From Myxococcales bacterium (GTDB lineage Bacteria; Myxococcota; Polyangia; HGW-17; SLPX01), in contig SLPX01000105.1 in the NCBI GenBank assembly GCA_007131745.1, positions 1-64,000 on the forward strand: DNA of 64,000 bases. Direction: 5' to 3'. Position 1 is the stretch's first letter; the number at the start of each line of letters is the position of its first letter. Positions 1 through 64,000 of the stretch are shown here, one piece after another. The notes under the pieces were generated by a model. The model worked only from the letters and a program-made list of their open reading frames with translations, searched no databases and was not told the origin of the DNA. The position numbers and the translations under genes were made by a program.

Positions 1-1474
1 AGAAGAAGCCGCGGAAAAAGCTACTGAAGAAAAAGCCCAAAATGCTGATGCATTGTTGGATATGGATTTTGATGAAAACTTTGACAAGCTCCTCGGAGAA
101 GAGGGTGAGTCGGTCACTGCTGTGAAAAGAATTGAAGACATATCTTCACCCGGTGGTGCGAAACAAGTTGATGCGACAGATGATTTGGTGGGAGCGGCCG
201 ATGCGGTGATAGACGAAGTGGAGGGCGAAGATATACCGGACTATTCTCCGACATCAGGGGCGGAGCAAAGAATTGCAAGGGATGATTCCAAAGGAGACCT
301 GTTGGTGTTGGATCCCGAGGAATTGGAGTTGGAAGAGATCGATTCCGAAAACGGGGATTTTTATCGCGGGGAACCTATCATGCCTGCACCTCCGCCGCCT
401 CCTATCCGAGGTGAAATAGAACCCGGAGTGACGGATGAATTGCCTGACAAAGATCAAGCATTGGAAGCTGCTGATTTTGATCTGGATGAAAAACTGGGAT
501 TGGATGAGTTTGAAGAATTTTCAAGGGAAAGAGACGGGTTTGAACCGCCCGCAGTGGCAGCCTATTCAGGAATAGAGCCGGCAAAACAGCGGGAAGTTAC
601 TTTTACCGGAGCGGATGAAGATGTGGAATCGGATCTGAGCGCTGCCTTTGACAATATTCGCACGGACGCAAACCTGCCTGCAGGGCTTGTTTCCGATGAA
701 GAGGTAGATGATGATGGGTTTGGTTTTGCGTGGGAGAAACCAGCAAAAAATTCCAATTTTGAAGCCAGGGCAGAGCTTCCTGATTTCGAGTTTGATTTCG
801 ATAAGACAGGAAAAGTAACGAAGAAAAAAGATGATGGAGAGGGAGAAGGATTGAGCGAGCCGAAAGATAAACTCGACCAAATCGTCGAGCAAAAGGCAGA
901 TGCGACTGACCTGGTTCCTGATGAGGAGAGCGATGTTGCAGGCGATGAAGTGGACAGTGGATCTCCCGAGGGGTTTAAAGATGATGATTTGGCCGATGTT
1001 GTAGAGCCGCGGGCGGAGGAGGAACAGGATCCGGAAGCGTTATCGGCCGGAGAAGATGCGCTCGTATCGGATTTGTTGGATATTAACGGCGAGGATGAAG
1101 CATTTGATGTGTGGCCGACAGTGGTGGACAAAAAGCCGGACGAAGATGAAGAAGTGCCTTTACCAGTTGTAGATATTGGCCGGAAGATTGTTTTTGGTGA
1201 GGCGGGTGAGTCTGAATTTGAAGAGGAGGCGAGGGTAACGGGTGCGGAAGAGGTTTCGGATATGGCTGGCCAAGAACATGAAGTGGAGTTGACGGAAAAA
1301 GATGAAGGGGATGAAAGCGCCGATGAACCGGCTGTTGGCGAGGAAGCTGGATCGGTTGAAACCGACGATGAACGGGAAGAGGGAAGCGAGGATGGAGAGA
1401 GCGCGGATGGAGAGGATGAAAAAGGAGAAAAGAAAAAGGGTTTTTTCAAGAGATTGTTCGGCCGAAAAGAATAG
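1..1474 (+). CDS. Acidic low-complexity protein, 5' end outside window
   Basis: The frame is open from base 2 with no stop, so this is the 3' part of a longer gene; about 490 residues are visible. The protein is extremely rich in Glu and Asp, with scattered Pro and Gly and no globular domain I can name. It ends abruptly in a basic, aromatic tail (KKGFFKRLFGRKE). An acidic disordered chain with a cationic amphipathic end could touch membrane or nucleic acid, but that is inference. A TTG within the window could be read as a start, but the same frame continues upstream to the edge. The next gene, an REC/HD-GYP regulator on the same strand, begins about 85 bases downstream. Function is unknown. 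Confidence 0.75.
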   Translation, partial: EEAAEKATEEKAQNADALLDMDFDENFDKLLGEEGESVTAVKRIEDISSPGGAKQVDATDDLVGAADAVIDEVEGEDIPDYSPTSGAEQRIARDDSKGDLLVLDPEELELEEIDSENGDFYRGEPIMPAPPPPPIRGEIEPGVTDELPDKDQALEAADFDLDEKLGLDEFEEFSRERDGFEPPAVAAYSGIEPAKQREVTFTGADEDVESDLSAAFDNIRTDANLPAGLVSDEEVDDDGFGFAWEKPAKNSNFEARAELPDFEFDFDKTGKVTKKKDDGEGEGLSEPKDKLDQIVEQKADATDLVPDEESDVAGDEVDSGSPEGFKDDDLADVVEPRAEEEQDPEALSAGEDALVSDLLDINGEDEAFDVWPTVVDKKPDEDEEVPLPVVDIGRKIVFGEAGESEFEEEARVTGAEEVSDMAGQEHEVELTEKDEGDESADEPAVGEEAGSVETDDEREEGSEDGESADGEDEKGEKKKGFFKRLFGRKE

Positions 1475-1559
1475 GATTGGTTTTTTAGGCTGACTCGAAT
1501 CTGGAAGGTGTTTTTGAATCAGTTCTAAATGTTTTGAGAGGAGTTGAGCGAAAATCGCA

Positions 1560-3140
1560 ATGAAAGAAGGTCGAGATTCCGGAATGGATTCTTTTGTAGA
1601 ATCTTTAAACGCTTCCGAAGAGGCTCCCAGAATACTGGTAGTAGACGACGATCGGGTGATCAGGGATGTGTTGAGTGATTTTCTTTCTGCGGAAGGTTTT
1701 TTGGTTCGTGCGGTCGAAAACGGAGTTCGGGCTGTCGAGGAACTCCAAGTGACACCGTATAACATGGTCATTTCGGATCTGAAAATGCCCAACATGGGGG
1801 GCTTGGAACTTCTTGAAGAAATTTGTCGACACAAATTCGATGTTCTTACCGTTATCATGACCGGGTTCGGAACGGTGGAATCAGCGATTGAGGCAATGAA
1901 AAGAGGCGCGTACGATTATGTATTGAAGCCGTTCAAGCTCAATGAGGTTATTCATATCGTCAACAGGGGTCTCGAAAGACAACGCTTGGAAATAGAAAAT
2001 ATCCAACTAAAGGAGGCTGTAAACCTCTACAAGATTTCGGAGGTCATGGCTACGAGCCAGGGAGTGGACGATATCCTTAACATTATCTTGTCGGTTTCTC
2101 TTAAAGAAGCCGACGCAGATATGGTTACCTTGTGGCTTTACGAGGATAAGAAGAGTGATTTTGTTGAAAGAAATTGTCGCATAAGATCGGATTTGCCTGA
2201 AGATTTGGACGGAGGTGAATTGGATCTCGAAGAACTTCTGCGGTTTTTTGATACGGGCAAACCGTTGTTGGCCCACGGCGTTCAGGCTCACCCGTTTTTT
2301 CTGCGTTTGCCGGTTGATTTGCCTCTTGTATCATTTTGTTCCTTGCCTTTGAGAATACAGGAAAGACTTGTGGGTGTATTAACGGCATACAGTTTTACGC
2401 CGGGGAGGCGATTCAACGAGGGACACCGGAAGCTTTTGAATGTTTTGGGAAGCAGGGCGGCCGGCTCAATAGAAAACGCAAGGCTGGTCCGGGATTTGAG
2501 AGGCACTAATGATCAGCTTCTAGAGGCCAACAGAAGTCTGCAGGAGAACTTCCTCAAGACGATTCAGGGTTTTGCGTTGGCCCTTGAGGAAAACGACCAG
2601 TACACAAGAGGTCATTCCGAAAGAGTTTCCATTTATTCACGTCTTACAGCGGAGGGAATGGGGCTCAGTACAGACCATGTTGAACTTGCCGTGCAGTCGG
2701 GTTTGATGCATGACATCGGGAAGATCGGCATTCGCTACGAGAAGCTGAATAAGCCCGGCAAGCTTACATCCGAAGAGATGGCCATGTTTCGGCGCCATCC
2801 GACGATAGGAAAGCGGATTTTAGAAGGTATTCCATTTATGAGAAATCTCATTCCCGGAGTGTTATCGCACCATGAACGGTTTGATGGAACCGGATATCCT
2901 CAAGGGCTTAAAGGGGATGAGATTCCATTGTTGGGAAGAATTATCTGCGTTGGAGATACGTATGATGCCATGACGTCGAATCGTCCATATCGAAAAGCGC
3001 TTCCTCATGCAGTTGCTTGCGAGGAATTGATTCGATGCAGCGGAACACAGTTTGATTCAGAAATTGTCCAGGTGTTTTTGAAAAAAATCGAAATATACCG
3101 GGACGATTGTCTTGCCGAAAACAAAGAAATGCCCAAATAG
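1560..3140 (+). CDS. Response regulator with GAF and HD-GYP domains (putative c-di-GMP phosphodiesterase)
   Basis: The 526-residue protein has an N-terminal receiver domain (about 22-140; acidic VVDDD, phospho-acceptor Asp in VISDLKMP, Lys in LKPF). A GAF-like sensor region follows (about 160-325), then a C-terminal HD-GYP domain (about 345-510) with the HDIGK metal motif and the diagnostic HHERFDGTGYP. HD-GYP domains hydrolyse cyclic di-GMP in the cytoplasm, so phosphorylation of the receiver probably tunes that output. An AGAGGAG element lies 16 bases before the chosen ATG; an in-frame ATG at 1584 is a plausible alternative start. No cognate kinase is adjacent. gyrA begins 24 bases after the stop, so the two may share a transcript. 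Confidence 0.93.
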   Translation: MKEGRDSGMDSFVESLNASEEAPRILVVDDDRVIRDVLSDFLSAEGFLVRAVENGVRAVEELQVTPYNMVISDLKMPNMGGLELLEEICRHKFDVLTVIMTGFGTVESAIEAMKRGAYDYVLKPFKLNEVIHIVNRGLERQRLEIENIQLKEAVNLYKISEVMATSQGVDDILNIILSVSLKEADADMVTLWLYEDKKSDFVERNCRIRSDLPEDLDGGELDLEELLRFFDTGKPLLAHGVQAHPFFLRLPVDLPLVSFCSLPLRIQERLVGVLTAYSFTPGRRFNEGHRKLLNVLGSRAAGSIENARLVRDLRGTNDQLLEANRSLQENFLKTIQGFALALEENDQYTRGHSERVSIYSRLTAEGMGLSTDHVELAVQSGLMHDIGKIGIRYEKLNKPGKLTSEEMAMFRRHPTIGKRILEGIPFMRNLIPGVLSHHERFDGTGYPQGLKGDEIPLLGRIICVGDTYDAMTSNRPYRKALPHAVACEELIRCSGTQFDSEIVQVFLKKIEIYRDDCLAENKEMPK

Positions 3141-3154
3141 GTTTTCCGGAAAAC
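3141..3154. promoter_or_regulatory. Perfect 14-bp palindrome before gyrA
   Basis: GTTTTCCGGAAAAC is a perfect palindrome lying directly after the TAG of the HD-GYP gene and ending 10 bases before the gyrA ATG at 3165. It could be an operator for a dimeric repressor, or an RNA hairpin next to the gyrA ribosome-binding region. The sequence shows only the symmetry; the role is unproven. Confidence 0.4.
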
Positions 3155-3164
3155 AGGTTGTCCT

Positions 3165-5834
3165 ATGACTCAGCAAGAACGGCTGACACATGTAAACATT
3201 GAAGATGAGATGAAGAATTCGTTCATGGATTACGCCATGAGCGTAATTGTTTCGAGGGCGTTGCCTGACGGACGTGATGGTTTGAAGCCTGTGCATCGCC
3301 GAATATTGTACACAATGCACCGGCTGAAGAACTTTTATAACCAGCCTTATATCAAGTCGGCACGCGTTGTGGGCGATACCATGGGAAAACTTCATCCTCA
3401 TGGAGACGCCTCAATCTATGATGCGTTGGTCAGGATGGCGCAGGTGTTCTCCATGCGTTGTCCCCTTGCCGACGGGCAGGGGAACTTTGGCAGCATAGAC
3501 GGCGATCCTCCCGCAGCAATGCGTTATACCGAAGTCAGGATGGCCAAACTGGCCGCCGAGTTGTTGGCAGATATCGAAAAGGATACTGTTGAATTCTATC
3601 CGAATTACGATGAAAAGGATGAAGAGCCCGATGTAATGCCGACACGGTTTCCGAATCTGCTTGTAAACGGAAGTTCCGGTATCGCCGTCGGGATGGCCAC
3701 CAATATTCCGCCTCACAACCTGTCGGAAATGTGTCGCGCTGCGATAGCTTTGATCAAAAAGCCAGGTATAACGACACCGGATTTGATGGAATACGTTCCA
3801 GGACCGGATTTTCCGACCGGAGGGATGATATATGGCAGGGGAGGTATTTTTTCTGCGTACAGCACCGGGCGAGGCTCCATAGTTGTCAGGGGCCGGGCTG
3901 AAATAGAAGAGGGTGAAAACGGGAGAAGCAGGATCATCATCAGTGAGATTCCCTATCAGGTCAACAAGTCCCGCCTTTTAGAAAAGTTTGCTTCCTTAGT
4001 GAAGGAGAAGCGGATCCAGGAAATTTCAGATATTCGCGATGAATCCGACCGCAGGGGCTTGAGAGTGGTAGTGACTCTAAAAAAAGACGCTCCGGCCGAA
4101 GTTGTTTTAAACAGGTTGTACAAGCTTTCACCATTGCAGAGTACGTTCGGGGTGAATCTTATTGCCATCGTCGATCGTAGGCCGCAGATGTTGACACTTA
4201 AATCAGCGTTGGGGGTTTTTGTCCGCCATCGCAGACAGGTGGTTGTCAGGCGAAGTCAATACGAGTTGCGACAGGCTCGAACCAGACTAGAAATCGTTGA
4301 AGGATTGGGACTGGCCAGTGTTGAAATTGACGTGGTTATTCGACTTATCCGTGAAAGCCGCGATCCGGGAGAGGCCAAGGAAAAGCTCATGGATCATGAG
4401 TTTACAGGGTTAAAGCAGTTTCTTTTGAGAGCCGGCCGGCCGGCCGAAGAGGTTGAGAGCGTTGTATCAAAACCGTTCTACAAGCTTACGGAGAGACAAG
4501 CCCAGGCCATTTTAGATATGCGGCTTCATCGGCTTACGGGGCTTCAACAGGAAAAGCTCGCTGATGAATATGCCGAGCTTTGTGATGTAATAGTCCGTTT
4601 AGAAGAGATCCTCGGGGATGAGGAACGCTTGAAAAGGGTTCTCATAGAAGAGCTGGAAGAAATCATCGAACAATACGGAGAAGAACGCAGAACAGAAATA
4701 ATTGAAGAAAGCAGTGACCTGACAGTTGAAGATCTTATTGCCGACGAACCCATGGTTGTGACCATGACTTTGTCGAATTATGTGAAGAGAACCCCCTTGG
4801 CGGAGTTCAAGGCTCAGATGCGTGGAGGCCGGGGACGTCGAGGTGCACAGGTAAGAGCGGAGGATGAGATAACAATTACCTTTGTTGCTTCGGCTTTGTC
4901 ACATGTACTTTTGTTTACTGATTCAGGTCGTGTTTTCAGTGTCAAGGTATACCAGTTTCCCAAGGGAGCGCCCCATTCCAAGGGGCGGCCACTTGTAAAT
5001 TTGATAGATCTTCAAGAAGGAGAGAAGGTGGTTCAAATGCTCCCTGTCGGGGAATTTGAGGGAGAAAAGTATGTGCTCTTGGCAACAAGGCGTGGAATAG
5101 TAAAGAAGACGGAACTCATGGTTTATGCGAATATCCGCGCCACTGGGATTAGGGCTCTCGTGTTGGACGATGGGGATGCGATGATAGAGGCTAAGCTCAC
5201 CAACGGGGATATGGATGTCTTGTTGGGAACAAAACTGGGGCAGGCGATCCGTTTTTCGGAGGAGCAGGTTCGACCCATGGGCCGGGTGAGTAGAGGTGTC
5301 AAGGGAATCAAGCTCAAGCCGGATGATGAGGTTGTCAGCATGAGTACCCTTGAGCCGGATATGGAAGCGCTGGCCTTGACCGTGTCGGAACAAGGCTATG
5401 GCAAATTGACCAGTGTTTCCGAGTACCCGACACAAAACCGCGGAGGAATGGGCGTTTTAATGGCGAGGCTGAAGGAAAGAGACAAGGGAATCCTGTCCCT
5501 GTGCATCGTGGATTCAACAGATGATGTTATGCTGGTAACCAATCGCGGCACAGTGATGAGGACCCCCGTATCCGGGATTTCCATCAGGGGACGCGTCACA
5601 ACCGGAGTTGTGTTGGTGAGGGTGCCGGAAGGTGAATCGGTTATGGTTGTGGTGCGGATACCCGGAGGAGAAAACGGGGATAACGATGTGGGCGAAGGTG
5701 AAGACGACGATGGACGGTCAGAGGAAGCCCATGTGGGTGAAGGTGAAGACAACGATAACCGAGCAGAGCAAGACCTTATGGACCAAGGTGAAGGCGAAGA
5801 TGAACAGTCGAAAGAAGAAGACGAGGACGAATGA
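3165..5834 (+). CDS. gyrA: DNA gyrase subunit A
   Basis: The 889-residue protein starts with the canonical GyrA/ParC breakage-reunion domain and has the catalytic tyrosine in [10 protein letters not shown] (Tyr121). The C-terminal wrapping domain carries a GyrA-box-like RGGRGRRG and repeated beta-pinwheel blades, which favours gyrase over topoisomerase IV. With GyrB it forms the ATP-driven enzyme that introduces negative supercoils. At the quinolone-contact positions the sequence is [10 protein letters not shown]: Ala at the E. coli Ser83 position, Asp kept at the Asp87 position. The last 60 or so residues are a lineage-specific acidic tail with degenerate VGEGED repeats. The start is fixed by family length. 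gyrB is not in this window. Confidence 0.95.
5685..5812 (+). repeat. Degenerate repeats of about 45 bp coding the acidic GyrA tail
   Basis: Copies of a GTGGGYGAAGGTGAAGAC-like unit begin near 5688 and 5733, with a third, looser copy near 5787. They encode VGEGED-type acidic repeats, so the GyrA tail appears to have grown by slippage or tandem duplication. Confidence 0.5.
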
Positions 5835-5926
5835 GAGGGAACAGATAAGGATTCCGGCCTTCCGAAAAAACAGGGGGGAAAACCCGGATTGTGAGATTTT
5901 GTACCGAGTGTAGTGAATGTGAAGAA

Positions 5927-7102
5927 ATGGCCGATTCAAACCGAATTATGCTGTGTTTGACAAAAAAGGTATTTTTAACGGCGATATTTTTTTGTTTGCT
6001 GTCTTTGTGCGTTTGTAATTCCTGCAGGAAAAAAGAGAAAGAAACCGTTCCGTCCCAGATCAAGGGAGTGCCGGTGCATCCTCGTTCAACGAGTGTAAAG
6101 GTCGTTGAAGACAGGGAAAACCACTTGGAAATCCATCTGGAGGTGAACCATTCGCTTCATCATGTTGCAGCATATTATCGAACGGTTTTGGGAAATCAAA
6201 AATTCCAGATAGTTGAGGACATGCAGCATCAAGACAGGTCCAGGCTCGTCGGAATAAGGGGAAGAGAGCACTTGCAGGTGGATTTTGCTCCGAGACCCGG
6301 TGGGTTGGAGGTGAAGTTATTGAAAAGGCTTATCAGGACGGATGATCATGAAGGAAGCTTGCCGCCTACGCCCGAGGATGTTTTTCTTCCGGAGGAGATC
6401 AAATGGGACAGAAGGATTTTTGCCGCATCGGGAGATGATGTAGCGCTTCGCGGGCATTGTGATTGCACCCTGGAAGCGGCCAATGAATTGATGAAAAAAG
6501 CCCTGGAAAAAAATGGCTGGAACGTTCGGTTCGGGAAAGGATTGGAAGATCCGGATGTGCAACGCAGAACCGTGGACGGAGCGGGATCGATATTGATTAT
6601 GGCGGAAAAAACGGATCGCAAGCTGCGAGTTGTTTTTGATAAGATCAGTGAGCAGGCCACTGCAGTGCGGATTGTTTTGTCCGCGATGGAATACACTGGA
6701 GACAGTGGGCCTGATGCAACTGTTGAAAAAAAAGAAAAGGATCCGATTCCTGAAAACATTGATTCAAGGGAGCGGAAGGAAATCGATAATACTGCATTGG
6801 ATGCAGATTTGCAGATCAAGATGGAAGAGCACTGGCAAGAAGTTGGTTCAGAACATGACAATCTAACCGGTTTTCAGAAAAGCTTTCTAACAGAAAAGAA
6901 AGATCTTGAACTTCTGGCTAAGGAGTTGCAGCGGGTGTTCCAAAAGAGGGGATGGAAAGTTTTAGGCGGGGTTTCAGGAATTGATCTTGCCGATGACAAG
7001 GGACGATTGATGATTTTTTCCAAGGGAAAAAAATCACTTTCAGCCCAGTTGACAGCTACGTCTTCAGGGACCCGGTTGATATTGAGTGTCGGCGGAGATT
7101 GA
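5927..7102 (+). CDS. Secreted or membrane-anchored hypothetical protein
   Basis: The 391-residue form begins MADSNRIM and has a strongly hydrophobic segment at about 14-31 followed by CNSCRKK. This looks like a signal peptide, possibly lipoprotein-type although the lipobox is weak. The rest contains three related alpha/beta segments of about 75 residues; one is a Tyr-containing VAAYYRTVL region and a later one has a similar AAN-LMKKALEKNGW pattern, reminiscent of repeated small domains that monitor peptide or lipid binding. Such repeats are my reading only. Alternative starts are GTG 5891 and ATG 5948. It follows gyrA by about 90 bases. No recognised family. Confidence 0.7.
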   Translation: MADSNRIMLCLTKKVFLTAIFFCLLSLCVCNSCRKKEKETVPSQIKGVPVHPRSTSVKVVEDRENHLEIHLEVNHSLHHVAAYYRTVLGNQKFQIVEDMQHQDRSRLVGIRGREHLQVDFAPRPGGLEVKLLKRLIRTDDHEGSLPPTPEDVFLPEEIKWDRRIFAASGDDVALRGHCDCTLEAANELMKKALEKNGWNVRFGKGLEDPDVQRRTVDGAGSILIMAEKTDRKLRVVFDKISEQATAVRIVLSAMEYTGDSGPDATVEKKEKDPIPENIDSRERKEIDNTALDADLQIKMEEHWQEVGSEHDNLTGFQKSFLTEKKDLELLAKELQRVFQKRGWKVLGGVSGIDLADDKGRLMIFSKGKKSLSAQLTATSSGTRLILSVGGD

Positions 7103-7293
7103 GAGAAATAAACACGCTCCACATTGACCGCCGATCAATCTCGCCATGCTGCGTTGACTGCGGCGCGGCTAAAGGCGTGTCCTCGTCGTCGCGCCTCTAA
7201 ATGTGTTTGTCCGGAACTCAATGAGATCCTGTTTAATTATTCTCATTAAGGTTATTCAGCGGGATTCGGTGTAACACTCGAAAGGTGACCGGA
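7103..7293. other. Non-coding GC-rich insert-like stretch with hairpin
   Basis: Between the secreted protein and the convergent cyclic-nucleotide-binding gene lies a block of unusual composition. Around 7160-7200 an AGGCG / CGCCT pair flanks a GA-CGA-rich centre, so a hairpin is possible. No ORF, tRNA fold or second copy was found in this window. It could be a terminator or a copy of a dispersed intergenic element. Confidence 0.3.
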
Positions 7294-7307
7294 TGATCAG
7301 CTGATCA
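7294..7307. repeat. Perfect palindrome TGATCAGCTGATCA at a gene end
   Basis: This 14-bp perfect palindrome overlaps the stop codon of the minus-strand cyclic-nucleotide-binding gene. It may fold as a small 3' hairpin. No T-run follows on the gene's strand, so a classical terminator is not clear. Confidence 0.3.
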
Positions 7308-7808
7308 GCTGAATTTGCCGGCAAAAGTCAGAAATGTCATTTTGTCGTTAGTTTCTCTCAATCGCTGAGTAAGCGTGCGGATGAAATTCCAAAGAAGCTC
7401 ATAAGCGAGATCGCGCTCGATGAAAAGCAGCTCCTCAAAGCTTTCTTTTTCTATGACAAAAAGAGTGCATTTTTTGTGACATTTTGCATCTGCAGATCTT
7501 TTGCCGTCATCTATGAGAGCCATTTCACCAAAATGGCTTCCGGTTTTTAAAACCGCTAGAGCTTCTTCCCCGAGTCCAGGCAAGGTCCGGCTGATGCGAA
7601 CCGCTCCTCCCAGCAAAACGTAGAAACGATCCCCCACATCTCCCTCGGAAAAAATGGATTCGTTGGGTTTGTATGTTTCGTAAATTCCGATATCGACGAG
7701 CCTCTTTATGTGAACCTTGGTCATGGACGAAAAAAGAGGTATTTTCGATAACGCGGTGACTGGGTCAACCTCTGCATCGGACGGAGGCTTGTTATTATTT
7801 TCCTCCAT
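7305..7808 (-). CDS. Cyclic nucleotide-binding domain protein
   Basis: A single cNMP-binding beta-barrel fills most of the protein, with the phosphate-binding-cassette signature FGEMALIDDGKRSADA and the preceding GD-GD-FYVLLGG strand region. A C-terminal helical segment contains no DNA-binding helix-turn-helix, so this is not a Crp-type activator. Such stand-alone domains sense cAMP or cGMP or act in protein complexes. I favour the ATG at 7808 (168 residues) because a GGAG lies 9 bases upstream. The frame stays open to a GTG at 7892, which would add 28 residues (MYYDKSF). It reads away from the Tat-exported ferredoxin gene upstream, about 215 bases away. Confidence 0.85.
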   Translation of the reverse strand: MEENNNKPPSDAEVDPVTALSKIPLFSSMTKVHIKRLVDIGIYETYKPNESIFSEGDVGDRFYVLLGGAVRISRTLPGLGEEALAVLKTGSHFGEMALIDDGKRSADAKCHKKCTLFVIEKESFEELLFIERDLAYELLWNFIRTLTQRLRETNDKMTFLTFAGKFS

Positions 7809-8022
7809 GTCTTCTATCTCCGTATGAAAGAGAAATTCTGAGGATTTCATCTCTTTCAAAAAAAGCTCAGAGAAACTTTTATCATAATACACCTTAACGA
7901 CCGATGTGGCAAAAACTTTGCAAAATCAAGTTGTTGAAAACATTGCCGAGAAAGCGGCCGATGGAGGTTTGGATTCGCGTACGAATCCAAGAGTTGTTTT
8001 TGTTTCAGCCCTATGTCCGTTT

Positions 8023-9369
8023 TTAGGACTCGATAAGATTGTATTTTGTTGTGCCGAGCCCCAACTTTTCAGCATGTTTTATGGTTACTTCGCCGTCTAC
8101 GTTAGGATAGATTTTTTTGAAAGGGTCCTCGCCCCAGACCTTCCGGCTGATCTCCAGGGATGCCATGTCGATTGCAACCGGATCCGTGCTTGCAAAGATT
8201 CCCACATCGGGCGCGATTACGGGGTTGTCACCCCGGGCGCAGTCACATGCTCGCGATACGTGGTTTACAACATTTAGATAGAGCGATTTGCCTTCAAACG
8301 CGGCCGCACCTCCGAGGGCGTATTCCGCCATTTTCTCCATGAAAGCATTCTGTTCGGTTCTTGGAGATTTGTTGTGGATTGCCCCATGAGGGCAAACCGT
8401 CAGACATTGTCCGCAGCCTATGCAAGTGGATTCATTGAATTGTAGTTTGCCGTTTTTCATGAAAAGAGATTTGGGGGGACACCAAACAGCGCAATCGCCG
8501 CAGTGAATACATTTTTTGGGATCAATGAAAGGCTTGAAGTCGGAGTGTTGGGCCAGTTTGCCGGCTCTTGAAGCAAGCCCCATGGCCAGGTTTTTGAGTG
8601 TTGCTCCGAAAGAGGAGAGGCTGTGGCCCTTGAAATGGCTCAAAACGACCATGCTTTGAAAAAACAAAATATCACTCGCGACAAAAACCACCTTGAAATG
8701 TTTTCCTGGAATTGCAACGGCCTGTTGAATCTGACCGGTGAGTCCATCCAAAATGGCGACCGGTGAACCGGTTTGTTCAAGCGAAAAACCGTGGTTTCGA
8801 GCTGTTACAATGTGGTCATAGGTGTTGGTGCGGGAACCCTTGTAAAGGGTGTTTGTTTCTACGAGCATGGGTTTTCCGCCCAACCGCTTTATTTCATCTA
8901 TTACTCTCCGGGTTAATTCAGGTTTGATGTATCCCTTGTTTCCTTTTTCGCCGAAGTGTTGTTTCACGGCTACCAGGTGATCTTTGTTGATCACGGAACC
9001 AGGTTTCAGGGCCTTGAAGAGTTCATCTGTTTTTTGTGCCCAGACCCTGTTGGGTTGGCCGTCTTTTATCCTGGAGAAATAAACCTGCGCCGGTTCGGGG
9101 ATTGGCCATTTCTTGAAGCTTTTTGCTCGAATACCCTCTGGTTCCTCATGGATCGGCTCTCCAGGTGAGGGAGCAACGACGGTTTCACATGGCGGGCAGT
9201 CGATTTTTTCCGGAGGTGATTTTTTGGCTGCTCCACTACAGCCTAATCCGACACTCGCTCCAACACCCACTCCAACACCCACTGCGACTCCATGTTTTAT
9301 GAAATCCCTTCTGCTTTGTTGTTGAGAGGGTTTCGACACTTTCGAGCTTTTCTTGCCTTGTTTCGCCAT
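8023..9369 (-). CDS. Tat-exported DUF362 lipoprotein with two [4Fe-4S] ferredoxin motifs
   Basis: The N-terminus has a twin-arginine motif (SRRDFIK), a Gly/Val-rich hydrophobic stretch and a lipobox ending in GLGC, so the protein is predicted to be exported folded by Tat and lipid-anchored. The body is DUF362, interrupted by two cluster motifs, CIHCGDCAVWCP and CIGCGQCLTVCP, which should each hold a [4Fe-4S] cluster. Typical family residues follow (CDCARGDNPVIAPDVGIFASTDPVAID). DUF362 proteins are presumed redox or metal-cofactor proteins; their chemistry is not settled. The ATG at 9369 is chosen because AAGGA precedes it by about 6 bases; an upstream in-frame start at 9414 lacks such a site. 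448 residues. Confidence 0.9.
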   Translation of the reverse strand: MAKQGKKSSKVSKPSQQQSRRDFIKHGVAVGVGVGVGASVGLGCSGAAKKSPPEKIDCPPCETVVAPSPGEPIHEEPEGIRAKSFKKWPIPEPAQVYFSRIKDGQPNRVWAQKTDELFKALKPGSVINKDHLVAVKQHFGEKGNKGYIKPELTRRVIDEIKRLGGKPMLVETNTLYKGSRTNTYDHIVTARNHGFSLEQTGSPVAILDGLTGQIQQAVAIPGKHFKVVFVASDILFFQSMVVLSHFKGHSLSSFGATLKNLAMGLASRAGKLAQHSDFKPFIDPKKCIHCGDCAVWCPPKSLFMKNGKLQFNESTCIGCGQCLTVCPHGAIHNKSPRTEQNAFMEKMAEYALGGAAAFEGKSLYLNVVNHVSRACDCARGDNPVIAPDVGIFASTDPVAIDMASLEISRKVWGEDPFKKIYPNVDGEVTIKHAEKLGLGTTKYNLIES

Positions 9370-9563
9370 GTTTTTCCTTATTCGGTTTGATTGTTCTTTT
9401 TTGTGGTCTTTCAAAATACGAAAATGATAACTTTCTCATAATACATCATTTTAATCTTGTTTAAACCCATGATCGATCTTGTGCAACCCGGGATTCGCGG
9501 AAAGGCACCAGTTTGCTGATTTCGGCAATCGGCAAAACACGGGGATGTTCGGTGTTTTCGAAC

Positions 9564-10214
9564 TTAATATGCTGCTTTACCGAGTGAAGCGCTTTGGTTT
9601 TGAATTTGAGGGTATGCATTGCAATCGGGATTGTCGCGATTTGAGCTTTTTCGAGTTGCGCGGAGCGCAAAAAGGAGAGAAAAAACGGCAGCGATCTGGA
9701 AAACCAGAGCAGTAGCAGTTGCTTCAGGCACAATGCCTGCGTAGAACAAACATCCCAATGCCGACATGCTGCTCATTGACAATATAAATGCTGCGGCGGT
9801 GGCCGTGGGGCTGCCCTTGTTTACCAATTTGTATAGAAAAATGTTGATGGTGGAAAAAAGAAGAACAATCACCAGGCACAATGTAAGCAAAGCGCTTAGG
9901 AGAATATTTGTTGCGATATCCAATGGGTTTATTTCGGTTGCAATCAATTCACCGGTGGAAGCTTCGCAGTATTTCCGGTATTCAGGTTCGGATTCCAGCA
10001 GGCAGGATTTCATCCTCATCCGGCTTTCGTCATTGCGTTGAATCCGGTGTCTGGTGAAAGGCCGGGATGTGTCCAGGGAGGAAAGATGAATGACAAGAAG
10101 TGCCCAGACACCGAACGCGGTGCCTGACATAATGCGTCCGGCCCACCGGGGTATGCGGGGGGCCGGACGCTTGAAACGAAGGAGTGTGTCGCTGTGTGGT
10201 TCATTGGCCTTCAT
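9564..10214 (-). CDS. Small integral membrane protein, unknown
   Basis: The 216-residue protein has four predicted membrane segments: about 29-46, 98-125, 137-158 and 164-183. A loop of roughly 50 residues after the first helix contains paired cysteines (SCLLES-EYRKYCEAS), which suggests an extracytoplasmic disulfide. The C-terminal tail is short, polar and basic. It matches no family I recognise. No good Shine-Dalgarno sequence precedes the ATG, so the start is uncertain. It lies upstream of the Tat lipoprotein in the same direction, with about 195 bases between them and no gene in that gap. Confidence 0.6.
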   Translation of the reverse strand: MKANEPHSDTLLRFKRPAPRIPRWAGRIMSGTAFGVWALLVIHLSSLDTSRPFTRHRIQRNDESRMRMKSCLLESEPEYRKYCEASTGELIATEINPLDIATNILLSALLTLCLVIVLLFSTINIFLYKLVNKGSPTATAAAFILSMSSMSALGCLFYAGIVPEATATALVFQIAAVFSLLFALRATRKSSNRDNPDCNAYPQIQNQSASLGKAAY

Positions 10215-10425
10215 TTGTATACATTGTAGTACGGCCAGGGGAATGGATCAAGTTTTTATCTGTTTGCGTTTTATCCTTAGTTTTTTGGTCGTTTTCTTTG
10301 AGCAGGCTTTTGAGAGAAAGAAACTTCGTTTTTCTTGAAGGGTGGATCTTTTTGTGATGAAAATCGGAGAAATCTTCAGGGATACCTCTTTAATTGTCGA
10401 GGAGAAGGAAAGAGGAGAGACATAC

Positions 10426-11289
10426 ATGGGCAAGACACAGGGACAAGAAATGCAAAGTGACTGCGATGATGAGAAATATGTCATGAAATCAGGAAAAATG
10501 GATGCATGGGATAATAAGCTGTCTTGGGGAAAAGTCGGATTGGCGGCGAAGTTCGGGGCTGTTGTTTTGTTGGGTGTGCCAAGCACCTTGTTGATCCCTC
10601 TTCCTTTGACACAGTTGCTGACCAAGCGTTTTCGCCGGGAAGAAAAGCTGAAGAAAATTCATTTCATGGTTCTTTGGGCCCGAAAGAGTCTTGAATGGGT
10701 GCTTGGGGCCAAACTGATGGTAAGCGGCAAGGAACTGATTCCACCCAACACAAAGGGATACATATTCATATCGAACCACCAGAGCTATGTAGACATCCTT
10801 GTTCTGATGTCGGCCCTTGATACCGTAGCTTTTTTATCAAAAAGCATGGTGAAAAGAATTCCGGTTATCGGCAGATGCGCTTATTGCGGAGGCACGGTGT
10901 TTTTTTCCAGAAATTCTCCCGAAGAGCGGACGCGAGCGCTGGAGGAAACACTCAAGATGTGCGCCGAGTCAACCGCGGTCGTGGTTTTTCCCGAGGGTTC
11001 AAGATCCAAAGATGGAAGGATTCGCGATAAGATTCACCCGAAAGCGATTTTGGAGTCCTATAGAAGAGGTTTGAAGGTTATACCCGTGGGTCTCGATGGT
11101 TCGTTTGAAATAGTTCCTGTTACAATGGACCGAGTCAACAGGGGTCTTCCGGTATCCGTTCATATAGGGGAACCGATGGATCCTCGCAATTTCGATGGCG
11201 GAGAAGAAGATTTTGTCCGCGTCGTGTGGGACAAGGTAAAAAAACTTCACTGTGCAGCGGCGAGAGAAGTTGAACTCGCTCCAAATTGA
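10426..11289 (+). CDS. plsC: 1-acyl-sn-glycerol-3-phosphate acyltransferase (PlsC family)
   Basis: The protein has the two hallmark acyltransferase motifs: NHQSYVD (HX4D, catalytic) and FPEGSRSKDG (acceptor phosphate binding). An N-terminal hydrophobic helix (about 25-45) should anchor it to the inner face of the cytoplasmic membrane, where it acylates lysophosphatidate to phosphatidate. The ATG at 10426 is preferred because GAGGAGA sits 7 bases upstream; the frame is open further up to a GTG at 10342. With this start it has 287 residues, slightly long for PlsC because of a polar N-terminal extension. The GH57 gene starts about 50 bases downstream. Confidence 0.9.
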   Translation: MGKTQGQEMQSDCDDEKYVMKSGKMDAWDNKLSWGKVGLAAKFGAVVLLGVPSTLLIPLPLTQLLTKRFRREEKLKKIHFMVLWARKSLEWVLGAKLMVSGKELIPPNTKGYIFISNHQSYVDILVLMSALDTVAFLSKSMVKRIPVIGRCAYCGGTVFFSRNSPEERTRALEETLKMCAESTAVVVFPEGSRSKDGRIRDKIHPKAILESYRRGLKVIPVGLDGSFEIVPVTMDRVNRGLPVSVHIGEPMDPRNFDGGEEDFVRVVWDKVKKLHCAAAREVELAPN

Positions 11290-11339
11290 TCATGCCGACG
11301 TGGCGCAAATTAAACCTGAACTGGAGGGCCAAGTAAAAG

Positions 11340-13856
11340 ATGGCTGACGATAAGCGATATGTGTGTTTGCACGGGCATTTCTACCAGCCTCCGAGGGAAA
11401 ATCCATGGCTTGAAGATATTGAGGTGCAGGAATCTGCGTCCCCATACCATGATTGGAACGAAAGAATCACCCACGAGTGTTATTCAGCGAATGCTACATC
11501 GCGCATACTGGACGAGAAGGGTTGGATTCGAAGAATTGTGAACAACTACTCCAAGATCAGTTTCAATTTCGGCCCCACATTGCTTTACTGGATGGACCTC
11601 CATGCTCCGGCTCTTGTGGATGCAATAGTCGAGGCGGACCGGGAAAGCAGGGAAAGATTTTCCGGGCATGGTTCCGCGATTGCCCAGGCGCATAGTCACA
11701 TGATTATGCCCCTAGCAAACACCCGGGACAAGAAAACGCAGATTCTTTGGGGGCTCTCGGATTTTAGATCGCGTTTCGGTAGGGAGCCCGAGGGAATGTG
11801 GTTGCCTGAAACAGCAGCAGATCTGGAAACCCTGGATATTATGGCCGGGCAGGGGTTGTCTTTTGTAATACTTGCTCCCAGGCAGGCCCGAAGGGTGAGA
11901 AAGATGTCTTCCGGTGAATGGAGGTTGGCAAATGAGAAGAGTTTTGACACGACCGTTCCGTATCTGTGCAGGTTGCCTTCGGGTAAATCGATTTGTGTGT
12001 TTTTCTACCACGGCGCATTGGCCCAGGAGTTGGCATTCGGTGACTTGTTGAAAGACGGTAAGGCTTTTGCCCAAAAGATGTGCAGTGAATTTCGACCGGA
12101 TCGACGGAACGCTCAACTTATACACATAGCGACGGATGGAGAAACATACGGCCATCATCATCGTTTCGGAGATATGGCGCTTGCATATGCCCTCGATTAT
12201 ATTGAAGAAAACAATCTGGCGAAACTTACCGTTTATGGTGAATACCTTGAAAAGTATCCTCCTTCCGACGAGGTGGAGATCCACGAATACAGCTCTTGGA
12301 GTTGTTTTCATGGAGTTGAGAGATGGAGATCTGATTGCGGGTGCCATGTCGGCGGAGGTTCGGGTTGGAACCAGCAATGGCGAACTCCCTTGAGAAACGC
12401 GATGGACCAACTAAGTGAAGGACTAGCCGATGTTTTTGAAAAGGAAGGTAGAAACGTTTTCAAGAACCCTTGGCTAGCGCGTGACGAGTATGAACCGGTG
12501 GTGAGAAACCGAAACCAGGCAAAGGAATTTCTGGATCGGCATATGTTGGAGGAAATGAAGAGAGAAGATGTATTCATTAAAGCTTTGAAGTTGCTGGAGA
12601 TGCAACGATACGGGCTTTTGATGTACGCATCATGCGGGTGGTTTTTCGATGATATCACCGGGCTTGAACCGATCCAAATAATGCGATGCGCCTGCCGTGC
12701 CATGCAGTTGGCACAAGAAGTTTCCGGAGTCTGTTTGGAACCCGGATATTTGAAGATCCTTGAATCGGCCCGCCCGAACGAGGGGCAATTCGATTCCGGC
12801 GCAGACGTATACCGTAAACAGGTAAAACCTATGGAGGCGGACCTTCTGAAAATAGGTGCATTCCACGCTGTGGAATCTCTTTTTGACGATGCAATAAATT
12901 CGCGGGAAGACTATCATTGTTTTGTCATAGAAACAGGGTCCTTTCAGAGGTTGGAGTCGGGAAGACTTGTGTTTTCTTCGGGTATCGCGAGGGTTGTGTC
13001 GAATATCACGCGGGATGCACAACAGTTGTATTATTGTGCCTTGAACTTGGGAGATCACAACGTAATGGCTGGTGTCGATGCTCTGGCGGATTCGCGCGAA
13101 GAGCACGGGAACGGATTCAATGGAAAGGAGGTCAATGCAAAGGAGCCGGCAAAGGTGATTCAACACGTAAGAACTTCATTTGAAGAAGCTGATGTTCTTG
13201 AGACGATTAAGCGGATACAGGAACATTTCAAAGGCAGGACATATGATACAGCTGATCTTTTTGAAGAAGCCAGGCGGAGGGTGCAACTGAAGCTTTTGGA
13301 CAACGCTCAGGCGATGTTGAAAAACCGTTTGGGGCCGATATTCAAAGAATACTCCCATACTCTCAAGGTAGCCAGGAAGGATCGAAGCGTATTGCCGAAG
13401 GTGCTGAAGGCGACATTGGAAATGATGCTGAATTCCGATCTGGAAGAAGCGCTTACATCAGAGGATATCGATGTCCTGGAAATTTCGCTTCTGCATGATG
13501 AGGCGGTTCGCTGGTCCATGACATGGGACAGTGACAATACCCGCCGGGCTGCTACCAAGGCCGCTGACTGTTTGGCGGGGAAACTGAAGAACGATCCATT
13601 GAATCTGAAGATATTGACGAAAATGGAAAGTTTTTTGGATATGGCAGCGGAAATGAAATTGCAACCGGATCTCTGGGAGTGTCAAAACGAGGTGTACGCT
13701 GTTTCTGAACAACACCTTGACGAAATGCGCAGAAAAACACAAAAAGGTGACCCCGAAGCCGAAAAGTGGATTAAAACCATGGGAACTCTCTGCCGTTTGT
13801 TGAAGCTGACATACGGGAGTTTGCTTTCAAATCCCGGTGTGGGCGAACCCGCTTGA
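11340..13856 (+). CDS. Glycoside hydrolase family 57 protein with DUF3536 C-terminal region
   Basis: The N-terminal half is a GH57 catalytic domain with HGHFYQPPRENPW near the start, the likely nucleophile Glu in GMWLPETAAD (Glu157) and the ATDGETYGHHH acid/base region near residue 265. The C-terminal half matches the DUF3536 extension seen in a distinct GH57 subgroup. GH57 enzymes act on alpha-1,4/1,6-glucans such as glycogen, as amylases, 4-alpha-glucanotransferases or branching enzymes; which activity applies here cannot be read from the sequence. GGAGGG lies 11 bases before the ATG. The stop is 26 bases before malQ, so an alpha-glucan operon is likely. There is no signal peptide, so it should act in the cytoplasm. 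Confidence 0.92.
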   Translation: MADDKRYVCLHGHFYQPPRENPWLEDIEVQESASPYHDWNERITHECYSANATSRILDEKGWIRRIVNNYSKISFNFGPTLLYWMDLHAPALVDAIVEADRESRERFSGHGSAIAQAHSHMIMPLANTRDKKTQILWGLSDFRSRFGREPEGMWLPETAADLETLDIMAGQGLSFVILAPRQARRVRKMSSGEWRLANEKSFDTTVPYLCRLPSGKSICVFFYHGALAQELAFGDLLKDGKAFAQKMCSEFRPDRRNAQLIHIATDGETYGHHHRFGDMALAYALDYIEENNLAKLTVYGEYLEKYPPSDEVEIHEYSSWSCFHGVERWRSDCGCHVGGGSGWNQQWRTPLRNAMDQLSEGLADVFEKEGRNVFKNPWLARDEYEPVVRNRNQAKEFLDRHMLEEMKREDVFIKALKLLEMQRYGLLMYASCGWFFDDITGLEPIQIMRCACRAMQLAQEVSGVCLEPGYLKILESARPNEGQFDSGADVYRKQVKPMEADLLKIGAFHAVESLFDDAINSREDYHCFVIETGSFQRLESGRLVFSSGIARVVSNITRDAQQLYYCALNLGDHNVMAGVDALADSREEHGNGFNGKEVNAKEPAKVIQHVRTSFEEADVLETIKRIQEHFKGRTYDTADLFEEARRRVQLKLLDNAQAMLKNRLGPIFKEYSHTLKVARKDRSVLPKVLKATLEMMLNSDLEEALTSEDIDVLEISLLHDEAVRWSMTWDSDNTRRAATKAADCLAGKLKNDPLNLKILTKMESFLDMAAEMKLQPDLWECQNEVYAVSEQHLDEMRRKTQKGDPEAEKWIKTMGTLCRLLKLTYGSLLSNPGVGEPA

Positions 13857-13881
13857 AAGAAGAAAGCGAGATTTTGGTTTC

Positions 13882-15405
13882 ATGCTGATGAAGCGACGCA
13901 GCGGACTGCTTTTACACATTGTTTCCTTACCGGCTCGTTATGGCATTGGAGATCTCGGGCCTGCAGCTTACGAATTCCTGGATTTTTTGAACAGGGCCGG
14001 GATCGGGTTGTGGCAGATTTTGCCGTTGAATCCGACAGACCAGGCCACGGGCAATGCTCCGTACAGCAGCATATCCGCGTTTGCCGGCAATCCTTTGCTG
14101 GTCAGCCCTGAACAGCTCTTTTCCGAAGGCTATTTGACCCATGCCGATATGAAAGAGGAGTTTTCAGGAAATCGGGTTGATTACCGCGCCGTGACTTTGC
14201 ACCGTGAAACCATTTTGCGAAGGGCGTATGAAACGTTTCAGAAATCGAAACACTCCAGTCGGTTGGGCAGTGATGAGTTTGATGTCTTTGTAGGTGATCA
14301 GGACGCCTGGCTTCATGATTATGCGCTTTTTACGGCCATCAAAAACAGCTTTGGCGGAAAGGCATGGTATGATTGGCCGGAAGATGTTCGGGATCGCGAT
14401 CCCGAAGCTCTGGCAAAAGCCGCCCAAGATCTTGAGGACATGGTTCGGTACACGAAGTTTTTGCAATTTCTTTTCTTCAGACAGTGGAAAACACTCAAGA
14501 AGAAGTGTGCAGAAAATCAAGTGCGGATATTGGGTGATTTGCCCATTTATGTAAGTCACGACAGTTCCGACGTATGGGCCAACAGGAATTTTTTCAAGCT
14601 GCATGACGACGGCAGAAAAATGGTTCAAGCGGGTGTGCCGCCGGACTATTTTTCACAAACGGGCCAACTTTGGGGTAATCCGGTTTATCGATGGGATGTG
14701 CTTGCCGAATCAGGATACGATTGGTGGCTGACTCGTCTGGAACAAAGCCTTAAGTTGTATGATTTGATACGTATAGATCATTTTCGGGGGTTTGCGGGTT
14801 ATTGGGAGGTGGATGCGCGTTACAATACAGCGGTGAAGGGACGTTGGGTGAATGGACCGGGGGAAGGTTTTTTTCATGCCGTCAGGAAGAGGTTCGGAGA
14901 GCTGCCGTTGATCGCCGAGGATCTTGGGACGATTACCGATGATGTGCGCGCTCTGATGAAAAAATTTTCCATCCCCGGTACCAGGGTATTGCTGTTTTCC
15001 TTTGGAGGAGATTTTCCCCGAAATGCATACGCTCCCCACAACCACATTGAAAACACCATGGTCTATACGGGAACACATGACAACAACACGGTTCGGGGTT
15101 GGCTTGAAGAAGAAGCGTCCCATGATCAAAAGACCCAATTTTTCGGCTATATCGGTCGGCGTCACGATATGGGAGATGCAGCGTGGGAACTTGTAAGATT
15201 GGCTTTTCAATCTGTTGCAAAAGTTTGCATGATACCTGTGCAGGATGTTTTGGGGCTAGGTTCGGATGCCCGAATGAACCGGCCGGCTACGGCTCAGGGG
15301 AACTGGACATGGCGTTTGCTACCGGGTCAGCTCTCCGATGAATTGGCCCGTGATCTTCGTGAAATGAACTGGCTTACCGGGCGGATTTCCGAAACGGACG
15401 CATAG
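13882..15405 (+). CDS. malQ: 4-alpha-glucanotransferase (amylomaltase)
   Basis: This 507-residue protein is a GH77 enzyme of normal length. It opens with RRSGLLLHIVSLPARYGIGDLG and has the LPLNPTD, GDLPIYV, RIDHFRG (nucleophile Asp), IAEDLG (acid/base Glu) and TGTHDNNT motifs. MalQ transfers alpha-1,4-glucan chains between maltodextrins, linking storage-glucan breakdown to reuse. The ORF opens at 13837, inside the preceding gene, but the ATG at 13882 fits the family N-terminus and has an AG-rich stretch just upstream. It is downstream of the GH57/DUF3536 gene and convergent with the XRE gene, whose stop is 22 bases away. Confidence 0.95.
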   Translation: MLMKRRSGLLLHIVSLPARYGIGDLGPAAYEFLDFLNRAGIGLWQILPLNPTDQATGNAPYSSISAFAGNPLLVSPEQLFSEGYLTHADMKEEFSGNRVDYRAVTLHRETILRRAYETFQKSKHSSRLGSDEFDVFVGDQDAWLHDYALFTAIKNSFGGKAWYDWPEDVRDRDPEALAKAAQDLEDMVRYTKFLQFLFFRQWKTLKKKCAENQVRILGDLPIYVSHDSSDVWANRNFFKLHDDGRKMVQAGVPPDYFSQTGQLWGNPVYRWDVLAESGYDWWLTRLEQSLKLYDLIRIDHFRGFAGYWEVDARYNTAVKGRWVNGPGEGFFHAVRKRFGELPLIAEDLGTITDDVRALMKKFSIPGTRVLLFSFGGDFPRNAYAPHNHIENTMVYTGTHDNNTVRGWLEEEASHDQKTQFFGYIGRRHDMGDAAWELVRLAFQSVAKVCMIPVQDVLGLGSDARMNRPATAQGNWTWRLLPGQLSDELARDLREMNWLTGRISETDA

Positions 15406-15427
15406 TGCCGATTCGAAAACGCAAACG

Positions 15428-17065
15428 CTATTCCGCGTCCATTGCATTTGCTTCAGGTGCTTCAGAGTCTTTTGGAGAGCATTCTTCCTCATTTTGCCGT
15501 TTTCTTCTTATGACGCTTCTGTGAACTTTCTTTTCTCCGGTTCGGAGTTTTCCGTTTTTTGATGAAGTTTTCTTTGATCCGGCATCCTTATCTGCAGGAG
15601 TATTCTTGTCTTTGAGAACCGCCTCTTGTTTCAATTTTGCCTGTTTCATAATCTCCGCAATTCGCGCGCTTTGAGGCAATGGTTTTTTCGAGGACTTCTT
15701 CTTTTCGGCCGTAGAGGTTTTTTTTGTCGACGAAACTTTCTTTTTTCTTGTTTTCCGCGGCCCGGCAAAATGGAGGGGGTCACCTGCCGAGAATGGATCT
15801 ACTGTTGAGGACAAGTCATCGGAAGATGAAGACTTGCTACTGCGATTGTTTTCCGGCCCGATCCATTTCTCGCCAAACAATGAAAACAGTTTGTTTTGCG
15901 CAGAAATGTTTGGAACGGCTTTTCCGTTTTCCCACAACGAGATCGTGGAATGAGAAGTTTCCAGTTTGTTTGCAAGTTCCTTTTGGGTGATGCCGCTTAT
16001 TCGTCGACGGCTGGAAATCCAGGAGGCCAGATCCAGATCTTCAACGTTGTCGGATATGTTTTCGGACAACCGTACCAGGGTTTTAAGCAACAGCCTTTTT
16101 GTTCTGGGACGTGGTTCGGATCTTCCTTTTTCCCACACTGATACTGCCGCTTGTGAAACTCGAAGTTTCCTGGCGAACTCGTTTTGAGTCAGTCCCAATC
16201 GTCGCCTGGTGTTTAACAAAAGGTTTTGCACGGATGTATCAGGCTCGAGAATATTGTTTCCATTGAGTCCGTCCCCCAGCACTTCGGACAATTTGTCATA
16301 TGTGTCGCTGGAAGGAACAATTTGTCCTGTTTCCCAAAGAGATACAACCGTGGTCGAAACGTTGAGCGCTTTGGCCAGTTCTTTTTGTGTGAGATTCATC
16401 TGCAACCGGCGGGAAGTTATCCACCTGACGATTTTTTGTTCATCAGCTCTCGTGGGAAGATGTTCTTCGTCCAGCTTGAGCCTCTTTTCAATTCGTTTCT
16501 GCATCGGAGCGGAAGGGCAGGAATAGGCGTTTTCCCATAGAGAAATGGTGGATTGTTTGACTCCCAACATTCGAGCAAGGTTTTTTTGTGAAAAACCAAG
16601 GGCTTTTCGGTGGGCCTTCATCTTGGCGCCTATCGCTCTATTCCAAACCGGATACGCTTGTTCATCGAATTCGTTGTCTTTTTCACCGCCATTAGGATCA
16701 CCAGCGTGCGCCCACATTGATCGACGATATCTGTTTCGCCGCCGGGGTTTTGCTTCCATAGCAGCAAGCTCTTCCGGGGTTCGGGGGTTCTTCCACTTTT
16801 CTTCCGGGCAATCCAGGATCCTGTATACAAGATCCGCGCGCGGCATCCCTGATTCCGGAAGACCCAAATAGCGGCAGATCTCTCTCAGTTTGGGTTTGGG
16901 AAGGTGCTCTAGAATGACCGGCAATGCTGTCCTTCTTCTGGACATCAGTTCTTTTATGATGTCTTCCTTGGTATCGTTGCCGGCTATGTCCAAGTTTAGA
17001 GTTTGCCCCAAATTGAGAAGAGTGATCCTGCCTAGAGATTCCAATACGGTTTTTGTCAACGACAT
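15428..17065 (-). CDS. Protein with four tandem XRE helix-turn-helix domains
   Basis: The 545-residue protein carries four XRE/Cro-type HTH domains at about 146-195, 214-265, 283-330 and 348-398, each with a recognition helix ending in SLWE or SVWE. Before them is a region with two short SAP-like helical units (around KEDIIKELMSRRR and LREICRYLG). After them is a lysine-rich tail of about 140 residues with KKSSKK and RRKRQ patches, likely DNA-binding or disordered. Four in-line XRE domains are unusual; the protein could bind a long operator array or act as a nucleoid organiser. The ATG at 17065 is preferred to an upstream TTG at 17113. A long AT-rich region precedes the gene. Confidence 0.88.
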   Translation of the reverse strand: MSLTKTVLESLGRITLLNLGQTLNLDIAGNDTKEDIIKELMSRRRTALPVILEHLPKPKLREICRYLGLPESGMPRADLVYRILDCPEEKWKNPRTPEELAAMEAKPRRRNRYRRSMWAHAGDPNGGEKDNEFDEQAYPVWNRAIGAKMKAHRKALGFSQKNLARMLGVKQSTISLWENAYSCPSAPMQKRIEKRLKLDEEHLPTRADEQKIVRWITSRRLQMNLTQKELAKALNVSTTVVSLWETGQIVPSSDTYDKLSEVLGDGLNGNNILEPDTSVQNLLLNTRRRLGLTQNEFARKLRVSQAAVSVWEKGRSEPRPRTKRLLLKTLVRLSENISDNVEDLDLASWISSRRRISGITQKELANKLETSHSTISLWENGKAVPNISAQNKLFSLFGEKWIGPENNRSSKSSSSDDLSSTVDPFSAGDPLHFAGPRKTRKKKVSSTKKTSTAEKKKSSKKPLPQSARIAEIMKQAKLKQEAVLKDKNTPADKDAGSKKTSSKNGKLRTGEKKVHRSVIRRKRQNEEECSPKDSEAPEANAMDAE

Positions 17066-17115
17066 CTCGTACCTGTCTTTGTTTCTTTGGTTATTAGCAT
17101 GTGCTTGGCTCAATA

Positions 17116-17191
17116 ATAAGTCTGCACAAAGTCGATTATGGTTGTTTGTCGGGTTTACTTGTAATCATCATTCTGCGAAATCTGCACTTAT
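17116..17191 (-). promoter_or_regulatory. Candidate promoter with flanking TCTGCAC boxes for the XRE gene
   Basis: On the minus strand a TTACAA (-35, plus-strand 17159-17164) and CATAAT (-10, 17135-17140) with an 18-base spacer precede the XRE gene. The heptamer TCTGCAC occurs on the plus strand at 17121-17127 and again at 17181-17187, exactly 60 bases apart and flanking the promoter elements. That arrangement would suit autoregulation by a multi-HTH protein, but this is inference. Confidence 0.3.
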
Positions 17192-17346
17192 TGTGATATT
17201 TGTGATTATTTTGCGTCTATACAGCTAATCTACAAGAAAAAAAACAAATATTTTGTATTTTTTTCCGATAACTGCAAAAATTTTATCGTTTTGAAGAGAA
17301 ATTGGAATCAAAATCGGGGGTCTGGACAATTTGTGAGCATCGAAAC

Positions 17347-17904
17347 TCATGTACAGGATCGTTTTTTGTCGGATAACCATGTTTTCAAAAATTGTCGCCC
17401 GGATTCAAGAAAACTCATTCCTTCCCGGGTTTTGTAATCAGGGTAGGTCCAGCCGAGAGGACGGAGCTTGCCCTTAAAGGCTCTCAGTGTGACTTCGGCA
17501 TAAACGCCACATCCTAGATAGACACGATGGGAATAGCCCTTGGTGGTAAGAAGGCAAAAATTGTACAGAGTCAGAATTCCGGGATCAATATTGATTCGGC
17601 GACAGGATTTTTCGCCTTTGACATAAAGGTTTTCTATTGCATTGGATTGCTTTTTAAGGTCGGAGATGTTTTCCAGAGTTGTGGGACGCTTGAAGAGAAT
17701 AAAGGTTTTTATTAGGTCGTCGCCCATTTCTTTCGAATAATAATCCGTCAACCCGCTGAAAAAAAAGGGATCCATGGTTGCAAGGATTTCTCCCCATGTG
17801 TTTTCCAGCCGACTCGTGACTTCTTTGATTAGAGAGGTTTCTTCGCGGTCGGCTGTCAACCCGTAAAAAACGAGTCCTTGGGGGGGAGGGGCGATTTGAG
17901 CCAT
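17347..17904 (-). CDS. DUF4416 family protein
   Basis: The 185-residue protein matches DUF4416 from end to end: an early Gly-Leu-Thr motif (LVFYGLTAD), a central PFFFSGLTDYYSKEMG, then NIDPGILTLYNFCLLTTKGYSHRVYLGCGVYAEVTLRAFKGKLRPLGWTYPDY. The family is widespread in deltaproteobacteria and clostridia and its function is unknown; there is no obvious catalytic site. The ATG at 17904 (MAQIAPPP) is chosen because AAGGA lies 8 bases upstream; an in-frame start at 17994 would add 30 residues that match nothing in the family. It is predicted cytoplasmic and is separated from the XRE gene by 281 bases of AT-rich DNA. Confidence 0.88.
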   Translation of the reverse strand: MAQIAPPPQGLVFYGLTADREETSLIKEVTSRLENTWGEILATMDPFFFSGLTDYYSKEMGDDLIKTFILFKRPTTLENISDLKKQSNAIENLYVKGEKSCRRINIDPGILTLYNFCLLTTKGYSHRVYLGCGVYAEVTLRAFKGKLRPLGWTYPDYKTREGMSFLESGRQFLKTWLSDKKRSCT

Positions 17905-18115
17905 TAGATGATCCTTTCCACAAGGTTCTACACGAAAACAGTTCAGGAAAAAAAGGTTTCCTTGATTTTTTTGCTTTAAACTCTGGTTTGTCAATCTCGG
18001 CTTGTGCCGGGTCCGGGGTCTGAAGCGAAGAGGGTGAAGCGTCAGGTTTGCAGTTGTTCTTGAAATAAGAAACGAAAAAAGTGGTTAAAAGAGACCTGCG
18101 CGGATTCAACTTCCG

Positions 18116-18146
18116 TTGACAAAACCCTTTTGAATGGGCCAATAAT
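18116..18146 (+). promoter_or_regulatory. Candidate sigma-70 promoter for the HEAT-repeat gene
   Basis: TTGACA (18116-18121) and AATAAT (18141-18146) are separated by 19 bases, two more than ideal. Transcription would begin near the ATG at 18153, so either translation is leaderless or the ATG at 18168 is used. Confidence 0.35.
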
Positions 18147-18152
18147 GAAAAA

Positions 18153-19112
18153 ATGGAAAAGATGTACATGTCTACCGGTTTTCGGTTGTATTCACCTGGA
18201 AATCATCTGAAAAAAAGGTTTGATTTGACGAAAAGCGTCGTTGTCCGGTTGTTGTTGGCAGCGGGATTTTTTACCGGCGTTGCTTTCGGTTCAGCAAGAG
18301 TTAGGGCGAGTGAAGATGCATTTGAAAAGCTTGCAGAGACGATTCGGGAACACAAAAATTACCGGGTGCGTCTTCAGGCGGCTCTGGTGTTGGCGAGAAG
18401 ACAGGAACCCGCGGTTTCGGATGTTTTGATAAAGTGCCTACAAACCGATTCTCATCATCTAGTCAGGGGTATATGTGCCACGGGCCTTGGAAGTCTTGGA
18501 AACATTGAAGCCAAGTCCGCTCTGGAGGCTGCAAGAAAAGATAGATCTTCGTATGTACGAAAGCGTTCTATTTTGGCTCTTCAGGCGCTTCATTTGGCGC
18601 ATGTTCCAACAGAGACTCCCGACTGGACTATTCCCCCTCATTCAAAAGCTCGCAATTTGGTCATGCTTGGGAGCATGGCCTCAAAAACCGGCAAGATAAG
18701 CCGTGTTTACCGGCGTCATATGCAGGGGGCTTTTTGGAGGATTTTAGGGCAAGAAAGGGGAATTGCCTTGGGGTTGACTCGATTCCAGGCGCCTGAAAAT
18801 TTTGTTCGCAAGCACAGGCTGAAGAGCTATGTTCTGGATGCCTCGGTGACGCAATTGAAGGCACAAAATGTCCGGCATGGAAGTATTTCCAGAAGAAAAA
18901 TCACAGCGGAAGTCAGTGTAACTCTTGCAGCATCTCCGAACATGAATATTGTGATGATGACATCCGGTACGGCCACTGCGATCCAGGAAAACAAGGGAAG
19001 ATTTACCAGAAAAGAAGAGAGGGAGGTATTTCACAGGTTGAAAATTGAAGCTATCGACGGCGCAGTGCGTAGAGCGGGAAAAAATGTGATAGTTTTCTTG
19101 AAAGGGTCTTGA
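18153..19112 (+). CDS. Secreted HEAT-repeat protein
   Basis: The 319-residue protein has a basic N-terminus, a hydrophobic stretch (about 30-45) and an Ala-Ser-rich cleavage-like region, so a signal peptide is likely. Residues about 55-150 are three or so HEAT/PBS-lyase-type helical repeats (YRVRLQAALVLARRQEPAVSDVLIKCLQT and similar). The C-terminal half is a different, beta-rich domain of about 150 residues ending in a basic GRAGKNVIVFLKG-like region, not recognised. ATGs at 18162 and 18168 are possible alternative starts. It is convergent with another HEAT-repeat protein 57 bases away, which suggests both belong to the same envelope function. The exact role is unknown. Confidence 0.75.
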   Translation: MEKMYMSTGFRLYSPGNHLKKRFDLTKSVVVRLLLAAGFFTGVAFGSARVRASEDAFEKLAETIREHKNYRVRLQAALVLARRQEPAVSDVLIKCLQTDSHHLVRGICATGLGSLGNIEAKSALEAARKDRSSYVRKRSILALQALHLAHVPTETPDWTIPPHSKARNLVMLGSMASKTGKISRVYRRHMQGAFWRILGQERGIALGLTRFQAPENFVRKHRLKSYVLDASVTQLKAQNVRHGSISRRKITAEVSVTLAASPNMNIVMMTSGTATAIQENKGRFTRKEEREVFHRLKIEAIDGAVRRAGKNVIVFLKGS

Positions 19113-19169
19113 GTCGAAAGCCATCAAAAAAGAGGTTGGACAAACCCGGTTTGGGCCCATTTCGATAAT

Positions 19170-21395
19170 TCAAAACTGCTCCTCAAGTGTTGCAATCGCT
19201 TGTTTGCAACTTCTTCTCACCGGGTCATAAAAGTCAGCGGATCTTGCTTTGAGTGGTGGAATCGATTCTTTGGCCCCCAGAAGGCCGAGGCTTTCCGCCG
19301 CGGTCATCCGAATTTGCCAAAATGGGTGGTCCAGTTCGTCAACCAGTGCGGCGAGGAGTTCTTTGTCAGGTTTTCCGAGTGTTCCCAATGCTTGGATAAC
19401 GGCCGCTCTTTCTTCCAGCAGAACATCGGGTGGATTTCTCTTCAAGTGCTTCAAGAGGATGGGCACGGACAACGGGTCCTGGAGTTTTTCCAATGCCTTG
19501 ATCTTTGCAAGGGACAAAGTTTTTTCCAGGCTTTTTCTAAGAGGTTTTCGTGCGGCCGTCACGCCGGTCCGGGCCATGCCGCTCGCCGCGGCTGCTCTAA
19601 CGTCGGCATCCGGATCATTTTTAAGAAGTTGCACAAGAATGTGCAATCCGTATTCACCCATTGCTCCCAGGGCGGTTGCAGCGGCTTTTCTTACATCCGG
19701 AGGTCCGGTTACGGCTTTCTTGATAGCGTCCACTATTTCTGCAAAAGGCGGTTCTCGAAAATCCCGGGCTCCCATGCCGGTCAATGCGGCTGAGTGCAAT
19801 TCTTGGGGTCCTTCCAAAACAATACGAGCCAGGAAGGTTCTAGACCCTTTGTAAAATCCCAAATAATTCAACACCTCTTTGACATCCTTGGAATCAACCT
19901 CCGGTGGAAAAAAAACGATTCTTTCTCCGGGATGATCGGGAAACCGGGACAGAAGATCTTTTATTTGTTCGGTTTTCGGATCCGAGGGTGCGGAAATCTT
20001 TGGCCCCGGAGTTTTGGCTCGTCCATGCTGTTCAAGCGATCTCCATTGATCTTCGTCCAGCCATCGCTTGCTTGCTTGCAAGTATTGCTTGTACAACCTT
20101 TCCGCCTGTTCTTTTACTGCATGGTGGACCTTGGGAAGATTAAGCTTCGCAAATATTTCGGCCAATGGTCTTGGAAGTGGATGATCACTGCACCATGCAG
20201 AAATTTTTTCTTCTTCCGCGCTTGTAATGGAACCTTTTACAAGCGCCTTCAACCAGATGGAGCGAATGGCCATTTCTGGATGAGCTTCTTCTTCGGGTGT
20301 GGGTTTTTTACAATCCAGCCGCAGATTTCGCGCCAACAGGCCTGCATCGTATGCTATTTCAAATTGGGGATCCTCCAGGAGACAGCAGATCTTTTGAGAC
20401 TGATCGGGGTTTCTTTTCAATCTACTGAAGAATTCTTCTTTTGAATCGCTATCTTGGTCTGCCTTTTGGATGCCGGGATGATCCTGTTTAGCGTCTTCTT
20501 GTTCAGCGGTTTTTTTCAGGCCGGTGGAATGTCTTAAAAGCTGGGCAATAGCTCCTCTTCTGATAGCGGTGACATCTGAATGGATAAAATCCAGGGTCCA
20601 TTCGCCGGGAGGGTGATTGTGCAAGAGTTTAATTGCCCCTTTTTCCATGGCTTGTTTAAACTGTGGGGATTCGTCCAGCAGACCGGCTCGAATTGCCTTG
20701 CGCGCTTTTTCACCCCCCAAGATTCCCAGGCCGGCGGCCGCTGCTTCCACTATTTCCACATCGTTTTCTTTGAGCATGGGAAGCAAGATGGAGACAACAT
20801 CTTTTTTTCCGCTAAGGCTCAATTCGCGAATCGCCTCGATCCTGGTTGCAACCGCCCGATTCGCGGCGGCCAGTGAAATCCACCTGTTTCGAGCACGTTC
20901 TGCAAGAAGAGCAACCTGTCCGGGGCGATCTATGCCGATGTCTATCAGGGCATATCCAGCTGCTCTCCTTACCACCGGGTTGCCGTCATCCAACCTGGCC
21001 AACAATGTCGGTACGGCTCTTTTGTTCTTTAACTCCCCCAACCCGCGCACCGCTGCAAGCCTCACCTCGGGATCAGCGTCCCTGGCGCCTGTTTGAAGAA
21101 AGTGCAACCCCTTCGATGATTTAAGCTTGCGTAACTCCTTGACAACGGCAAGGCGGACGATCGGCGACCGGTCATTGATGAGGGGTCCGATTTCCGGAAT
21201 GGCGGATTCTCTTTTTGTCCGCCCCAGTTTTTCAACGGCCGCAGCCCTCACCGCCGGGATTTCATCCCCGAGTTCCCGCCGCGCTCGCCTGGCCTCGAAA
21301 TCGCAGCCATGCAACGCGATCGCTGTCAAAATGAAGGCAAATTGTGCGGGAAAGGGGCTGTGTTTCAAAATATTGTCTTTCTCCAAGCGGGACAT
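19170..21395 (-). CDS. HEAT-repeat lipoprotein
   Basis: The 741-residue protein has an N-terminal hydrophobic segment ending in the lipobox-like ALHGC (about residue 31). It then runs almost entirely as HEAT/PBS-lyase alpha-solenoid repeats of about 31-33 residues (VRAAAVEKLG, VRLAVVKELR, VRRAAGYALIDIG and many more). A Lys/Glu-rich spacer at about 300-480 separates two solenoid blocks. Such superhelices are binding scaffolds, here probably on the periplasmic side of a membrane. It lies downstream of the lipoprotein cluster on the same strand and could be the last gene of that transcript, though the 104-base gap leaves this open. Confidence 0.85.
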   Translation of the reverse strand: MSRLEKDNILKHSPFPAQFAFILTAIALHGCDFEARRARRELGDEIPAVRAAAVEKLGRTKRESAIPEIGPLINDRSPIVRLAVVKELRKLKSSKGLHFLQTGARDADPEVRLAAVRGLGELKNKRAVPTLLARLDDGNPVVRRAAGYALIDIGIDRPGQVALLAERARNRWISLAAANRAVATRIEAIRELSLSGKKDVVSILLPMLKENDVEIVEAAAAGLGILGGEKARKAIRAGLLDESPQFKQAMEKGAIKLLHNHPPGEWTLDFIHSDVTAIRRGAIAQLLRHSTGLKKTAEQEDAKQDHPGIQKADQDSDSKEEFFSRLKRNPDQSQKICCLLEDPQFEIAYDAGLLARNLRLDCKKPTPEEEAHPEMAIRSIWLKALVKGSITSAEEEKISAWCSDHPLPRPLAEIFAKLNLPKVHHAVKEQAERLYKQYLQASKRWLDEDQWRSLEQHGRAKTPGPKISAPSDPKTEQIKDLLSRFPDHPGERIVFFPPEVDSKDVKEVLNYLGFYKGSRTFLARIVLEGPQELHSAALTGMGARDFREPPFAEIVDAIKKAVTGPPDVRKAAATALGAMGEYGLHILVQLLKNDPDADVRAAAASGMARTGVTAARKPLRKSLEKTLSLAKIKALEKLQDPLSVPILLKHLKRNPPDVLLEERAAVIQALGTLGKPDKELLAALVDELDHPFWQIRMTAAESLGLLGAKESIPPLKARSADFYDPVRRSCKQAIATLEEQF

Positions 21396-21499
21396 CGGTG
21401 AACCCCGGTTTCAAGTCAAGCCCTGTGGATAATATGTTGCCACTTTCACGCCGAGGGTCAACTTCAGATCTTCAGTTCAGTCTTGGAATCATACTAGAA

Positions 21500-21850
21500 T
21501 TACGAATCAAAGGAAAAACCGGGGGAACATAGTTCTTCCATGGCATACAGTACATGTCGGGAAGGAGTTCTGAACAACTCGGAGAGATCCAGTTCGGAAA
21601 GATGTTTAGACCAGTTTAAGCGGTTGCGGATTATGACGGTTTCACGATTTTTCGCCTCTTCATCCGCGCCATGGACGGAGTTCAGTTCTTCCTTAATGAT
21701 TTTGATTTCTTTCCGTACCGTTGATTCGTCGAGGAAAAAAGGGCAGTCATTCATCACGGGTTCGGTCTGGATGGGGGGATCTTTTGGCGATAAACGATGC
21801 AAAGAAAATCCTGCTCTCTGAATAGGATATTTGACAGCTGATGTTTGCAT
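21500..21850 (-). CDS. Small hypothetical protein
   Basis: This 116-residue protein has a polar N-terminus and a mainly helical C-terminal half (RKEIKIIKEELNSVHGADEEAKNRETVIIRNRLNW), followed by a conserved-looking SRHVLYAMEEL segment. There is no signal peptide or membrane segment. The ATG at 21850 is supported by GAGGAAAG 7 bases upstream; the frame also extends to a GTG at 21871. It sits between the divergent lipoprotein (upstream, 115 bases) and the HEAT lipoprotein (downstream). I recognise no family. Confidence 0.6.
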   Translation of the reverse strand: MQTSAVKYPIQRAGFSLHRLSPKDPPIQTEPVMNDCPFFLDESTVRKEIKIIKEELNSVHGADEEAKNRETVIIRNRLNWSKHLSELDLSELFRTPSRHVLYAMEELCSPGFSFDS

Positions 21851-21964
21851 GGTTTTCTTTCCTCTCTTCACCCTTGTAATGTTTTTGGAAAGAAGATTTG
21901 TTACAGGAAGTTCGCTGCAAAATTGGGGGTAACAAAAAGAGAGGGGAATGGGTTGATCTTTGGG

Positions 21965-23455
21965 TCAGTATTTAAGGCGGTGAAGAATCACCCCGCGATA
22001 TGGGTCGAAAAAAACGAGTAAATCCGTTCCCGGCACGGGGTTCATTTGTATATAGCCGCTGGCGCCGAACAGTCCGCCGCTTCCCATGAATTTGCTCACG
22101 GTTTCTGGAAAAAGGGGCGGTTCCAGGTTTTCGAAATCTTCGTACAGGCTCCAGTGTTTGCCATCTTCGCTGGTCCACATTTTTTCCACACCTCGATGCC
22201 ACCAGATGTAGTCTCCGGTAACAGGATGATACGTCAGGTTGCTGTATCTCGGGGTATAGTTGGGCAATTCGTCGTCCATCCCCACTTGCCTGTCGAGCTT
22301 TTTTACCCGGGGGATCGGACCGTCGCCGGTGTATCCCACGAGATCGTTGTCGCCTCCATCGGGGAGAATCACCGCCCACTCTTGAAGAGGAACGTCTTGT
22401 TCCTCATGCGAGCTGAATTCGTTTCCCGGCGCGATCAGAACCTCTTTTTTTAAAGGGTTATAGAGCAGCCTTCCTGCGTATTGCGCTGAATAGGTTCTGT
22501 CGAAGAAAGTCCACTCGTCATCACCCGGCTTGAAGAACCGCACTTGCGCAAACCAGCTTTTTTGCAGGTTCTCCCCTTCTTCTGTGTGACCTTCCTGTGA
22601 AAAAGGAATCGGCTCTCGTGAACTGGATCTTCTGCCGAAGAAAACCCACCCACCCGATTCAGGGAAATACTCCACCGCAAAATCTCCGGTGCTGTTCATG
22701 TTTCCGATTCCCAGACCCGGTGAAAAAACCTCCCAGGCAACATCGGTTTCTCCATTCAGAAAAGCGCTCATAGGCGCCCTGAGGAGATGTCCTCGACTGC
22801 TGTCTCCTCCATCATCCAGGGTGTTCGAAGACGGCCAGTAAAGATATCCGTGGGCTGACGTAAGGCGGTTAAACGGCCTTCTGTCCCGCCGGCATTCATC
22901 AGCGGAAACCCGCAGATCATTCCAGACCAGATTCTTGTCCAAGAAAAACAGCCTTTTTTCACTTGTCTCCCGCATGCCCAGCGCCCAAAAAGACTGGGTG
23001 GTTGAATCATACACAAAATAATCCGTCCACCCCAGTGCGTATGTGGATCCCGCGTCCGGATCGTCCAATGGACAAAAAGCCGTTCGGAAACTCGGAGTGT
23101 TTTCCGTTTCCACGTATCTCCATTCCCCGGGGAGCATCGTTTGACCGATATCGTCCAAAGCTTCATGTTTGTCGCTTTCATTAGGTTTTTTACCGCCGTC
23201 GTCTTCATCCGAAACAGCTCCGTCGGCTGGATGACCGTCAGAGACATAGCCGTCTTCTAAATGTCCGTCTGCACGATCTTCAATGCTTGTATCACTGCTG
23301 CATGAAACAAAAACCGAAAGAACAAGAAGACATGCCGAACTCACCGAAAGGCACTTTTGTAGAAAACCGCATGTTCCATGGAACTGGAAAAAAACAAGTT
23401 TTTTGGATGGTTTTTGTCCACCGTGAGGGATGGATCGATTGTGTTTCTTTTTCAT
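21965..23455 (-). CDS. Divergent surface lipoprotein of the local beta-propeller-like family
   Basis: A signal sequence with the lipobox VFVSC (about residue 52) precedes an acidic low-complexity linker rich in DGHLEDG and similar repeats. The long C-terminal domain is beta-rich and Trp/Tyr-rich. Its last third echoes the neighbouring paralogues: SNLTYHPVTGDYIWWH followed by a Trp-containing strand and a terminal FDPYRGVILHRLKY. The resemblance to the three upstream paralogues is real but distant, so I treat it as a diverged member. A strong AAGGAGG and GAGGAG precede the ATG. Predicted location is the outer membrane or cell surface. Ligand unknown. Confidence 0.8.
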   Translation of the reverse strand: MKKKHNRSIPHGGQKPSKKLVFFQFHGTCGFLQKCLSVSSACLLVLSVFVSCSSDTSIEDRADGHLEDGYVSDGHPADGAVSDEDDGGKKPNESDKHEALDDIGQTMLPGEWRYVETENTPSFRTAFCPLDDPDAGSTYALGWTDYFVYDSTTQSFWALGMRETSEKRLFFLDKNLVWNDLRVSADECRRDRRPFNRLTSAHGYLYWPSSNTLDDGGDSSRGHLLRAPMSAFLNGETDVAWEVFSPGLGIGNMNSTGDFAVEYFPESGGWVFFGRRSSSREPIPFSQEGHTEEGENLQKSWFAQVRFFKPGDDEWTFFDRTYSAQYAGRLLYNPLKKEVLIAPGNEFSSHEEQDVPLQEWAVILPDGGDNDLVGYTGDGPIPRVKKLDRQVGMDDELPNYTPRYSNLTYHPVTGDYIWWHRGVEKMWTSEDGKHWSLYEDFENLEPPLFPETVSKFMGSGGLFGASGYIQMNPVPGTDLLVFFDPYRGVILHRLKY

Positions 23456-23493
23456 CTCCTCAACCTCCTTGGAGTCTTCTTTTGTCTAAAAAA

Positions 23494-24735
23494 TCAATCC
23501 TCAGATGAGAATACAGATTCATGCTTGTACAATCTCGGCCCGTACCGTGTGACCCACAGCACTACACCGAGTTCGTCTATGGGAATGAGAACATTGCCGC
23601 AGTAAGGGCCGGGCCAATCTCCCTTGATTTCCTCGTCAGTGGTCCAGTTTCGTGCAATCTCCCATTTATCCTGGTCGGGGGAGTACTCCCACAACACCCT
23701 GAATTCATCTTCATGCCTGCGGCTGATCAGTAAGTAATTTCCAGACACCGGGTCATATGATAATGATCGGCGAGAAATGCCTCGGCCCACGCTTTCCGGA
23801 GCGTCGGCTTTTTCGATCAGATTCCCCTCTTTGTCCACCAGAGTGACTTTTAAGCCGTCGCTGTTGGTGCCCCCGTACCACATCAATTCTCCACGGGTTC
23901 TGTTGTAGGTCATCAGGGATTGATAGCCCGAGTGGCCGGTGCGAGTGCCCAGTACTTGCTCGTCCGCGAAATCATCGGGATTTACAGAGTAAACATTACC
24001 GTTGTTGTCGGCCATGATAATTCTGTCCAACAGCTCGTGCATTTCTTTAGGGGAATTTGAGCCGGCGGGAAAGTCATGGTCTATCCTTGTCCATGCCTCC
24101 GGACCTTCGTAATCGCCGGTGGGGTCACTATGGATGTCATAGATCCAGACTGCATTGGACCTTATCCTGTAGTACTTGTCACGTTTTTCATCCAGCACCA
24201 TCTGGCTGTATGGGTGATGATCATTGGAATCTCTCACCCCGGTCTTGGAATTGTGAACCCACTTGTGATCCGCAGCCGTGTAAGAGATAAAAATAATGTC
24301 ATCGTCGTCCGGATCTGCCTGCTGTGAACTTTGTGTTCTGTCCCCAAGGGAAAACACTCTCATCAAACCCCTGTGCCAGTGTCCGTTTTCGCCCCACGTG
24401 TCCGGACAATCCGACGTGAAAGTGTAATTGTAAAAAGATGTAAAGGAATCGAATCCTTCGGGTAGATCACCGTTTATCATGATTGTCCGTCCGGGTTCAC
24501 AAGTTGCCGCAAGATCTGCAAGGACGGTTTCGTAAATGTCCCCTTCAGGAGGGCCGGCGTCGGTCTCGACTCCGCCGTCAAATTCGTGACCAGCGTCGAC
24601 TTTCTCCCCACTGTCATGGATGCCTGAATCAAGAATTGTTTCATCTTCCCCTGCATCCGCGGAACCACAAGCTGAAAATAACAGGCTGATAAGAACCGCT
24701 CCTATGGACGAGACTCTCCAAATCTTCGTTCGCAT
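23494..24735 (-). CDS. Surface lipoprotein, propeller-like paralogue A
   Basis: A lipobox (LLFSAC) follows a hydrophobic N-terminus, then a short Asp/Glu-rich linker and one large beta-rich domain. The domain shares with its neighbours the order PEGFDSF, W-rich strands, YNRTRGELMWYGG, YDPVSGNYLLISRR, LWEYSPDQDKWE and a C-terminal IDELGVVLWVTRYGPRLYKHESVF. The repeating Trp/Gly strand pattern resembles a kelch-type propeller, but the fold is inferred. The ATG at 24735 has AAGGA close upstream; an earlier start at 24789 is less likely. This paralogue lacks the Cys-rich N-terminal module of its relatives. Confidence 0.85.
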   Translation of the reverse strand: MRTKIWRVSSIGAVLISLLFSACGSADAGEDETILDSGIHDSGEKVDAGHEFDGGVETDAGPPEGDIYETVLADLAATCEPGRTIMINGDLPEGFDSFTSFYNYTFTSDCPDTWGENGHWHRGLMRVFSLGDRTQSSQQADPDDDDIIFISYTAADHKWVHNSKTGVRDSNDHHPYSQMVLDEKRDKYYRIRSNAVWIYDIHSDPTGDYEGPEAWTRIDHDFPAGSNSPKEMHELLDRIIMADNNGNVYSVNPDDFADEQVLGTRTGHSGYQSLMTYNRTRGELMWYGGTNSDGLKVTLVDKEGNLIEKADAPESVGRGISRRSLSYDPVSGNYLLISRRHEDEFRVLWEYSPDQDKWEIARNWTTDEEIKGDWPGPYCGNVLIPIDELGVVLWVTRYGPRLYKHESVFSSED

Positions 24736-24797
24736 TGTTTTATTTCCTTTCGTTTGTTCATTCATTGGTCCATGGGTTCGACGGTTCAACTGCCGGG

Positions 24798-26225
24798 TTA
24801 ATCTTCGAAAACTGTTTTGTGCCTGTAGACCCGCTGGTGAGATCTGTCCACCCAGAGAATGACTCCCAATTCATCGATCACTGTTATCAAGAATCCGTTA
24901 TAATTGGGCCACGGGAAATCGATGTCATCTTTGTGCCAAGCCTCTTGCCATTGAAGGGTTTCCGGATCGAACTCCCACAAGTGTCCTGCATCCCGATTTG
25001 CTGCGAGGTAGTTGCCGCTCATTGGATCATAGAAAAAAGCTTCGTGTCTCCAAGAGCCGGATCCCCTCATTTCCAAGGGCGCCGTCCCCGTGGTGATAAT
25101 CTCTCCCTCTCCGTTGATGAGAATGAAATCGCGGCTCGACGCAAGCATCATGATTTCGTCGCGTTGCCGGTTGTAAACGCCGTTTATATGCGTACCGTCA
25201 CCGTCGTAACCGGAATGTTCGCCTACTTTACGTGTCGATAATGTATGAGTATCAAGCGCCCATACTTCTCCATTGCTGTTTACGGACATGATTTCTTCGG
25301 TGGATGGAAGAAAGGCGAATCCTCCTCCGAAAGAACCCGAATACGGTTCCACGTACCATTTTTGTTCGTCAATTTCGAACCAGTGCAGTTGACCGCTCCG
25401 AGGTCTGTAGAATCTTCCCTGTTCAGATGCAAGGCACCAGCTTCCGTAGACGTGAGGCCTGCCGAAGAACTGCCCGTTTTCACAAGATTCACTTTCTTCC
25501 GGCAAGGGTCGGACCATCCATTCGTGGGTGGCCGCGTTGTAGCCGCCAAAAGCAACGCGGTCGCATTCTTCGCCGGCGGAAGTTCGATCTATTATGCTGT
25601 AACTTTGCTTTGTGACCGGATCCCAGTCACAAACAGGCCCCCACATGTCGGAAGAATTGCCGAGAGAACGATACAGATAAGCTTGGCTGAAACTCGTAAA
25701 ATCGTATCCTTGGGGAATGTTTATTTCGTATTCGCCAGTGGTGATTACTTCGAATTCCCCGGGATCCAGGTTGTCGGCGATTTCCTTGATGACGGTTCCT
25801 TCCATATCGGGATCAACACATGTTCCGAGGGAGCATGTTTCGGTCGGGCCGCACACCTTGCACGGCACTCCGTTTCGACCGCATCCATCTTCGGAATCTC
25901 CCGGTTCACACACATCGTCCCTGCAGCATCCCGAACAATTATGGGGCGAGCAGGCCGGAGGCGGATCGTCATCATCGTCATCGTCGTTATCATCTTCATC
26001 CACTTTTGTGCACACCCCTTCTACGCATTCCTCGTTTTCACCGCATGTCTCGCAGGCCACCCCCCCGATTCCACATTCATCATTTTTGTCTCCGGATTCG
26101 CAGGTATCACCAATGCAGCATCCCGAGCAGTTTTCAGGACCGCACAAAGAAACTTCTTCTTCATTACCGCAGCCGACAATCCCGGCCAGTGCCAAGAAAG
26201 TCCAAAGAATCCTTACATGTTTCAT
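24798..26225 (-). CDS. Surface lipoprotein, propeller-like paralogue B with duplicated Cys-rich module
   Basis: The lipoprotein signal ends in GIVGC (about residue 19). Two tandem Cys-rich modules follow, each of the form NCSGCC..D.CE.GD...CG..G..C..CG..E.C..G.C, separated by a run of Asp residues. The C-terminal 300 residues are the family's shared domain, with PQGYDFTSF, YNRQRDEIMML, YDPMSGNYLAANR, LWEFDPETLQWQEAW and IDELGVILWVDRSHQRVYRHKTVF. The ATG at 26225 follows AAAGGAG by 8 bases; the frame is open upstream into the next gene and that part is not coding. It ends 62 bases before paralogue A. Confidence 0.87.
   Translation of the reverse strand: MKHVRILWTFLALAGIVGCGNEEEVSLCGPENCSGCCIGDTCESGDKNDECGIGGVACETCGENEECVEGVCTKVDEDDNDDDDDDDPPPACSPHNCSGCCRDDVCEPGDSEDGCGRNGVPCKVCGPTETCSLGTCVDPDMEGTVIKEIADNLDPGEFEVITTGEYEINIPQGYDFTSFSQAYLYRSLGNSSDMWGPVCDWDPVTKQSYSIIDRTSAGEECDRVAFGGYNAATHEWMVRPLPEESESCENGQFFGRPHVYGSWCLASEQGRFYRPRSGQLHWFEIDEQKWYVEPYSGSFGGGFAFLPSTEEIMSVNSNGEVWALDTHTLSTRKVGEHSGYDGDGTHINGVYNRQRDEIMMLASSRDFILINGEGEIITTGTAPLEMRGSGSWRHEAFFYDPMSGNYLAANRDAGHLWEFDPETLQWQEAWHKDDIDFPWPNYNGFLITVIDELGVILWVDRSHQRVYRHKTVFED
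25965..26000. repeat. Degenerate GAT/GAC trinucleotide repeat coding a poly-Asp linker
   Basis: On the minus strand this stretch is a run of GAT and GAC codons with a few GAA and AAC codons, giving an Asp-rich linker between the two Cys-rich modules of paralogue B. Such a tract can change length by slippage in steps of one residue. Confidence 0.55.
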
Positions 26226-26346
26226 CTTTTTCGCTCCTTTCTTCACTCGGGTAATGCTTTGAGACCGTTGGCATGTTACAGGTGACAGCGGAATCGTGTG
26301 TGTTTGAGTGGTTGCACTTGTTTTGGATAAAGAAGCTTGGAGGCTA

Positions 26347-27924
26347 TCAGCCGACTCCGTCCCGAGCGCAAAACCCGTTTCTGCACTCGAGCGGCTCGCA
26401 ACAATCTTCGGTTTTTTGGCATGGAGTATGGACCGGGTAGCAGGGAGGCCAGCATACTTTTTCCTCGAACTCTCCGTTTGTCGGATCCTTGCACTCCAGG
26501 GGCGGGCAACAATCCTCGTCTTCTTCACAACGGACGCCCTTGGGCAGACAATCATCGCACATCGGATGCGGTTCCCAGTTTTCTCCACACCATTCAGGCG
26601 GACATTCCTCTCCCGGCGGGAGGCAGAGGGGGCAACCGATGACTATCTCAAGGTTGTCGTCCGGGTCTCCAACCAGGGCGTGAAGTTCCTCACACGCCAT
26701 GTTTGACAGGCTGACGATGGATGTTTCAGTGTCGTATGAGTATTCGTGCGGTTCAAGCCACCTGTCGTCGAATGACACCCAGATCTGCCCGGGTGACGGA
26801 GCGGGCGGATTAATCAGGTAATTGCATTCAACCACAATAAGTTCATCAGAGATCGCCTTCAACACTGCTGCAAGTGATGCTCCGTCATCCGCCATGAAGT
26901 AACGGTTATCGGGATCGTTCGGGTTGTCCGTGTTTCCGGCCTCCGCGAACTGGTTGAAAACATTTGCGCTGAATGCAAAACCCACGATGTACGTTGAAAT
27001 GTTGTAGTCGTTGTACAATTTGGCGATCTCACAGGTCACAGCGTCGGCGCAGCTCCCGCTTGTGCAATCTTTGCCCGCGGTGCAATTGCAATTGTTGGGC
27101 GCGCCGTCGTTGATCAGAATAAACGCCCGAGGGCGAAGATCGTTTAACGGATCCGAGGGATCGTCCAGACGGTTGTTCAAACGAATGTCTCGGGGAGCTT
27201 GGTGCATTGGAGTCATGCCGCTCGCTATCAGGTTGTTCGCCGCACTGATGATTGTGGCCGCACTGTGCTGTCCCAGTTGAAGATACTGGTTGACCGGTTG
27301 GTCGCAGTTGCCGCTGAAACCGCCGAGTCCCAACCTGATATCATCCGCGGCCAGGTTGGCCATCTCGGCCAGTCCTTGTCGCACCCTTTCAGTTCGGGTG
27401 TACGGGGTGCCGTCGGTGGCGCCCATGGAACCAGATTCGTCCACGGTGATGTATATGTTGGGGGGCGGCGGATCGATATATTCGAACTCCACGAGGATCT
27501 CTCCGCAAAGATCTCCGGCCGGCACCGGAGAGCATGCATCTCCGATACCATCTCCCAAGGAATCGGTTTGGTCGGGATTGTAGTGGTCGGGGCAATTGTC
27601 ACATACGTCTCCGACGCCGTCGCCGTCCCTGTCGGCTTGGTCGGGATTGTAGTGATTCGGGCAGTTGTCGTAGATGTCCGGCACCCCGTCACCTGAAGTA
27701 TCCGTCCAGATGTCTTGGTAGTCGCTATTTCCTTCGCCTGTTTCGTTGTCGTTCCCATTCTTGTCCGAGGAGTCTTCGACAGGTACGCATTCCCCGTTTT
27801 CATCCATGGTTTCTCCCTTCGGACAAAGACTTTCCGGTTTGCCGCAGGAGAAAAACAGCAAAAAACTCACCCCGATCAAGGAAATCAGGGCGGCCGACCC
27901 GCGTAAAATATTTTTTTTGTACAT
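26347..27924 (-). CDS. VWA-domain lipoprotein with thrombospondin type-3 repeats and Cys-rich tail
   Basis: A lipoprotein signal (LLFFSC) is followed by a linker and two calcium-binding thrombospondin type-3-like repeats (DGDGVGDVCDNCPDHYNPDQ). A von Willebrand A domain comes next (about 145-350), with the MIDAS DESGSMG and an LINDG strand. A C-terminal beta domain and a Cys-rich tail finish the protein; the tail has a repeated D-CC-PLEC motif resembling small disulfide knots. It is likely a calcium/magnesium-dependent adhesion or scaffold protein on the cell surface. AGGAGG lies 6 bases before the ATG. It is flanked on both sides by the propeller-like lipoproteins and shares its VWA-plus-C-domain plan with the gene at 44171-45331. 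Confidence 0.9.
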   Translation of the reverse strand: MYKKNILRGSAALISLIGVSFLLFFSCGKPESLCPKGETMDENGECVPVEDSSDKNGNDNETGEGNSDYQDIWTDTSGDGVPDIYDNCPNHYNPDQADRDGDGVGDVCDNCPDHYNPDQTDSLGDGIGDACSPVPAGDLCGEILVEFEYIDPPPPNIYITVDESGSMGATDGTPYTRTERVRQGLAEMANLAADDIRLGLGGFSGNCDQPVNQYLQLGQHSAATIISAANNLIASGMTPMHQAPRDIRLNNRLDDPSDPLNDLRPRAFILINDGAPNNCNCTAGKDCTSGSCADAVTCEIAKLYNDYNISTYIVGFAFSANVFNQFAEAGNTDNPNDPDNRYFMADDGASLAAVLKAISDELIVVECNYLINPPAPSPGQIWVSFDDRWLEPHEYSYDTETSIVSLSNMACEELHALVGDPDDNLEIVIGCPLCLPPGEECPPEWCGENWEPHPMCDDCLPKGVRCEEDEDCCPPLECKDPTNGEFEEKVCWPPCYPVHTPCQKTEDCCEPLECRNGFCARDGVG

Positions 27925-28074
27925 GGCGTCCTCCTGTGTGCGTACGATATCTACAGATCGGACATGGACCGATCTTCACCTCTCTGGATGTAAGTGACTT
28001 GATTGGTGGGGAATGTTACAGAGAGTTCTTCCCTAAAACATAGCGGGATGGATCTGCTGTCAATGTGATCGTGT

Positions 28075-29256
28075 TTAGTTGAAAACCGATTTGTGAAGGT
28101 AGAGCTTGGGGCCGCCCGGGTTGAGCCACAAGATTACGCCGTAGTCGTCTATGGGTACCGGTACGATGCCTCCGTAATTGTCGAACGGCCATCCTTCTTC
28201 GGTCCAGTCGAACACCATCCTCCATTCGTCGATGGAAGGATCCAGTTCCCACATCACCCTTACGTCGGTCTTGAGCACCACCAGGTAATTCCCGGTTAGG
28301 GGATCATAAGTAAGGCTTGAGTTTGCTATGCTGAACTCGAAAGGAGCATCCTCCAGGTCCAGGATCACGCCTTCATCGTCAAGAAGGGATACCTTGCTGC
28401 GGGATTTGTTTCCTCCGATAAACATCATTTCCCTGCGAGTCCTGTTGTACTGGGCGCTGGAGTGGTAGCCGTCGACCGCAGCGTCGCCGTATTTCTGCCA
28501 CTCTCCATCTTGAAATCCGAAAACCTCGTTTACCCGGATGTAGACCAGGCTGTTCAATGCGTCGTGCCACTCTATGGGATCGGTGTGCGCCCAACCGGTG
28601 GCGGTTCCCGGAAATACTGTTTCAACCGTGATCCAAAAGTCGTGTGGAATCGAATAGCGATAAAGGGTTCGTTTGCCGTCTGCTGTGCCGAACTTGTAAT
28701 AAAAACCGCCGGGATCCAGTCCAACGGACCCATAAACGTATTTCTGCGACCTGGGCCCCTGTGTTGAAAGGATTCTCCATTCGTTTGTATCCGCAAGGTA
28801 GGCGATAAATACAGCCTCGTTTCTGTCAGCGTACATAAACACCCTTCTCCGGCCGCTGTCCCAATGAGCGCTGTCGCTCCATCTGTCGGCATCGGATGCG
28901 TGAGCTTTTACAAGATCTCCGTAAGAATCGAATCCTTCGGGTGTATTTCCATCGAGCGGCTGAAACTCCCCCGGTTCCAAGCCCGAAACGGTTTCCGAAA
29001 AAATCGAATCCGGTGCAGGAGTGTCAGGGTCCACGCAGGCAAGGCCGTCGGGTTCGTAACCCGGGTCGCAGATGCAAACCGCGATGTCATTTCTTATCAC
29101 TATGCAACTTCCATGTCCGGAGCAGTCCTGATCATTGCAGGGGTGTGGGGTGTCGTCGATGATCTTGTTCAAGGTGCAACCCGCAGGACCGGCCGGCAGT
29201 AAAAGAGCAAGCAGTGCAACCGGGATGTGTACAGGTTTTAACTGTTGTTTCTTCAT
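28075..29256 (-). CDS. Surface lipoprotein, propeller-like paralogue C with EGF-like module
   Basis: The N-terminus is a lipoprotein signal ending PAGPAGC. An EGF-like module follows (CNDQDCSGHGSC...AVCICDPGYEPDGLAC, about 37-73). The remainder is the family's shared beta-rich domain with PEGFDSYGDL, YNRTRREMMFIGG, YDPLTGNYLVVLK, MWELDPSIDEW and IDDYGVILWLNPGGPKLYLHKSVF. Its ATG is 7 bases after the stop of the shorter paralogue upstream, so the two are almost certainly cotranscribed. The Shine-Dalgarno match is weak, suggesting translational coupling. EGF-like modules of the eukaryotic CxCxxGY type are found in Myxococcota-like surface proteins. Confidence 0.87.
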   Translation of the reverse strand: MKKQQLKPVHIPVALLALLLPAGPAGCTLNKIIDDTPHPCNDQDCSGHGSCIVIRNDIAVCICDPGYEPDGLACVDPDTPAPDSIFSETVSGLEPGEFQPLDGNTPEGFDSYGDLVKAHASDADRWSDSAHWDSGRRRVFMYADRNEAVFIAYLADTNEWRILSTQGPRSQKYVYGSVGLDPGGFYYKFGTADGKRTLYRYSIPHDFWITVETVFPGTATGWAHTDPIEWHDALNSLVYIRVNEVFGFQDGEWQKYGDAAVDGYHSSAQYNRTRREMMFIGGNKSRSKVSLLDDEGVILDLEDAPFEFSIANSSLTYDPLTGNYLVVLKTDVRVMWELDPSIDEWRMVFDWTEEGWPFDNYGGIVPVPIDDYGVILWLNPGGPKLYLHKSVFN

Positions 29257-29262
29257 CGGTTT

Positions 29263-29775
29263 CTAGTCGAAAGCTGACTTGTGTTTATACAACACCGGTC
29301 CGGCCTTGTTGAACCAAGGTATCACTACGTCATCGTCCACGGGCGCTGGTACGATTGAACCTGAAAAATCGAACGTTACAAACACAAGGTGATTTCCCAT
29401 TCGTGGATCGTATTGTGCTTCATTTGACACGTTGTTGTCGGCCGAATCGGGGGTTCCATCCACGTCTTGGGAATCGGGCATGCAGAATCCATCTATGCAT
29501 GTATATCCCTCTTGGCAACTCTCGTCCGGATCGCAACGATCCAATTCTTTTATGCAGGATAGGCCTTCCGCACGGTAGCCCGGGTCGCAGATACAAACGG
29601 CCTCGCCGTCTTCCATGACGCCGCACACCCCCCGACCTGAACAGTCCTGGTCTGCGCAAGGGTCGGGGATGTCTTCAATGATCCTGTTTGAGCTGCAGCC
29701 TTTCATCACAAAGGTCGTAACCAGCATCATCAATGCAGAGATCAAGCTCAAGCCTTTGTTAGTGCGTTTCGGCAT
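29263..29775 (-). CDS. Internally deleted paralogue of the propeller-like lipoproteins
   Basis: The 170-residue protein matches paralogue C at both ends. N-terminally it has a lipobox (VMKGC), an NRIIEDIPDPC segment like the neighbour's NKIIDDTPHPC, and an EGF-like module (CSGRGVC...AVCICDPGYRAEGLSC). C-terminally it keeps only the last strands (YDPRMGNHLVFV and VDDDVVIPWFNKAGPVLYKHKSAF). The central 250 or so residues of the domain are missing, replaced by a short Cys-rich and acidic linker, yet the frame is intact. It is either a functional mini-version or a decaying duplicate kept in frame. It is the first gene of the minus-strand cluster. Confidence 0.8.
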   Translation of the reverse strand: MPKRTNKGLSLISALMMLVTTFVMKGCSSNRIIEDIPDPCADQDCSGRGVCGVMEDGEAVCICDPGYRAEGLSCIKELDRCDPDESCQEGYTCIDGFCMPDSQDVDGTPDSADNNVSNEAQYDPRMGNHLVFVTFDFSGSIVPAPVDDDVVIPWFNKAGPVLYKHKSAFD

Positions 29776-29939
29776 AGCGGCGATAATGTCCTTCGTGTCC
29801 TTTATATTGCCTGCCTTTTAGACCGGTTGCAAAGGCAATCTCCAAATACTATTACAGGACACAGCGGTGTTCTTGTCAATCCGGATAGTTTTTTAGCGCG
29901 GAATTTTTGGGGTGAAAGTCGGCTGAGCCGACCTGATGT

Positions 29940-31400
29940 CTAAGGGGACGGCTGGAGCTTTTTGATGAACTGGTTTGCCTGAAGAGCCGCGCCTGTTCCC
30001 GGGTGGCGTTTAGCCAGATCTTGGAAAATGCTTATTGCTTCAGTTGTTCGGCCGAGGGACATAAAACCTCTTCCCAGCCGCAGCCTGGCTTCTGCATCCA
30101 GGGGACGCAGGGAGGGTGGGGCTGCCAGGTAAGCTCGAAGAAGACCGACCGCCTCTCCGGGGTTGCGCAAATTGTCCTGAAATAGTCTCGCAGCCTGGAA
30201 TCGCGCCCGGTTGGCGTATGCAGGAGATCCGACCTCGATGACTTTTCGATAGGCTCTTATTGCTTCAGCATGTCCCCCCGCCCTGCGGCGACATTCTCCA
30301 AGCAGCCACCAGTCCGAGCCACTGCCGGGGTTTCGGGCAAGACGGCGTTTCAGCGCGGATTCCGCTTTTTCGTATTCACGTTCCAGGATCCATTCGCGGA
30401 TTGTCTCAGTGTCGGGGCCGCTAGGATCTCTTCTTCTAATCCTATCTTGGGGAGGCCGATCCGTTTCGGGCAGCGGTGGAGTTTTTGAATCGATATCCTC
30501 GTGAGAATCATCTGGTAGGAGATGCGAATGGTGCGACGAGGGTTCATCTGAAAGAACCGCGGAAATTCTCTTTTCCTCGTTTCTGTCGAGAGGCTGAATG
30601 ATTGCGCTTTCTTCCCCGTCAAATTCCAGTCGTTGGCCCTCGCGTACCATTCTCATTTTGCCAAGTCGGCCTACAACCATGACTCGTCCTTTTGAGACGC
30701 TTACGGAAAACTCGTCTCCATAATCGACCAGGAAACGTGTTCCCACAACTTCCACCAGATAGTCGCCGGCTTCTACGCTGAGTTGTCGTTTGTTCGGGTC
30801 GGATGTGGTTTCGACCGCTATGGCGCCTTTGGTCAGGCGGAGCAGGATTTTTCCGTCTTGTGTCGGCAAAAAGGTCGCTGAACTGTTTGCGGCCAACCCG
30901 ATGTGATTTCCTTCGATGTCGACCAACAACCTTCCCCCGGATAATGTTTCCATATGCCAGATGTTGTCCGAACCCGGCCGCAATTTCGATTCACCCTCTT
31001 TGAAAACAATACTGGGACTGGGTGGGGAAACAGCTGAGATCGAAGGGAAAACTACTTTGTCTTGGACATCGGACTGCCTGACCAGCACCAACATCGTTAC
31101 AATCAGGACTGTTGCGGCTGCAGCTGCAGCTGCAAAACCATAAACCAAACGGGTAAGTTTTCGTCTTTGTCCTGACATGCGTTCCAGCGCTTTTCGTTCC
31201 AGGACGCGTGCGTCTTCAACCGTGGCCTCAGGATGCGGTCTGGTTGCGAGCCATGTTCGCAAGCCATCGTCCATGGCATTCGTTTCGTTTACAACGGATC
31301 TGCAAGCGCTGCAGTCGGTGAGATGAGCCGAGAAATCTTTGCGTTCCTCTTCGGATAGCAGATCTGCCAGAAAGCTGTCTATCTTTTTGCATTTGCTCAT
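29940..31400 (-). CDS. Membrane anti-sigma-like protein with zinc-finger, FecR and TPR regions
   Basis: The cytoplasmic N-terminus has a zf-HC2 anti-sigma signature (HLTDCSACRSVV). A membrane helix (about 84-108) leads to a FecR-type beta domain (about 150-285), an acidic and Pro-rich linker, and C-terminal tetratricopeptide-like repeats (about 340-480). This domain order fits a transmembrane sensor that holds an ECF sigma factor in the cytoplasm and receives a periplasmic signal. Its ATG overlaps the stop of the sigma gene by ATGA, the usual coupling for sigma/anti-sigma pairs. About 160 bases separate its stop from the lipoprotein cluster downstream. Confidence 0.9.
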   Translation of the reverse strand: MSKCKKIDSFLADLLSEEERKDFSAHLTDCSACRSVVNETNAMDDGLRTWLATRPHPEATVEDARVLERKALERMSGQRRKLTRLVYGFAAAAAAATVLIVTMLVLVRQSDVQDKVVFPSISAVSPPSPSIVFKEGESKLRPGSDNIWHMETLSGGRLLVDIEGNHIGLAANSSATFLPTQDGKILLRLTKGAIAVETTSDPNKRQLSVEAGDYLVEVVGTRFLVDYGDEFSVSVSKGRVMVVGRLGKMRMVREGQRLEFDGEESAIIQPLDRNEEKRISAVLSDEPSSHHSHLLPDDSHEDIDSKTPPLPETDRPPQDRIRRRDPSGPDTETIREWILEREYEKAESALKRRLARNPGSGSDWWLLGECRRRAGGHAEAIRAYRKVIEVGSPAYANRARFQAARLFQDNLRNPGEAVGLLRAYLAAPPSLRPLDAEARLRLGRGFMSLGRTTEAISIFQDLAKRHPGTGAALQANQFIKKLQPSP

Positions 31401-31990
31401 GTTTCACCTTCGATGGTTTTGCTCTTCAACACTGCGTCGCGCAACGCTGCTCGGGCACGATGCAAGCGCACCCGTACTGCACCATGATGTATGTTCATAA
31501 CCTCTGCTATTTCGTAACCCGACAGGCCTTCTTCCACTTGAAGCATCAATATTTGGCGCTGGTCCATGGGCAGTCGGCTCAATGCTTGCGCGATTGCGTC
31601 GGTGGAATCGTCCTGTTCTTGAGGACCCAATGAGCGGGGTTTTGGAACGCTCGTGGCGTTTACTCTCAGTAGTTTCTCCCGAAGCCATCGTTTTCTCCGA
31701 GTGGATCGTGCCATGTTTGCGGCTATTCCCAAAATCCATGATCGCGCCTTTCCCGAACTGCGGTAGCGACCAGCGCTTTTCGGAAGAGCCAGGAAAACAT
31801 CGTGACAAATGTCTTTGGCCGTATCGTTGTCTTCGAGGGTCCGGTAGAGAAAGCGCAGCACAGCCGTGCCGTGGCGCAGATAAAGTTCACCCAAAGAAGA
31901 TATGTCACCCTCGGCGACGGCGAATATAAGTTCATCATCGGTTTTTTGTCCGCTTATGTTCACACAAGGATCCTTGTCTATCCGATACAT
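31397..31990 (-). CDS. ECF-type RNA polymerase sigma factor
   Basis: The protein has sigma region 2 (LGELYLRHGTAVLRFLYRTL, DICHDVFLAL, ARSWILGIAANMARSTRRKRW) and region 4 with a helix-turn-helix (LPMDQRQILMLQVEEGLSGYEIAEVMNIHHGAVRVRLHRARAAL), and lacks regions 1 and 3, as ECF sigma factors do. I prefer the ATG at 31990 (197 residues); the frame opens at 32038. It overlaps the FecR/TPR anti-sigma gene by four bases. The upstream barrel candidate and the divergent kelch lipoprotein are the most likely local targets, but no promoter motif pair was confirmed. Confidence 0.92.
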   Translation of the reverse strand: MYRIDKDPCVNISGQKTDDELIFAVAEGDISSLGELYLRHGTAVLRFLYRTLEDNDTAKDICHDVFLALPKSAGRYRSSGKARSWILGIAANMARSTRRKRWLREKLLRVNATSVPKPRSLGPQEQDDSTDAIAQALSRLPMDQRQILMLQVEEGLSGYEIAEVMNIHHGAVRVRLHRARAALRDAVLKSKTIEGET

Positions 31991-32092
31991 GGGGCGGTTT
32001 CCCTGTATCTTCAACCTTTTGTGTCTTAGGGCAACCAAAATGTTACAAGAAGAAATTGTTAATCCGTTTTTGGATGCATTCCCAAGGTCGCA

Positions 32093-33172
32093 TCAAATAG
32101 CGAGAACGAAAGACAGTGACGCTTGCCAGGATAGGTAAGGAGTGGAGAAGAAGAGTTCCCCGGTGGATCTGAGGGTCAGGGTTTGTTTCAATGGAGTGGC
32201 GGAAATGGACGCTCCTGCAACCAAGAACGTTTTGCCCCCGAGCGGTATGTGCAACTCGGGGCCTATGTCAGCGGCCACGCTCCAAAATGATGCATGCTGG
32301 GGTACAATCGTTTCGCCTCTGATCCAAATGCTCGTCCATGTTGCGTGGATGTTTAATGCCGGACCAAGAAACAGCGGACCTGCTTTCCACAAATAGCAAA
32401 GGCCGGTGCCTGGAGCCATGGACATGGAACTGATTTCATAATCAATTTTTTGTCCCCACGGTCCTCCGTATGCACCGAAGAAAACCCGGCCGCGTAGTCC
32501 ACGTTTGATCCTTCGTTCCACAGTCAGTGTTCCTCCTGCCGCCAGAGATGGGCCGAGTTGTCCTACCATGCCTCCCAGCAAGGTTGCTTTCGCTGAGATG
32601 GACCAAGGAGAAATCCTTTTTGTTGGTGGCGCCGCTGCTTGAGATCTCACGGCTTCGACTACATGTGAAAGCTTGTCTTGGGAAGCGGGGACCTCGTGGA
32701 ACAGGAAAGCGGTTCCCAATAATTCCCGAGCCGCCATGGCAAGATCCGTTGTATAGCCGGGTTGCCTGGGGTTTCCTTCCACCAACCGGACAAGCGCGCG
32801 CCCTGAACTCAGAACCACCATGTTCAACAATACGAGTCTCGGGGATGCTTCACTGAGCCAGGTAGCGGCCAAACCGTTATGTTTTTCGAGCAATCTTCGA
32901 ACACTTCCGATTTGAGAAGCGAGCGGTTGGTCTTCGAAATCCTCCAGATCGGGATCTACGCTGAGCACCCTGACTCCGTCCATTGCTAATTCCAGGCAAG
33001 CCAGAAACTGCCGATTTCTTTTCATTTCTTCCAGGCCGGTGCCGACTCGGATTACAAGCAGAGCAGAGCTTTCATCCGGTTTGAGATGCGCGTCCGGAAC
33101 ACTGTTTGTTGAAGCATGTGGAGCCGTGGTTGCGAGCAGGATAAAAGTGAATATGGCTGGAGTTGTCTTCAT
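32093..33172 (-). CDS. Secreted protein with C-terminal outer-membrane beta-barrel-like region
   Basis: A signal peptide (about 1-20, cleaved near PHAS) precedes a soluble domain (about 30-190) with alternating helices and strands. The C-terminal half is made of amphipathic beta strands with Gly turns and aromatic residues (FFGAYGGPWGQKIDYEISSMSMAPGTG, AGPLFLGPALNIHATWTS, FLVAGASISATPL), ending in a hydrophobic strand (LSWQASLSFVLAI). That pattern suggests a small outer-membrane barrel. It is the first gene of a probable operon with the ECF sigma factor and its anti-sigma partner; 102 bases separate its stop from the preferred sigma start. Identity beyond this is not recognised. Confidence 0.75.
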   Translation of the reverse strand: MKTTPAIFTFILLATTAPHASTNSVPDAHLKPDESSALLVIRVGTGLEEMKRNRQFLACLELAMDGVRVLSVDPDLEDFEDQPLASQIGSVRRLLEKHNGLAATWLSEASPRLVLLNMVVLSSGRALVRLVEGNPRQPGYTTDLAMAARELLGTAFLFHEVPASQDKLSHVVEAVRSQAAAPPTKRISPWSISAKATLLGGMVGQLGPSLAAGGTLTVERRIKRGLRGRVFFGAYGGPWGQKIDYEISSMSMAPGTGLCYLWKAGPLFLGPALNIHATWTSIWIRGETIVPQHASFWSVAADIGPELHIPLGGKTFLVAGASISATPLKQTLTLRSTGELFFSTPYLSWQASLSFVLAI

Positions 33173-33355
33173 GGATTAGCGATTTCCCTTTGAGCAACTT
33201 GATGTCTTCTACCACGAAATCGGGAATCTCACATGAAAAACCGCTAAAAACTTGAAATGAATACAGGTATGAGTCAGTCGTTATTGACAAGTGAAAAGTC
33301 TTGACCCTCTTTTGAGTGCCGTTGCATTCTTGCAAAGAAAATAAGGAGTCTGCAA

Positions 33356-35005
33356 GTGAAGTATTCAAAATCAAGACAAATTGTCTCTCCTCACCCTTTT
33401 GGGGTCGGAAAAATCAAGACGGTTCTTGTGCTTTCGTTGGCTTTGTTTCTTTCCGGTTGTGGGGAGAAGCATTCGTTGTCTTTTGTCGTTGTGACGCCGG
33501 AAGAAGATCCTTTTGAGGGTGTTACTCAAATGATACTCAGGATCGGAAACAAGGAAAAGACCGAGACTGTATCCGATTCGGGCAGCATATCAATGAGCTT
33601 GAATGTGGCATACGGCGAGCGAGTTCAGCTCGAATTGATCGGTCTTGATGCGGAGGGCGATGTGTTGTGTTCGGGAAAATCGCCTTTGTTTTATGCGGTG
33701 GGGTCGAAACAGAAATTGCGGCTCTGGGTGAGCAGGGCGGGTGAATTGAGTTTGCACCCGGAGCAATTGGAGCAAGCGGCCGGCAGGATGAGCTTTGCGG
33801 ATTATCTGCTGGAAAGCCACGGAGGCGTCGACGGAAATCTCCTTCTTTATTCCTTTTGGTTCGGCGGATGCGACTCGATGGGCCTGCCTGTCGACACCAC
33901 CGGCTTTTTTGATCCTTATCTCCAGGAGACAGTAGCTTTGCCTCGGATGGAGGATTCGGGCTCTTGGATCGATCCCATGGCTCCGGTAGAGCCGCGGTGT
34001 GAAAGCGCGGTCATGGGTGTCGAATCAGGCTATTTTCTCATATATGGCGGAGTTGATTCGGACGGGTATGCGACCGACACCATGTACCTCGTTGTTCCCA
34101 GAGCCGACGATTACAAGTACATGGAACTCAACATGGGAAACAACGACAATGGAGAAGATTGGACTCGCAGTGGTTCGCAGACTGTCACGTTCGGTCCTTA
34201 TCCGGGGTTGTATACGGAGGGGTATCATCGGATCGTAAACAATTTTCTCATTACGGGCGGGCGCAACAGCCTCTCTTCCCGGTCTCAAACTGCTCTGCAC
34301 GTTGTTTCCAAGCTAAGCAGTCACGCATGGGACTACATGTTTGAGATGGAGTCCGTGGAGTTGCTGGAACCAAGAGGATCATCCCACACGGCTACGGTGA
34401 CGGTTTCCAGGGAAAATGATGTGGAGGTTCGAACAGTGCTGCTTTTCGGTGGAACCGAAGATGCAACGGGAGTGTATATGGCTGAGACACTGCGTTACGC
34501 GATTGATTGGGCCCAACCCGACTGGAACTGGAGTTGGATTCAGAAAGGTTACGATCTGGATGAAGGGGGAGAGATTCTGCCGGCAGTCACCGGGCACGCA
34601 GCGGTTACCTTGACGGACGGCGCTATTTTGGTTGCAGGTGGAAAAAGAAGTGACGGCGTCAGGTTGGCGGATGCATGGTTGTTTGACCCGAGAGGCGATA
34701 CGATCACGCGTTTACCGGATTTTCTTGATGAGCCCAGAGCCGGGCACACAATGACTCGTACGGGTAACATTGTTTTGATAGCCGGTGGTGAAAAGGGGGA
34801 CGGAGTGCTTGCAGAGGATGCGCTCCTTGTGACCGATGATCGGTTGAACGGGATACTCGAACAAACCGGTCGCGTGCGGATGAATGTTCCAAGGTGGGGG
34901 CACGGAGCGATTATCCTGGGAAACGGTGAGATTGCTTTACTGGGAGGGTTTGACCATGGCGCCGGTCCTCTGAAATCCATCGAGATATTCAATCCTCGGT
35001 TTTGA
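33356..35005 (+). CDS. Kelch-repeat lipoprotein
   Basis: The signal ends at the lipobox LFLSGC (about residue 35). A small beta domain (about 40-140) is followed by a kelch-type beta-propeller with blades such as HAAVTLTDGAILVAGGKRSDG, HTMTRTGNIVLIAGGEKGDG and HGAIILGNGEIALLGGFDHG. Such proteins are displayed on the outer membrane and bind sugars or proteins. The start is a GTG with AAGGAG 7 bases upstream. It is transcribed divergently from the barrel/sigma/anti-sigma operon. Its 3' end overlaps the convergent pssA gene by 17 bases. Confidence 0.9.
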   Translation: MKYSKSRQIVSPHPFGVGKIKTVLVLSLALFLSGCGEKHSLSFVVVTPEEDPFEGVTQMILRIGNKEKTETVSDSGSISMSLNVAYGERVQLELIGLDAEGDVLCSGKSPLFYAVGSKQKLRLWVSRAGELSLHPEQLEQAAGRMSFADYLLESHGGVDGNLLLYSFWFGGCDSMGLPVDTTGFFDPYLQETVALPRMEDSGSWIDPMAPVEPRCESAVMGVESGYFLIYGGVDSDGYATDTMYLVVPRADDYKYMELNMGNNDNGEDWTRSGSQTVTFGPYPGLYTEGYHRIVNNFLITGGRNSLSSRSQTALHVVSKLSSHAWDYMFEMESVELLEPRGSSHTATVTVSRENDVEVRTVLLFGGTEDATGVYMAETLRYAIDWAQPDWNWSWIQKGYDLDEGGEILPAVTGHAAVTLTDGAILVAGGKRSDGVRLADAWLFDPRGDTITRLPDFLDEPRAGHTMTRTGNIVLIAGGEKGDGVLAEDALLVTDDRLNGILEQTGRVRMNVPRWGHGAIILGNGEIALLGGFDHGAGPLKSIEIFNPRF

Positions 35006-35882
35006 CAGGTTTTTCTTTGTAGGGCTGCACGGATAGAACATCCAGAAAATCACGTTTTTTGTGTTTTTTGGAATCTTTAATGAACAAAGTGTAGAAAACC
35101 GAAATCGCCAGGTATTGAAATGCTACGAGCCAGAGATAACCTGGAAACACCCTGAACGGCACCACCAAGTAAGTGAGTACGATATTGGACACGAGATAAA
35201 TGTCCATGCCGGTTTTGCCGGTGCGCTTGAGTTTGGGGACCTTGACTCCGCTTACCATGAGGAAGGAAAGAAACAGGATATAGATCCAGAAGTAATGAAA
35301 CATTTCATCAGGGGTCGAAAAATTTCCGAGCAACCTGTAATCAAGTGCCCAACTTTGGTAGACCGAATTGTGGGGAGCGTATTTCATCATGAATAGAAGC
35401 GCCGACGAGGTTAAACCACCTGCCATGGGCATCGCCAGTCCGAAATACACATCCGAACCCCCGAGCGTGTCTTCCACGTTGAAACGGGCCAAACGTATCG
35501 CAGAGCACAACACGTAAATACAGCAACAAGCGCCGGATAAAACGGTTGTAGCGGTGGTCGTTTCGATGATCGATGATCTGGTCAACGCAGAGAATGCAAA
35601 AACTGCCGGAGCTAAGCCGAACGCTATGAGATCGGCCAGCGAATCGAATTCGACGCCGAAACGGCTGGATGCCCCTAAGAGACGAGCTGTGGTTCCGTCC
35701 AATTTGTCAAGCAGGACGCTTAAAAGAATGATCCAGCCGGCCCAGTACAGATTGCCGGAAAAGCTGAGAAACGTGGAAACGGCACCCAGGGAAAGGTTGG
35801 TGGCGGTTACCAAGTTGGGAAAGACATATTTCATTCGAGATGAAGCGAGCTTTTCTCTGCCTGTCTTTTCATTGGTTTTCAT
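34989..35882 (-). CDS. pssA: CDP-diacylglycerol--serine O-phosphatidyltransferase
   Basis: The integral membrane protein has the CDP-alcohol phosphotransferase signature D-G-x2-A-R-x8-G-x3-D-x3-D, seen as DGTTARLLGASSRFGVEFDSLAD, plus about eight membrane helices. It makes phosphatidylserine, the precursor of phosphatidylethanolamine, from CDP-diacylglycerol and serine. The 297-residue length includes a basic C-terminal tail (KDSKKHKKRDFLD). PssA is favoured over PgsA because the N-terminus FPNLVTATNLSLG is typical of PssA type II. It is convergent with and overlaps the kelch gene by 17 bases, and lies 10 bases downstream of the PilZ gene on the same strand. No decarboxylase (psd) is in this window. 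Confidence 0.92.
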   Translation of the reverse strand: MKTNEKTGREKLASSRMKYVFPNLVTATNLSLGAVSTFLSFSGNLYWAGWIILLSVLLDKLDGTTARLLGASSRFGVEFDSLADLIAFGLAPAVFAFSALTRSSIIETTTATTVLSGACCCIYVLCSAIRLARFNVEDTLGGSDVYFGLAMPMAGGLTSSALLFMMKYAPHNSVYQSWALDYRLLGNFSTPDEMFHYFWIYILFLSFLMVSGVKVPKLKRTGKTGMDIYLVSNIVLTYLVVPFRVFPGYLWLVAFQYLAISVFYTLFIKDSKKHKKRDFLDVLSVQPYKEKPVKTED

Positions 35883-35892
35883 TGATCGAAGA

Positions 35893-36312
35893 CTACTTGT
35901 TTCCGTGGTAACCCATCAGTTTGGAGTAGAGTAGAGGGCCGAGGCTGCTGATCATGAGTTTCTCGACTGCATTGTGAACAGCGGTGCGTTCTTCGTCGTC
36001 TTTGTATAGGAATTGAATGCCCATGCCTGGTTCGTGATTCGGATCGATACCGGGGGGAACCGGTTCTCCCGGACGAACCACCCATTTTACTTCGCCCGTC
36101 AGGTTGAAAGGCTCGTTCAATGTCGGGACGTGCAGTTTGAAAATGAACCGTGTTCCCACTTCAAGCGGTTTTTCCGTTTGTATGAACGTTCCGCCTTTAC
36201 AAATGTTTTTCGTATAGTCGGCGAAAAAAGTGTTGAGCTTCTTGTATTCCACCTTGAGTTCTATGGGAACTCTCGGATGGTCTCGCCGATCTGTTACTTT
36301 GTTGTTCTCCAT
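35893..36312 (-). CDS. PilZ domain protein
   Basis: The 139-residue protein is a single PilZ domain. The c-di-GMP-binding elements are RRDHPR near residue 10 (RxxxR) and DYTKNICKGGTFIQ (D/N-x-S-x-x-G-like, here with Asn and Lys substitutions). The C-terminal MGIQFLYKDDEERTAVHNAVEKL matches a group common in Myxococcota. It is a candidate receptor for the c-di-GMP controlled by the HD-GYP protein at 1560-3140, but the link is inference. It is followed 10 bases later by pssA on the same strand, so the two may be cotranscribed. Confidence 0.9.
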   Translation of the reverse strand: MENNKVTDRRDHPRVPIELKVEYKKLNTFFADYTKNICKGGTFIQTEKPLEVGTRFIFKLHVPTLNEPFNLTGEVKWVVRPGEPVPPGIDPNHEPGMGIQFLYKDDEERTAVHNAVEKLMISSLGPLLYSKLMGYHGNK

Positions 36313-36339
36313 AAACCAGCCGCTTTTTTCGGTGACCGA

Positions 36340-36368
36340 GTATATATAACACCTGTTTCAATAGGTGA
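36340..36368 (-). promoter_or_regulatory. Candidate promoter for the PilZ/pssA pair
   Basis: On the minus strand TTCACC (-35, plus 36363-36368) and TATATA (-10, plus 36340-36345) are spaced by 17 bases and lie about 30-55 bases before the PilZ ATG. The -35 match is partial. Confidence 0.3.
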
Positions 36369-36440
36369 AATCAAGTGTATTTTGAATAATATTCACGAGA
36401 ACACTTTGCAAGCAGAAAAGAATGACTTTGGTCATTGTTT

Positions 36441-37070
36441 TCATTTGTCATCATCCATTCGTCGGCCCTGATATTTCAAATCTCTCAGTTTTGCTGTTTT
36501 TCCATGTGTTAGAACCCATGCTCCGATTCCTTGGGGCCATACCTGGTGAACGTCTTTTGTGCCGGCTTGAAGCAGCAAACCGCACAGATCCGAAGGTTCC
36601 AGGTTTGTGGGCCTGCCCCTTAAACGGCGGGCAAGCCTGAGCATGAATCTTCCTAAAAAGCCTTCACCAGCGAGTTCGGCGATTGCCATGACTCCACCCG
36701 GGCGTATGGTTCGACTCCAGGATTCGACCGTAGTGCCAACGTTCCTGATTCTTTGTCCGCCAAGCACTCCGATTGCGAAAAAAGCATCCAAACGAAAGGG
36801 CTCGAGCGGAAGTTCTGTTGGACGGCAGAAAACAGATTTGATGTTTCCACTTTGTCGCGTTTCACCCATGTCGGAAGATTTGATGTTCAGGGAACGGGTT
36901 TCTGATCTGTCGAAAACCGGACACAATACACTGTATCCTTCCGAGGCCAGTTTTAGTGCAATCCGGGTGTTTCCCATGACTCCGACCCTGCAACGAGACG
37001 GATCGTCCAAAAGATTCCCGAGCGCTACTCCAAGGGCCGGGGCGACCATTATTTCAGGTTCTTTTTTCAT
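36441..37070 (-). CDS. SAM-methyltransferase-like protein
   Basis: The 209-residue protein has the layout of a class I methyltransferase: a glycine-containing first strand (CRVGVMGNTRIALKLASEG), an acidic second strand (LCPVFDRSETR), a catalytic-strand region (LDAFFAIGVLGG) and a late IRPGGVMAIAEL strand. Motif I lacks the usual G-x-G, so SAM binding is doubtful, and the protein may be a degenerate or non-methylating relative. GGAG lies 5 bases before the chosen ATG at 37070; an upstream start at 37145 adds 25 residues. It is divergent from cmk. The substrate is unknown. Confidence 0.65.
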   Translation of the reverse strand: MKKEPEIMVAPALGVALGNLLDDPSRCRVGVMGNTRIALKLASEGYSVLCPVFDRSETRSLNIKSSDMGETRQSGNIKSVFCRPTELPLEPFRLDAFFAIGVLGGQRIRNVGTTVESWSRTIRPGGVMAIAELAGEGFLGRFMLRLARRLRGRPTNLEPSDLCGLLLQAGTKDVHQVWPQGIGAWVLTHGKTAKLRDLKYQGRRMDDDK

Positions 37071-37452
37071 TCTTGCTCCGAATGGATGAAATCGTTCGAT
37101 TCGATATGTTTCAAGCCGGTATCCAGTGGTTTTCCGTTCAGCCATCAGATTTGCCGGACAGGTGGTTTTCTATTCGCTGCAATCATGAGCAACGGCTGTC
37201 ATTATTAGGACAACCAAAATATTCTGCAAGTCTCTCAGTTTCATCAATTGACTAACCCGTGCACGCCGTTAATATCGGCGCAGTTCTTTTGGATGCATCG
37301 ATTTATTCGTTGACGCAGAACTTTGCGCTCGAATTTCGTCTGCTTTTCATGTTGTTTGGCGGCTTGTGGCGCTGGAGTCAATCTATAATGCTTTTTTCGT
37401 CGTTGCTTGACGCGGGGACAGCCCGAGGCTAAGTTTCCCCTTAAAGAAAGGG
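37071..37452. other. Divergent intergenic region before cmk
   Basis: This 382-base gap separates the methyltransferase-like gene and cmk. It holds a good sigma-70 promoter toward cmk (listed separately) and a second TATAAT at 37384-37389 with a poor -35. No RNA fold or further gene was recognised. Confidence 0.6.
37248..37275 (+). promoter_or_regulatory. Candidate sigma-70 promoter for cmk-ispH-rpsA
   Basis: TTGACT (37248-37253) and TAATAT (37270-37275) are separated by 16 bases. The start of transcription would leave a leader of about 170 bases before cmk. Confidence 0.45.
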
Positions 37453-38232
37453 ATGTTCATCTCAGAAGGGCTAAGCGTTTTTTTGAAAGAAGTGATTACA
37501 ATAGACGGACCGGCCGGTTCCGGAAAAAGTACGGCTGCAAGATTGACGGCCCATCGCCTGAACGCAACAATGCTGGATACGGGCGCAATTTACCGTTGTG
37601 TCGCCTATGCAGCGGTGAATCGGAATATTGCGACGGGTGATCCGGGATCTCTTGTTGAAATGATCGGTGAAACGGAGATTCGCTTTGATTCCGGTTCAAG
37701 AGAAAATCCCGCGGGCCGGATATTTCTTGACGGGTTGGATGTAACAACGAAGATACGAACGCCGGAAATCAGCCGGGCTGCATCCGAAATAGCGGCACTT
37801 CCGGAGGTAAGGGAAGCATTGCTTGAACTGCAGAGAAAGCAGGCGCTGCAAGGTGAGCAAGGAGTCATGGTGGCTGAGGGCAGAGACATGGGCACGGTGG
37901 TTTTTCCCGATGCTCCTCACAAGTTTTTTCTGTCTGCAGATCCGGCGACAAGGGCTGAAAGGCGCTACCGGGAACTCCTGGAAATGGGAAGAGCAACATC
38001 ATTGGAGGAGGTTCTGGCGGATCAAGAGCAACGAGATCTGCGCGACCGGAATCGACAGACTTCGCCACTTCGACCAGCGGATGATGCCTGTGTAATAGAT
38101 TCTACGAAGATGACCGTGGAAGAAGTGGTGGACAAAATTTTAGAGAAGATCGAGGAGAAAAGAAACAATCCTGGGTTTTTGAATCGACTCGAAATCGGAA
38201 GGCTGAATCAAACGGGAAGGACCGATCGGTGA
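37453..38232 (+). CDS. cmk: Cytidylate kinase
   Basis: The protein has the P-loop IDGPAGSGKST near the N-terminus, the NMP-binding segment (LDTGAIYRCVAYAA), the GRDMGTVVFPDA motif and the SADPATRAERRYREL lid region characteristic of bacterial CMP/dCMP kinase. It phosphorylates CMP and dCMP in the cytoplasm. The ATG at 37453 gives 259 residues and a longer N-terminus than usual; a GTG at 37492, directly before ITIDGPAG, is an alternative start. Its TGA overlaps the GTG of the ispH homologue, which implies translational coupling. The order cmk, ispH, rpsA recurs in other bacteria. Confidence 0.95.
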   Translation: MFISEGLSVFLKEVITIDGPAGSGKSTAARLTAHRLNATMLDTGAIYRCVAYAAVNRNIATGDPGSLVEMIGETEIRFDSGSRENPAGRIFLDGLDVTTKIRTPEISRAASEIAALPEVREALLELQRKQALQGEQGVMVAEGRDMGTVVFPDAPHKFFLSADPATRAERRYRELLEMGRATSLEEVLADQEQRDLRDRNRQTSPLRPADDACVIDSTKMTVEEVVDKILEKIEEKRNNPGFLNRLEIGRLNQTGRTDR

Positions 38233-39176
38233 AGATAATCATTTCTCGTTACGCAAGCGTCTGTTACGGAATCCGGAGGGCGATGCGTCTTCTAAGCGGC
38301 AAGTTCAGGGAGATGGGGCCCGGCTCGGGTTCACTGGTTTGTTGTGGTCCGCTGTTTGGCAGCGAGCCGGTGATGGAGCACCTCAAACGTAAAGGCATGA
38401 AAAGAGTGGAAGGGTTGGAGCAGTTGTCTTCCGAAGACATGGTTGTGCTGCCGGTCTGGGGGGAGGAAATCGAGACCATGGATGAACTGCGTGCCCACGG
38501 GATCAGGATCCTCAACACGACTTGTCCTCGGGATGCCATCTCCCACAAATTGGCTTACCGGTTGGCCAGGGAAGGTTACGGAGTCATCGTTGTCGGCTGT
38601 TCGGACAGCGCTGCGGTAAGGGCTCTTATGAGCAGGGTGGCGAAGGGACGTCGCGAGCAGATGGAAGCCCTGGGGGAAAGCGGAAAGAGAGCCTTTGCAG
38701 GAACAGTCGTGGATGCAACTTGTGGAAAGGATCCCGATCTTCGGCGTATACCTGAAGATGTGACTCATGTGGCCATCATAGCCCAGGCCAATGTCGGTAT
38801 TGAAGCATACCGGACTGTTGTGGCCAAGGCGGCGACGCGCTTCGAAGAGGTGCGCGCATATAACACGGTATGTAGATCTGTAGCGGCCAGGTTTCAAGAA
38901 GCGGCGCGTTTGGCAGAGTTATGCGATGCCTTGTTGATAGTGGGCGACGACAATATCGAAACGAAAGAAATGCGATACTTGTGTAAGTTGTCCGGCAATC
39001 ATGAAGTTTACCTGACGCCCTCCATCGAATTCATACCTCCGGATATTTATGACAGGCATCAGACGGTGGGCATTGTATCTTCAACGGCGACCCCGGATTG
39101 GATCCTGGTCAACGTGGTGGAAGAACTCAGGAGGCATGGAAAGGCCGGTGTTGAAGAAGGACCGGCTGCAGGTTGA
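38229..39176 (+). CDS. IspH/LytB-family protein with Fe-S cysteines kept but catalytic residues replaced
   Basis: The 315-residue protein aligns along its length with 4-hydroxy-3-methylbut-2-enyl diphosphate reductase. The three cluster-binding cysteines are in place: Cys12 (ASVCYGIRRA), Cys99 (LNTTCPRD) and Cys215 (NTVCRSVAARFQEA). By eye, the substrate-binding residues of E. coli IspH are not: His41 is Gly44, His74 is Trp77, His124 is Ser127, Glu126 is Ala129, Thr167 is Asn188, Ser225/Asn227 are Ile243/Thr245, and Ser269 is Ala287. The fold and cluster may survive without reductase activity. The GTG start overlaps the cmk stop, and the position before rpsA is that of true ispH in many genomes. 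A functional IspH may lie elsewhere. I give no gene symbol because activity is doubtful. Confidence 0.85.
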   Translation: MKIIISRYASVCYGIRRAMRLLSGKFREMGPGSGSLVCCGPLFGSEPVMEHLKRKGMKRVEGLEQLSSEDMVVLPVWGEEIETMDELRAHGIRILNTTCPRDAISHKLAYRLAREGYGVIVVGCSDSAAVRALMSRVAKGRREQMEALGESGKRAFAGTVVDATCGKDPDLRRIPEDVTHVAIIAQANVGIEAYRTVVAKAATRFEEVRAYNTVCRSVAARFQEAARLAELCDALLIVGDDNIETKEMRYLCKLSGNHEVYLTPSIEFIPPDIYDRHQTVGIVSSTATPDWILVNVVEELRRHGKAGVEEGPAAG

Positions 39177-39324
39177 TTTGTCACGGCCTTTTCGTTTGAC
39201 TTTGAGGATAAAAGAGTCTAGCTTCCGTTCCACTTTCGCGGCATGGTTTTTTCGCGCAATGAAAGACATTGATCTCTTCATTAGGCCGTGCTCGGGAGAA
39301 TATTGTTTAGGAGGACATTGTTAA

Positions 39325-41274
39325 ATGAGTTCGGACAGTCAGAAAAAATCATCGGAAGAGTCTTTTGAAGCTCTTTTCGAAGCCAGTATGCAAAAAGGCG
39401 ATATAAAAGAGGGTGATATCGTCACAGGTCGTGTCATTCATGTGGGCGAAGAGAATTGTGTCGTGGACATAGGCTACAAGTCGGAGGGGGAGATCCCGTT
39501 AGGCGAATTTCGGGACAGAGAAGGAAAAGTTCAGGTTAAGGAAGGCGATGAAATAGAGGTTCTGCTTGTAAGCAGGGAAGATTCGGATGGATTGGTGATT
39601 CTTTCCAAAGAAAAAGCGGACAAGCTGAAAGTTTGGGACGAAATAAGCGCTGCTTGCGAAAGAGACGAACTCATTGAAGGCACCATTTCCCAGCGCGTAA
39701 AGGGTGGCCTTAATGTCCACATCAAAGGCGGCGTAAAGGCGTTTTTACCCGGCAGCCAAGTGGATCTCCGTCCGGTCCGTAATTTGGACGTGTATATCGG
39801 AAAAACGTACAAGTTCAAGGTGATAAAGTTCAATAAGAAACGGGGAAACATCGTTTTGAGCCGCCGAGTGTTGCTCGAAAAAGAAAGAGCGGATCAAAAA
39901 GCCAAGGTGCTTTCCACTCTGGAAGAGGGCAAGCTCGTCGAAGGGACCGTCAAGAACCTTACCGAATATGGAGCATTTATAGATCTCGGCGGCATTGACG
40001 GATTGCTTCATATTACGGATATGTCTTGGGGCCGCGTCAACCATCCTTCGGAGATATTCAAAGTCGGTGATACGGCTGAAGTGAAAGTTCTGAAATACAA
40101 TTCCGACACGGAAAGGGTGAGTCTTGGACTGAAACAGATCACCGACAACCCATGGAAAACGGCGGAGGAACGTTACGTGCCGGGGACGGTTGTAAAGGGC
40201 AGGGTGGTGAGTATAAAGGATTACGGAGCGTTTATTGAACTCGAGGAGGGTATAGAAGGGCTGATTCATGTCTCGGAAATGAGTTGGACAAGGAGAATCA
40301 AGCATCCTTCCAAGGTCCTGGCGGTAGGGGATACGGTGGAAGCAGTGGTGCTCGATATCGATGCATCGAACAATAGAATCAGCTTGGGCATGAAGCAGCT
40401 GGAACCCAACCCGTACGAAGCGCTGCGAGAGAAATATCCCCCCAACACCGTTGTCAGGGGAAAAATCCGGAACATAGCGGATTTTGGTGTATTTGTGGAA
40501 ATTGAAGACGGTATCGACGGTCTTGTGCACATTTCGGACTTGTCTTGGACCCAGCGTGTTCGGCATCCTTCCGAGCTTTACCAAAAAGGCGAAGAGGTGG
40601 ATGCAGTGGTGCTGGACATAGAGATCGAACAGGACAAGCCCAAGATCAGCCTTGGTATTAAACAGGCTGTGCCGGATCCATGGGAGCGAATACCGGTGGA
40701 TTACCCTCCGGGGAAATTGCTCGAAGTGAATGTTCGAAAGGTGCTGGATTATGGGGCCTTTGTAGAGATTGAACAAGGCATCGACGGTTTCATCCATGTT
40801 TCGGAAATGTCCGAAGATCGCATTGATGACCCCAAAAAATTTCTCACTCCCGGTCAGAAAATCCGCGCTGAAATCATCGCTGTAGATTCCGAGGATCGCA
40901 AGATAGCCTTGTCGCTCAAGGCGGCTCAGAGATCCGAGGAATTGGCCGACATTCAAGGTTTCGGCGGCGTGACCGGTGTGCAGGCCACTCTCGGAGACGT
41001 GCTTAAGGAAAAACTCGGAATGGTCGCCGGGCAGAATAATGTGGAAAAGGAGACTGAATCCCGGCCTGAAGAGACAGCCGAAGAGGTAAAAGAACCCGAG
41101 GCTGAAGGGGATAAGGTCGAAGAAGTAAAGGATACTGAGCCCGAGACAGTGGAAGATGCCGAATGCAAGGATGAACCTGAAGCGGAAAAGGAAGAGTCAT
41201 CGGAAAGTGATGAAGAATCCGGGGAAAAAGACGAATCCAAAGAAGAGAAAGGTGGAAAAACGGAAGGGGAATAA
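39325..41274 (+). CDS. rpsA: 30S ribosomal protein S1
   Basis: Six S1 RNA-binding domains can be counted over about residues 25-545, with repeats 3-6 most regular (YGAFIDL, YGAFIEL, FGVFVEI, YGAFVEI, each followed by HIT/HVS-type strands). Protein S1 helps the 30S subunit bind and unfold mRNA during initiation. The domain count and about 650-residue size fit the Gram-negative type, although the final 90 residues are a lineage-specific Glu-rich tail. AGGAGG lies about 10 bases before the ATG. A short unannotated stretch of about 150 bases separates it from the IspH homologue; it may contain its own promoter. Confidence 0.96.
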   Translation: MSSDSQKKSSEESFEALFEASMQKGDIKEGDIVTGRVIHVGEENCVVDIGYKSEGEIPLGEFRDREGKVQVKEGDEIEVLLVSREDSDGLVILSKEKADKLKVWDEISAACERDELIEGTISQRVKGGLNVHIKGGVKAFLPGSQVDLRPVRNLDVYIGKTYKFKVIKFNKKRGNIVLSRRVLLEKERADQKAKVLSTLEEGKLVEGTVKNLTEYGAFIDLGGIDGLLHITDMSWGRVNHPSEIFKVGDTAEVKVLKYNSDTERVSLGLKQITDNPWKTAEERYVPGTVVKGRVVSIKDYGAFIELEEGIEGLIHVSEMSWTRRIKHPSKVLAVGDTVEAVVLDIDASNNRISLGMKQLEPNPYEALREKYPPNTVVRGKIRNIADFGVFVEIEDGIDGLVHISDLSWTQRVRHPSELYQKGEEVDAVVLDIEIEQDKPKISLGIKQAVPDPWERIPVDYPPGKLLEVNVRKVLDYGAFVEIEQGIDGFIHVSEMSEDRIDDPKKFLTPGQKIRAEIIAVDSEDRKIALSLKAAQRSEELADIQGFGGVTGVQATLGDVLKEKLGMVAGQNNVEKETESRPEETAEEVKEPEAEGDKVEEVKDTEPETVEDAECKDEPEAEKEESSESDEESGEKDESKEEKGGKTEGE

Positions 41275-41371
41275 GAAAAGTCTCTTTGATGAAGAGGTCC
41301 GGAATAGTTTGTTCCATGATTTGTTTCACGCCTTTTGAAATCTTTTACTGACAGATTTTTAGCAGGGGACC

Positions 41372-41872
41372 ATGACGGAGATTCACAAGATAGGTCTTTT
41401 GAGCGATACCCACTTGCAGAGCTTGTCCTCAGATTTGCTGGAGAAATGCCGTACCCATTTTGGTGATTGTCCGCTTATTTTTCACGCCGGGGATGTGACT
41501 GCTCCCGGCGTGCTGACTGAGTTGGAAACTTACGGGTGGAAAGTCGTGGCGGTACGGGGCAACATGGATGTTCATCCCGAACTGGGAAAACTTCCCCGAA
41601 AAAGGGTTGTAAATATTGGAGAATTGAGTGTAGGCCTTTGTCATGGCTGGGGTGCGCCGGCGTCGATCAAGGAAAGGATTTTGGCGGAGTTTTCTTCTCC
41701 GCCTCAAGTCATAGTCTATGGCCACACACACCAGTTCGACGATTCGAGTTATGGTGGGGTGCGATTCCTGAATCCGGGTTCGCCCACCGACAAGAGATGG
41801 GCGCCATATAAGTCAATGGCGCGACTTGTCGTGGAAGGCATGGACGTGCGTTGCGAGATGATTCGCGTCTGA
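41372..41872 (+). CDS. YfcE-like calcineurin-type metallophosphoesterase
   Basis: The 166-residue protein carries all the metal-binding motifs in order: SDTH near residue 11, HAGD, RGNMD, CHGWG and YGHTH. This is the small YfcE/MJ0936 type of phosphodiesterase, likely manganese-dependent and cytoplasmic; the physiological substrate is not known for most members. It starts about 100 bases after rpsA on the same strand and converges with the MopE-repeat protein gene 37 bases on. Confidence 0.92.
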   Translation: MTEIHKIGLLSDTHLQSLSSDLLEKCRTHFGDCPLIFHAGDVTAPGVLTELETYGWKVVAVRGNMDVHPELGKLPRKRVVNIGELSVGLCHGWGAPASIKERILAEFSSPPQVIVYGHTHQFDDSSYGGVRFLNPGSPTDKRWAPYKSMARLVVEGMDVRCEMIRV

Positions 41873-41908
41873 TTTCTGAAAAGCTTGTATTTAGAGTTTT
41901 CCGTAGGC

Positions 41909-44089
41909 TTATTCCACCGGGTTGATGATGGTGAGATCCAGCCCTGCAGGGTAGCCGTACGATACGTTTTGGGTGCTCGGGCTTCCTCCCGGGGGGCCTC
42001 CATATCCGTAAACCATGACCCCGACTCTTCGGTCCGAGTCGAGCGTATGTACCCCGGCATCCAGAAAGAGTGATGTTACGGAGTGTCCGCTGGAGCCGAC
42101 TTCCACTGTGCTGAGAGTCACCGGGATTCCATCCAGGATTATGTTGGCGCCAAGCGGTGCTATGATATCAATAAAATCGCTTACATAAGTGTCAGGGCTG
42201 AGGAAGACGTAGTCATGTCGGAACTGTTCTATGGGAACCTGCAGCATAAACGCGGGATCTCCCTCCTGGTTGCATTCTCCGGCGTTTGAAGACCTCAGAA
42301 ATTGTCCGATCATGATGGGGCCGTCGGCAATGATTTCGACATCTTGCGAAAGAGCGGTTTCCTGCCACTCTCCTGCGTTTAGAAACCATGGTCCTGCGAC
42401 CGAAGGATTGAATGTCACCGTGGTGTTGTCGGTGTCGGCCATTACCCTTAGCCTGTCGGGTGGGTCGCAAGCCTGGCGGGGGTGGGACTTTGACACCACG
42501 TAATGGTTCCCGATGGCCTGTCTTGGAAAGATCTGTTGTTCAAGATGATCGCAGTACGGCGTTCCGTAAGGAACCTGAGTGCACCTGTTGCCTCCGAAAA
42601 CCCCGACGGGTTTGTTGCTTTCCACTCTGGTTCCAGTGAGGCTCTGTCCTGCATTGGTGGCGAAAGCAACAAGAATGTCGTATGGGTTGAGAGTCCCGGA
42701 TGTGGGGCCGGTGACAGCGATGCCGGGAGGAGGATGCAAGGTTACCTGAGTGTTCGGCTGGGTCGCGTATACGGCGACGAAAGCGTTGTCATCAACGAAT
42801 CCGTCATAATCCATCGAGTAGTAGCGGGTTCCCAGGCTGTGCGTGGCGAAGAGCATTGCTGCATCGGTGCTTGCTGCTGATACCGTGGTCAGTGAATTGA
42901 ACTGGTACGCTGCTACGGGGAGATCGCTTTCGATTCGGTATGCCTTATTGTGAATACCGCTTGTGCCGACGTTTTGCGTGCGTTGCCCATCGCCTTCAAC
43001 GCTGTAGACATGAAGTGATTTCGGATCGATGGATGCCGTATCCACCACGCCGGAAGATATGGATATGACAATATTGGCTACATGGGTGTCGGATGGGTTT
43101 GACACCACTATTGCAAAATCTTTGCTGAGATTCCACTGAGGCAGATCCGACGCGTAGAATTCGCATCCCAGGTACGACGATGTAAACGCCGCCATGTCGC
43201 ATGGGTCTATGCAGTCTTCAGTGCTTCCACTGCAATTGTAATCTATGCCCGTGCCGCAGATCTGTTCCGCCCCCGGGTGAATGTTCGGATCAAAATCATT
43301 GCAGTCTCCGTTTGCAACCGTCCATCCGTCTCCATCGATGTCCTCGTCGGTGAGACCGCTGCAATTGTTGTCGATGCCGTCGCCCGGTATCTCAGGCATT
43401 CCCGGATGAATGTTCGGATCTGTGTCGTCACAATCGTAGACCATCCCGTTTCGGCAAGGAGGATAGCCGTCTCCGTCCATGTCAGGCTCATCGTCATCAA
43501 TGAAACCGTTGCAGTTGTTGTCCTTGCCGTCGTTGCAAACAATGGGCGCGCCGGGATACACCTTTGGGTCGAAATCATCGCAGTCCCCGTCTTCCACGGT
43601 CCAGCCGTCTCCATCGAAGTCTCCGTCGGTTATTCCGTTGCAGTTGTTGTCTATACCGTCGCCCGGTATCTCAGGCATGCCGGGGTGGACGTTGGGATCA
43701 TTGTCATCGCAGTCGTAGACCATCCCGTTCCGGCAAGGAGGATAGCCGTCTCCGTCCATGTCGGGTTCAGCGTCGTCGATATACCCGTTGCAATTGTTGT
43801 CCTTGCCGTCGTTGCAAACAATGGGCGCGCCCGGGTACACCGTCGGATCATTGTCATCGCAATCTCCTTGGGCCGGAGTCCATCCGTCGCCGTCCTTGTC
43901 CACGTGAGGATCAATCGGGTCCTCCGTTCCGGAATCGGGCGGCAGGTCTCCATCCGTTTCCAATCCCGCGTCGGTTTCATTTTTGTTATCCGACGATGCC
44001 GGATTGCATGCAATGCAAAGGATAAGGGCAAAAGCAAGTGCGAATGCAGATGAGAAGATTGTTCTCGCGCGAAGAAGCGAACCAGTCAT
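41909..44089 (-). CDS. Lipoprotein with MopE-type repeats and IgGFc-binding-like domain
   Basis: A lipobox (LCIAC, about residue 29) and an acidic linker are followed by five MopE-type metal-binding motifs (DGDGW..GDCDD.DP..YPGAP..C.DGKDNNCNG..D), of which four form two tandem 93-residue copies. The remaining 400 or so residues resemble the IgGFc-binding N-terminal family, with motifs such as FAIVVSNPSDTHVANIVIS, SNKPVGVFGGNRC and HYVVSKSHP. The protein is expected at the cell surface, binding calcium through the repeats. The ATG at 44089 follows AAAGGA by 9 bases; the frame opens at 44143. It lies downstream of a VWA lipoprotein on the same strand (about 80 bases), so the two are probably cotranscribed. 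Confidence 0.9.
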   Translation of the reverse strand: MTGSLLRARTIFSSAFALAFALILCIACNPASSDNKNETDAGLETDGDLPPDSGTEDPIDPHVDKDGDGWTPAQGDCDDNDPTVYPGAPIVCNDGKDNNCNGYIDDAEPDMDGDGYPPCRNGMVYDCDDNDPNVHPGMPEIPGDGIDNNCNGITDGDFDGDGWTVEDGDCDDFDPKVYPGAPIVCNDGKDNNCNGFIDDDEPDMDGDGYPPCRNGMVYDCDDTDPNIHPGMPEIPGDGIDNNCSGLTDEDIDGDGWTVANGDCNDFDPNIHPGAEQICGTGIDYNCSGSTEDCIDPCDMAAFTSSYLGCEFYASDLPQWNLSKDFAIVVSNPSDTHVANIVISISSGVVDTASIDPKSLHVYSVEGDGQRTQNVGTSGIHNKAYRIESDLPVAAYQFNSLTTVSAASTDAAMLFATHSLGTRYYSMDYDGFVDDNAFVAVYATQPNTQVTLHPPPGIAVTGPTSGTLNPYDILVAFATNAGQSLTGTRVESNKPVGVFGGNRCTQVPYGTPYCDHLEQQIFPRQAIGNHYVVSKSHPRQACDPPDRLRVMADTDNTTVTFNPSVAGPWFLNAGEWQETALSQDVEIIADGPIMIGQFLRSSNAGECNQEGDPAFMLQVPIEQFRHDYVFLSPDTYVSDFIDIIAPLGANIILDGIPVTLSTVEVGSSGHSVTSLFLDAGVHTLDSDRRVGVMVYGYGGPPGGSPSTQNVSYGYPAGLDLTIINPVE
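43283..43840 (-). repeat. Two tandem 279-bp coding repeats (MopE motifs)
   Basis: Copy 1 (43562-43840) and copy 2 (43283-43561) are exactly 279 bases (93 codons) each and keep long identical runs such as the GTTGCAAACAATGGGCGCGC segment. The in-frame period and high DNA identity point to a recent duplication inside the gene. Confidence 0.85.
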
Positions 44090-44170
44090 TATGCATCGTC
44101 CTTTCATGCACTGTAGTTTAAGCGCTCGGACCACGCACTCCACGGCGAAAAGCGCTTTCGCCCGGGGATA

Positions 44171-45331
44171 TCAATCAACTTCGCAGGCGAAAGTGGCGGT
44201 CAAATCGTGATTTTCACCGTCTTTCAGCATTTCGCAATACGATCCGTGCAATTCTATTGCCGTGAAAGTGCCGTCGGTATACTCCCAGCCTTCGATATGA
44301 TTCCTGGGCACCTCCTGACCGTCGATATAAATGTGTACCAGGTGGGGAGCAGCCGGCGCTTCATCGAGTTCGATGACGCAGGAAATCATTTGGCCTGCAA
44401 TTTCCTCCATGGCTTCAATCAGGACGGTCTGATTTGTAGCGTCAAAATAGCGGGTTTCTCCAGGTAGTGGTCTTCCGCCCGCATCAGCCATGAGATTCAG
44501 GAGTTCGGCGAATTCTTCGGTTCCGTCCAGGCCTATTACAAAAGTGTCTATGGCGCTGTCTCCATGAAGGGATTCAATGACCGATATGGTCTGGATGTCA
44601 TCAAGGCAATAGTAGCCGAAATAGCATTCCTGGTCGTATTCTTTTGCTGTACAGCACCATTCCTGGTCGGTCAGCAAGCATGTGCACGGTTGAGCTTCCA
44701 GGAAATAATTGCAATTGGGTCCTCCGTCGGTGAGCAGGATAACGAATTTTTCAGATCCGGTGTCACCCAGCCACTCCAGGGAATGGGCTGCATTGCGAAG
44801 CGCCGCCGCGGTGGGAGTGCCGCCGTTGGGCGTGGTGAAGTTCAAGTGGGTTTCTATTTCAATCCTATTGTAGAGTCCCACTTGGACCTGGTGTCCGGGT
44901 GCGACGCATTCGTTATCCGTGCTCGGATACATCAACAAACCGAATTGAATCTGTGATTCAAATCGCTCAAGCACAAGGCTGGTTGCGCCGAGAAGCTCTT
45001 CCCACCTATTCATGCCGGGAGTGTTGCTGTCAAAAAGCATGGAACCGGACCTGTCCACCACCAAGAAAACTTCGGGAGGGGGCGCTTGTTCAAGTTCAAA
45101 CGACTGAGGATTGCAACCCACCATACCGGCTTCTCTTGGTCCGGTATCCGGCCGGACGAAACCGTCATCCGTCGGGTCTATTATGTTTCCGTCCCCATCT
45201 ACAGCCGCGTCGGCTTCAGGGCCTTTTGTAGCGGATGGGCCGCATGAAATGAGCAGGAATAGAAATCCAAGTCCTGCCAGGCAGACCATTTTTTGAGAAA
45301 ACTTATCATGTATCGAAAAGTGGGATTTCAT
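44171..45331 (-). CDS. VWA-domain lipoprotein
   Basis: A lipobox (LLISC, about residue 30) precedes an Asp-rich linker and a von Willebrand A domain with MIDAS DRSGSM and a second LLTDGG strand. Several cysteines form a cluster inside the domain (CNYFLEAQPCTCLL, CCTAKEYDQECYFGYYC), likely disulfides. A C-terminal beta domain ends in CEVD. The VWA-plus-C-domain plan matches the larger gene at 26347-27924, so the two are paralogues. It is probably a metal-dependent adhesion or ligand-binding protein on the surface. GAGGAGG sits about 8 bases before the ATG and a good promoter lies upstream. Confidence 0.9.
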   Translation of the reverse strand: MKSHFSIHDKFSQKMVCLAGLGFLFLLISCGPSATKGPEADAAVDGDGNIIDPTDDGFVRPDTGPREAGMVGCNPQSFELEQAPPPEVFLVVDRSGSMLFDSNTPGMNRWEELLGATSLVLERFESQIQFGLLMYPSTDNECVAPGHQVQVGLYNRIEIETHLNFTTPNGGTPTAAALRNAAHSLEWLGDTGSEKFVILLTDGGPNCNYFLEAQPCTCLLTDQEWCCTAKEYDQECYFGYYCLDDIQTISVIESLHGDSAIDTFVIGLDGTEEFAELLNLMADAGGRPLPGETRYFDATNQTVLIEAMEEIAGQMISCVIELDEAPAAPHLVHIYIDGQEVPRNHIEGWEYTDGTFTAIELHGSYCEMLKDGENHDLTATFACEVD

Positions 45332-45414
45332 GGTCTAAGACCTCCTCGAAAAAACTCATGATTCAGCTTTTGAACATCTTTAAGAAGAAAGCTATTCAAT
45401 TCATCTGTTGATTC

Positions 45415-45443
45415 ATTATATCACAGTCGACAACCCTGCTCAA
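45415..45443 (-). promoter_or_regulatory. Sigma-70-type promoter for the VWA lipoprotein
   Basis: On the minus strand TTGAGC (plus 45438-45443) and a perfect TATAAT (plus 45415-45420) are separated by 17 bases, about 85 bases before the ATG at 45331. This is the best-looking promoter in the window and probably drives the VWA and MopE-repeat genes together. Confidence 0.55.
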
Positions 45444-45504
45444 AAGAGATAACCTTCTTTGTCAAAGAAATATGTGTCGAAAAAAATCAAGTTTATGAGT
45501 CGGA

Positions 45505-46914
45505 GTGTTGAAGCGGGACGAAAAAAACAAAAACGCGGAAGAGGGTTTGCTCGACCTGGAAAACAGCCGTCTAAAAAGGGGCAGCGAAGAATCCGCGGAT
45601 GGTTTGCGGGATTTGGTCATGTTGGTACCGGCTGCTGGAAAGGGTTTCCGGTTGTTTGAGGGTCATGGCCATGTACCGAAGGCTTTTTTGCCGGTCAATG
45701 GACGTCCGTTGATTCTTCGGACCTTGGAGGTGTTGGCGACTTGTCCGGGAATTTCCCGGATTCTGGTGGGTGTGCCGCGCGGATGGAAGAAATTTTTGGA
45801 AGAGGAGATAGGAAAATCCTGGTGGGCCGTGGATGGAACAAGACCGAAAATTTCGATTTTCCAGGGTGGGCGGACCCGTTTTGACACGGTTAGCACTCTT
45901 TTTTCGAGAGCGTTTCCTGCTAAAGAGAAATCCCGTTCCAGGTTCAAAGGACGTGAAGGTTTAACAGGGATTCACGACGGAGTCAGGCCTCTCGTATCCC
46001 ACGATCTTGTGCAGGCTGTAGCCGAAGCGGCCCGCCGACAAGGTGGAGCGGTGCCCTTGATGGAGTGTGAAGATACCATCAAGATAAGAGGCGAAAATTG
46101 TGTTCTAGGCCCGACACTTGATCGAGATAATTTGGGTCGTGTGCAGACCCCCCAGGTTTTTCACACAAAGCTTCTTGGAAAAGTTTTGAGCGATGCTTGC
46201 GCCGGGGATGACTCAGCCAAGGAGAAATTCCGCTATTCGGGATTTGACGAAGCTTTGTTGTTCCAGCAAGCGGGATACCCGGTGGCATGGGTCGCAGGAG
46301 AAGCCGAAAACATCAAATTGACCTGGTCTTCGCAGATTCCGTTGGTTGAGTCGCTCCTTCGAAGCGCTTTTCGAAAGGATCTGGTTTTGCGACCGCCGGA
46401 AATTCCGGAGCCGAATGCGGGCGGGGAAGAGTTTCGTGTTGGCGTGGGTTTTGATGCTCACCGGTTCGTTGCGGGACGACCGCTTTTTCTCGGGGGTGTG
46501 AAGGTGGCCCATGATATGGGGCTGGACGCGCATTCTGACGGGGATGTGCTTGTTCATGCCATAGCCGATGCCGTGTTGGGGGCCGCGGCGCTGGGAGACA
46601 TAGGAGGGTACTTTCCATCGGGGCGGCCTGAAACAAAGGATTTGCCGGGTGATTATTTGCTTAGATCAGTTCTGGAACTCATCGCAGCCCGGGGATGGAG
46701 AGTATGTTTTGTCGACTCGGTGATTATAACGCAGACGCCGACCATATCACCATATAGGGACCGGATACGAAAGTCCCTTGCGGAATGGCTCGGTATTTCG
46801 GTAAAACAGGTATCGGTGAAGGCGACATCGACCGACGGTATCGGGTTTGCCGGCCGTAGAGAGGGAATGGCCGTTCAGGCCGCTGTTGTAATAAAACGGT
46901 TGGATAAGAGTTAA
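45505..46914 (+). CDS. ispDF: Bifunctional IspD/IspF (MEP cytidylyltransferase and cyclodiphosphate synthase)
   Basis: The N-terminal two-thirds are IspD (VPAAGKGFRL, PKAFLPVNGRPL, IHDGVRPLVS, LGRVQTPQVF), the cytidylyltransferase that makes CDP-ME. The C-terminal third is IspF, with the metal-binding Asp/His in GFDAHRF, HSDGDVLVHAIADAVLGAAALGDIGGYFP and KATSTDGIGFAGRREG. Fusion of steps 3 and 5 of the MEP pathway is known in several bacteria. The start is uncertain: GTG 45505 gives an extra 38-residue polar N-terminus, while an internal ATG at about 45619 begins right before the conserved VPAAGKG. It is divergent from the VWA lipoprotein and is followed 29 bases later by a membrane protein. 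Confidence 0.95.
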   Translation: MLKRDEKNKNAEEGLLDLENSRLKRGSEESADGLRDLVMLVPAAGKGFRLFEGHGHVPKAFLPVNGRPLILRTLEVLATCPGISRILVGVPRGWKKFLEEEIGKSWWAVDGTRPKISIFQGGRTRFDTVSTLFSRAFPAKEKSRSRFKGREGLTGIHDGVRPLVSHDLVQAVAEAARRQGGAVPLMECEDTIKIRGENCVLGPTLDRDNLGRVQTPQVFHTKLLGKVLSDACAGDDSAKEKFRYSGFDEALLFQQAGYPVAWVAGEAENIKLTWSSQIPLVESLLRSAFRKDLVLRPPEIPEPNAGGEEFRVGVGFDAHRFVAGRPLFLGGVKVAHDMGLDAHSDGDVLVHAIADAVLGAAALGDIGGYFPSGRPETKDLPGDYLLRSVLELIAARGWRVCFVDSVIITQTPTISPYRDRIRKSLAEWLGISVKQVSVKATSTDGIGFAGRREGMAVQAAVVIKRLDKS

Positions 46915-46943
46915 TATAGGTAATTGCGAAAAAAGGAATGTCC

Positions 46944-48809
46944 ATGACGGATAAAACAGATACGGAAAAAGAAATGTTTTCATCTGGTGATAGTTTTTCC
47001 GGTTCCGGAGAAGTAGGTGATGAAGGGGTTGAAAAAGATTTTTTCGAGTCGGACAAGTCCATGCGGGAATTGAGTGATGGAAGTGGTGTCGAACTGGACA
47101 AGGATGCGGCCGCGGAATTGGAAAAAGTGATGAAACCCGGTGGGGGGAGGGCGAGGCATCCGGTGATGGCCGCTTTGGTGATAGTCGCCAGCTTGGCGAT
47201 GTTGTGGCTTATGCGTGAAGACGTGGCCTACTTTTTTCAAAGAGGCGACCCAATAGAACTTGGCGATGCGCCCGACGCCGTGGAAGCGGGAAAGCTCAAG
47301 GACAACACGTATGTAAGAATAAGGACACATCCCGATATCAACACTTGGGCAACGGTATCCCGGCGGGGTTGCAACGTGGGACCCAAAAGCGCTCCAAAAA
47401 GTTTTTATTCCTTTTACACGGTAAGAGACACGGGTGATCGCCTCATCGTAAGACGTTCTCTTGATTGGCAGCAAAGGACGGAAGAGCAGAAGCGAAAAGT
47501 CATAGAACTCGACGTGTCGGGGCGGCTACGGCTTTTTGCAAAAACAGGGGATTATTTCGTCAAATACAGAGAGTTTCTGGCCCAAACAGCCAAAGAAAAA
47601 CCTGCGATGCACAAGCAGCACGAGATCCCTACAAAGGAGTTGATAGCTGGGTTGGGGAATCCTAACGCTGTTGTTCAGGACACCGAAGGCCGGAGGGTCC
47701 ACATGGAACCCCGAATGGAAGTTGCGCTCTATGCTTCTTTTGAAGACGAGTTGGAAATGAGCGTGATTCGGGGACACACTTTCAGGGTAAGGAAAATCAC
47801 TTTTTCCGGCGGTGACGGACCGGCTACCTGTCGACCGGGCGGTCCCACCAGGGGTAGCCGGGTTGTATTGGAAAAAGATCCTGAAACTCTTGATTTCGGC
47901 AGGCTGGCCGATGGAATCATATTTTCTTCTCTTGTAGCTGCGGATTCAGGCAGTCCTGAAGACGAGGTTGGTGCAGCACGGAAAACACTATCTCCAGGGG
48001 TAGCCGAAAAGGGTGAGCATCCGAGGGATATCCATGTAAAAGTGCCCGTATCGACAAATGTGTATGATTTTGAATCCGGCGTTCAGATTCCCTTTAAAGA
48101 GGGGCGACTGGTTGTGGGCGAAGGAGGAGCTTGCGGCGGAAAGGAAGGAGAGCGTCGCACTTTCAACATGGAGGCAGCGCCTTTTGCAGAAAGGAGCGCA
48201 GCGGAACTGTATGTTGCCCGGTTCGGTTTTCCCTACAAGCTTGTCGGAGAAAATCCCGTAGCGTTTGAGTTTGTGCTCAAGATGGAGCACGATCAGGGTT
48301 TGAGAATGTTGAAAAGACAGCAAAGGGGTGATCCTCACACGGTGGACTTTCGTACGGAATGGTACATTGCGAAATGGAACGAACTGAAACTGTATGAAGA
48401 TCATATCCTCATAGAGCCGGTGCGGCCCAACCACCCTTTGCCACACAAGGTTGTAAAACGCAAAGCAGACCCGAAAACAAATGCTGCAGATTCAGACGAA
48501 GACTTGGACCTCGCGAAAAGAGAGATTGCCGAGCGACGTGTTCCGGCTCTGGATCTTGAACTTGTGAAAAAGCGCCTGGAAGGACATATCAAAATTGAGC
48601 CCGACAAAATCCGCAGGATACGTGTCACCACTCAGAGACGATTGCCCGCTGGGTCATTTATTGTGCTCAGCGGCGAAACTCCGGAGGGTTACTGGTACTA
48701 TCCGCTCATTGCCTTGCTCTTGATCGGTTTCATTCTTTTCAATCTCTGGTCCATCAGAAATTATTTCAAGTATGTGCGCCCCGCTGAAAAGCGAGCCGTA
48801 AGCGAGTGA
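46944..48809 (+). CDS. Bitopic membrane protein of unknown function
   Basis: The 621-residue protein has an acidic N-terminal tail, a membrane helix at about 72-90, a large soluble region of about 480 residues and a second helix near the C-terminus (about 583-601), with a short basic tail. The region between the helices should lie in the periplasm. It contains paired strand motifs such as TVRDTGDRLIVRRSLDW, one Cys-containing loop and a Glu/Lys-rich part, none matching a family I know. The ATG at 46944 is chosen since AAAGGA is 6 bases upstream; ATG 46938 is only one base from that site. It follows ispDF closely and may share its transcript. Confidence 0.75.
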   Translation: MTDKTDTEKEMFSSGDSFSGSGEVGDEGVEKDFFESDKSMRELSDGSGVELDKDAAAELEKVMKPGGGRARHPVMAALVIVASLAMLWLMREDVAYFFQRGDPIELGDAPDAVEAGKLKDNTYVRIRTHPDINTWATVSRRGCNVGPKSAPKSFYSFYTVRDTGDRLIVRRSLDWQQRTEEQKRKVIELDVSGRLRLFAKTGDYFVKYREFLAQTAKEKPAMHKQHEIPTKELIAGLGNPNAVVQDTEGRRVHMEPRMEVALYASFEDELEMSVIRGHTFRVRKITFSGGDGPATCRPGGPTRGSRVVLEKDPETLDFGRLADGIIFSSLVAADSGSPEDEVGAARKTLSPGVAEKGEHPRDIHVKVPVSTNVYDFESGVQIPFKEGRLVVGEGGACGGKEGERRTFNMEAAPFAERSAAELYVARFGFPYKLVGENPVAFEFVLKMEHDQGLRMLKRQQRGDPHTVDFRTEWYIAKWNELKLYEDHILIEPVRPNHPLPHKVVKRKADPKTNAADSDEDLDLAKREIAERRVPALDLELVKKRLEGHIKIEPDKIRRIRVTTQRRLPAGSFIVLSGETPEGYWYYPLIALLLIGFILFNLWSIRNYFKYVRPAEKRAVSE

Positions 48810-48843
48810 AAGGGTTGATTGAAATAAGTCCGCATTTCTTGGG

Positions 48844-49473
48844 CTATTCATCGGGAATGTCTTCAGACAAATAGGCCAGGATTACTTCATCCAAGCTTTT
48901 TTCATCCACGGTGTTGGCTTCGCCGAAAATGCTTTCCGGTACGGAATCGGTTTTTTCTTCTTCGTTCGGATGAATGGTTTCCCGGATTCCGCCGCCGGAG
49001 TACTCGCCGGGAAAAGATTTTGTTTCTCGCCGGCCCGGCGAGGAAGTTTGCCGGCCCTTTACCATTACTACCGGAGAGGAGATCACCACTGAAGGACGTT
49101 TCTTCTCCCCTTCTTTCTCCGTTGAAACAATCGGCCGCGGCTTGCTTTCCACACTTGCCGTTTCCTCTATTTCGAGGGACCCCAGGAATCCCACAATTTT
49201 TTCATTGAAAGCTCCCCGTATGAGACTTTTCATCATTTGCTTGTGGGAATTCTGCATAATGGTTCGGAGCTTGTCGGCCCATTCATCGGTTTCCAGCAAG
49301 TGGTGGTAATCTGTTTTGCTTGTAGCGAGTATTGTGCCGTCGAAAAACAAATGGGTGAACACGTGGGGAGACTGAAGGCCCGAGTCCTCTGTCTGGACGT
49401 GATAGATGCGTCCTTTGTACTTCAGATTATGATTATATCCTGTAAGAGGAGATTTGTTAGATGAGTCCGGCAT
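48844..49473 (-). CDS. Conserved deltaproteobacterial protein (GYNHN family)
   Basis: The first 90 or so residues match a short conserved family I associate with deltaproteobacteria: GYNHNLKYKGRIYHVQTEDSG, PHVFTHLFFDGTILATSKTDYHH, then a helical segment (MQNSHKQMMKSLIRGAF). The remaining half is a low-complexity, Ser/Glu-rich tail with no predicted domain. It has no signal peptide or membrane helix, so it is presumed cytoplasmic. The function is unknown. It is convergent with the bitopic membrane protein (34 bases) and lies downstream of the secreted cysteine-hydrolase-like gene in the opposite transcription unit. Confidence 0.7.
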   Translation of the reverse strand: MPDSSNKSPLTGYNHNLKYKGRIYHVQTEDSGLQSPHVFTHLFFDGTILATSKTDYHHLLETDEWADKLRTIMQNSHKQMMKSLIRGAFNEKIVGFLGSLEIEETASVESKPRPIVSTEKEGEKKRPSVVISSPVVMVKGRQTSSPGRRETKSFPGEYSGGGIRETIHPNEEEKTDSVPESIFGEANTVDEKSLDEVILAYLSEDIPDE

Positions 49474-49513
49474 TTACGGCAAATGCATCCATTAGTGATA
49501 CGCGAAAGGCTCT

Positions 49514-51631
49514 TCAGTTGAATTCGACAATCAGCCGGTACGCGGCCGAAGCGCCATTATATCCATACACTCTTAATATGTATTCCCCGCTTCCCGAGGC
49601 CGTTACCTCTTCGTAATCCTGTATGCTCCAGCTTCTGTCGATTCTTGTCCCGTTTTCGTACAATTCCAGATCCAGGTCTCCTTCATCATGGCTGAACTCT
49701 ATGCGCGCCGTCAAAGTTCCGCCCGGAAGTGAAATCCTGAAATAGTCGTCGTTGTTTTCACAGATCATCAGGTTTTCGTAAACGCCTTCTCCCAGGTCTG
49801 TGGCTTCACTCGGCGTATCATTGGGTTCATAGACATCATCTTGACATTCAGGTACAGGATCATCGGCTTCACCCTGGTAAACGTCGCACCAGGGTATCCA
49901 GATATGATTCTTTTCTACATCGTTGTCCACGTTTCTTTGTGGACACGGCTCATCTTCCGACCATTGCCTCCAAAGATGTCCCCTGTCGGTTTGTTCGGCA
50001 TATTCTTGGAAAAGGTTGTATACGCCTCCCATCGCCTTGAATACGACCGGTTCTTGGCAACTGTATTCCATCCGCTCGCGGTTGAAATCCATTATAATCT
50101 GATACATAGCGGATGTGGAAGTACACCAACAGCATGTTTTTGACTCTTGGTACACCAGTTCCGCGAAAACATAGTCGTCCAGTATTCGATATTCAACATC
50201 CGTTTCCGCCCTGGACATCCCGAATTCATTCTGATTCAGGGTATAGAGTTCCTTGAATGCATCTTCCCGACGGGTTCTGGCCATGCAGGATGCGGGATAC
50301 TGTCTCAGGTGATTTCTGGCGTCCTCTATCATGCGAAGCAGGGCTTCCCTGAGCTGGGCCGGGTCCACCTGTCCCAACAAATTTTGGAATTCGGCCGGCC
50401 TGGTTTTCAAGCGGTCGTAGTGGGTGTCGTTGATCCACGAAGATTCATCCGCTCTCATCCATGTGTTGGTCCACCTGCCGTTCATGTTTTTTGCCACTCT
50501 CCATCGCTTGATGCCTCCACCGAGTTTTACGTATTCTTCTCCGGCAGTATTGGTGCCTTCGCCGCCCGTTCTCTGGGAGGTAAATGAACGTTTCGACGCA
50601 GCAGCGTCTTCCCATTTTGGTTGCCGGCGGGGCATGGAGCTTTCAACCAGTTGTGCATCCATCAGCCCGTCTTCGAGCGGGGTGACTTGTTTAACAACCA
50701 GAGTGTGGCCTATGCCGGTGCGTTGCCAGCGCATCACCAGAACATCGCCGGCTCTGAGCGCTTGAGGCTTGATGTTGTATGTGTTTCTGGATGAAGCGAG
50801 GTGTATTGATCCGAAGTAGGCCAGGAGCAAGCGGACGAAGTGACCTGTACGCTTGTTAAGAAAAACTTCATCAAAATAGGTGCCCGCCACCGCGCCTTCC
50901 TCGATGAAATCCATCGTGTCGCCGCCGCCGTACAGACCCCGACTGCGCAAAACATTGTCCCTTGGCCATCCCTGACCTTCAATTTCAGCCGCTGTCATAT
51001 TGCTGTAATCCCTGTAGGCTGTTTTGTAGTTGGGAGTGTTTTGATATCGGCCCGAAGCCGTTCGCACACCAAAATGACCGAAATAAACGCGTGTATTGCT
51101 GCTGTCCACCGATGTCATGTAAAAAGGCAGGCCGTACCAGGAGGCAAAAGCGACCCGAAGGAAAATAGCCAACTCAGCGCATTCAAGCTTGGGTGCGGGT
51201 AGGGTTTTGTTATAAGGAGTCGTAAGCTCGAAAGTATCAAACCATGTGTCGTGACCCGCGATTTTCACCATGCTTTGGACCCACTTTGCATATTTTTCGT
51301 CCCAGTTGAGGCCGGAGTTGGCCTCCCACGCCATCCCCGCCTGGCGGGCTTCCGGCGTATTGGTGTCTTCCCATTGATTTCTGATCTCCCATACCTGTGT
51401 GGTCGACCCCTCAATGCTTACCGGCAGTCCCCCTATGCCAATGTTATCGGCTTTTCCGACACTGATTTCCTCGTAGAATTCACCTTCGATACCGTAACGA
51501 TCATAAGCTTCGGAGTCGTGCCCGGAATCACTCTCACATGAAGTGGTTGTCGCAGCTGCAAGTAAGAACGGAAGAAATGATGAAAGAAAAATTCTTTTTA
51601 ATCTGATGGAACGCCCCGGTTTTTTTGTCAT
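49514..51631 (-). CDS. Secreted lipoprotein with cysteine-hydrolase-like domain and PPC domain
   Basis: A signal with lipobox TTTSC (about residue 32) is followed by an acidic linker containing GKAD. The central region has a buried-helix cysteine (KLECAELAIFLRVAFASWYGLPFYM) and, about 150 residues later, a histidine strand (AGDVLVMRWQRTGIGHTLVV), the arrangement seen in CHAP, NlpC/P60 and transglutaminase-like hydrolases. The last 90 residues are a bacterial pre-peptidase C-terminal (PPC) domain (DVYEPNDTPSEATDLGEG, DYFRISLPGG, GDLDLELYENG). It may cleave or cross-link peptides at the cell surface, but the substrate is unknown. The ATG at 51631 has GGAGG 9 bases upstream. The frame is open to 51697. 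Confidence 0.8.
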   Translation of the reverse strand: MTKKPGRSIRLKRIFLSSFLPFLLAAATTTSCESDSGHDSEAYDRYGIEGEFYEEISVGKADNIGIGGLPVSIEGSTTQVWEIRNQWEDTNTPEARQAGMAWEANSGLNWDEKYAKWVQSMVKIAGHDTWFDTFELTTPYNKTLPAPKLECAELAIFLRVAFASWYGLPFYMTSVDSSNTRVYFGHFGVRTASGRYQNTPNYKTAYRDYSNMTAAEIEGQGWPRDNVLRSRGLYGGGDTMDFIEEGAVAGTYFDEVFLNKRTGHFVRLLLAYFGSIHLASSRNTYNIKPQALRAGDVLVMRWQRTGIGHTLVVKQVTPLEDGLMDAQLVESSMPRRQPKWEDAAASKRSFTSQRTGGEGTNTAGEEYVKLGGGIKRWRVAKNMNGRWTNTWMRADESSWINDTHYDRLKTRPAEFQNLLGQVDPAQLREALLRMIEDARNHLRQYPASCMARTRREDAFKELYTLNQNEFGMSRAETDVEYRILDDYVFAELVYQESKTCCWCTSTSAMYQIIMDFNRERMEYSCQEPVVFKAMGGVYNLFQEYAEQTDRGHLWRQWSEDEPCPQRNVDNDVEKNHIWIPWCDVYQGEADDPVPECQDDVYEPNDTPSEATDLGEGVYENLMICENNDDYFRISLPGGTLTARIEFSHDEGDLDLELYENGTRIDRSWSIQDYEEVTASGSGEYILRVYGYNGASAAYRLIVEFN

Positions 51632-51723
51632 GAGATAGTGCCTCCACAAAAAGTCGGATTTGATTTTCACTTGTTTTTTATCCGACATTTTTTTCATTCA
51701 GTGTAATAATCAAACAAAGACAT

Positions 51724-51752
51724 AGTATCATAAACGTCGATTGTTCGGTCAA
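51724..51752 (-). promoter_or_regulatory. Candidate promoter for the secreted hydrolase-like lipoprotein
   Basis: On the minus strand TTGACC (plus 51747-51752) and GATACT (plus 51724-51729) are spaced by 17 bases, about 100 bases before the ATG at 51631. An overlapping TTGACT with TATGAT at 19 bases is a second reading. Confidence 0.4.
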
Positions 51753-51856
51753 GTCAATATCGCACTCGTTCTAAAGTGCGAACTGGCAATAAAGAAGTGA
51801 AAATGTTATCCATGCTTCTGGTTCGGCAATGTCGAGACGAGGAGAAAGTGATAGAG

Positions 51857-53251
51857 ATGCGATCTCATTTTTTGGCGGATGCATGTGGAATAATAGGAGT
51901 TTTCGGCACAGGAGACATCGCCGGAGAATTGGGAGGAGGGTTGTATGCTCTTCAGCACAGGGGCCAGATGTACTCCGGGGCGGGTGTTTCCGCGGCAGAA
52001 GGCATCAGGGTTTTTTCGCATAAGGGACCTGTTGAAGAATGGGACGCATCAAGGGGTGATTACTTGATCGGCGAGATCGGAATAGGGCATGTAGGTTCGC
52101 GCGAACCTCAACCGATAAAACACCGATCCGGGTTCGGCGAAATGGCGGTATGTTTTTCCGGATATCTGTTGAATGCGTCGGAAATACTCGCCGACATGTT
52201 GGCCGACGGCAGATCTTTTGCCGACGGCGGCCAGGCGGAGGTTATCTCGAAAGTTATCGGCAGCAGCCCGGATGTGACTCATGGGATGGAGCGCGTTTAC
52301 AGTCTGCTTTCAGGGGCGTTCAGTTTGCTCGTGATGACCAGGAGCGCTTTATACGCTGCAAGGGATCCTCGGGGCATAAGACCGCTGGTTTTGGGTTGGC
52401 GTCAGGCCGGGTGGGCGGTTGCCGCTGAATCACGCGCGCTGACGTTACTTGATTTCCAGGTCAAGCGGGACCTCGAGCCCGGTGAGATCATAAGGATAGA
52501 TTCAGACGGTGTTGAAACTTGTAAGCGCGTGGATGTTCCCCGTCGGGCGCATTGTGCGTTTGAATGGGCGTATATATCCGGTCATGATTCGGTTATCGAA
52601 AAAGTATGGGTTCGAGATGCTCGTCGGAGGATGGGCGAAACACTGGCAGTTGTTGATCGTGAAGCCGGATTCGAAGCGGACGTTGTTGCGCCCGTGCCCA
52701 GGAGCGGAATAGGTTGCGCTCTCGGGTATCACCAGGCTGCGGGTCTACCTTATGACGAAGTGTTTTTGGATTTGCGTGATTTCAAGCGTGGCGGGCGCGT
52801 GAAGAATGCAGGGAAACCTGTTTTTTCCAATCCGTTATCCGTGATTTGGCCCGCTGTTTCAGGGCGGCGCATTGTTTTGTGTGATGATTCTCTTGTGAGA
52901 GGCAGAGGGATAAAAAAGAGAATTGGAGAGTTGCGCGGCGCCGGGGCGAGGGAGGTGCATGTGCGAATAGCCTGTCCTCCTTTGCTTTTTTCCTGCGATT
53001 ATGGCGGCGCAAGCGGAATAACAGGCGAGTTGATGGCGCGGCAACTGGTTTCAGGCTTGCCTTCCGAGAATCCCGAAATGGTGGAAAAACTCGGGGTTGA
53101 AATGGGACGGTTGGTGGGAGCGGACTCTCTTCGTTTTAATACCTTGGAAAAATTCGTGGAAGCAATCGGGTTGAAACACAGTGACTTGTGTCTGAAGTGT
53201 TTTGACGGCAAAGGACTGGAAACACCACATCCAAAATTTTCGCCGGCTTGA
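51857..53251 (+). CDS. Amidophosphoribosyltransferase-family protein (PurF homologue) with altered active sites
   Basis: The protein follows PurF from end to end: Ntn-type glutaminase, phosphoribosyltransferase, and cysteines for a [4Fe-4S] cluster at 233, 380, 445 and 448. A nine-residue leader would leave Cys10 as the N-terminal nucleophile. Compared with B. subtilis PurF, other active-site positions differ: the glutamine-binding Arg73 is Gly80 (GHVGSRE), the oxyanion Asn101 is Ser101 (FSGYLLN), Asp127 is Gln126, and the PRPP loop reads DDSLVRGRGIKK rather than DDSIVRGTTSRR. It is thus a diverged PurF, perhaps with a new reaction. ATG 51857 fits the propeptide pattern and GGAG lies 12 bases upstream; ATGs at 51803 and 51812 are alternatives. 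I assign no gene symbol. Confidence 0.87.
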   Translation: MRSHFLADACGIIGVFGTGDIAGELGGGLYALQHRGQMYSGAGVSAAEGIRVFSHKGPVEEWDASRGDYLIGEIGIGHVGSREPQPIKHRSGFGEMAVCFSGYLLNASEILADMLADGRSFADGGQAEVISKVIGSSPDVTHGMERVYSLLSGAFSLLVMTRSALYAARDPRGIRPLVLGWRQAGWAVAAESRALTLLDFQVKRDLEPGEIIRIDSDGVETCKRVDVPRRAHCAFEWAYISGHDSVIEKVWVRDARRRMGETLAVVDREAGFEADVVAPVPRSGIGCALGYHQAAGLPYDEVFLDLRDFKRGGRVKNAGKPVFSNPLSVIWPAVSGRRIVLCDDSLVRGRGIKKRIGELRGAGAREVHVRIACPPLLFSCDYGGASGITGELMARQLVSGLPSENPEMVEKLGVEMGRLVGADSLRFNTLEKFVEAIGLKHSDLCLKCFDGKGLETPHPKFSPA

Positions 53252-53271
53252 TCGGTGAAGCCGGCCCTTTT
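53242..53271 (+). terminator. Rho-independent terminator after the purF homologue
   Basis: GCCGGCTT (53242-53249) pairs perfectly with AAGCCGGC (53258-53265) across an eight-base loop, followed by CCTTTT. The stem begins inside the last codons of the gene. A downstream gene has its own start 60 bases later. Confidence 0.8.
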
Positions 53272-53332
53272 GATCCGCCCGCAGAATCATCCGATTTCAT
53301 GAATTGCAAATCAGCTCGACCAAGGAGTAATT

Positions 53333-54814
53333 TTGGATCTTACCGTCACAATCATAACCGTAGGCTATGTAGCGTTTATTTTCACTATCGGTGTTTTGAC
53401 TTCGAAAAAAATCCATAACACTGATGATTTTTTGTTGGCCGGGAGAAACGTCGGGTGGTTTTTTCTTGCATGCACACTCGGCGCCACTGTTGTGGGAGGC
53501 GGTTACAGCATCGGAGCGGTCGGGCAGACTTATGAAATGGGTATTTTGATGCTCGTGGCTTCCATGGGAGGTTATCTTCAGTTTGTATTCTCCGGTTTGG
53601 TTGTGGCTCCCAAGTTTCGTCAAGCCCGAGTTTATACGGTTGCGGGGTACATGAATCACCGGTTCGGAGCCGGCCCGCGAACTGCCGCTCTTGTTTTGTC
53701 CCTTCTCTTTTCGGTGTTTGTAATAGCCGCACAGATGGCCGCAATAGGGCATGTAATCGCGGCGATGTTGCCCGATTTGGCCGAAAACGAAAACCTAATA
53801 AAATGGGCCGTGATCCTGGGAGGGGTTATTGTCATCATTTACAGCGCGGCCGGAGGTTTGAAGGCCGTCATAATAACCGATGTATTCCAGTTTCTTATCT
53901 TGTTGGCCGGATTTGCCGTGACTGCTCTGCTTGTTCTTCCGGAAGTGAGCTTGTCATTTGACGCATCCCTGGGAAGACTTCCAGAGACATTTTTTAATCC
54001 GACCCGCCACGGAGGCTGGATATACATGGGCAGCCTTTTCCTTACCTTCCTTTTGGGAGAGACTTTCGCTCCGGGTTACGCCACCAGATTTTGCGCGGGA
54101 AAAAGCAAAAGAGACATTCAAATCGGTATCGGCGGTGTGGGGATTTTACTGACTCTTTTGATGCCGGTCATCGTGTTTCTCATCGCGGTATATGCACGAC
54201 TCCATTTTCAAGATATTCCTCCGGATCGTGCAATGGCCGCGGTTATTCAAAAGCTCAACCACCCTGTAATTGCCGGGGTGATAATCGCAGCGCTAATTTC
54301 AGCGGTCATGTCTTCGGCTGATTCGGCTTTGAATTCAACGACGGCTATTTTCATCAAGGACATTTTTGAACAGTATTTTTCCGGAATAGATCTCAGCGAC
54401 AAAAAGACCCTCCTTCTCTCTCGTGTTCTCACAGTGGGATTGGGTGTCTTGGCAATTGTTTTGGCTGTGCTTACGCCTAATGTCATAAAACAGCTTTTGT
54501 TTGCTTATCATGTCTGGGCGCCGGGGATCATCGTTCCGATATTGGTGGGTGCAGTATTTAAGCTGAAAGGTCCCGTTGTGAACCGCAATCTGACGATCAC
54601 AATGATAGCGGGCCCTGTTTCGGCTTTGCTTCACAGGAGTATCGACTATGGAGATCTCACGCGGGGGCCTGTGGGTGCATGGGATGCCATGAAGCTTTTT
54701 GCCGGAAAAATAGACCCAGCGGTTATAGGGGTTTTAATTGCAGCGGTATTGTTCATCCTGCTGACGGTTGTGGCCGGGATCAGAGACAGGTTGAAACAAA
54801 GCCGGGCCGCCTGA
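53333..54814 (+). CDS. Sodium:solute symporter family (SSS) transporter
   Basis: The 493-residue protein has about 13 predicted membrane helices and typical SSS features: an early DDFLLAGRNVGWFFLACTLGATVVGGG and a central GETFAPGYATRFCAGKS. Family members import solutes such as sugars, amino acids, proline, pantothenate or acetate with sodium; the substrate cannot be told here. The start is TTG 53333 with AAGGAG 5 bases upstream, so this non-ATG start is well supported. It lies between the purF homologue (with a terminator) and glgB, so it probably has its own promoter. Its stop is about 145 bases before the glgB start. Confidence 0.92.
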   Translation: MDLTVTIITVGYVAFIFTIGVLTSKKIHNTDDFLLAGRNVGWFFLACTLGATVVGGGYSIGAVGQTYEMGILMLVASMGGYLQFVFSGLVVAPKFRQARVYTVAGYMNHRFGAGPRTAALVLSLLFSVFVIAAQMAAIGHVIAAMLPDLAENENLIKWAVILGGVIVIIYSAAGGLKAVIITDVFQFLILLAGFAVTALLVLPEVSLSFDASLGRLPETFFNPTRHGGWIYMGSLFLTFLLGETFAPGYATRFCAGKSKRDIQIGIGGVGILLTLLMPVIVFLIAVYARLHFQDIPPDRAMAAVIQKLNHPVIAGVIIAALISAVMSSADSALNSTTAIFIKDIFEQYFSGIDLSDKKTLLLSRVLTVGLGVLAIVLAVLTPNVIKQLLFAYHVWAPGIIVPILVGAVFKLKGPVVNRNLTITMIAGPVSALLHRSIDYGDLTRGPVGAWDAMKLFAGKIDPAVIGVLIAAVLFILLTVVAGIRDRLKQSRAA

Positions 54815-54958
54815 AAAATGTTTTTTTGCATCCATCAAGATTCTTGCCAATGACCGGCATGTATGAAAAAAAAACAAACGATCGATCGGTTCACAAAGAG
54901 CTTGTTTGTTACTCGATCCGACATGCTGTTTTATGCGGCTCGAGGTGAAGGGAAAAAA

Positions 54959-56869
54959 ATGACGACACATAGTCTTTTCAGCGACTACGACATATTCTTG
55001 TTCAAGCAGGGTAATCATTTCAGTCTTTACGAATCCATGGGCGCTCATCCGATTGTTCTGGACGGACGGAAAGGCGTGATGTTTTCAGTGTGGGCGCCCA
55101 ATGCGGAAAAAGTTTCCGTGGTTGGAGGGTTTAACGACTGGAACAAGGGCGCAAACCCGCTTCAAGCGAGGGTGGACGAATCAGGTGTTTGGGAGGGCTT
55201 TGTTCCGGAAGCCGCGGCGGGGGATTTTTACAAGTTTTATATGCGTTCCCGGCTGAACGGCTACGAGGCGGAAAAGGCGGATCCCTTTGCTTTCGGCGCT
55301 GAAGAGCCGCCGTGTACCGCTTCCAAGGTGGAGGAGTTGAAATACGGATGGGGAGATGATGAATGGATGGCTTCGCGAGAGGGTCGAAACAGCCTGAATG
55401 CTCCGATATCGATTTATGAAGTGCATCTGGGTTCGTGGAGGCGGGCGGTGGAAGAAAGCGGGAGTCGTGTCATGAGTTACGTGGAAATAGCCCGAGAGCT
55501 TGCGGATTACGTGAGTGATATGGGATATACCCACGTTGAGTTATTACCCGTGACCGAGCATCCTTTCTATGGTTCATGGGGATATCAAACCACAGGGTAC
55601 TTCTCGCCTACGGCAAGATACGGTTCCCCGGTGGAGTTCATGAAATTCGTCGACATACTTCACCAAAAGGGAATCGGTGTGATCCTGGATTGGGTTCCAT
55701 CGCACTTTCCCGGCGATGAACACGGGTTGGCATATTTTGACGGCACGCATCTCTACGAACACGCGGATTCAAGAAAGGGTTTTCACCCTGACTGGAAGAG
55801 TTACATCTTTAATTACGGGAGAAACGAAGTCAGGTCGTTTCTGATCTCTTCGGCGATGTTTTGGCTGGACAAGTACCACATAGATGGGTTGAGGGTGGAC
55901 GCGGTTGCGTCGATGCTTTACCTGGATTATTCGAGAGAGGAAGGGGAATGGATACCGAACCAGTACGGAGGAAGGGAAAACCTGGAGGCCATAAGCTTTC
56001 TGCGTACTTTCAACAAGCAGGTGTTTGAGAGGTTTCCAGATGTCCAGACGATAGCCGAAGAGTCAACCGATTGGCCTATGGTGTCGCGGCCGGTTCATGT
56101 AGGTGGACTCGGTTTCGGCATGAAATGGAACATGGGGTGGATGCACGATACGCTCCAGTATTTCGCCAAGGATCCGGTTTTCAGAAAATTCCACCACAAT
56201 AACCTGACATTCAATCTGCTGTATTCATTCCATGAAAATTTCGTTTTGAGCCTTTCCCACGACGAAGTCGTTCACGGTAAGCGTTCTCTCTTGGACAAGA
56301 TGCCCGGCGATCGTTGGCAAAAATTCGCCAACATGAGGCTCTTGCTGGCGCACATGTTCAGTCAACCCGGGAAAAAGCTGCTTTTCATGGGCATGGAGTT
56401 CGGCCAGTGGAACGAATGGTACCACGAAGAAAGCTTGGACTGGCATTTGCTCGAAGAGGAGGATCACAGGGGATTGCAACGTTGGGTTAATGACCTGAAC
56501 AAGCTCTACGGGATGGAATCAGCGCTGTACGGGGGAGACTTCACACCTGACGGGTTTGAGTGGATTGACTGCAACGACTGGGAACAGTCGATATTGACGT
56601 TGCTTAGAAGAAACCCCGAATCTGGAGAGCAGATCATGGTTGCATTGAATCTTACTCCGGTCCCGAGGGAAGCATACCGGGTCGGTGTCACTCGCCCGGG
56701 GTTTTGGGTTGAATTGTTAAACAGCGACGGCAAGGAATACGGGGGATCCGGAATGGGAAACTCGGGAGGCCTGATCGCTGAAGCGATCGCATGGCACGGC
56801 CGCTCCCACAGTCTGGCACTTACGCTTCCTCCCCTGGGAGCGGTTTTCTTCAAGGCTCCCGGGATGTAA
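54959..56869 (+). CDS. glgB: 1,4-alpha-glucan branching enzyme
   Basis: The protein has an N-terminal CBM48-type domain (VMFSVWAPNAEKVSVVGGFNDWN) and a GH13 catalytic barrel with LLPVTEHPF, DGLRVDAVASMLY (nucleophile Asp near residue 314), TIAEEST (acid/base Glu) and LSHDEVVHGKRSLL. It introduces alpha-1,6 branches into glycogen. The ATG at 54959 gives 636 residues, the usual short form of GlgB, and has GAAGGG 6 bases upstream; an upstream ATG at 54863 lacks support. It is separate from the GH57/malQ group at 11-15 kb; glgA, glgC and glgP are not in this window. It is convergent with the yggS gene 14 bases on. Confidence 0.95.
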   Translation: MTTHSLFSDYDIFLFKQGNHFSLYESMGAHPIVLDGRKGVMFSVWAPNAEKVSVVGGFNDWNKGANPLQARVDESGVWEGFVPEAAAGDFYKFYMRSRLNGYEAEKADPFAFGAEEPPCTASKVEELKYGWGDDEWMASREGRNSLNAPISIYEVHLGSWRRAVEESGSRVMSYVEIARELADYVSDMGYTHVELLPVTEHPFYGSWGYQTTGYFSPTARYGSPVEFMKFVDILHQKGIGVILDWVPSHFPGDEHGLAYFDGTHLYEHADSRKGFHPDWKSYIFNYGRNEVRSFLISSAMFWLDKYHIDGLRVDAVASMLYLDYSREEGEWIPNQYGGRENLEAISFLRTFNKQVFERFPDVQTIAEESTDWPMVSRPVHVGGLGFGMKWNMGWMHDTLQYFAKDPVFRKFHHNNLTFNLLYSFHENFVLSLSHDEVVHGKRSLLDKMPGDRWQKFANMRLLLAHMFSQPGKKLLFMGMEFGQWNEWYHEESLDWHLLEEEDHRGLQRWVNDLNKLYGMESALYGGDFTPDGFEWIDCNDWEQSILTLLRRNPESGEQIMVALNLTPVPREAYRVGVTRPGFWVELLNSDGKEYGGSGMGNSGGLIAEAIAWHGRSHSLALTLPPLGAVFFKAPGM

Positions 56870-56882
56870 ACTTTTTGCCGGG

Positions 56883-57581
56883 TCAGGTTTTTATCGCACA
56901 GGTATAGCGGAGACCGAAAAGACTCGTTCCTATACGCACCATGTTGGAGCCTTCTTCAATGGCCTGGGGGTAGGAATTGCTCATGCCCATAGATAGTATT
57001 TCCATGGATACATTTTTCACGGAGGCGCGGGACAAGTCCTCGAAAAGATTTTTGGTCAGCCTGAAGTATGGACGCGTATCTTCAGGATCTCCGTCGAAGG
57101 GACCCATTGTCATGAGCCCCTTTATCCGGAGCCGGTCCATGAATGAAATTTCACTCACAAGTTGTTTTACTTCTTCGGGGGCGACACCGGTTTTATTTGA
57201 TTCGTCACCGCTGTTCACTTCGATCAGGACGTCCATTGTCCTGTCCGCTTTTTCACATTCCTGTTGAAGCTTTTTCGCCAGGCGCACTGAATCCAGGGTT
57301 TCGATCATGTCAAACATCTGTACCGCTTTTTTTGCCTTGTTTCTTTGGAGATGACCGATGAAATGCCATTTTACCCCATGGGATCGACTCCATTCCCCGA
57401 TGTCTTCATACATCGACTCGGCTTCCTGGACATAGTTGTGCCCGATTATTTTAACTCCGGCTTGGACGGCCGCTTTTACTTCTTTGGAAGTGCGGGTTTT
57501 GGCAGCCGCAACCAGGCTGACTCCTGTGGGTATGGATTGCAGGATCTTTGTCACGTTTTTCTTTATTTCCGATGATTCCAT
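56883..57581 (-). CDS. yggS: PLP-homeostasis protein (YggS/PROSC family)
   Basis: The protein has the family core: VAAAKTRTSKEVKAAVQAG with the PLP lysine (Lys in AAAKTR), IGHNYVQEA, KWHFIGHLQRNKAK, VLIEVNSGDESNKTG and LSMGMSNSYPQAIEEGSNMVRIGTSLFG. YggS binds pyridoxal phosphate without a known enzymatic reaction and helps keep PLP levels balanced in the cytoplasm. With the ATG at 57581 it has 232 residues, the normal size; the frame is open to 57683 and would add 34 residues. It is divergent from polA, whose start is 110 bases away, so both may share a promoter region. Confidence 0.93.
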   Translation of the reverse strand: MESSEIKKNVTKILQSIPTGVSLVAAAKTRTSKEVKAAVQAGVKIIGHNYVQEAESMYEDIGEWSRSHGVKWHFIGHLQRNKAKKAVQMFDMIETLDSVRLAKKLQQECEKADRTMDVLIEVNSGDESNKTGVAPEEVKQLVSEISFMDRLRIKGLMTMGPFDGDPEDTRPYFRLTKNLFEDLSRASVKNVSMEILSMGMSNSYPQAIEEGSNMVRIGTSLFGLRYTCAIKT

Positions 57582-57690
57582 GGTCTTCTTTGATTCTCTG
57601 TTCTCCGGAGTGTATATAGTCTGTTCACCCGGTTTGTCCAGTGATACGGTTTTTGCAAGAACAGGTTTCACAAAGGGAGACAATTATTCA

Positions 57691-60453
57691 ATGAAAAAAC
57701 CAAGGTGTCTTTACCTCGTAGACGGCAGCTCATTCATTTTTCGCGCTTTTCATGCTGTCGGACCTCTTACTTCAGCCTTGGGTGTTCCCACGAACGCTGT
57801 TTATGGGTTCGGCGCCATGTTGTTGAAGTTGTTGACGGACAAGAAGCCCGATTTTTTGGCTGTGGTGTTCGATTCTAAAGGACCGACGTTTAGGCACGAA
57901 CTTTTCGATGGGTACAAGGCGAATCGACCTCCTCCCCCTGAAGATCTTGTAGTGCAATTCGGCCTGGTGCGCGAGTTGGTGTCGGCCTTGGGTGTATCAG
58001 CCCTGGAAGTTGAGGGAGTGGAGGCTGATGATGTAATTGCTACTTTGACAGCGCGCGCCGGCGAAAAGGGTTTGCACACGGTAATCGTGTCTTCGGACAA
58101 GGATTTGATGGGAATGGTGTCGGAGTCGGTCCGGATGTATGATTCAATGAAGGAGAAAATATATACACCGCGGGAAGTCGAAGAAAAGTTCGGTGTTCCA
58201 CCCGGCTTGATCCCGGACCTTTTAGCCCTTATGGGGGATTCATCGGATAACATTCCGGGTGTTCCGGGAATCGGGATGAAAACCGGAGCGCGGTTGCTCA
58301 AGGAATTCGGCTCTTTGGACAAGGTGTTGGAGGGTGCTCGAAGGGGAGAAATAAAGGGAAAGAAAGGGGAGACCCTGGTTAGCCATGGAGGGGATGCAAA
58401 GCTAGCCGAAAAGCTGATTGCCCTGAAGGACGATGTAAACCTGGATGTCGAGTTGGAAAACCTTGTAGCGGGGCCTGCGAAGCCCGGTCCGCTGGAGGAG
58501 TTGCTTCACCGTTTGAATTTCAATCGTTGGCTGAAAAGCCTTGATGCTATTTACGATGTGTACGGCCGGCAGGAGGAAGTTTTCGGAGTTGAAAAGAAAG
58601 AAACAAAAGAAAAAGCGGATTACGGCAAAGAAACGGAAACCCCCAGCCCCCAAGATTACAGGGCGGTGCTGACCGAGGAGGAACTCTCAGCGGTTATCAC
58701 CGCTGTCCAAGAGTGTGATGGATTTGCAGTGGATCTTGAAACCACCGGTCTGGATCCCGTGCAGGCCCGGATCGTGGGCGTAGCCATAGCCGTCGGACCG
58801 GGAAAGGCATGGTACATTCCCGTGGGGCATACAACACTGGAAGACAGGGGGAAACAACTTTCCATGGACGAGGTGCTCAACGCGTTGAAACCCTACCTGG
58901 AAGATGAAAACCTGCCCACTTACGGCCAGAATTACAAATACGATTATGTGCTTTTCAGACGTCATGGGATCGAGCTCGCCGGCATTGTATGCGACCCCAT
59001 GATTGCATCCTACCTGTTGGACCCTTCCCAGTCTTCCCACGGTCTGGACGCTTTGGCCCGCAGGGAGTTGCATTATGAAACGATTCCATACGATAAGGTT
59101 TGCGGCAAGGGGAAATCAGCGATTACTTTCGACCAGGTACCGGTCCGTGATGCAACGCGGTACGCTGCTGAAGATGCAGAGGTGACGTATATACTGGGCA
59201 AACGGCTTTTGCGGCGTGTAGAAGATGAAAACCTGGGATCTTTGATGAGAGATGTTGAAATACCGTTGGGCCGGGTACTTGGAATAATGGAAATGAACGG
59301 TATCCTGGTTGATCGAAATCTGCTTGCAGATGTTTCGAATGGTATATCCCGAAGGCTTGTGGAGTTGGAAAAAGAGACTGCTGATGCAAGCGGTATGGAG
59401 GTGAACATCAATTCACCCAAGCAGTTGCAGATGCTTCTTTTCGAGCATCTCGGCCTGAAGCCGTCCCGCAAGACCAAGACCGGATATTCGACCGACTCGG
59501 AGGTGTTGGAACAACTTGCATCCGAGCATCCGGTGGCGGGGTTGATTCTTGAATACAGAATGCTGGCAAAGCTCAAATCCACATACACCGAAGCTTTGCC
59601 CAAGTTGATCAATCCGGAAACCGGGCGGATACACACGTCGTACAATCAAGCGGTGGCCGCAACCGGGAGGCTTTCTTCTTCCGAGCCTAATCTTCAAAAC
59701 ATTCCGGTTCGTACGGAAATAGGACGCCGCATCCGGAGCGCTTTTATCGCCCGAGATGGATGCGTTCTCGTTTCCGCTGATTATTCACAGATCGAATTGA
59801 GGGTACTTGCTCATCTTAGCAAGGATCCCGTTCTTTTAGAGGCGTTTCGCAGCGACGCGGATATACACTCGATTACTGCTTGCGAGGTTTTCGGCGTATC
59901 AGCGGACGAGGTGACAGCGGAAATGAGACGAGTTGCAAAGGCGGTGAATTTCGGGGTCATTTACGGACAGAGCGCTTACGGCCTTTCCGGACAGCTATCC
60001 ATTCCACGCCGGACGGCTTCTGAATACATTGAGCGATATTTTAATCGCTACAAAGGCGTATTTTCGTACATGAACGATTTGGTGGAAAACGGTCGGCGGT
60101 TGGGTGCTGTGACCACGATTCTGGGGCGCAGGAGGCCGCTTCCCGGGCTCATGGGCAGCGATCGTCACCGCATGTCCGCAGCCGAAAGGATGGCCAGAAA
60201 CACTCCCATTCAAGGTTCAGCCGCGGACATCATCAAGCTTGCCATGCTTGCCTGCCAAAAACTCATCGAGAGGGATTATCCCGAAACAGCAATGCTGTTG
60301 ACGGTGCATGATGAACTCATTTTCGAAGTGGACGAAAATCGGGCGGAAGACCTTGGACGTGCGGTCCGTTCGGAGATGGAGTCGGTTCATGAACTCGACG
60401 TTCCTCTGAAAGTTGATCTCGGAATTGGGAAAAACTGGAGTGACGCTCACTGA
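57691..60453 (+). CDS. polA: DNA polymerase I
   Basis: The 920-residue protein has all three PolA domains. The 5' nuclease comes first (YLVDGSSFIFRAFHAV, EADDVIATL, LMGDSSDNIPGVPGIGMKTG). The 3'-5' proofreading exonuclease follows (FAVDLETTGLD, GQNYKYDYVLF, YAAEDAEVTYIL), with its metal residues present. The polymerase has motif A (DYSQIELRVLAHLS), motif B (RRVAKAVNFGVIYGQ) and motif C (LTVHDELIFEV). It fills gaps and removes RNA primers in replication and repair. The ATG at 57691 gives the usual N-terminus, with GGGAG about 11 bases upstream. Its last 137 bases overlap the 3' end of the histidine kinase gene on the other strand. Confidence 0.96.
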   Translation: MKKPRCLYLVDGSSFIFRAFHAVGPLTSALGVPTNAVYGFGAMLLKLLTDKKPDFLAVVFDSKGPTFRHELFDGYKANRPPPPEDLVVQFGLVRELVSALGVSALEVEGVEADDVIATLTARAGEKGLHTVIVSSDKDLMGMVSESVRMYDSMKEKIYTPREVEEKFGVPPGLIPDLLALMGDSSDNIPGVPGIGMKTGARLLKEFGSLDKVLEGARRGEIKGKKGETLVSHGGDAKLAEKLIALKDDVNLDVELENLVAGPAKPGPLEELLHRLNFNRWLKSLDAIYDVYGRQEEVFGVEKKETKEKADYGKETETPSPQDYRAVLTEEELSAVITAVQECDGFAVDLETTGLDPVQARIVGVAIAVGPGKAWYIPVGHTTLEDRGKQLSMDEVLNALKPYLEDENLPTYGQNYKYDYVLFRRHGIELAGIVCDPMIASYLLDPSQSSHGLDALARRELHYETIPYDKVCGKGKSAITFDQVPVRDATRYAAEDAEVTYILGKRLLRRVEDENLGSLMRDVEIPLGRVLGIMEMNGILVDRNLLADVSNGISRRLVELEKETADASGMEVNINSPKQLQMLLFEHLGLKPSRKTKTGYSTDSEVLEQLASEHPVAGLILEYRMLAKLKSTYTEALPKLINPETGRIHTSYNQAVAATGRLSSSEPNLQNIPVRTEIGRRIRSAFIARDGCVLVSADYSQIELRVLAHLSKDPVLLEAFRSDADIHSITACEVFGVSADEVTAEMRRVAKAVNFGVIYGQSAYGLSGQLSIPRRTASEYIERYFNRYKGVFSYMNDLVENGRRLGAVTTILGRRRPLPGLMGSDRHRMSAAERMARNTPIQGSAADIIKLAMLACQKLIERDYPETAMLLTVHDELIFEVDENRAEDLGRAVRSEMESVHELDVPLKVDLGIGKNWSDAH

Positions 60454-62953
60454 AAGGTTTTTTTTCGGCGTTTGTAGCCAAGACTTTTTTCATGCCTTCA
60501 TACAGGTCTTCCTCTTCAAACGGTCTTTGAATGTAGCCGTAGCCTTTTTCTCCGATGCTTGTCAGTCGTGCCATGCTTTTTGCGAATGTGCCGTAGAGCA
60601 GTATGGGAAGGGTTGAAAAGCGTGTCCTGAGTTCGTCTGCAAGCCTTATTCCGCTTTCGTCCGGAAGTGTGAGATTTGCAACGACCAACTCCCATGTTTT
60701 ATCTGTCGCGGACCCTGTTTTCGCAGCGCTGAAGCGTTCGGCCAACTTGAATGCCTCGGTCGCGGATGAGGCTGATTCCACTTCACAACCCAAGTTTGCA
60801 AGTATTTCCACCGCCCGGCTTCGGCCATCCTCGTCTTGGTCCACCAGAAGCACTTTCAATCCTGTTGCCAACGACTCATTCTGCCCGCCGCCCGGTACAC
60901 CCATTTCTTGTTGGGAGAATCCGGACATTCTTTTGTATGCTGGAAATAGAATGGTGAACGCTGCGCCCTTGCCCGGACTGCTTTCCACGTTGATCCATCC
61001 CTGGTGGTTTTTTACTATGCCGTACACGGTGGACAAACCCAACCCCGTGCCTTTGCCTTGTTCCTTTGTCGTGAAAAACGGGTCAAACACCTGTTCTTTC
61101 ACGTTCTCGGTCATTCCGTGGCCGTCATCTCGGACAGTGAATTCTACGTATTCGCCTGAGTCGCAATTCGGATATTCGACGCCTTCTTTTTCTCCGATGC
61201 TTATGTGTCTTGTCTTCACGTAAACATTTCCCCCGTCGTCTATAGCGTCTCCGGCATTGTGTACGAGGTTCAGGATAATTTGCTCCATCTGGCTTCTATC
61301 GGCTTTGATCATGCAGGGCTCATCCGCGGGATCGATAAACAAACGCTTTTGCTCGCCCAGCATGCGCTTCATAAGATCGGACATGTCCACCACGATTTCG
61401 TTGAAGTCTGTCTTTTGGGCTTCCATGTCTTGGCTGCGGCTGAATGAAAGAAGTTGCTGTGTAAGGTTAGCTGCTCGTTCTGCCGAACCGTGGATTTCCT
61501 GTATGTGTTTTCGAAGGGGGTTGCTTTCTTCGGTGCGCTTTAGAAGCAATTCGGCGCATCCTATTATACCCGCCATGAGATTGTTGAAATCGTGGGCCAC
61601 TCCCCCGGCAAGTCTGCCGATAGCGTCCAATCTGAGAGATCGACGCAAACGCTCTTCGCTTTCTTTGAGCGCTTCAGCCGCCTGTTTTCTTTCGGTGATA
61701 TCCCTGGATACAACACAAAGAACGTTTTTTCCGCTGTAGGAAATCATGGATGCATTGACTTCCACATAGACGATTCGACCGTCCTTGCGGCGGTACTTGC
61801 GCTCTCCAAGGAAATATGACCTGGAATCCTGAACCTTGCCGATATTTTTTTCAATGTCTTCGCGCGGATGATCCACAAAGTCATGTACCGATATTTCGGC
61901 CATTTCTTCTTTTCTGTAGCCGAGAAGCCTTCTGAGCGAAGCGTTGGCTTCGATAACGCTCATGTCTTGCGGATCCAGCAGGAAAATGCACTCAGCGCTC
62001 TGGTTCATGACCGCCTTATATTTTTCCTCGCTGTGTTTCAGTGATAAAAGAGTTTCCCTGTGTTCGGTGTTGTCGTGAAAAATGGCGAACGAGCCTGTGT
62101 AGTTTCCTTCCTTGTCCGTCCAAGGCGTGGCAGTGCATACGAGTGAACGGATTTCTCCCGTTGCACGGATGATTTCCACTTCGTAGGTGGATCTGGCGCC
62201 CTTTCGGCGTCGCGCGGTCTGCTCTTTGATGGCCTCGAAAGTTTCAGGGGCCATGAATTCTCGTAGGTTTCTGCCCAATAAGTTGCCGGGCTCCACTCCA
62301 AATATTTCATCCGCTATGGGATTGGTGAATGTGAAAGTTTCATTTTGATCCACTATCCCCAGTCCATCGCCCTGTCGTTCAATGAGGTTTCTGTATCTCT
62401 CTTCGCTTTCCATCAATGCTTGCCGGGCAAGCACGGTTTCGGTGATGTCTTGTACACTGCCTTGGTAATATAGAAGATTGCCTTTTTCATCTCTTACTTC
62501 CGCACATGAATCCCTAACCCAGATAACGCTGTCGTCCCAACGCCGAAATCTGGTTTCAAAGTTGTTGACCACACCCTTACGGGCCACTATTTCATTGCAC
62601 TTCTCTCTTTCGGCGGAGTCAAGGTAACAATCACCTGCCATGGTGTTGAGGAAAGATTCTCTGTCGGGATACCCCAACATCTCCACCATAGTCAGATTGG
62701 CTTCCAGGATCTGTCCGTCTTTTGTGGTGCGGTAAAGCCCGACCGGGATGTCGTCAAGAAGAGCTTTTCGCCTCTCGCTTTCCTCCTGCGAAAGATCTCT
62801 GCCCACATTGGGAGCAAGTCCCGGACAAACATTGGAACCGGATTGCTTCTTTTGATCAGGCTGACTGGGATCTTCAAGAAAGTCGGCAATTCTTTTCAGT
62901 GTGTCTTCAGATGTACTGATCGCTGTCTTGAGGATTTTGCGAATGAGCCTCAT
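60317..62953 (-). CDS. Hybrid sensor histidine kinase with three PAS domains and pseudo-receiver
   Basis: The cytoplasmic 878-residue protein has PAS/PAC domains at about 62-180, 183-305 and 308-425. A HisKA domain follows with the phospho-accepting His454 (LAGGVAHDFNN). The HATPase has N box NLVHNAGDAI, G1 DDGHGM, F box FDPFFTTK and G2 GTGLGLS. A C-terminal receiver-like domain (about 698-825) has Asn760 (VVANLTLP) where the phosphorylated Asp should be, and Arg810 in place of the conserved Lys, so it is unlikely to be phosphorylated. No membrane helix is evident. The last 137 bases overlap polA antisense. The response partner is not adjacent. Confidence 0.92.
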   Translation of the reverse strand: MRLIRKILKTAISTSEDTLKRIADFLEDPSQPDQKKQSGSNVCPGLAPNVGRDLSQEESERRKALLDDIPVGLYRTTKDGQILEANLTMVEMLGYPDRESFLNTMAGDCYLDSAEREKCNEIVARKGVVNNFETRFRRWDDSVIWVRDSCAEVRDEKGNLLYYQGSVQDITETVLARQALMESEERYRNLIERQGDGLGIVDQNETFTFTNPIADEIFGVEPGNLLGRNLREFMAPETFEAIKEQTARRRKGARSTYEVEIIRATGEIRSLVCTATPWTDKEGNYTGSFAIFHDNTEHRETLLSLKHSEEKYKAVMNQSAECIFLLDPQDMSVIEANASLRRLLGYRKEEMAEISVHDFVDHPREDIEKNIGKVQDSRSYFLGERKYRRKDGRIVYVEVNASMISYSGKNVLCVVSRDITERKQAAEALKESEERLRRSLRLDAIGRLAGGVAHDFNNLMAGIIGCAELLLKRTEESNPLRKHIQEIHGSAERAANLTQQLLSFSRSQDMEAQKTDFNEIVVDMSDLMKRMLGEQKRLFIDPADEPCMIKADRSQMEQIILNLVHNAGDAIDDGGNVYVKTRHISIGEKEGVEYPNCDSGEYVEFTVRDDGHGMTENVKEQVFDPFFTTKEQGKGTGLGLSTVYGIVKNHQGWINVESSPGKGAAFTILFPAYKRMSGFSQQEMGVPGGGQNESLATGLKVLLVDQDEDGRSRAVEILANLGCEVESASSATEAFKLAERFSAAKTGSATDKTWELVVANLTLPDESGIRLADELRTRFSTLPILLYGTFAKSMARLTSIGEKGYGYIQRPFEEEDLYEGMKKVLATNAEKKPFSERHSSFSQFRDQLSEERRVHEPTPSPNGPHVQGLPPDFRPLRK

Positions 62954-63281
62954 GGATCGTTGTCTTTTGCTCGCGCGCTGATGCTGGTTGCAGATTCGTT
63001 GGAAATCCGGTTTCTTCTTTCGCCTATTGTTCTCAACATAAAAGATTTTTATATTCGGGCGCAGGGCCTATCTTCAGCTATCATCAAAGGGGGGCTTTGC
63101 GCAAGGAAAGAAGCGGTCTTTTTGACAAAGCGAAACATTGAAAGAAAAAACCGATTGGGTTTTGTGGGGAGGTTCGTGGACAAGAAACCAGAATTTGGTC
63201 TTTGGAGCTTGACTGGATCCATGATGGAAAAGTATCGTTGAATGGAGTGAAAAATAATCTTTAGAAAAGGCAGCCAGGAAA
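62954..63281. other. Divergent intergenic region before the last gene
   Basis: This 328-base region separates the histidine kinase and the secreted protein. A plus-strand TTGTTC (63027-63032) and TATATT (63050-63055) with a 17-base spacer is a possible promoter for the secreted protein. No RNA gene or further ORF with coding character was seen. Confidence 0.5.
63027..63055 (+). promoter_or_regulatory. Candidate sigma-70 promoter for the secreted protein at the window end
   Basis: TTGTTC and TATATT are separated by 17 bases, on the plus strand about 230 bases before the ATG at 63282. It matches the consensus moderately. Confidence 0.3.
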
Positions 63282-64000
63282 ATGATCGGCAAAATATGGT
63301 TAAAAGGTTTGATTTTTTTATGGCTGGTCTTCTGTAGACCGGTTGTTGCTCAGGCCTGGAGCGTTACCGACATGGAAATACGTGTCTCGGGACACGTTGT
63401 CGTTTATGAATTCAGGGTCTGCAACACCGAAGACGGCCCGAGTTCCGTTTACGTTGATCTTTTTTTTAATTCCGAATCTCAACCAGCCGGGGGAGCGGGG
63501 AACAGGAGATGGTTCGAAACCATCAGCAGTGGAAATTGCCGGAATTTCCAGCACTTGCGCGACCCGGTGGCAAACGGCCATTACAAGGCTTGGGTCCAAG
63601 TCAGCACTCGTCCGGGTAATGAGCAGTTGTTCGTTCATGGACCCGAAAACTACCGTGTCGGGCCGGATCTTTACGTTCAGTGGGCTGGTTACAAGATTGA
63701 CGGGGCTTCGATAAAATACATGGCACGGGTGTGCAACATTGGAACCGATACGGCAAGAAACTTCAGGGTGGGTTTTTATTACGACCTATCACCTTCGGAG
63801 TATCCAAACGGGCCTCCCGACGGAGTTTATTCCGACAAGTTCAAGTCGATTGAAAAACTCGGTCACGACTATTGGTGGTGGTGGCGATGGGAAAGGATTC
63901 CCAGGCCGGTATGCAAGGATGTGGAACTTGACAGACACAATACTCCGAACGGAGTTTACTGGTCCTGGGTAAAAGTGGATTCAGGCCAGTTCGTGGCCGA
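63282..64000 (+). CDS. Secreted protein with CARDB-like repeats, 3' end outside window
   Basis: The frame is open from ATG 63282 to the last base, giving 239 visible residues of a longer protein. A signal peptide (WLKGLIFLWLVFCRPVVAQA, cleaved near residue 25) precedes two similar beta-sandwich units. Each carries a strand of the type RVCN-x-D...FRVGFYYD or EFRVCNTEDGPSSVYVDLFFN, resembling CARDB adhesion-type domains. Aromatic residues are frequent (a WWWWRWE run). The protein is probably exported to the periplasm or outer surface. AAAAGG lies 11 bases before the ATG and AGGAA just one base before it, so the start is likely but not certain. Confidence 0.75.
   Translation, partial: MIGKIWLKGLIFLWLVFCRPVVAQAWSVTDMEIRVSGHVVVYEFRVCNTEDGPSSVYVDLFFNSESQPAGGAGNRRWFETISSGNCRNFQHLRDPVANGHYKAWVQVSTRPGNEQLFVHGPENYRVGPDLYVQWAGYKIDGASIKYMARVCNIGTDTARNFRVGFYYDLSPSEYPNGPPDGVYSDKFKSIEKLGHDYWWWWRWERIPRPVCKDVELDRHNTPNGVYWSWVKVDSGQFVA

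Follow-up and report, generated by a model that had tools for sequence, protein, structure and literature searches.

A divergent IspH-fold protein in the normal ispH locus that keeps the cluster cysteines and replaces nearly all the HMBPP-binding residues

The window, as the term is used here, is the whole 64,000-nucleotide stretch of Myxococcales bacterium contig SLPX01000105.1 that was analysed. Table 1 collects its features around a gene for a divergent protein of the LytB family, found between cmk and a separate rpsA. The reading frame opens with GTG, and its start overlaps the end of cmk; like the initial annotation, we infer from the sequence that the two genes are translationally coupled. 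In the database version of this gene the start is placed at Met19, which shows truncation by the gene caller there and makes it likely in other members of the family described below, five of whose eight closest proteins start downstream of the Cys12 position.

Table 1. Features at and around the ispH-like gene, in window coordinates.
Feature	Position	Strand	Evidence
cmk, (d)CMP kinase	37453..38232	+	TIGR00017, 226.2 bits (cut-off 135.55)
Shine-Dalgarno-like GGAAGGA, 7 nt upstream of GTG	38215..38221	+	sequence read
GTGA shared by the end of cmk and the ispH-like start, 4 nt	38229..38232	+	sequence read
ispH-like gene, for a divergent LytB family protein of IspH fold, 315 aa	38229..39176	+	profile matches, alignment, tree, model
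Cys12 codon, cluster ligand position 1 (E. coli Cys12)	38262..38264	+	alignment
Cys99 codon, cluster ligand position 2 (E. coli Cys96)	38523..38525	+	alignment
Cys215 codon, cluster ligand position 3 (E. coli Cys197)	38871..38873	+	alignment
rpsA, ribosomal protein S1, separate gene	39325..41274	+	profiles; 80.6% identity over 540 residues to AUK157
YfcE-like metallophosphoesterase, synteny partner	41372..41872	+	PF12850; same order in L001
ispDF fusion	45505..46914	+	PF01128, PF02542; same order in L001

The ispDF gene that had been reported nearby is indeed present, and it is the only MEP gene besides the ispH-like one found in the window. Its IspD half scores 135.9 bits against TIGR00453, below the cut-off of 181.3, and its IspF half scores 184 bits against TIGR00151, above the cut-off of 116.45. 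The nearest relatives of the window IspDF (P0065, P0066 and P0067, 46-48% identity) have TKAL or TKIL in place of the canonical IspD PKQ and may, by their sequences, have an altered IspD. After ispDF lies a gene (46938-48809, + strand) for a 623-residue protein without a Pfam match; it is 36% conserved after ispDF in the genome AUK157, and weaker matches stand beside ispDF in genomes G020 and G029. Elsewhere in the window, a 561-residue protein (15428-17113, - strand) has an unusual arrangement of four tandem HTH_3 (XRE-type) matches.

A second locus of the same kind, L001, was found in the 5.1 Mb metagenome-assembled genome Deltaproteobacteria bacterium AUK157 (G001). It reads pssA, a PilZ gene, ispE, a gene without assignment, cmk, the ispH-like gene, rpsA, the phosphoesterase, a von Willebrand type A protein, ispDF, and a conserved gene that also lacks an assignment, with ispE, ispDF and the ispH-like gene together inside 8.5 kb. 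The window shows the same order, save that ispE is absent and a MopE-type gene is extra. In L001, ispE occupies 7735-8598, between the PilZ gene and the next gene; the corresponding gap in the window is 36312-36441, and a search of the 64 kb with AUK157 IspE found no relative (best E-value 0.58). The gene divergent from cmk (window 36441-37145, - strand; L001 8595-9425, - strand) is 35% conserved between the two loci, has no Pfam or NCBIfam match, and to the eye has the look of a worn methyltransferase. In another genome of the phylum, G145, a canonical IspH lies directly 3' of cmk, and the gene after it is not rpsA. Because this canonical gene shares the adjacency, the position of ispH next to cmk is ancestral, which bears out the view that the divergent protein sits in the normal ispH locus. 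Horizontal import of a divergent gene is not favoured, since the cmk-ispH order matches that of the canonical genome.

Pfam model PF02401 matches the full length of the window protein (E-value 1.1e-39, 136.8 bits against a cut-off of 24.5). However, the ispH equivalog model TIGR00216 gives it 118.1 bits, short of the cut-off of 187.85, and all eight NCBIfam IspH-type models that match it score it below their cut-offs. Among solved IspH proteins the nearest is that of Aquifex aeolicus (2.4e-28), the E. coli enzyme being weaker (about 2e-7). The predicted model of the window protein has the three-domain IspH fold, with a longer helix (H128-147) modelled within an insertion.

We aligned nine family rows and 36 canonical rows with MAFFT, and aligned the protein to the solved IspH structures as well. 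All three cluster cysteines are kept, as first reported. The initial annotation had also listed eight residues that bind and protonate HMBPP as replaced. Five of its pairings, from E. coli to the window protein, recur in the alignment (H41 to G44, H74 to W77, H124 to S127, E126 to A129, and S269 to A287). For the other three the loss is upheld but the partners shift in this alignment: T167 aligns with A187, S225 with N242, and N227 with E244, the last two being less sure because of a one-residue gap nearby. The partners named earlier are in part the neighbours, N188 standing opposite E. coli T168 and I243 opposite S226. The window protein thus keeps none of the eight residues. Across the nine family rows, H41, H74, H124 and T167 are never retained, E126, S225 and N227 once each (in P0009, P0006 and L001, respectively), and S269 four times. 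In the 36 canonical rows all eight positions are held, apart from two substitutions (H74 to Tyr in P0012 and T167 to Ser in L042); P0055 and L043, which are incomplete, have gaps. This pattern of residue loss is far beyond chance. A Cys at the H74 position occurs only in the AUK157-type pair, P0057 and P0058. The conserved C-terminal PDW region noted earlier is found in all eight of the closest members but is absent from that same pair. P0012, with its Tyr at His74, is an otherwise canonical-looking IspH and the top non-member match to the family profile (174 bits). We considered Cys232 as a fourth cluster ligand; it is conserved in all ten members, yet 3 of 28 canonical rows have it too, and the predicted strand order, in which the start of its strand is taken to lie away from the site, disfavours it further.

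In E. coli IspH, the E126Q mutant has 0.3% of wild-type activity, and the E126A, E126D, H124A and H124F mutants are almost inactive (PMC8837944, excerpt); loss of any single cysteine abolishes activity (PMC9745026, excerpt). With His124 absent from every family row and Glu126 from eight of nine, the standard IspH reaction by its standard mechanism is very unlikely.

Searches of a protein database, each scoring about 8000 candidates and therefore liable to miss further members, found seven close relatives (43-64% identity) plus the entry for the window protein itself; two more distant members, P0057 and P0058 (36% identity), came from searching with a profile. P0057 is the AUK157 protein, the two sequences differing only in the notation of the first residue. 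A scan of genome contigs with the window protein alone found no match. An alignment-based scan with two strict peptide patterns found one locus, L001, a result from which rarity is not measurable. In the phylum sample, 89 of 377 genomes had a match and 29 further loci were fetched; residues were inspected for the matches in 19 of the 88 other genomes, and the rest were judged by score, at most 117.1 bits against 425.6 for AUK157. When the family profile was run over 96 relatives of AUK157, AUK157 alone scored strongly, and the weak matches in G020 and G029 are canonical.

A 44-row tree separates the ten members from all other rows at a branch with support 100/100, and their stem measures 1.09 changes per column. 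The family has residues of its own (P75, R101, G140, L148, R154, F156, H180, Y194, A201, F205 and V294), found in ten of ten members and in none of 28 canonical rows. G140, L148, R154 and F156 lie in or beside the insertion, where the displayed canonical rows are mostly gapped. Its conserved stretches include the inserted KGRREQ...R154-F156 and PEDVxH180, and P75 and R101 lie near the H74 and Cys99 positions in sequence. The eight close members share 70 identical columns, with a mean column identity of 59%. Reading frames are intact at both loci known as DNA, the window and L001, the remaining members being predicted proteins; a sequencing or frame error is ruled out by ten members with the same pattern. 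Some other LytB proteins in the database appear to be IspH fusions, being listed with PF01048 (P0053, P0061, P0062), PF01894 (P0018) or PF13380 (P0011).

The expectation that a real IspH would be encoded elsewhere is not supported by AUK157. In this genome, which alone was found to carry a member, PF02401 has one match, the divergent gene. AUK157 also has genes for HMG-CoA reductase, type 2 isopentenyl diphosphate isomerase (IDI-2) and mevalonate kinase, all scoring above cut-off, on a contig that ends within the kinase. Composition does not support a contaminated bin as the source of this contig. Profile models for MDD and HMG-CoA synthase found no match in AUK157, so that a complete mevalonate pathway is something we infer for that genome. 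Among five other genomes with HMG-CoA reductase, the synthase model failed in two (G002 and G004), as it did in G145, and the MDD model failed in one (G005). G145, G004 and G029 each have a run of a GHMP match, MDD and a third GHMP match, in that order, and in G145 HMG-CoA reductase follows this run, by eye. G145 (L066 and L068) has canonical Dxs, IspC, IspF and IspH together with this mevalonate cluster, apparently both pathways; the cluster lies beside squalene-synthase-like genes, again by eye. In the class of AUK157, LytB of any kind was found in 3 of 144 sampled genomes, AUK157 included, and HMG-CoA reductase in eight of ten tested, so the group looks mainly mevalonate-using.

AUK157 also has IspG, IspC, IspDF and IspE. 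IspE scores 171.7 bits against TIGR00154 (cut-off 138.7), but IspC (TIGR00243, 220.6 against 315.7) and IspG (TIGR00612, 252.9 against 280.25) fall below their cut-offs. In alignments to solved enzymes, IspC keeps DSE, SGG, HPxW and NK..E, IspG keeps CPGCGR as well as NGPGE with the third Cys, and the main motifs of AUK157 IspE and the window IspF, which like the others we take to be catalytic, are kept too. Catalytic motifs are thus found in the upstream enzymes of AUK157 from IspC to IspF, with these deviations: ANKE becomes ASKE and DSEH becomes DSEL in IspC, and Asp replaces the Glu of KATTTE in the window IspF. Measured against the columns that do not vary among three other genomes, AUK157 retains 85 of 161 in IspC and 102 of 141 in IspDF; for IspH it retains 32 of 72, where A. 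aeolicus retains 52 and E. coli 57. For IspG the figure is 106 of 267, from two references that may represent another subtype. By sequence, all of the MEP enzymes of AUK157 are somewhat divergent, and IspH has lost the catalytic residues themselves. No clear Dxs was found in AUK157; the best PF13292 match, 38.8 bits in a 296-residue frame that by eye adjoins an apparent transketolase C-terminal half, compares with 366-395 bits in three other genomes. That AUK157 shows neither a second ispH nor a clear Dxs may be due to missing sequence.

These enzymes bear on whether the protein is still an HMBPP reductase, the last enzyme of the MEP pathway, with a rebuilt site in which, for example, R101 might serve the diphosphate and S/T127, E244 or water might supply protons. 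Its position in the ispH locus, its standing as the sole LytB protein of AUK157, the retained fold and open-iron cysteine triad, and the motifs kept in IspC, IspG and IspE of AUK157 and in IspDF of both genomes would all fit. Yet three His residues and Thr167 are gone from every family row and Glu126 from eight of nine, single changes at E126 or H124 nearly abolish the E. coli activity (PMC8837944, excerpt), and AUK157 has mevalonate genes and no clear Dxs to feed the route. We regard continued HMBPP reduction as distinctly improbable.

The lowered scores of IspC, IspG and IspD could also reflect slow decay of the whole MEP branch. Under another reading, the divergent gene would be a decaying ispH relic under weak constraint, dispensable given the mevalonate genes; several sub-threshold MEP enzymes and the very long stem of the family would agree with this. 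Against it stand the intact frames in the window and L001, the 70 identical columns among close members, new residues invariant in ten of ten, and the specific retention of the cysteines. A relic is therefore very improbable.

Our preferred explanation, to which we give a probability of about 0.62, is that the lineage's own ispH, in place between cmk and rpsA, gave up HMBPP reduction and became another IspH-fold protein, probably with a [4Fe-4S] cluster. The earlier proposal of a neofunctionalised, probably iron-sulfur, protein of IspH fold is in keeping with the lost catalytic residues and kept cysteines. Its alternative of a regulatory role is possible, with nothing to favour it over a new catalytic one. 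The simplest account of the sequences is that the pocket was rebuilt under selection after mevalonate took over the supply of IPP. Ancestors would have had both pathways, as G145 appears to have, and mevalonate-derived IPP would have made the last MEP step dispensable. Next, as the alignment and model show, the pocket was rebuilt: the HMBPP-binding and proton-relay residues were lost, and the cysteines, the fold and new family residues were fixed. In the last and weakest step, the protein would work either as the terminal member of a re-directed MEP-type branch or in response to a signal that the branch gives, perhaps binding or reducing, at its open iron, a molecule that is not HMBPP. Since AUK157 still has IspC, IspDF, IspE and IspG with their main catalytic motifs, and ispE and ispDF lie inside the same 8.5 kb, such a branch is the most likely setting, and the persistence of these enzymes suggests that it still runs, for another purpose. 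Our preference is for a new iron-sulfur function connected with this branch and acting on a putative substrate.

A bolder form, which we hold rather doubtful, is that the MEP pathway was re-purposed whole: the middle enzymes IspC, IspDF, IspE and IspG would be kept, entry and exit changed, and the rebuilt IspH would be the terminal iron-sulfur enzyme of a route to a product that is neither IPP nor DMAPP, either a C5 compound or a cyclodiphosphate. The change at the entry would correspond to AUK157 having only transketolase-type halves where a clear Dxs would be expected.

The nearest described case that we found is the partial MEP pathway of Listeria (PMC13001223, excerpt), where upstream MEP genes are likewise kept and mevalonate genes could supply IPP. 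It differs in that L. innocua lacks IspG and IspH and L. monocytogenes IspG is defective (same excerpt), whereas AUK157 keeps IspG and has a rebuilt IspH. The Listeria pathway, ending at MEcDP with IPP from mevalonate, has been read as stress signalling (PMC13001223), and a review argues that the MEP pathway senses stress through its Fe-S enzymes (PMC11192765, both in excerpt). Together with the retained cysteines, missing catalytic residues and new conserved insertion, this would suit a non-catalytic cluster sensor or regulator, responding to oxygen, redox state, MEcDP or HMBPP and perhaps coupled to translation through cmk and rpsA. We consider a sensor unlikely: the window protein has no added DNA- or RNA-binding domain, and the cmk neighbourhood, being ancestral (G145), is uninformative on function.

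The divergent protein differs from IspH/LytB proper (TIGR00216, PF02401) in the replacement of nearly all HMBPP-binding and protonating residues, its sub-threshold equivalog score, the insertion with its longer helix, and its own invariant residues. It resembles the IspH-S1 fusion (PRK00087/NF000907) in that IspH-type and S1 parts are adjacent, but the window has them in two reading frames, and the fusion model gives 132.5 bits where its cut-off is 624. NadA and Dph2 are three-domain, three-cysteine [4Fe-4S] enzymes with one cysteine per domain and an open apical iron, and the window protein is probably like them in these two traits. At the level of titles and listings, our literature searches found no description of an IspH pseudoenzyme or a neofunctionalised LytB protein, and nothing on mevalonate plus MEP genes, or their horizontal transfer, in Deltaproteobacteria.

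IspH is an essential enzyme and a drug target in many bacteria (PMC8837944, excerpt). The family is also an annotation trap: P0007, the sole member with a name given by its source, is labelled HMBPP reductase. Gaps aside, the IspH active site is otherwise nearly invariant, with the two substitutions noted at eight positions over 36 canonical rows. A clade that swapped almost the whole site while keeping the fold and cysteines would demonstrate that different chemistry, or sensing, can be built on the scaffold of IspH, and the family would make testable why some bacteria with the mevalonate pathway retain MEP genes.
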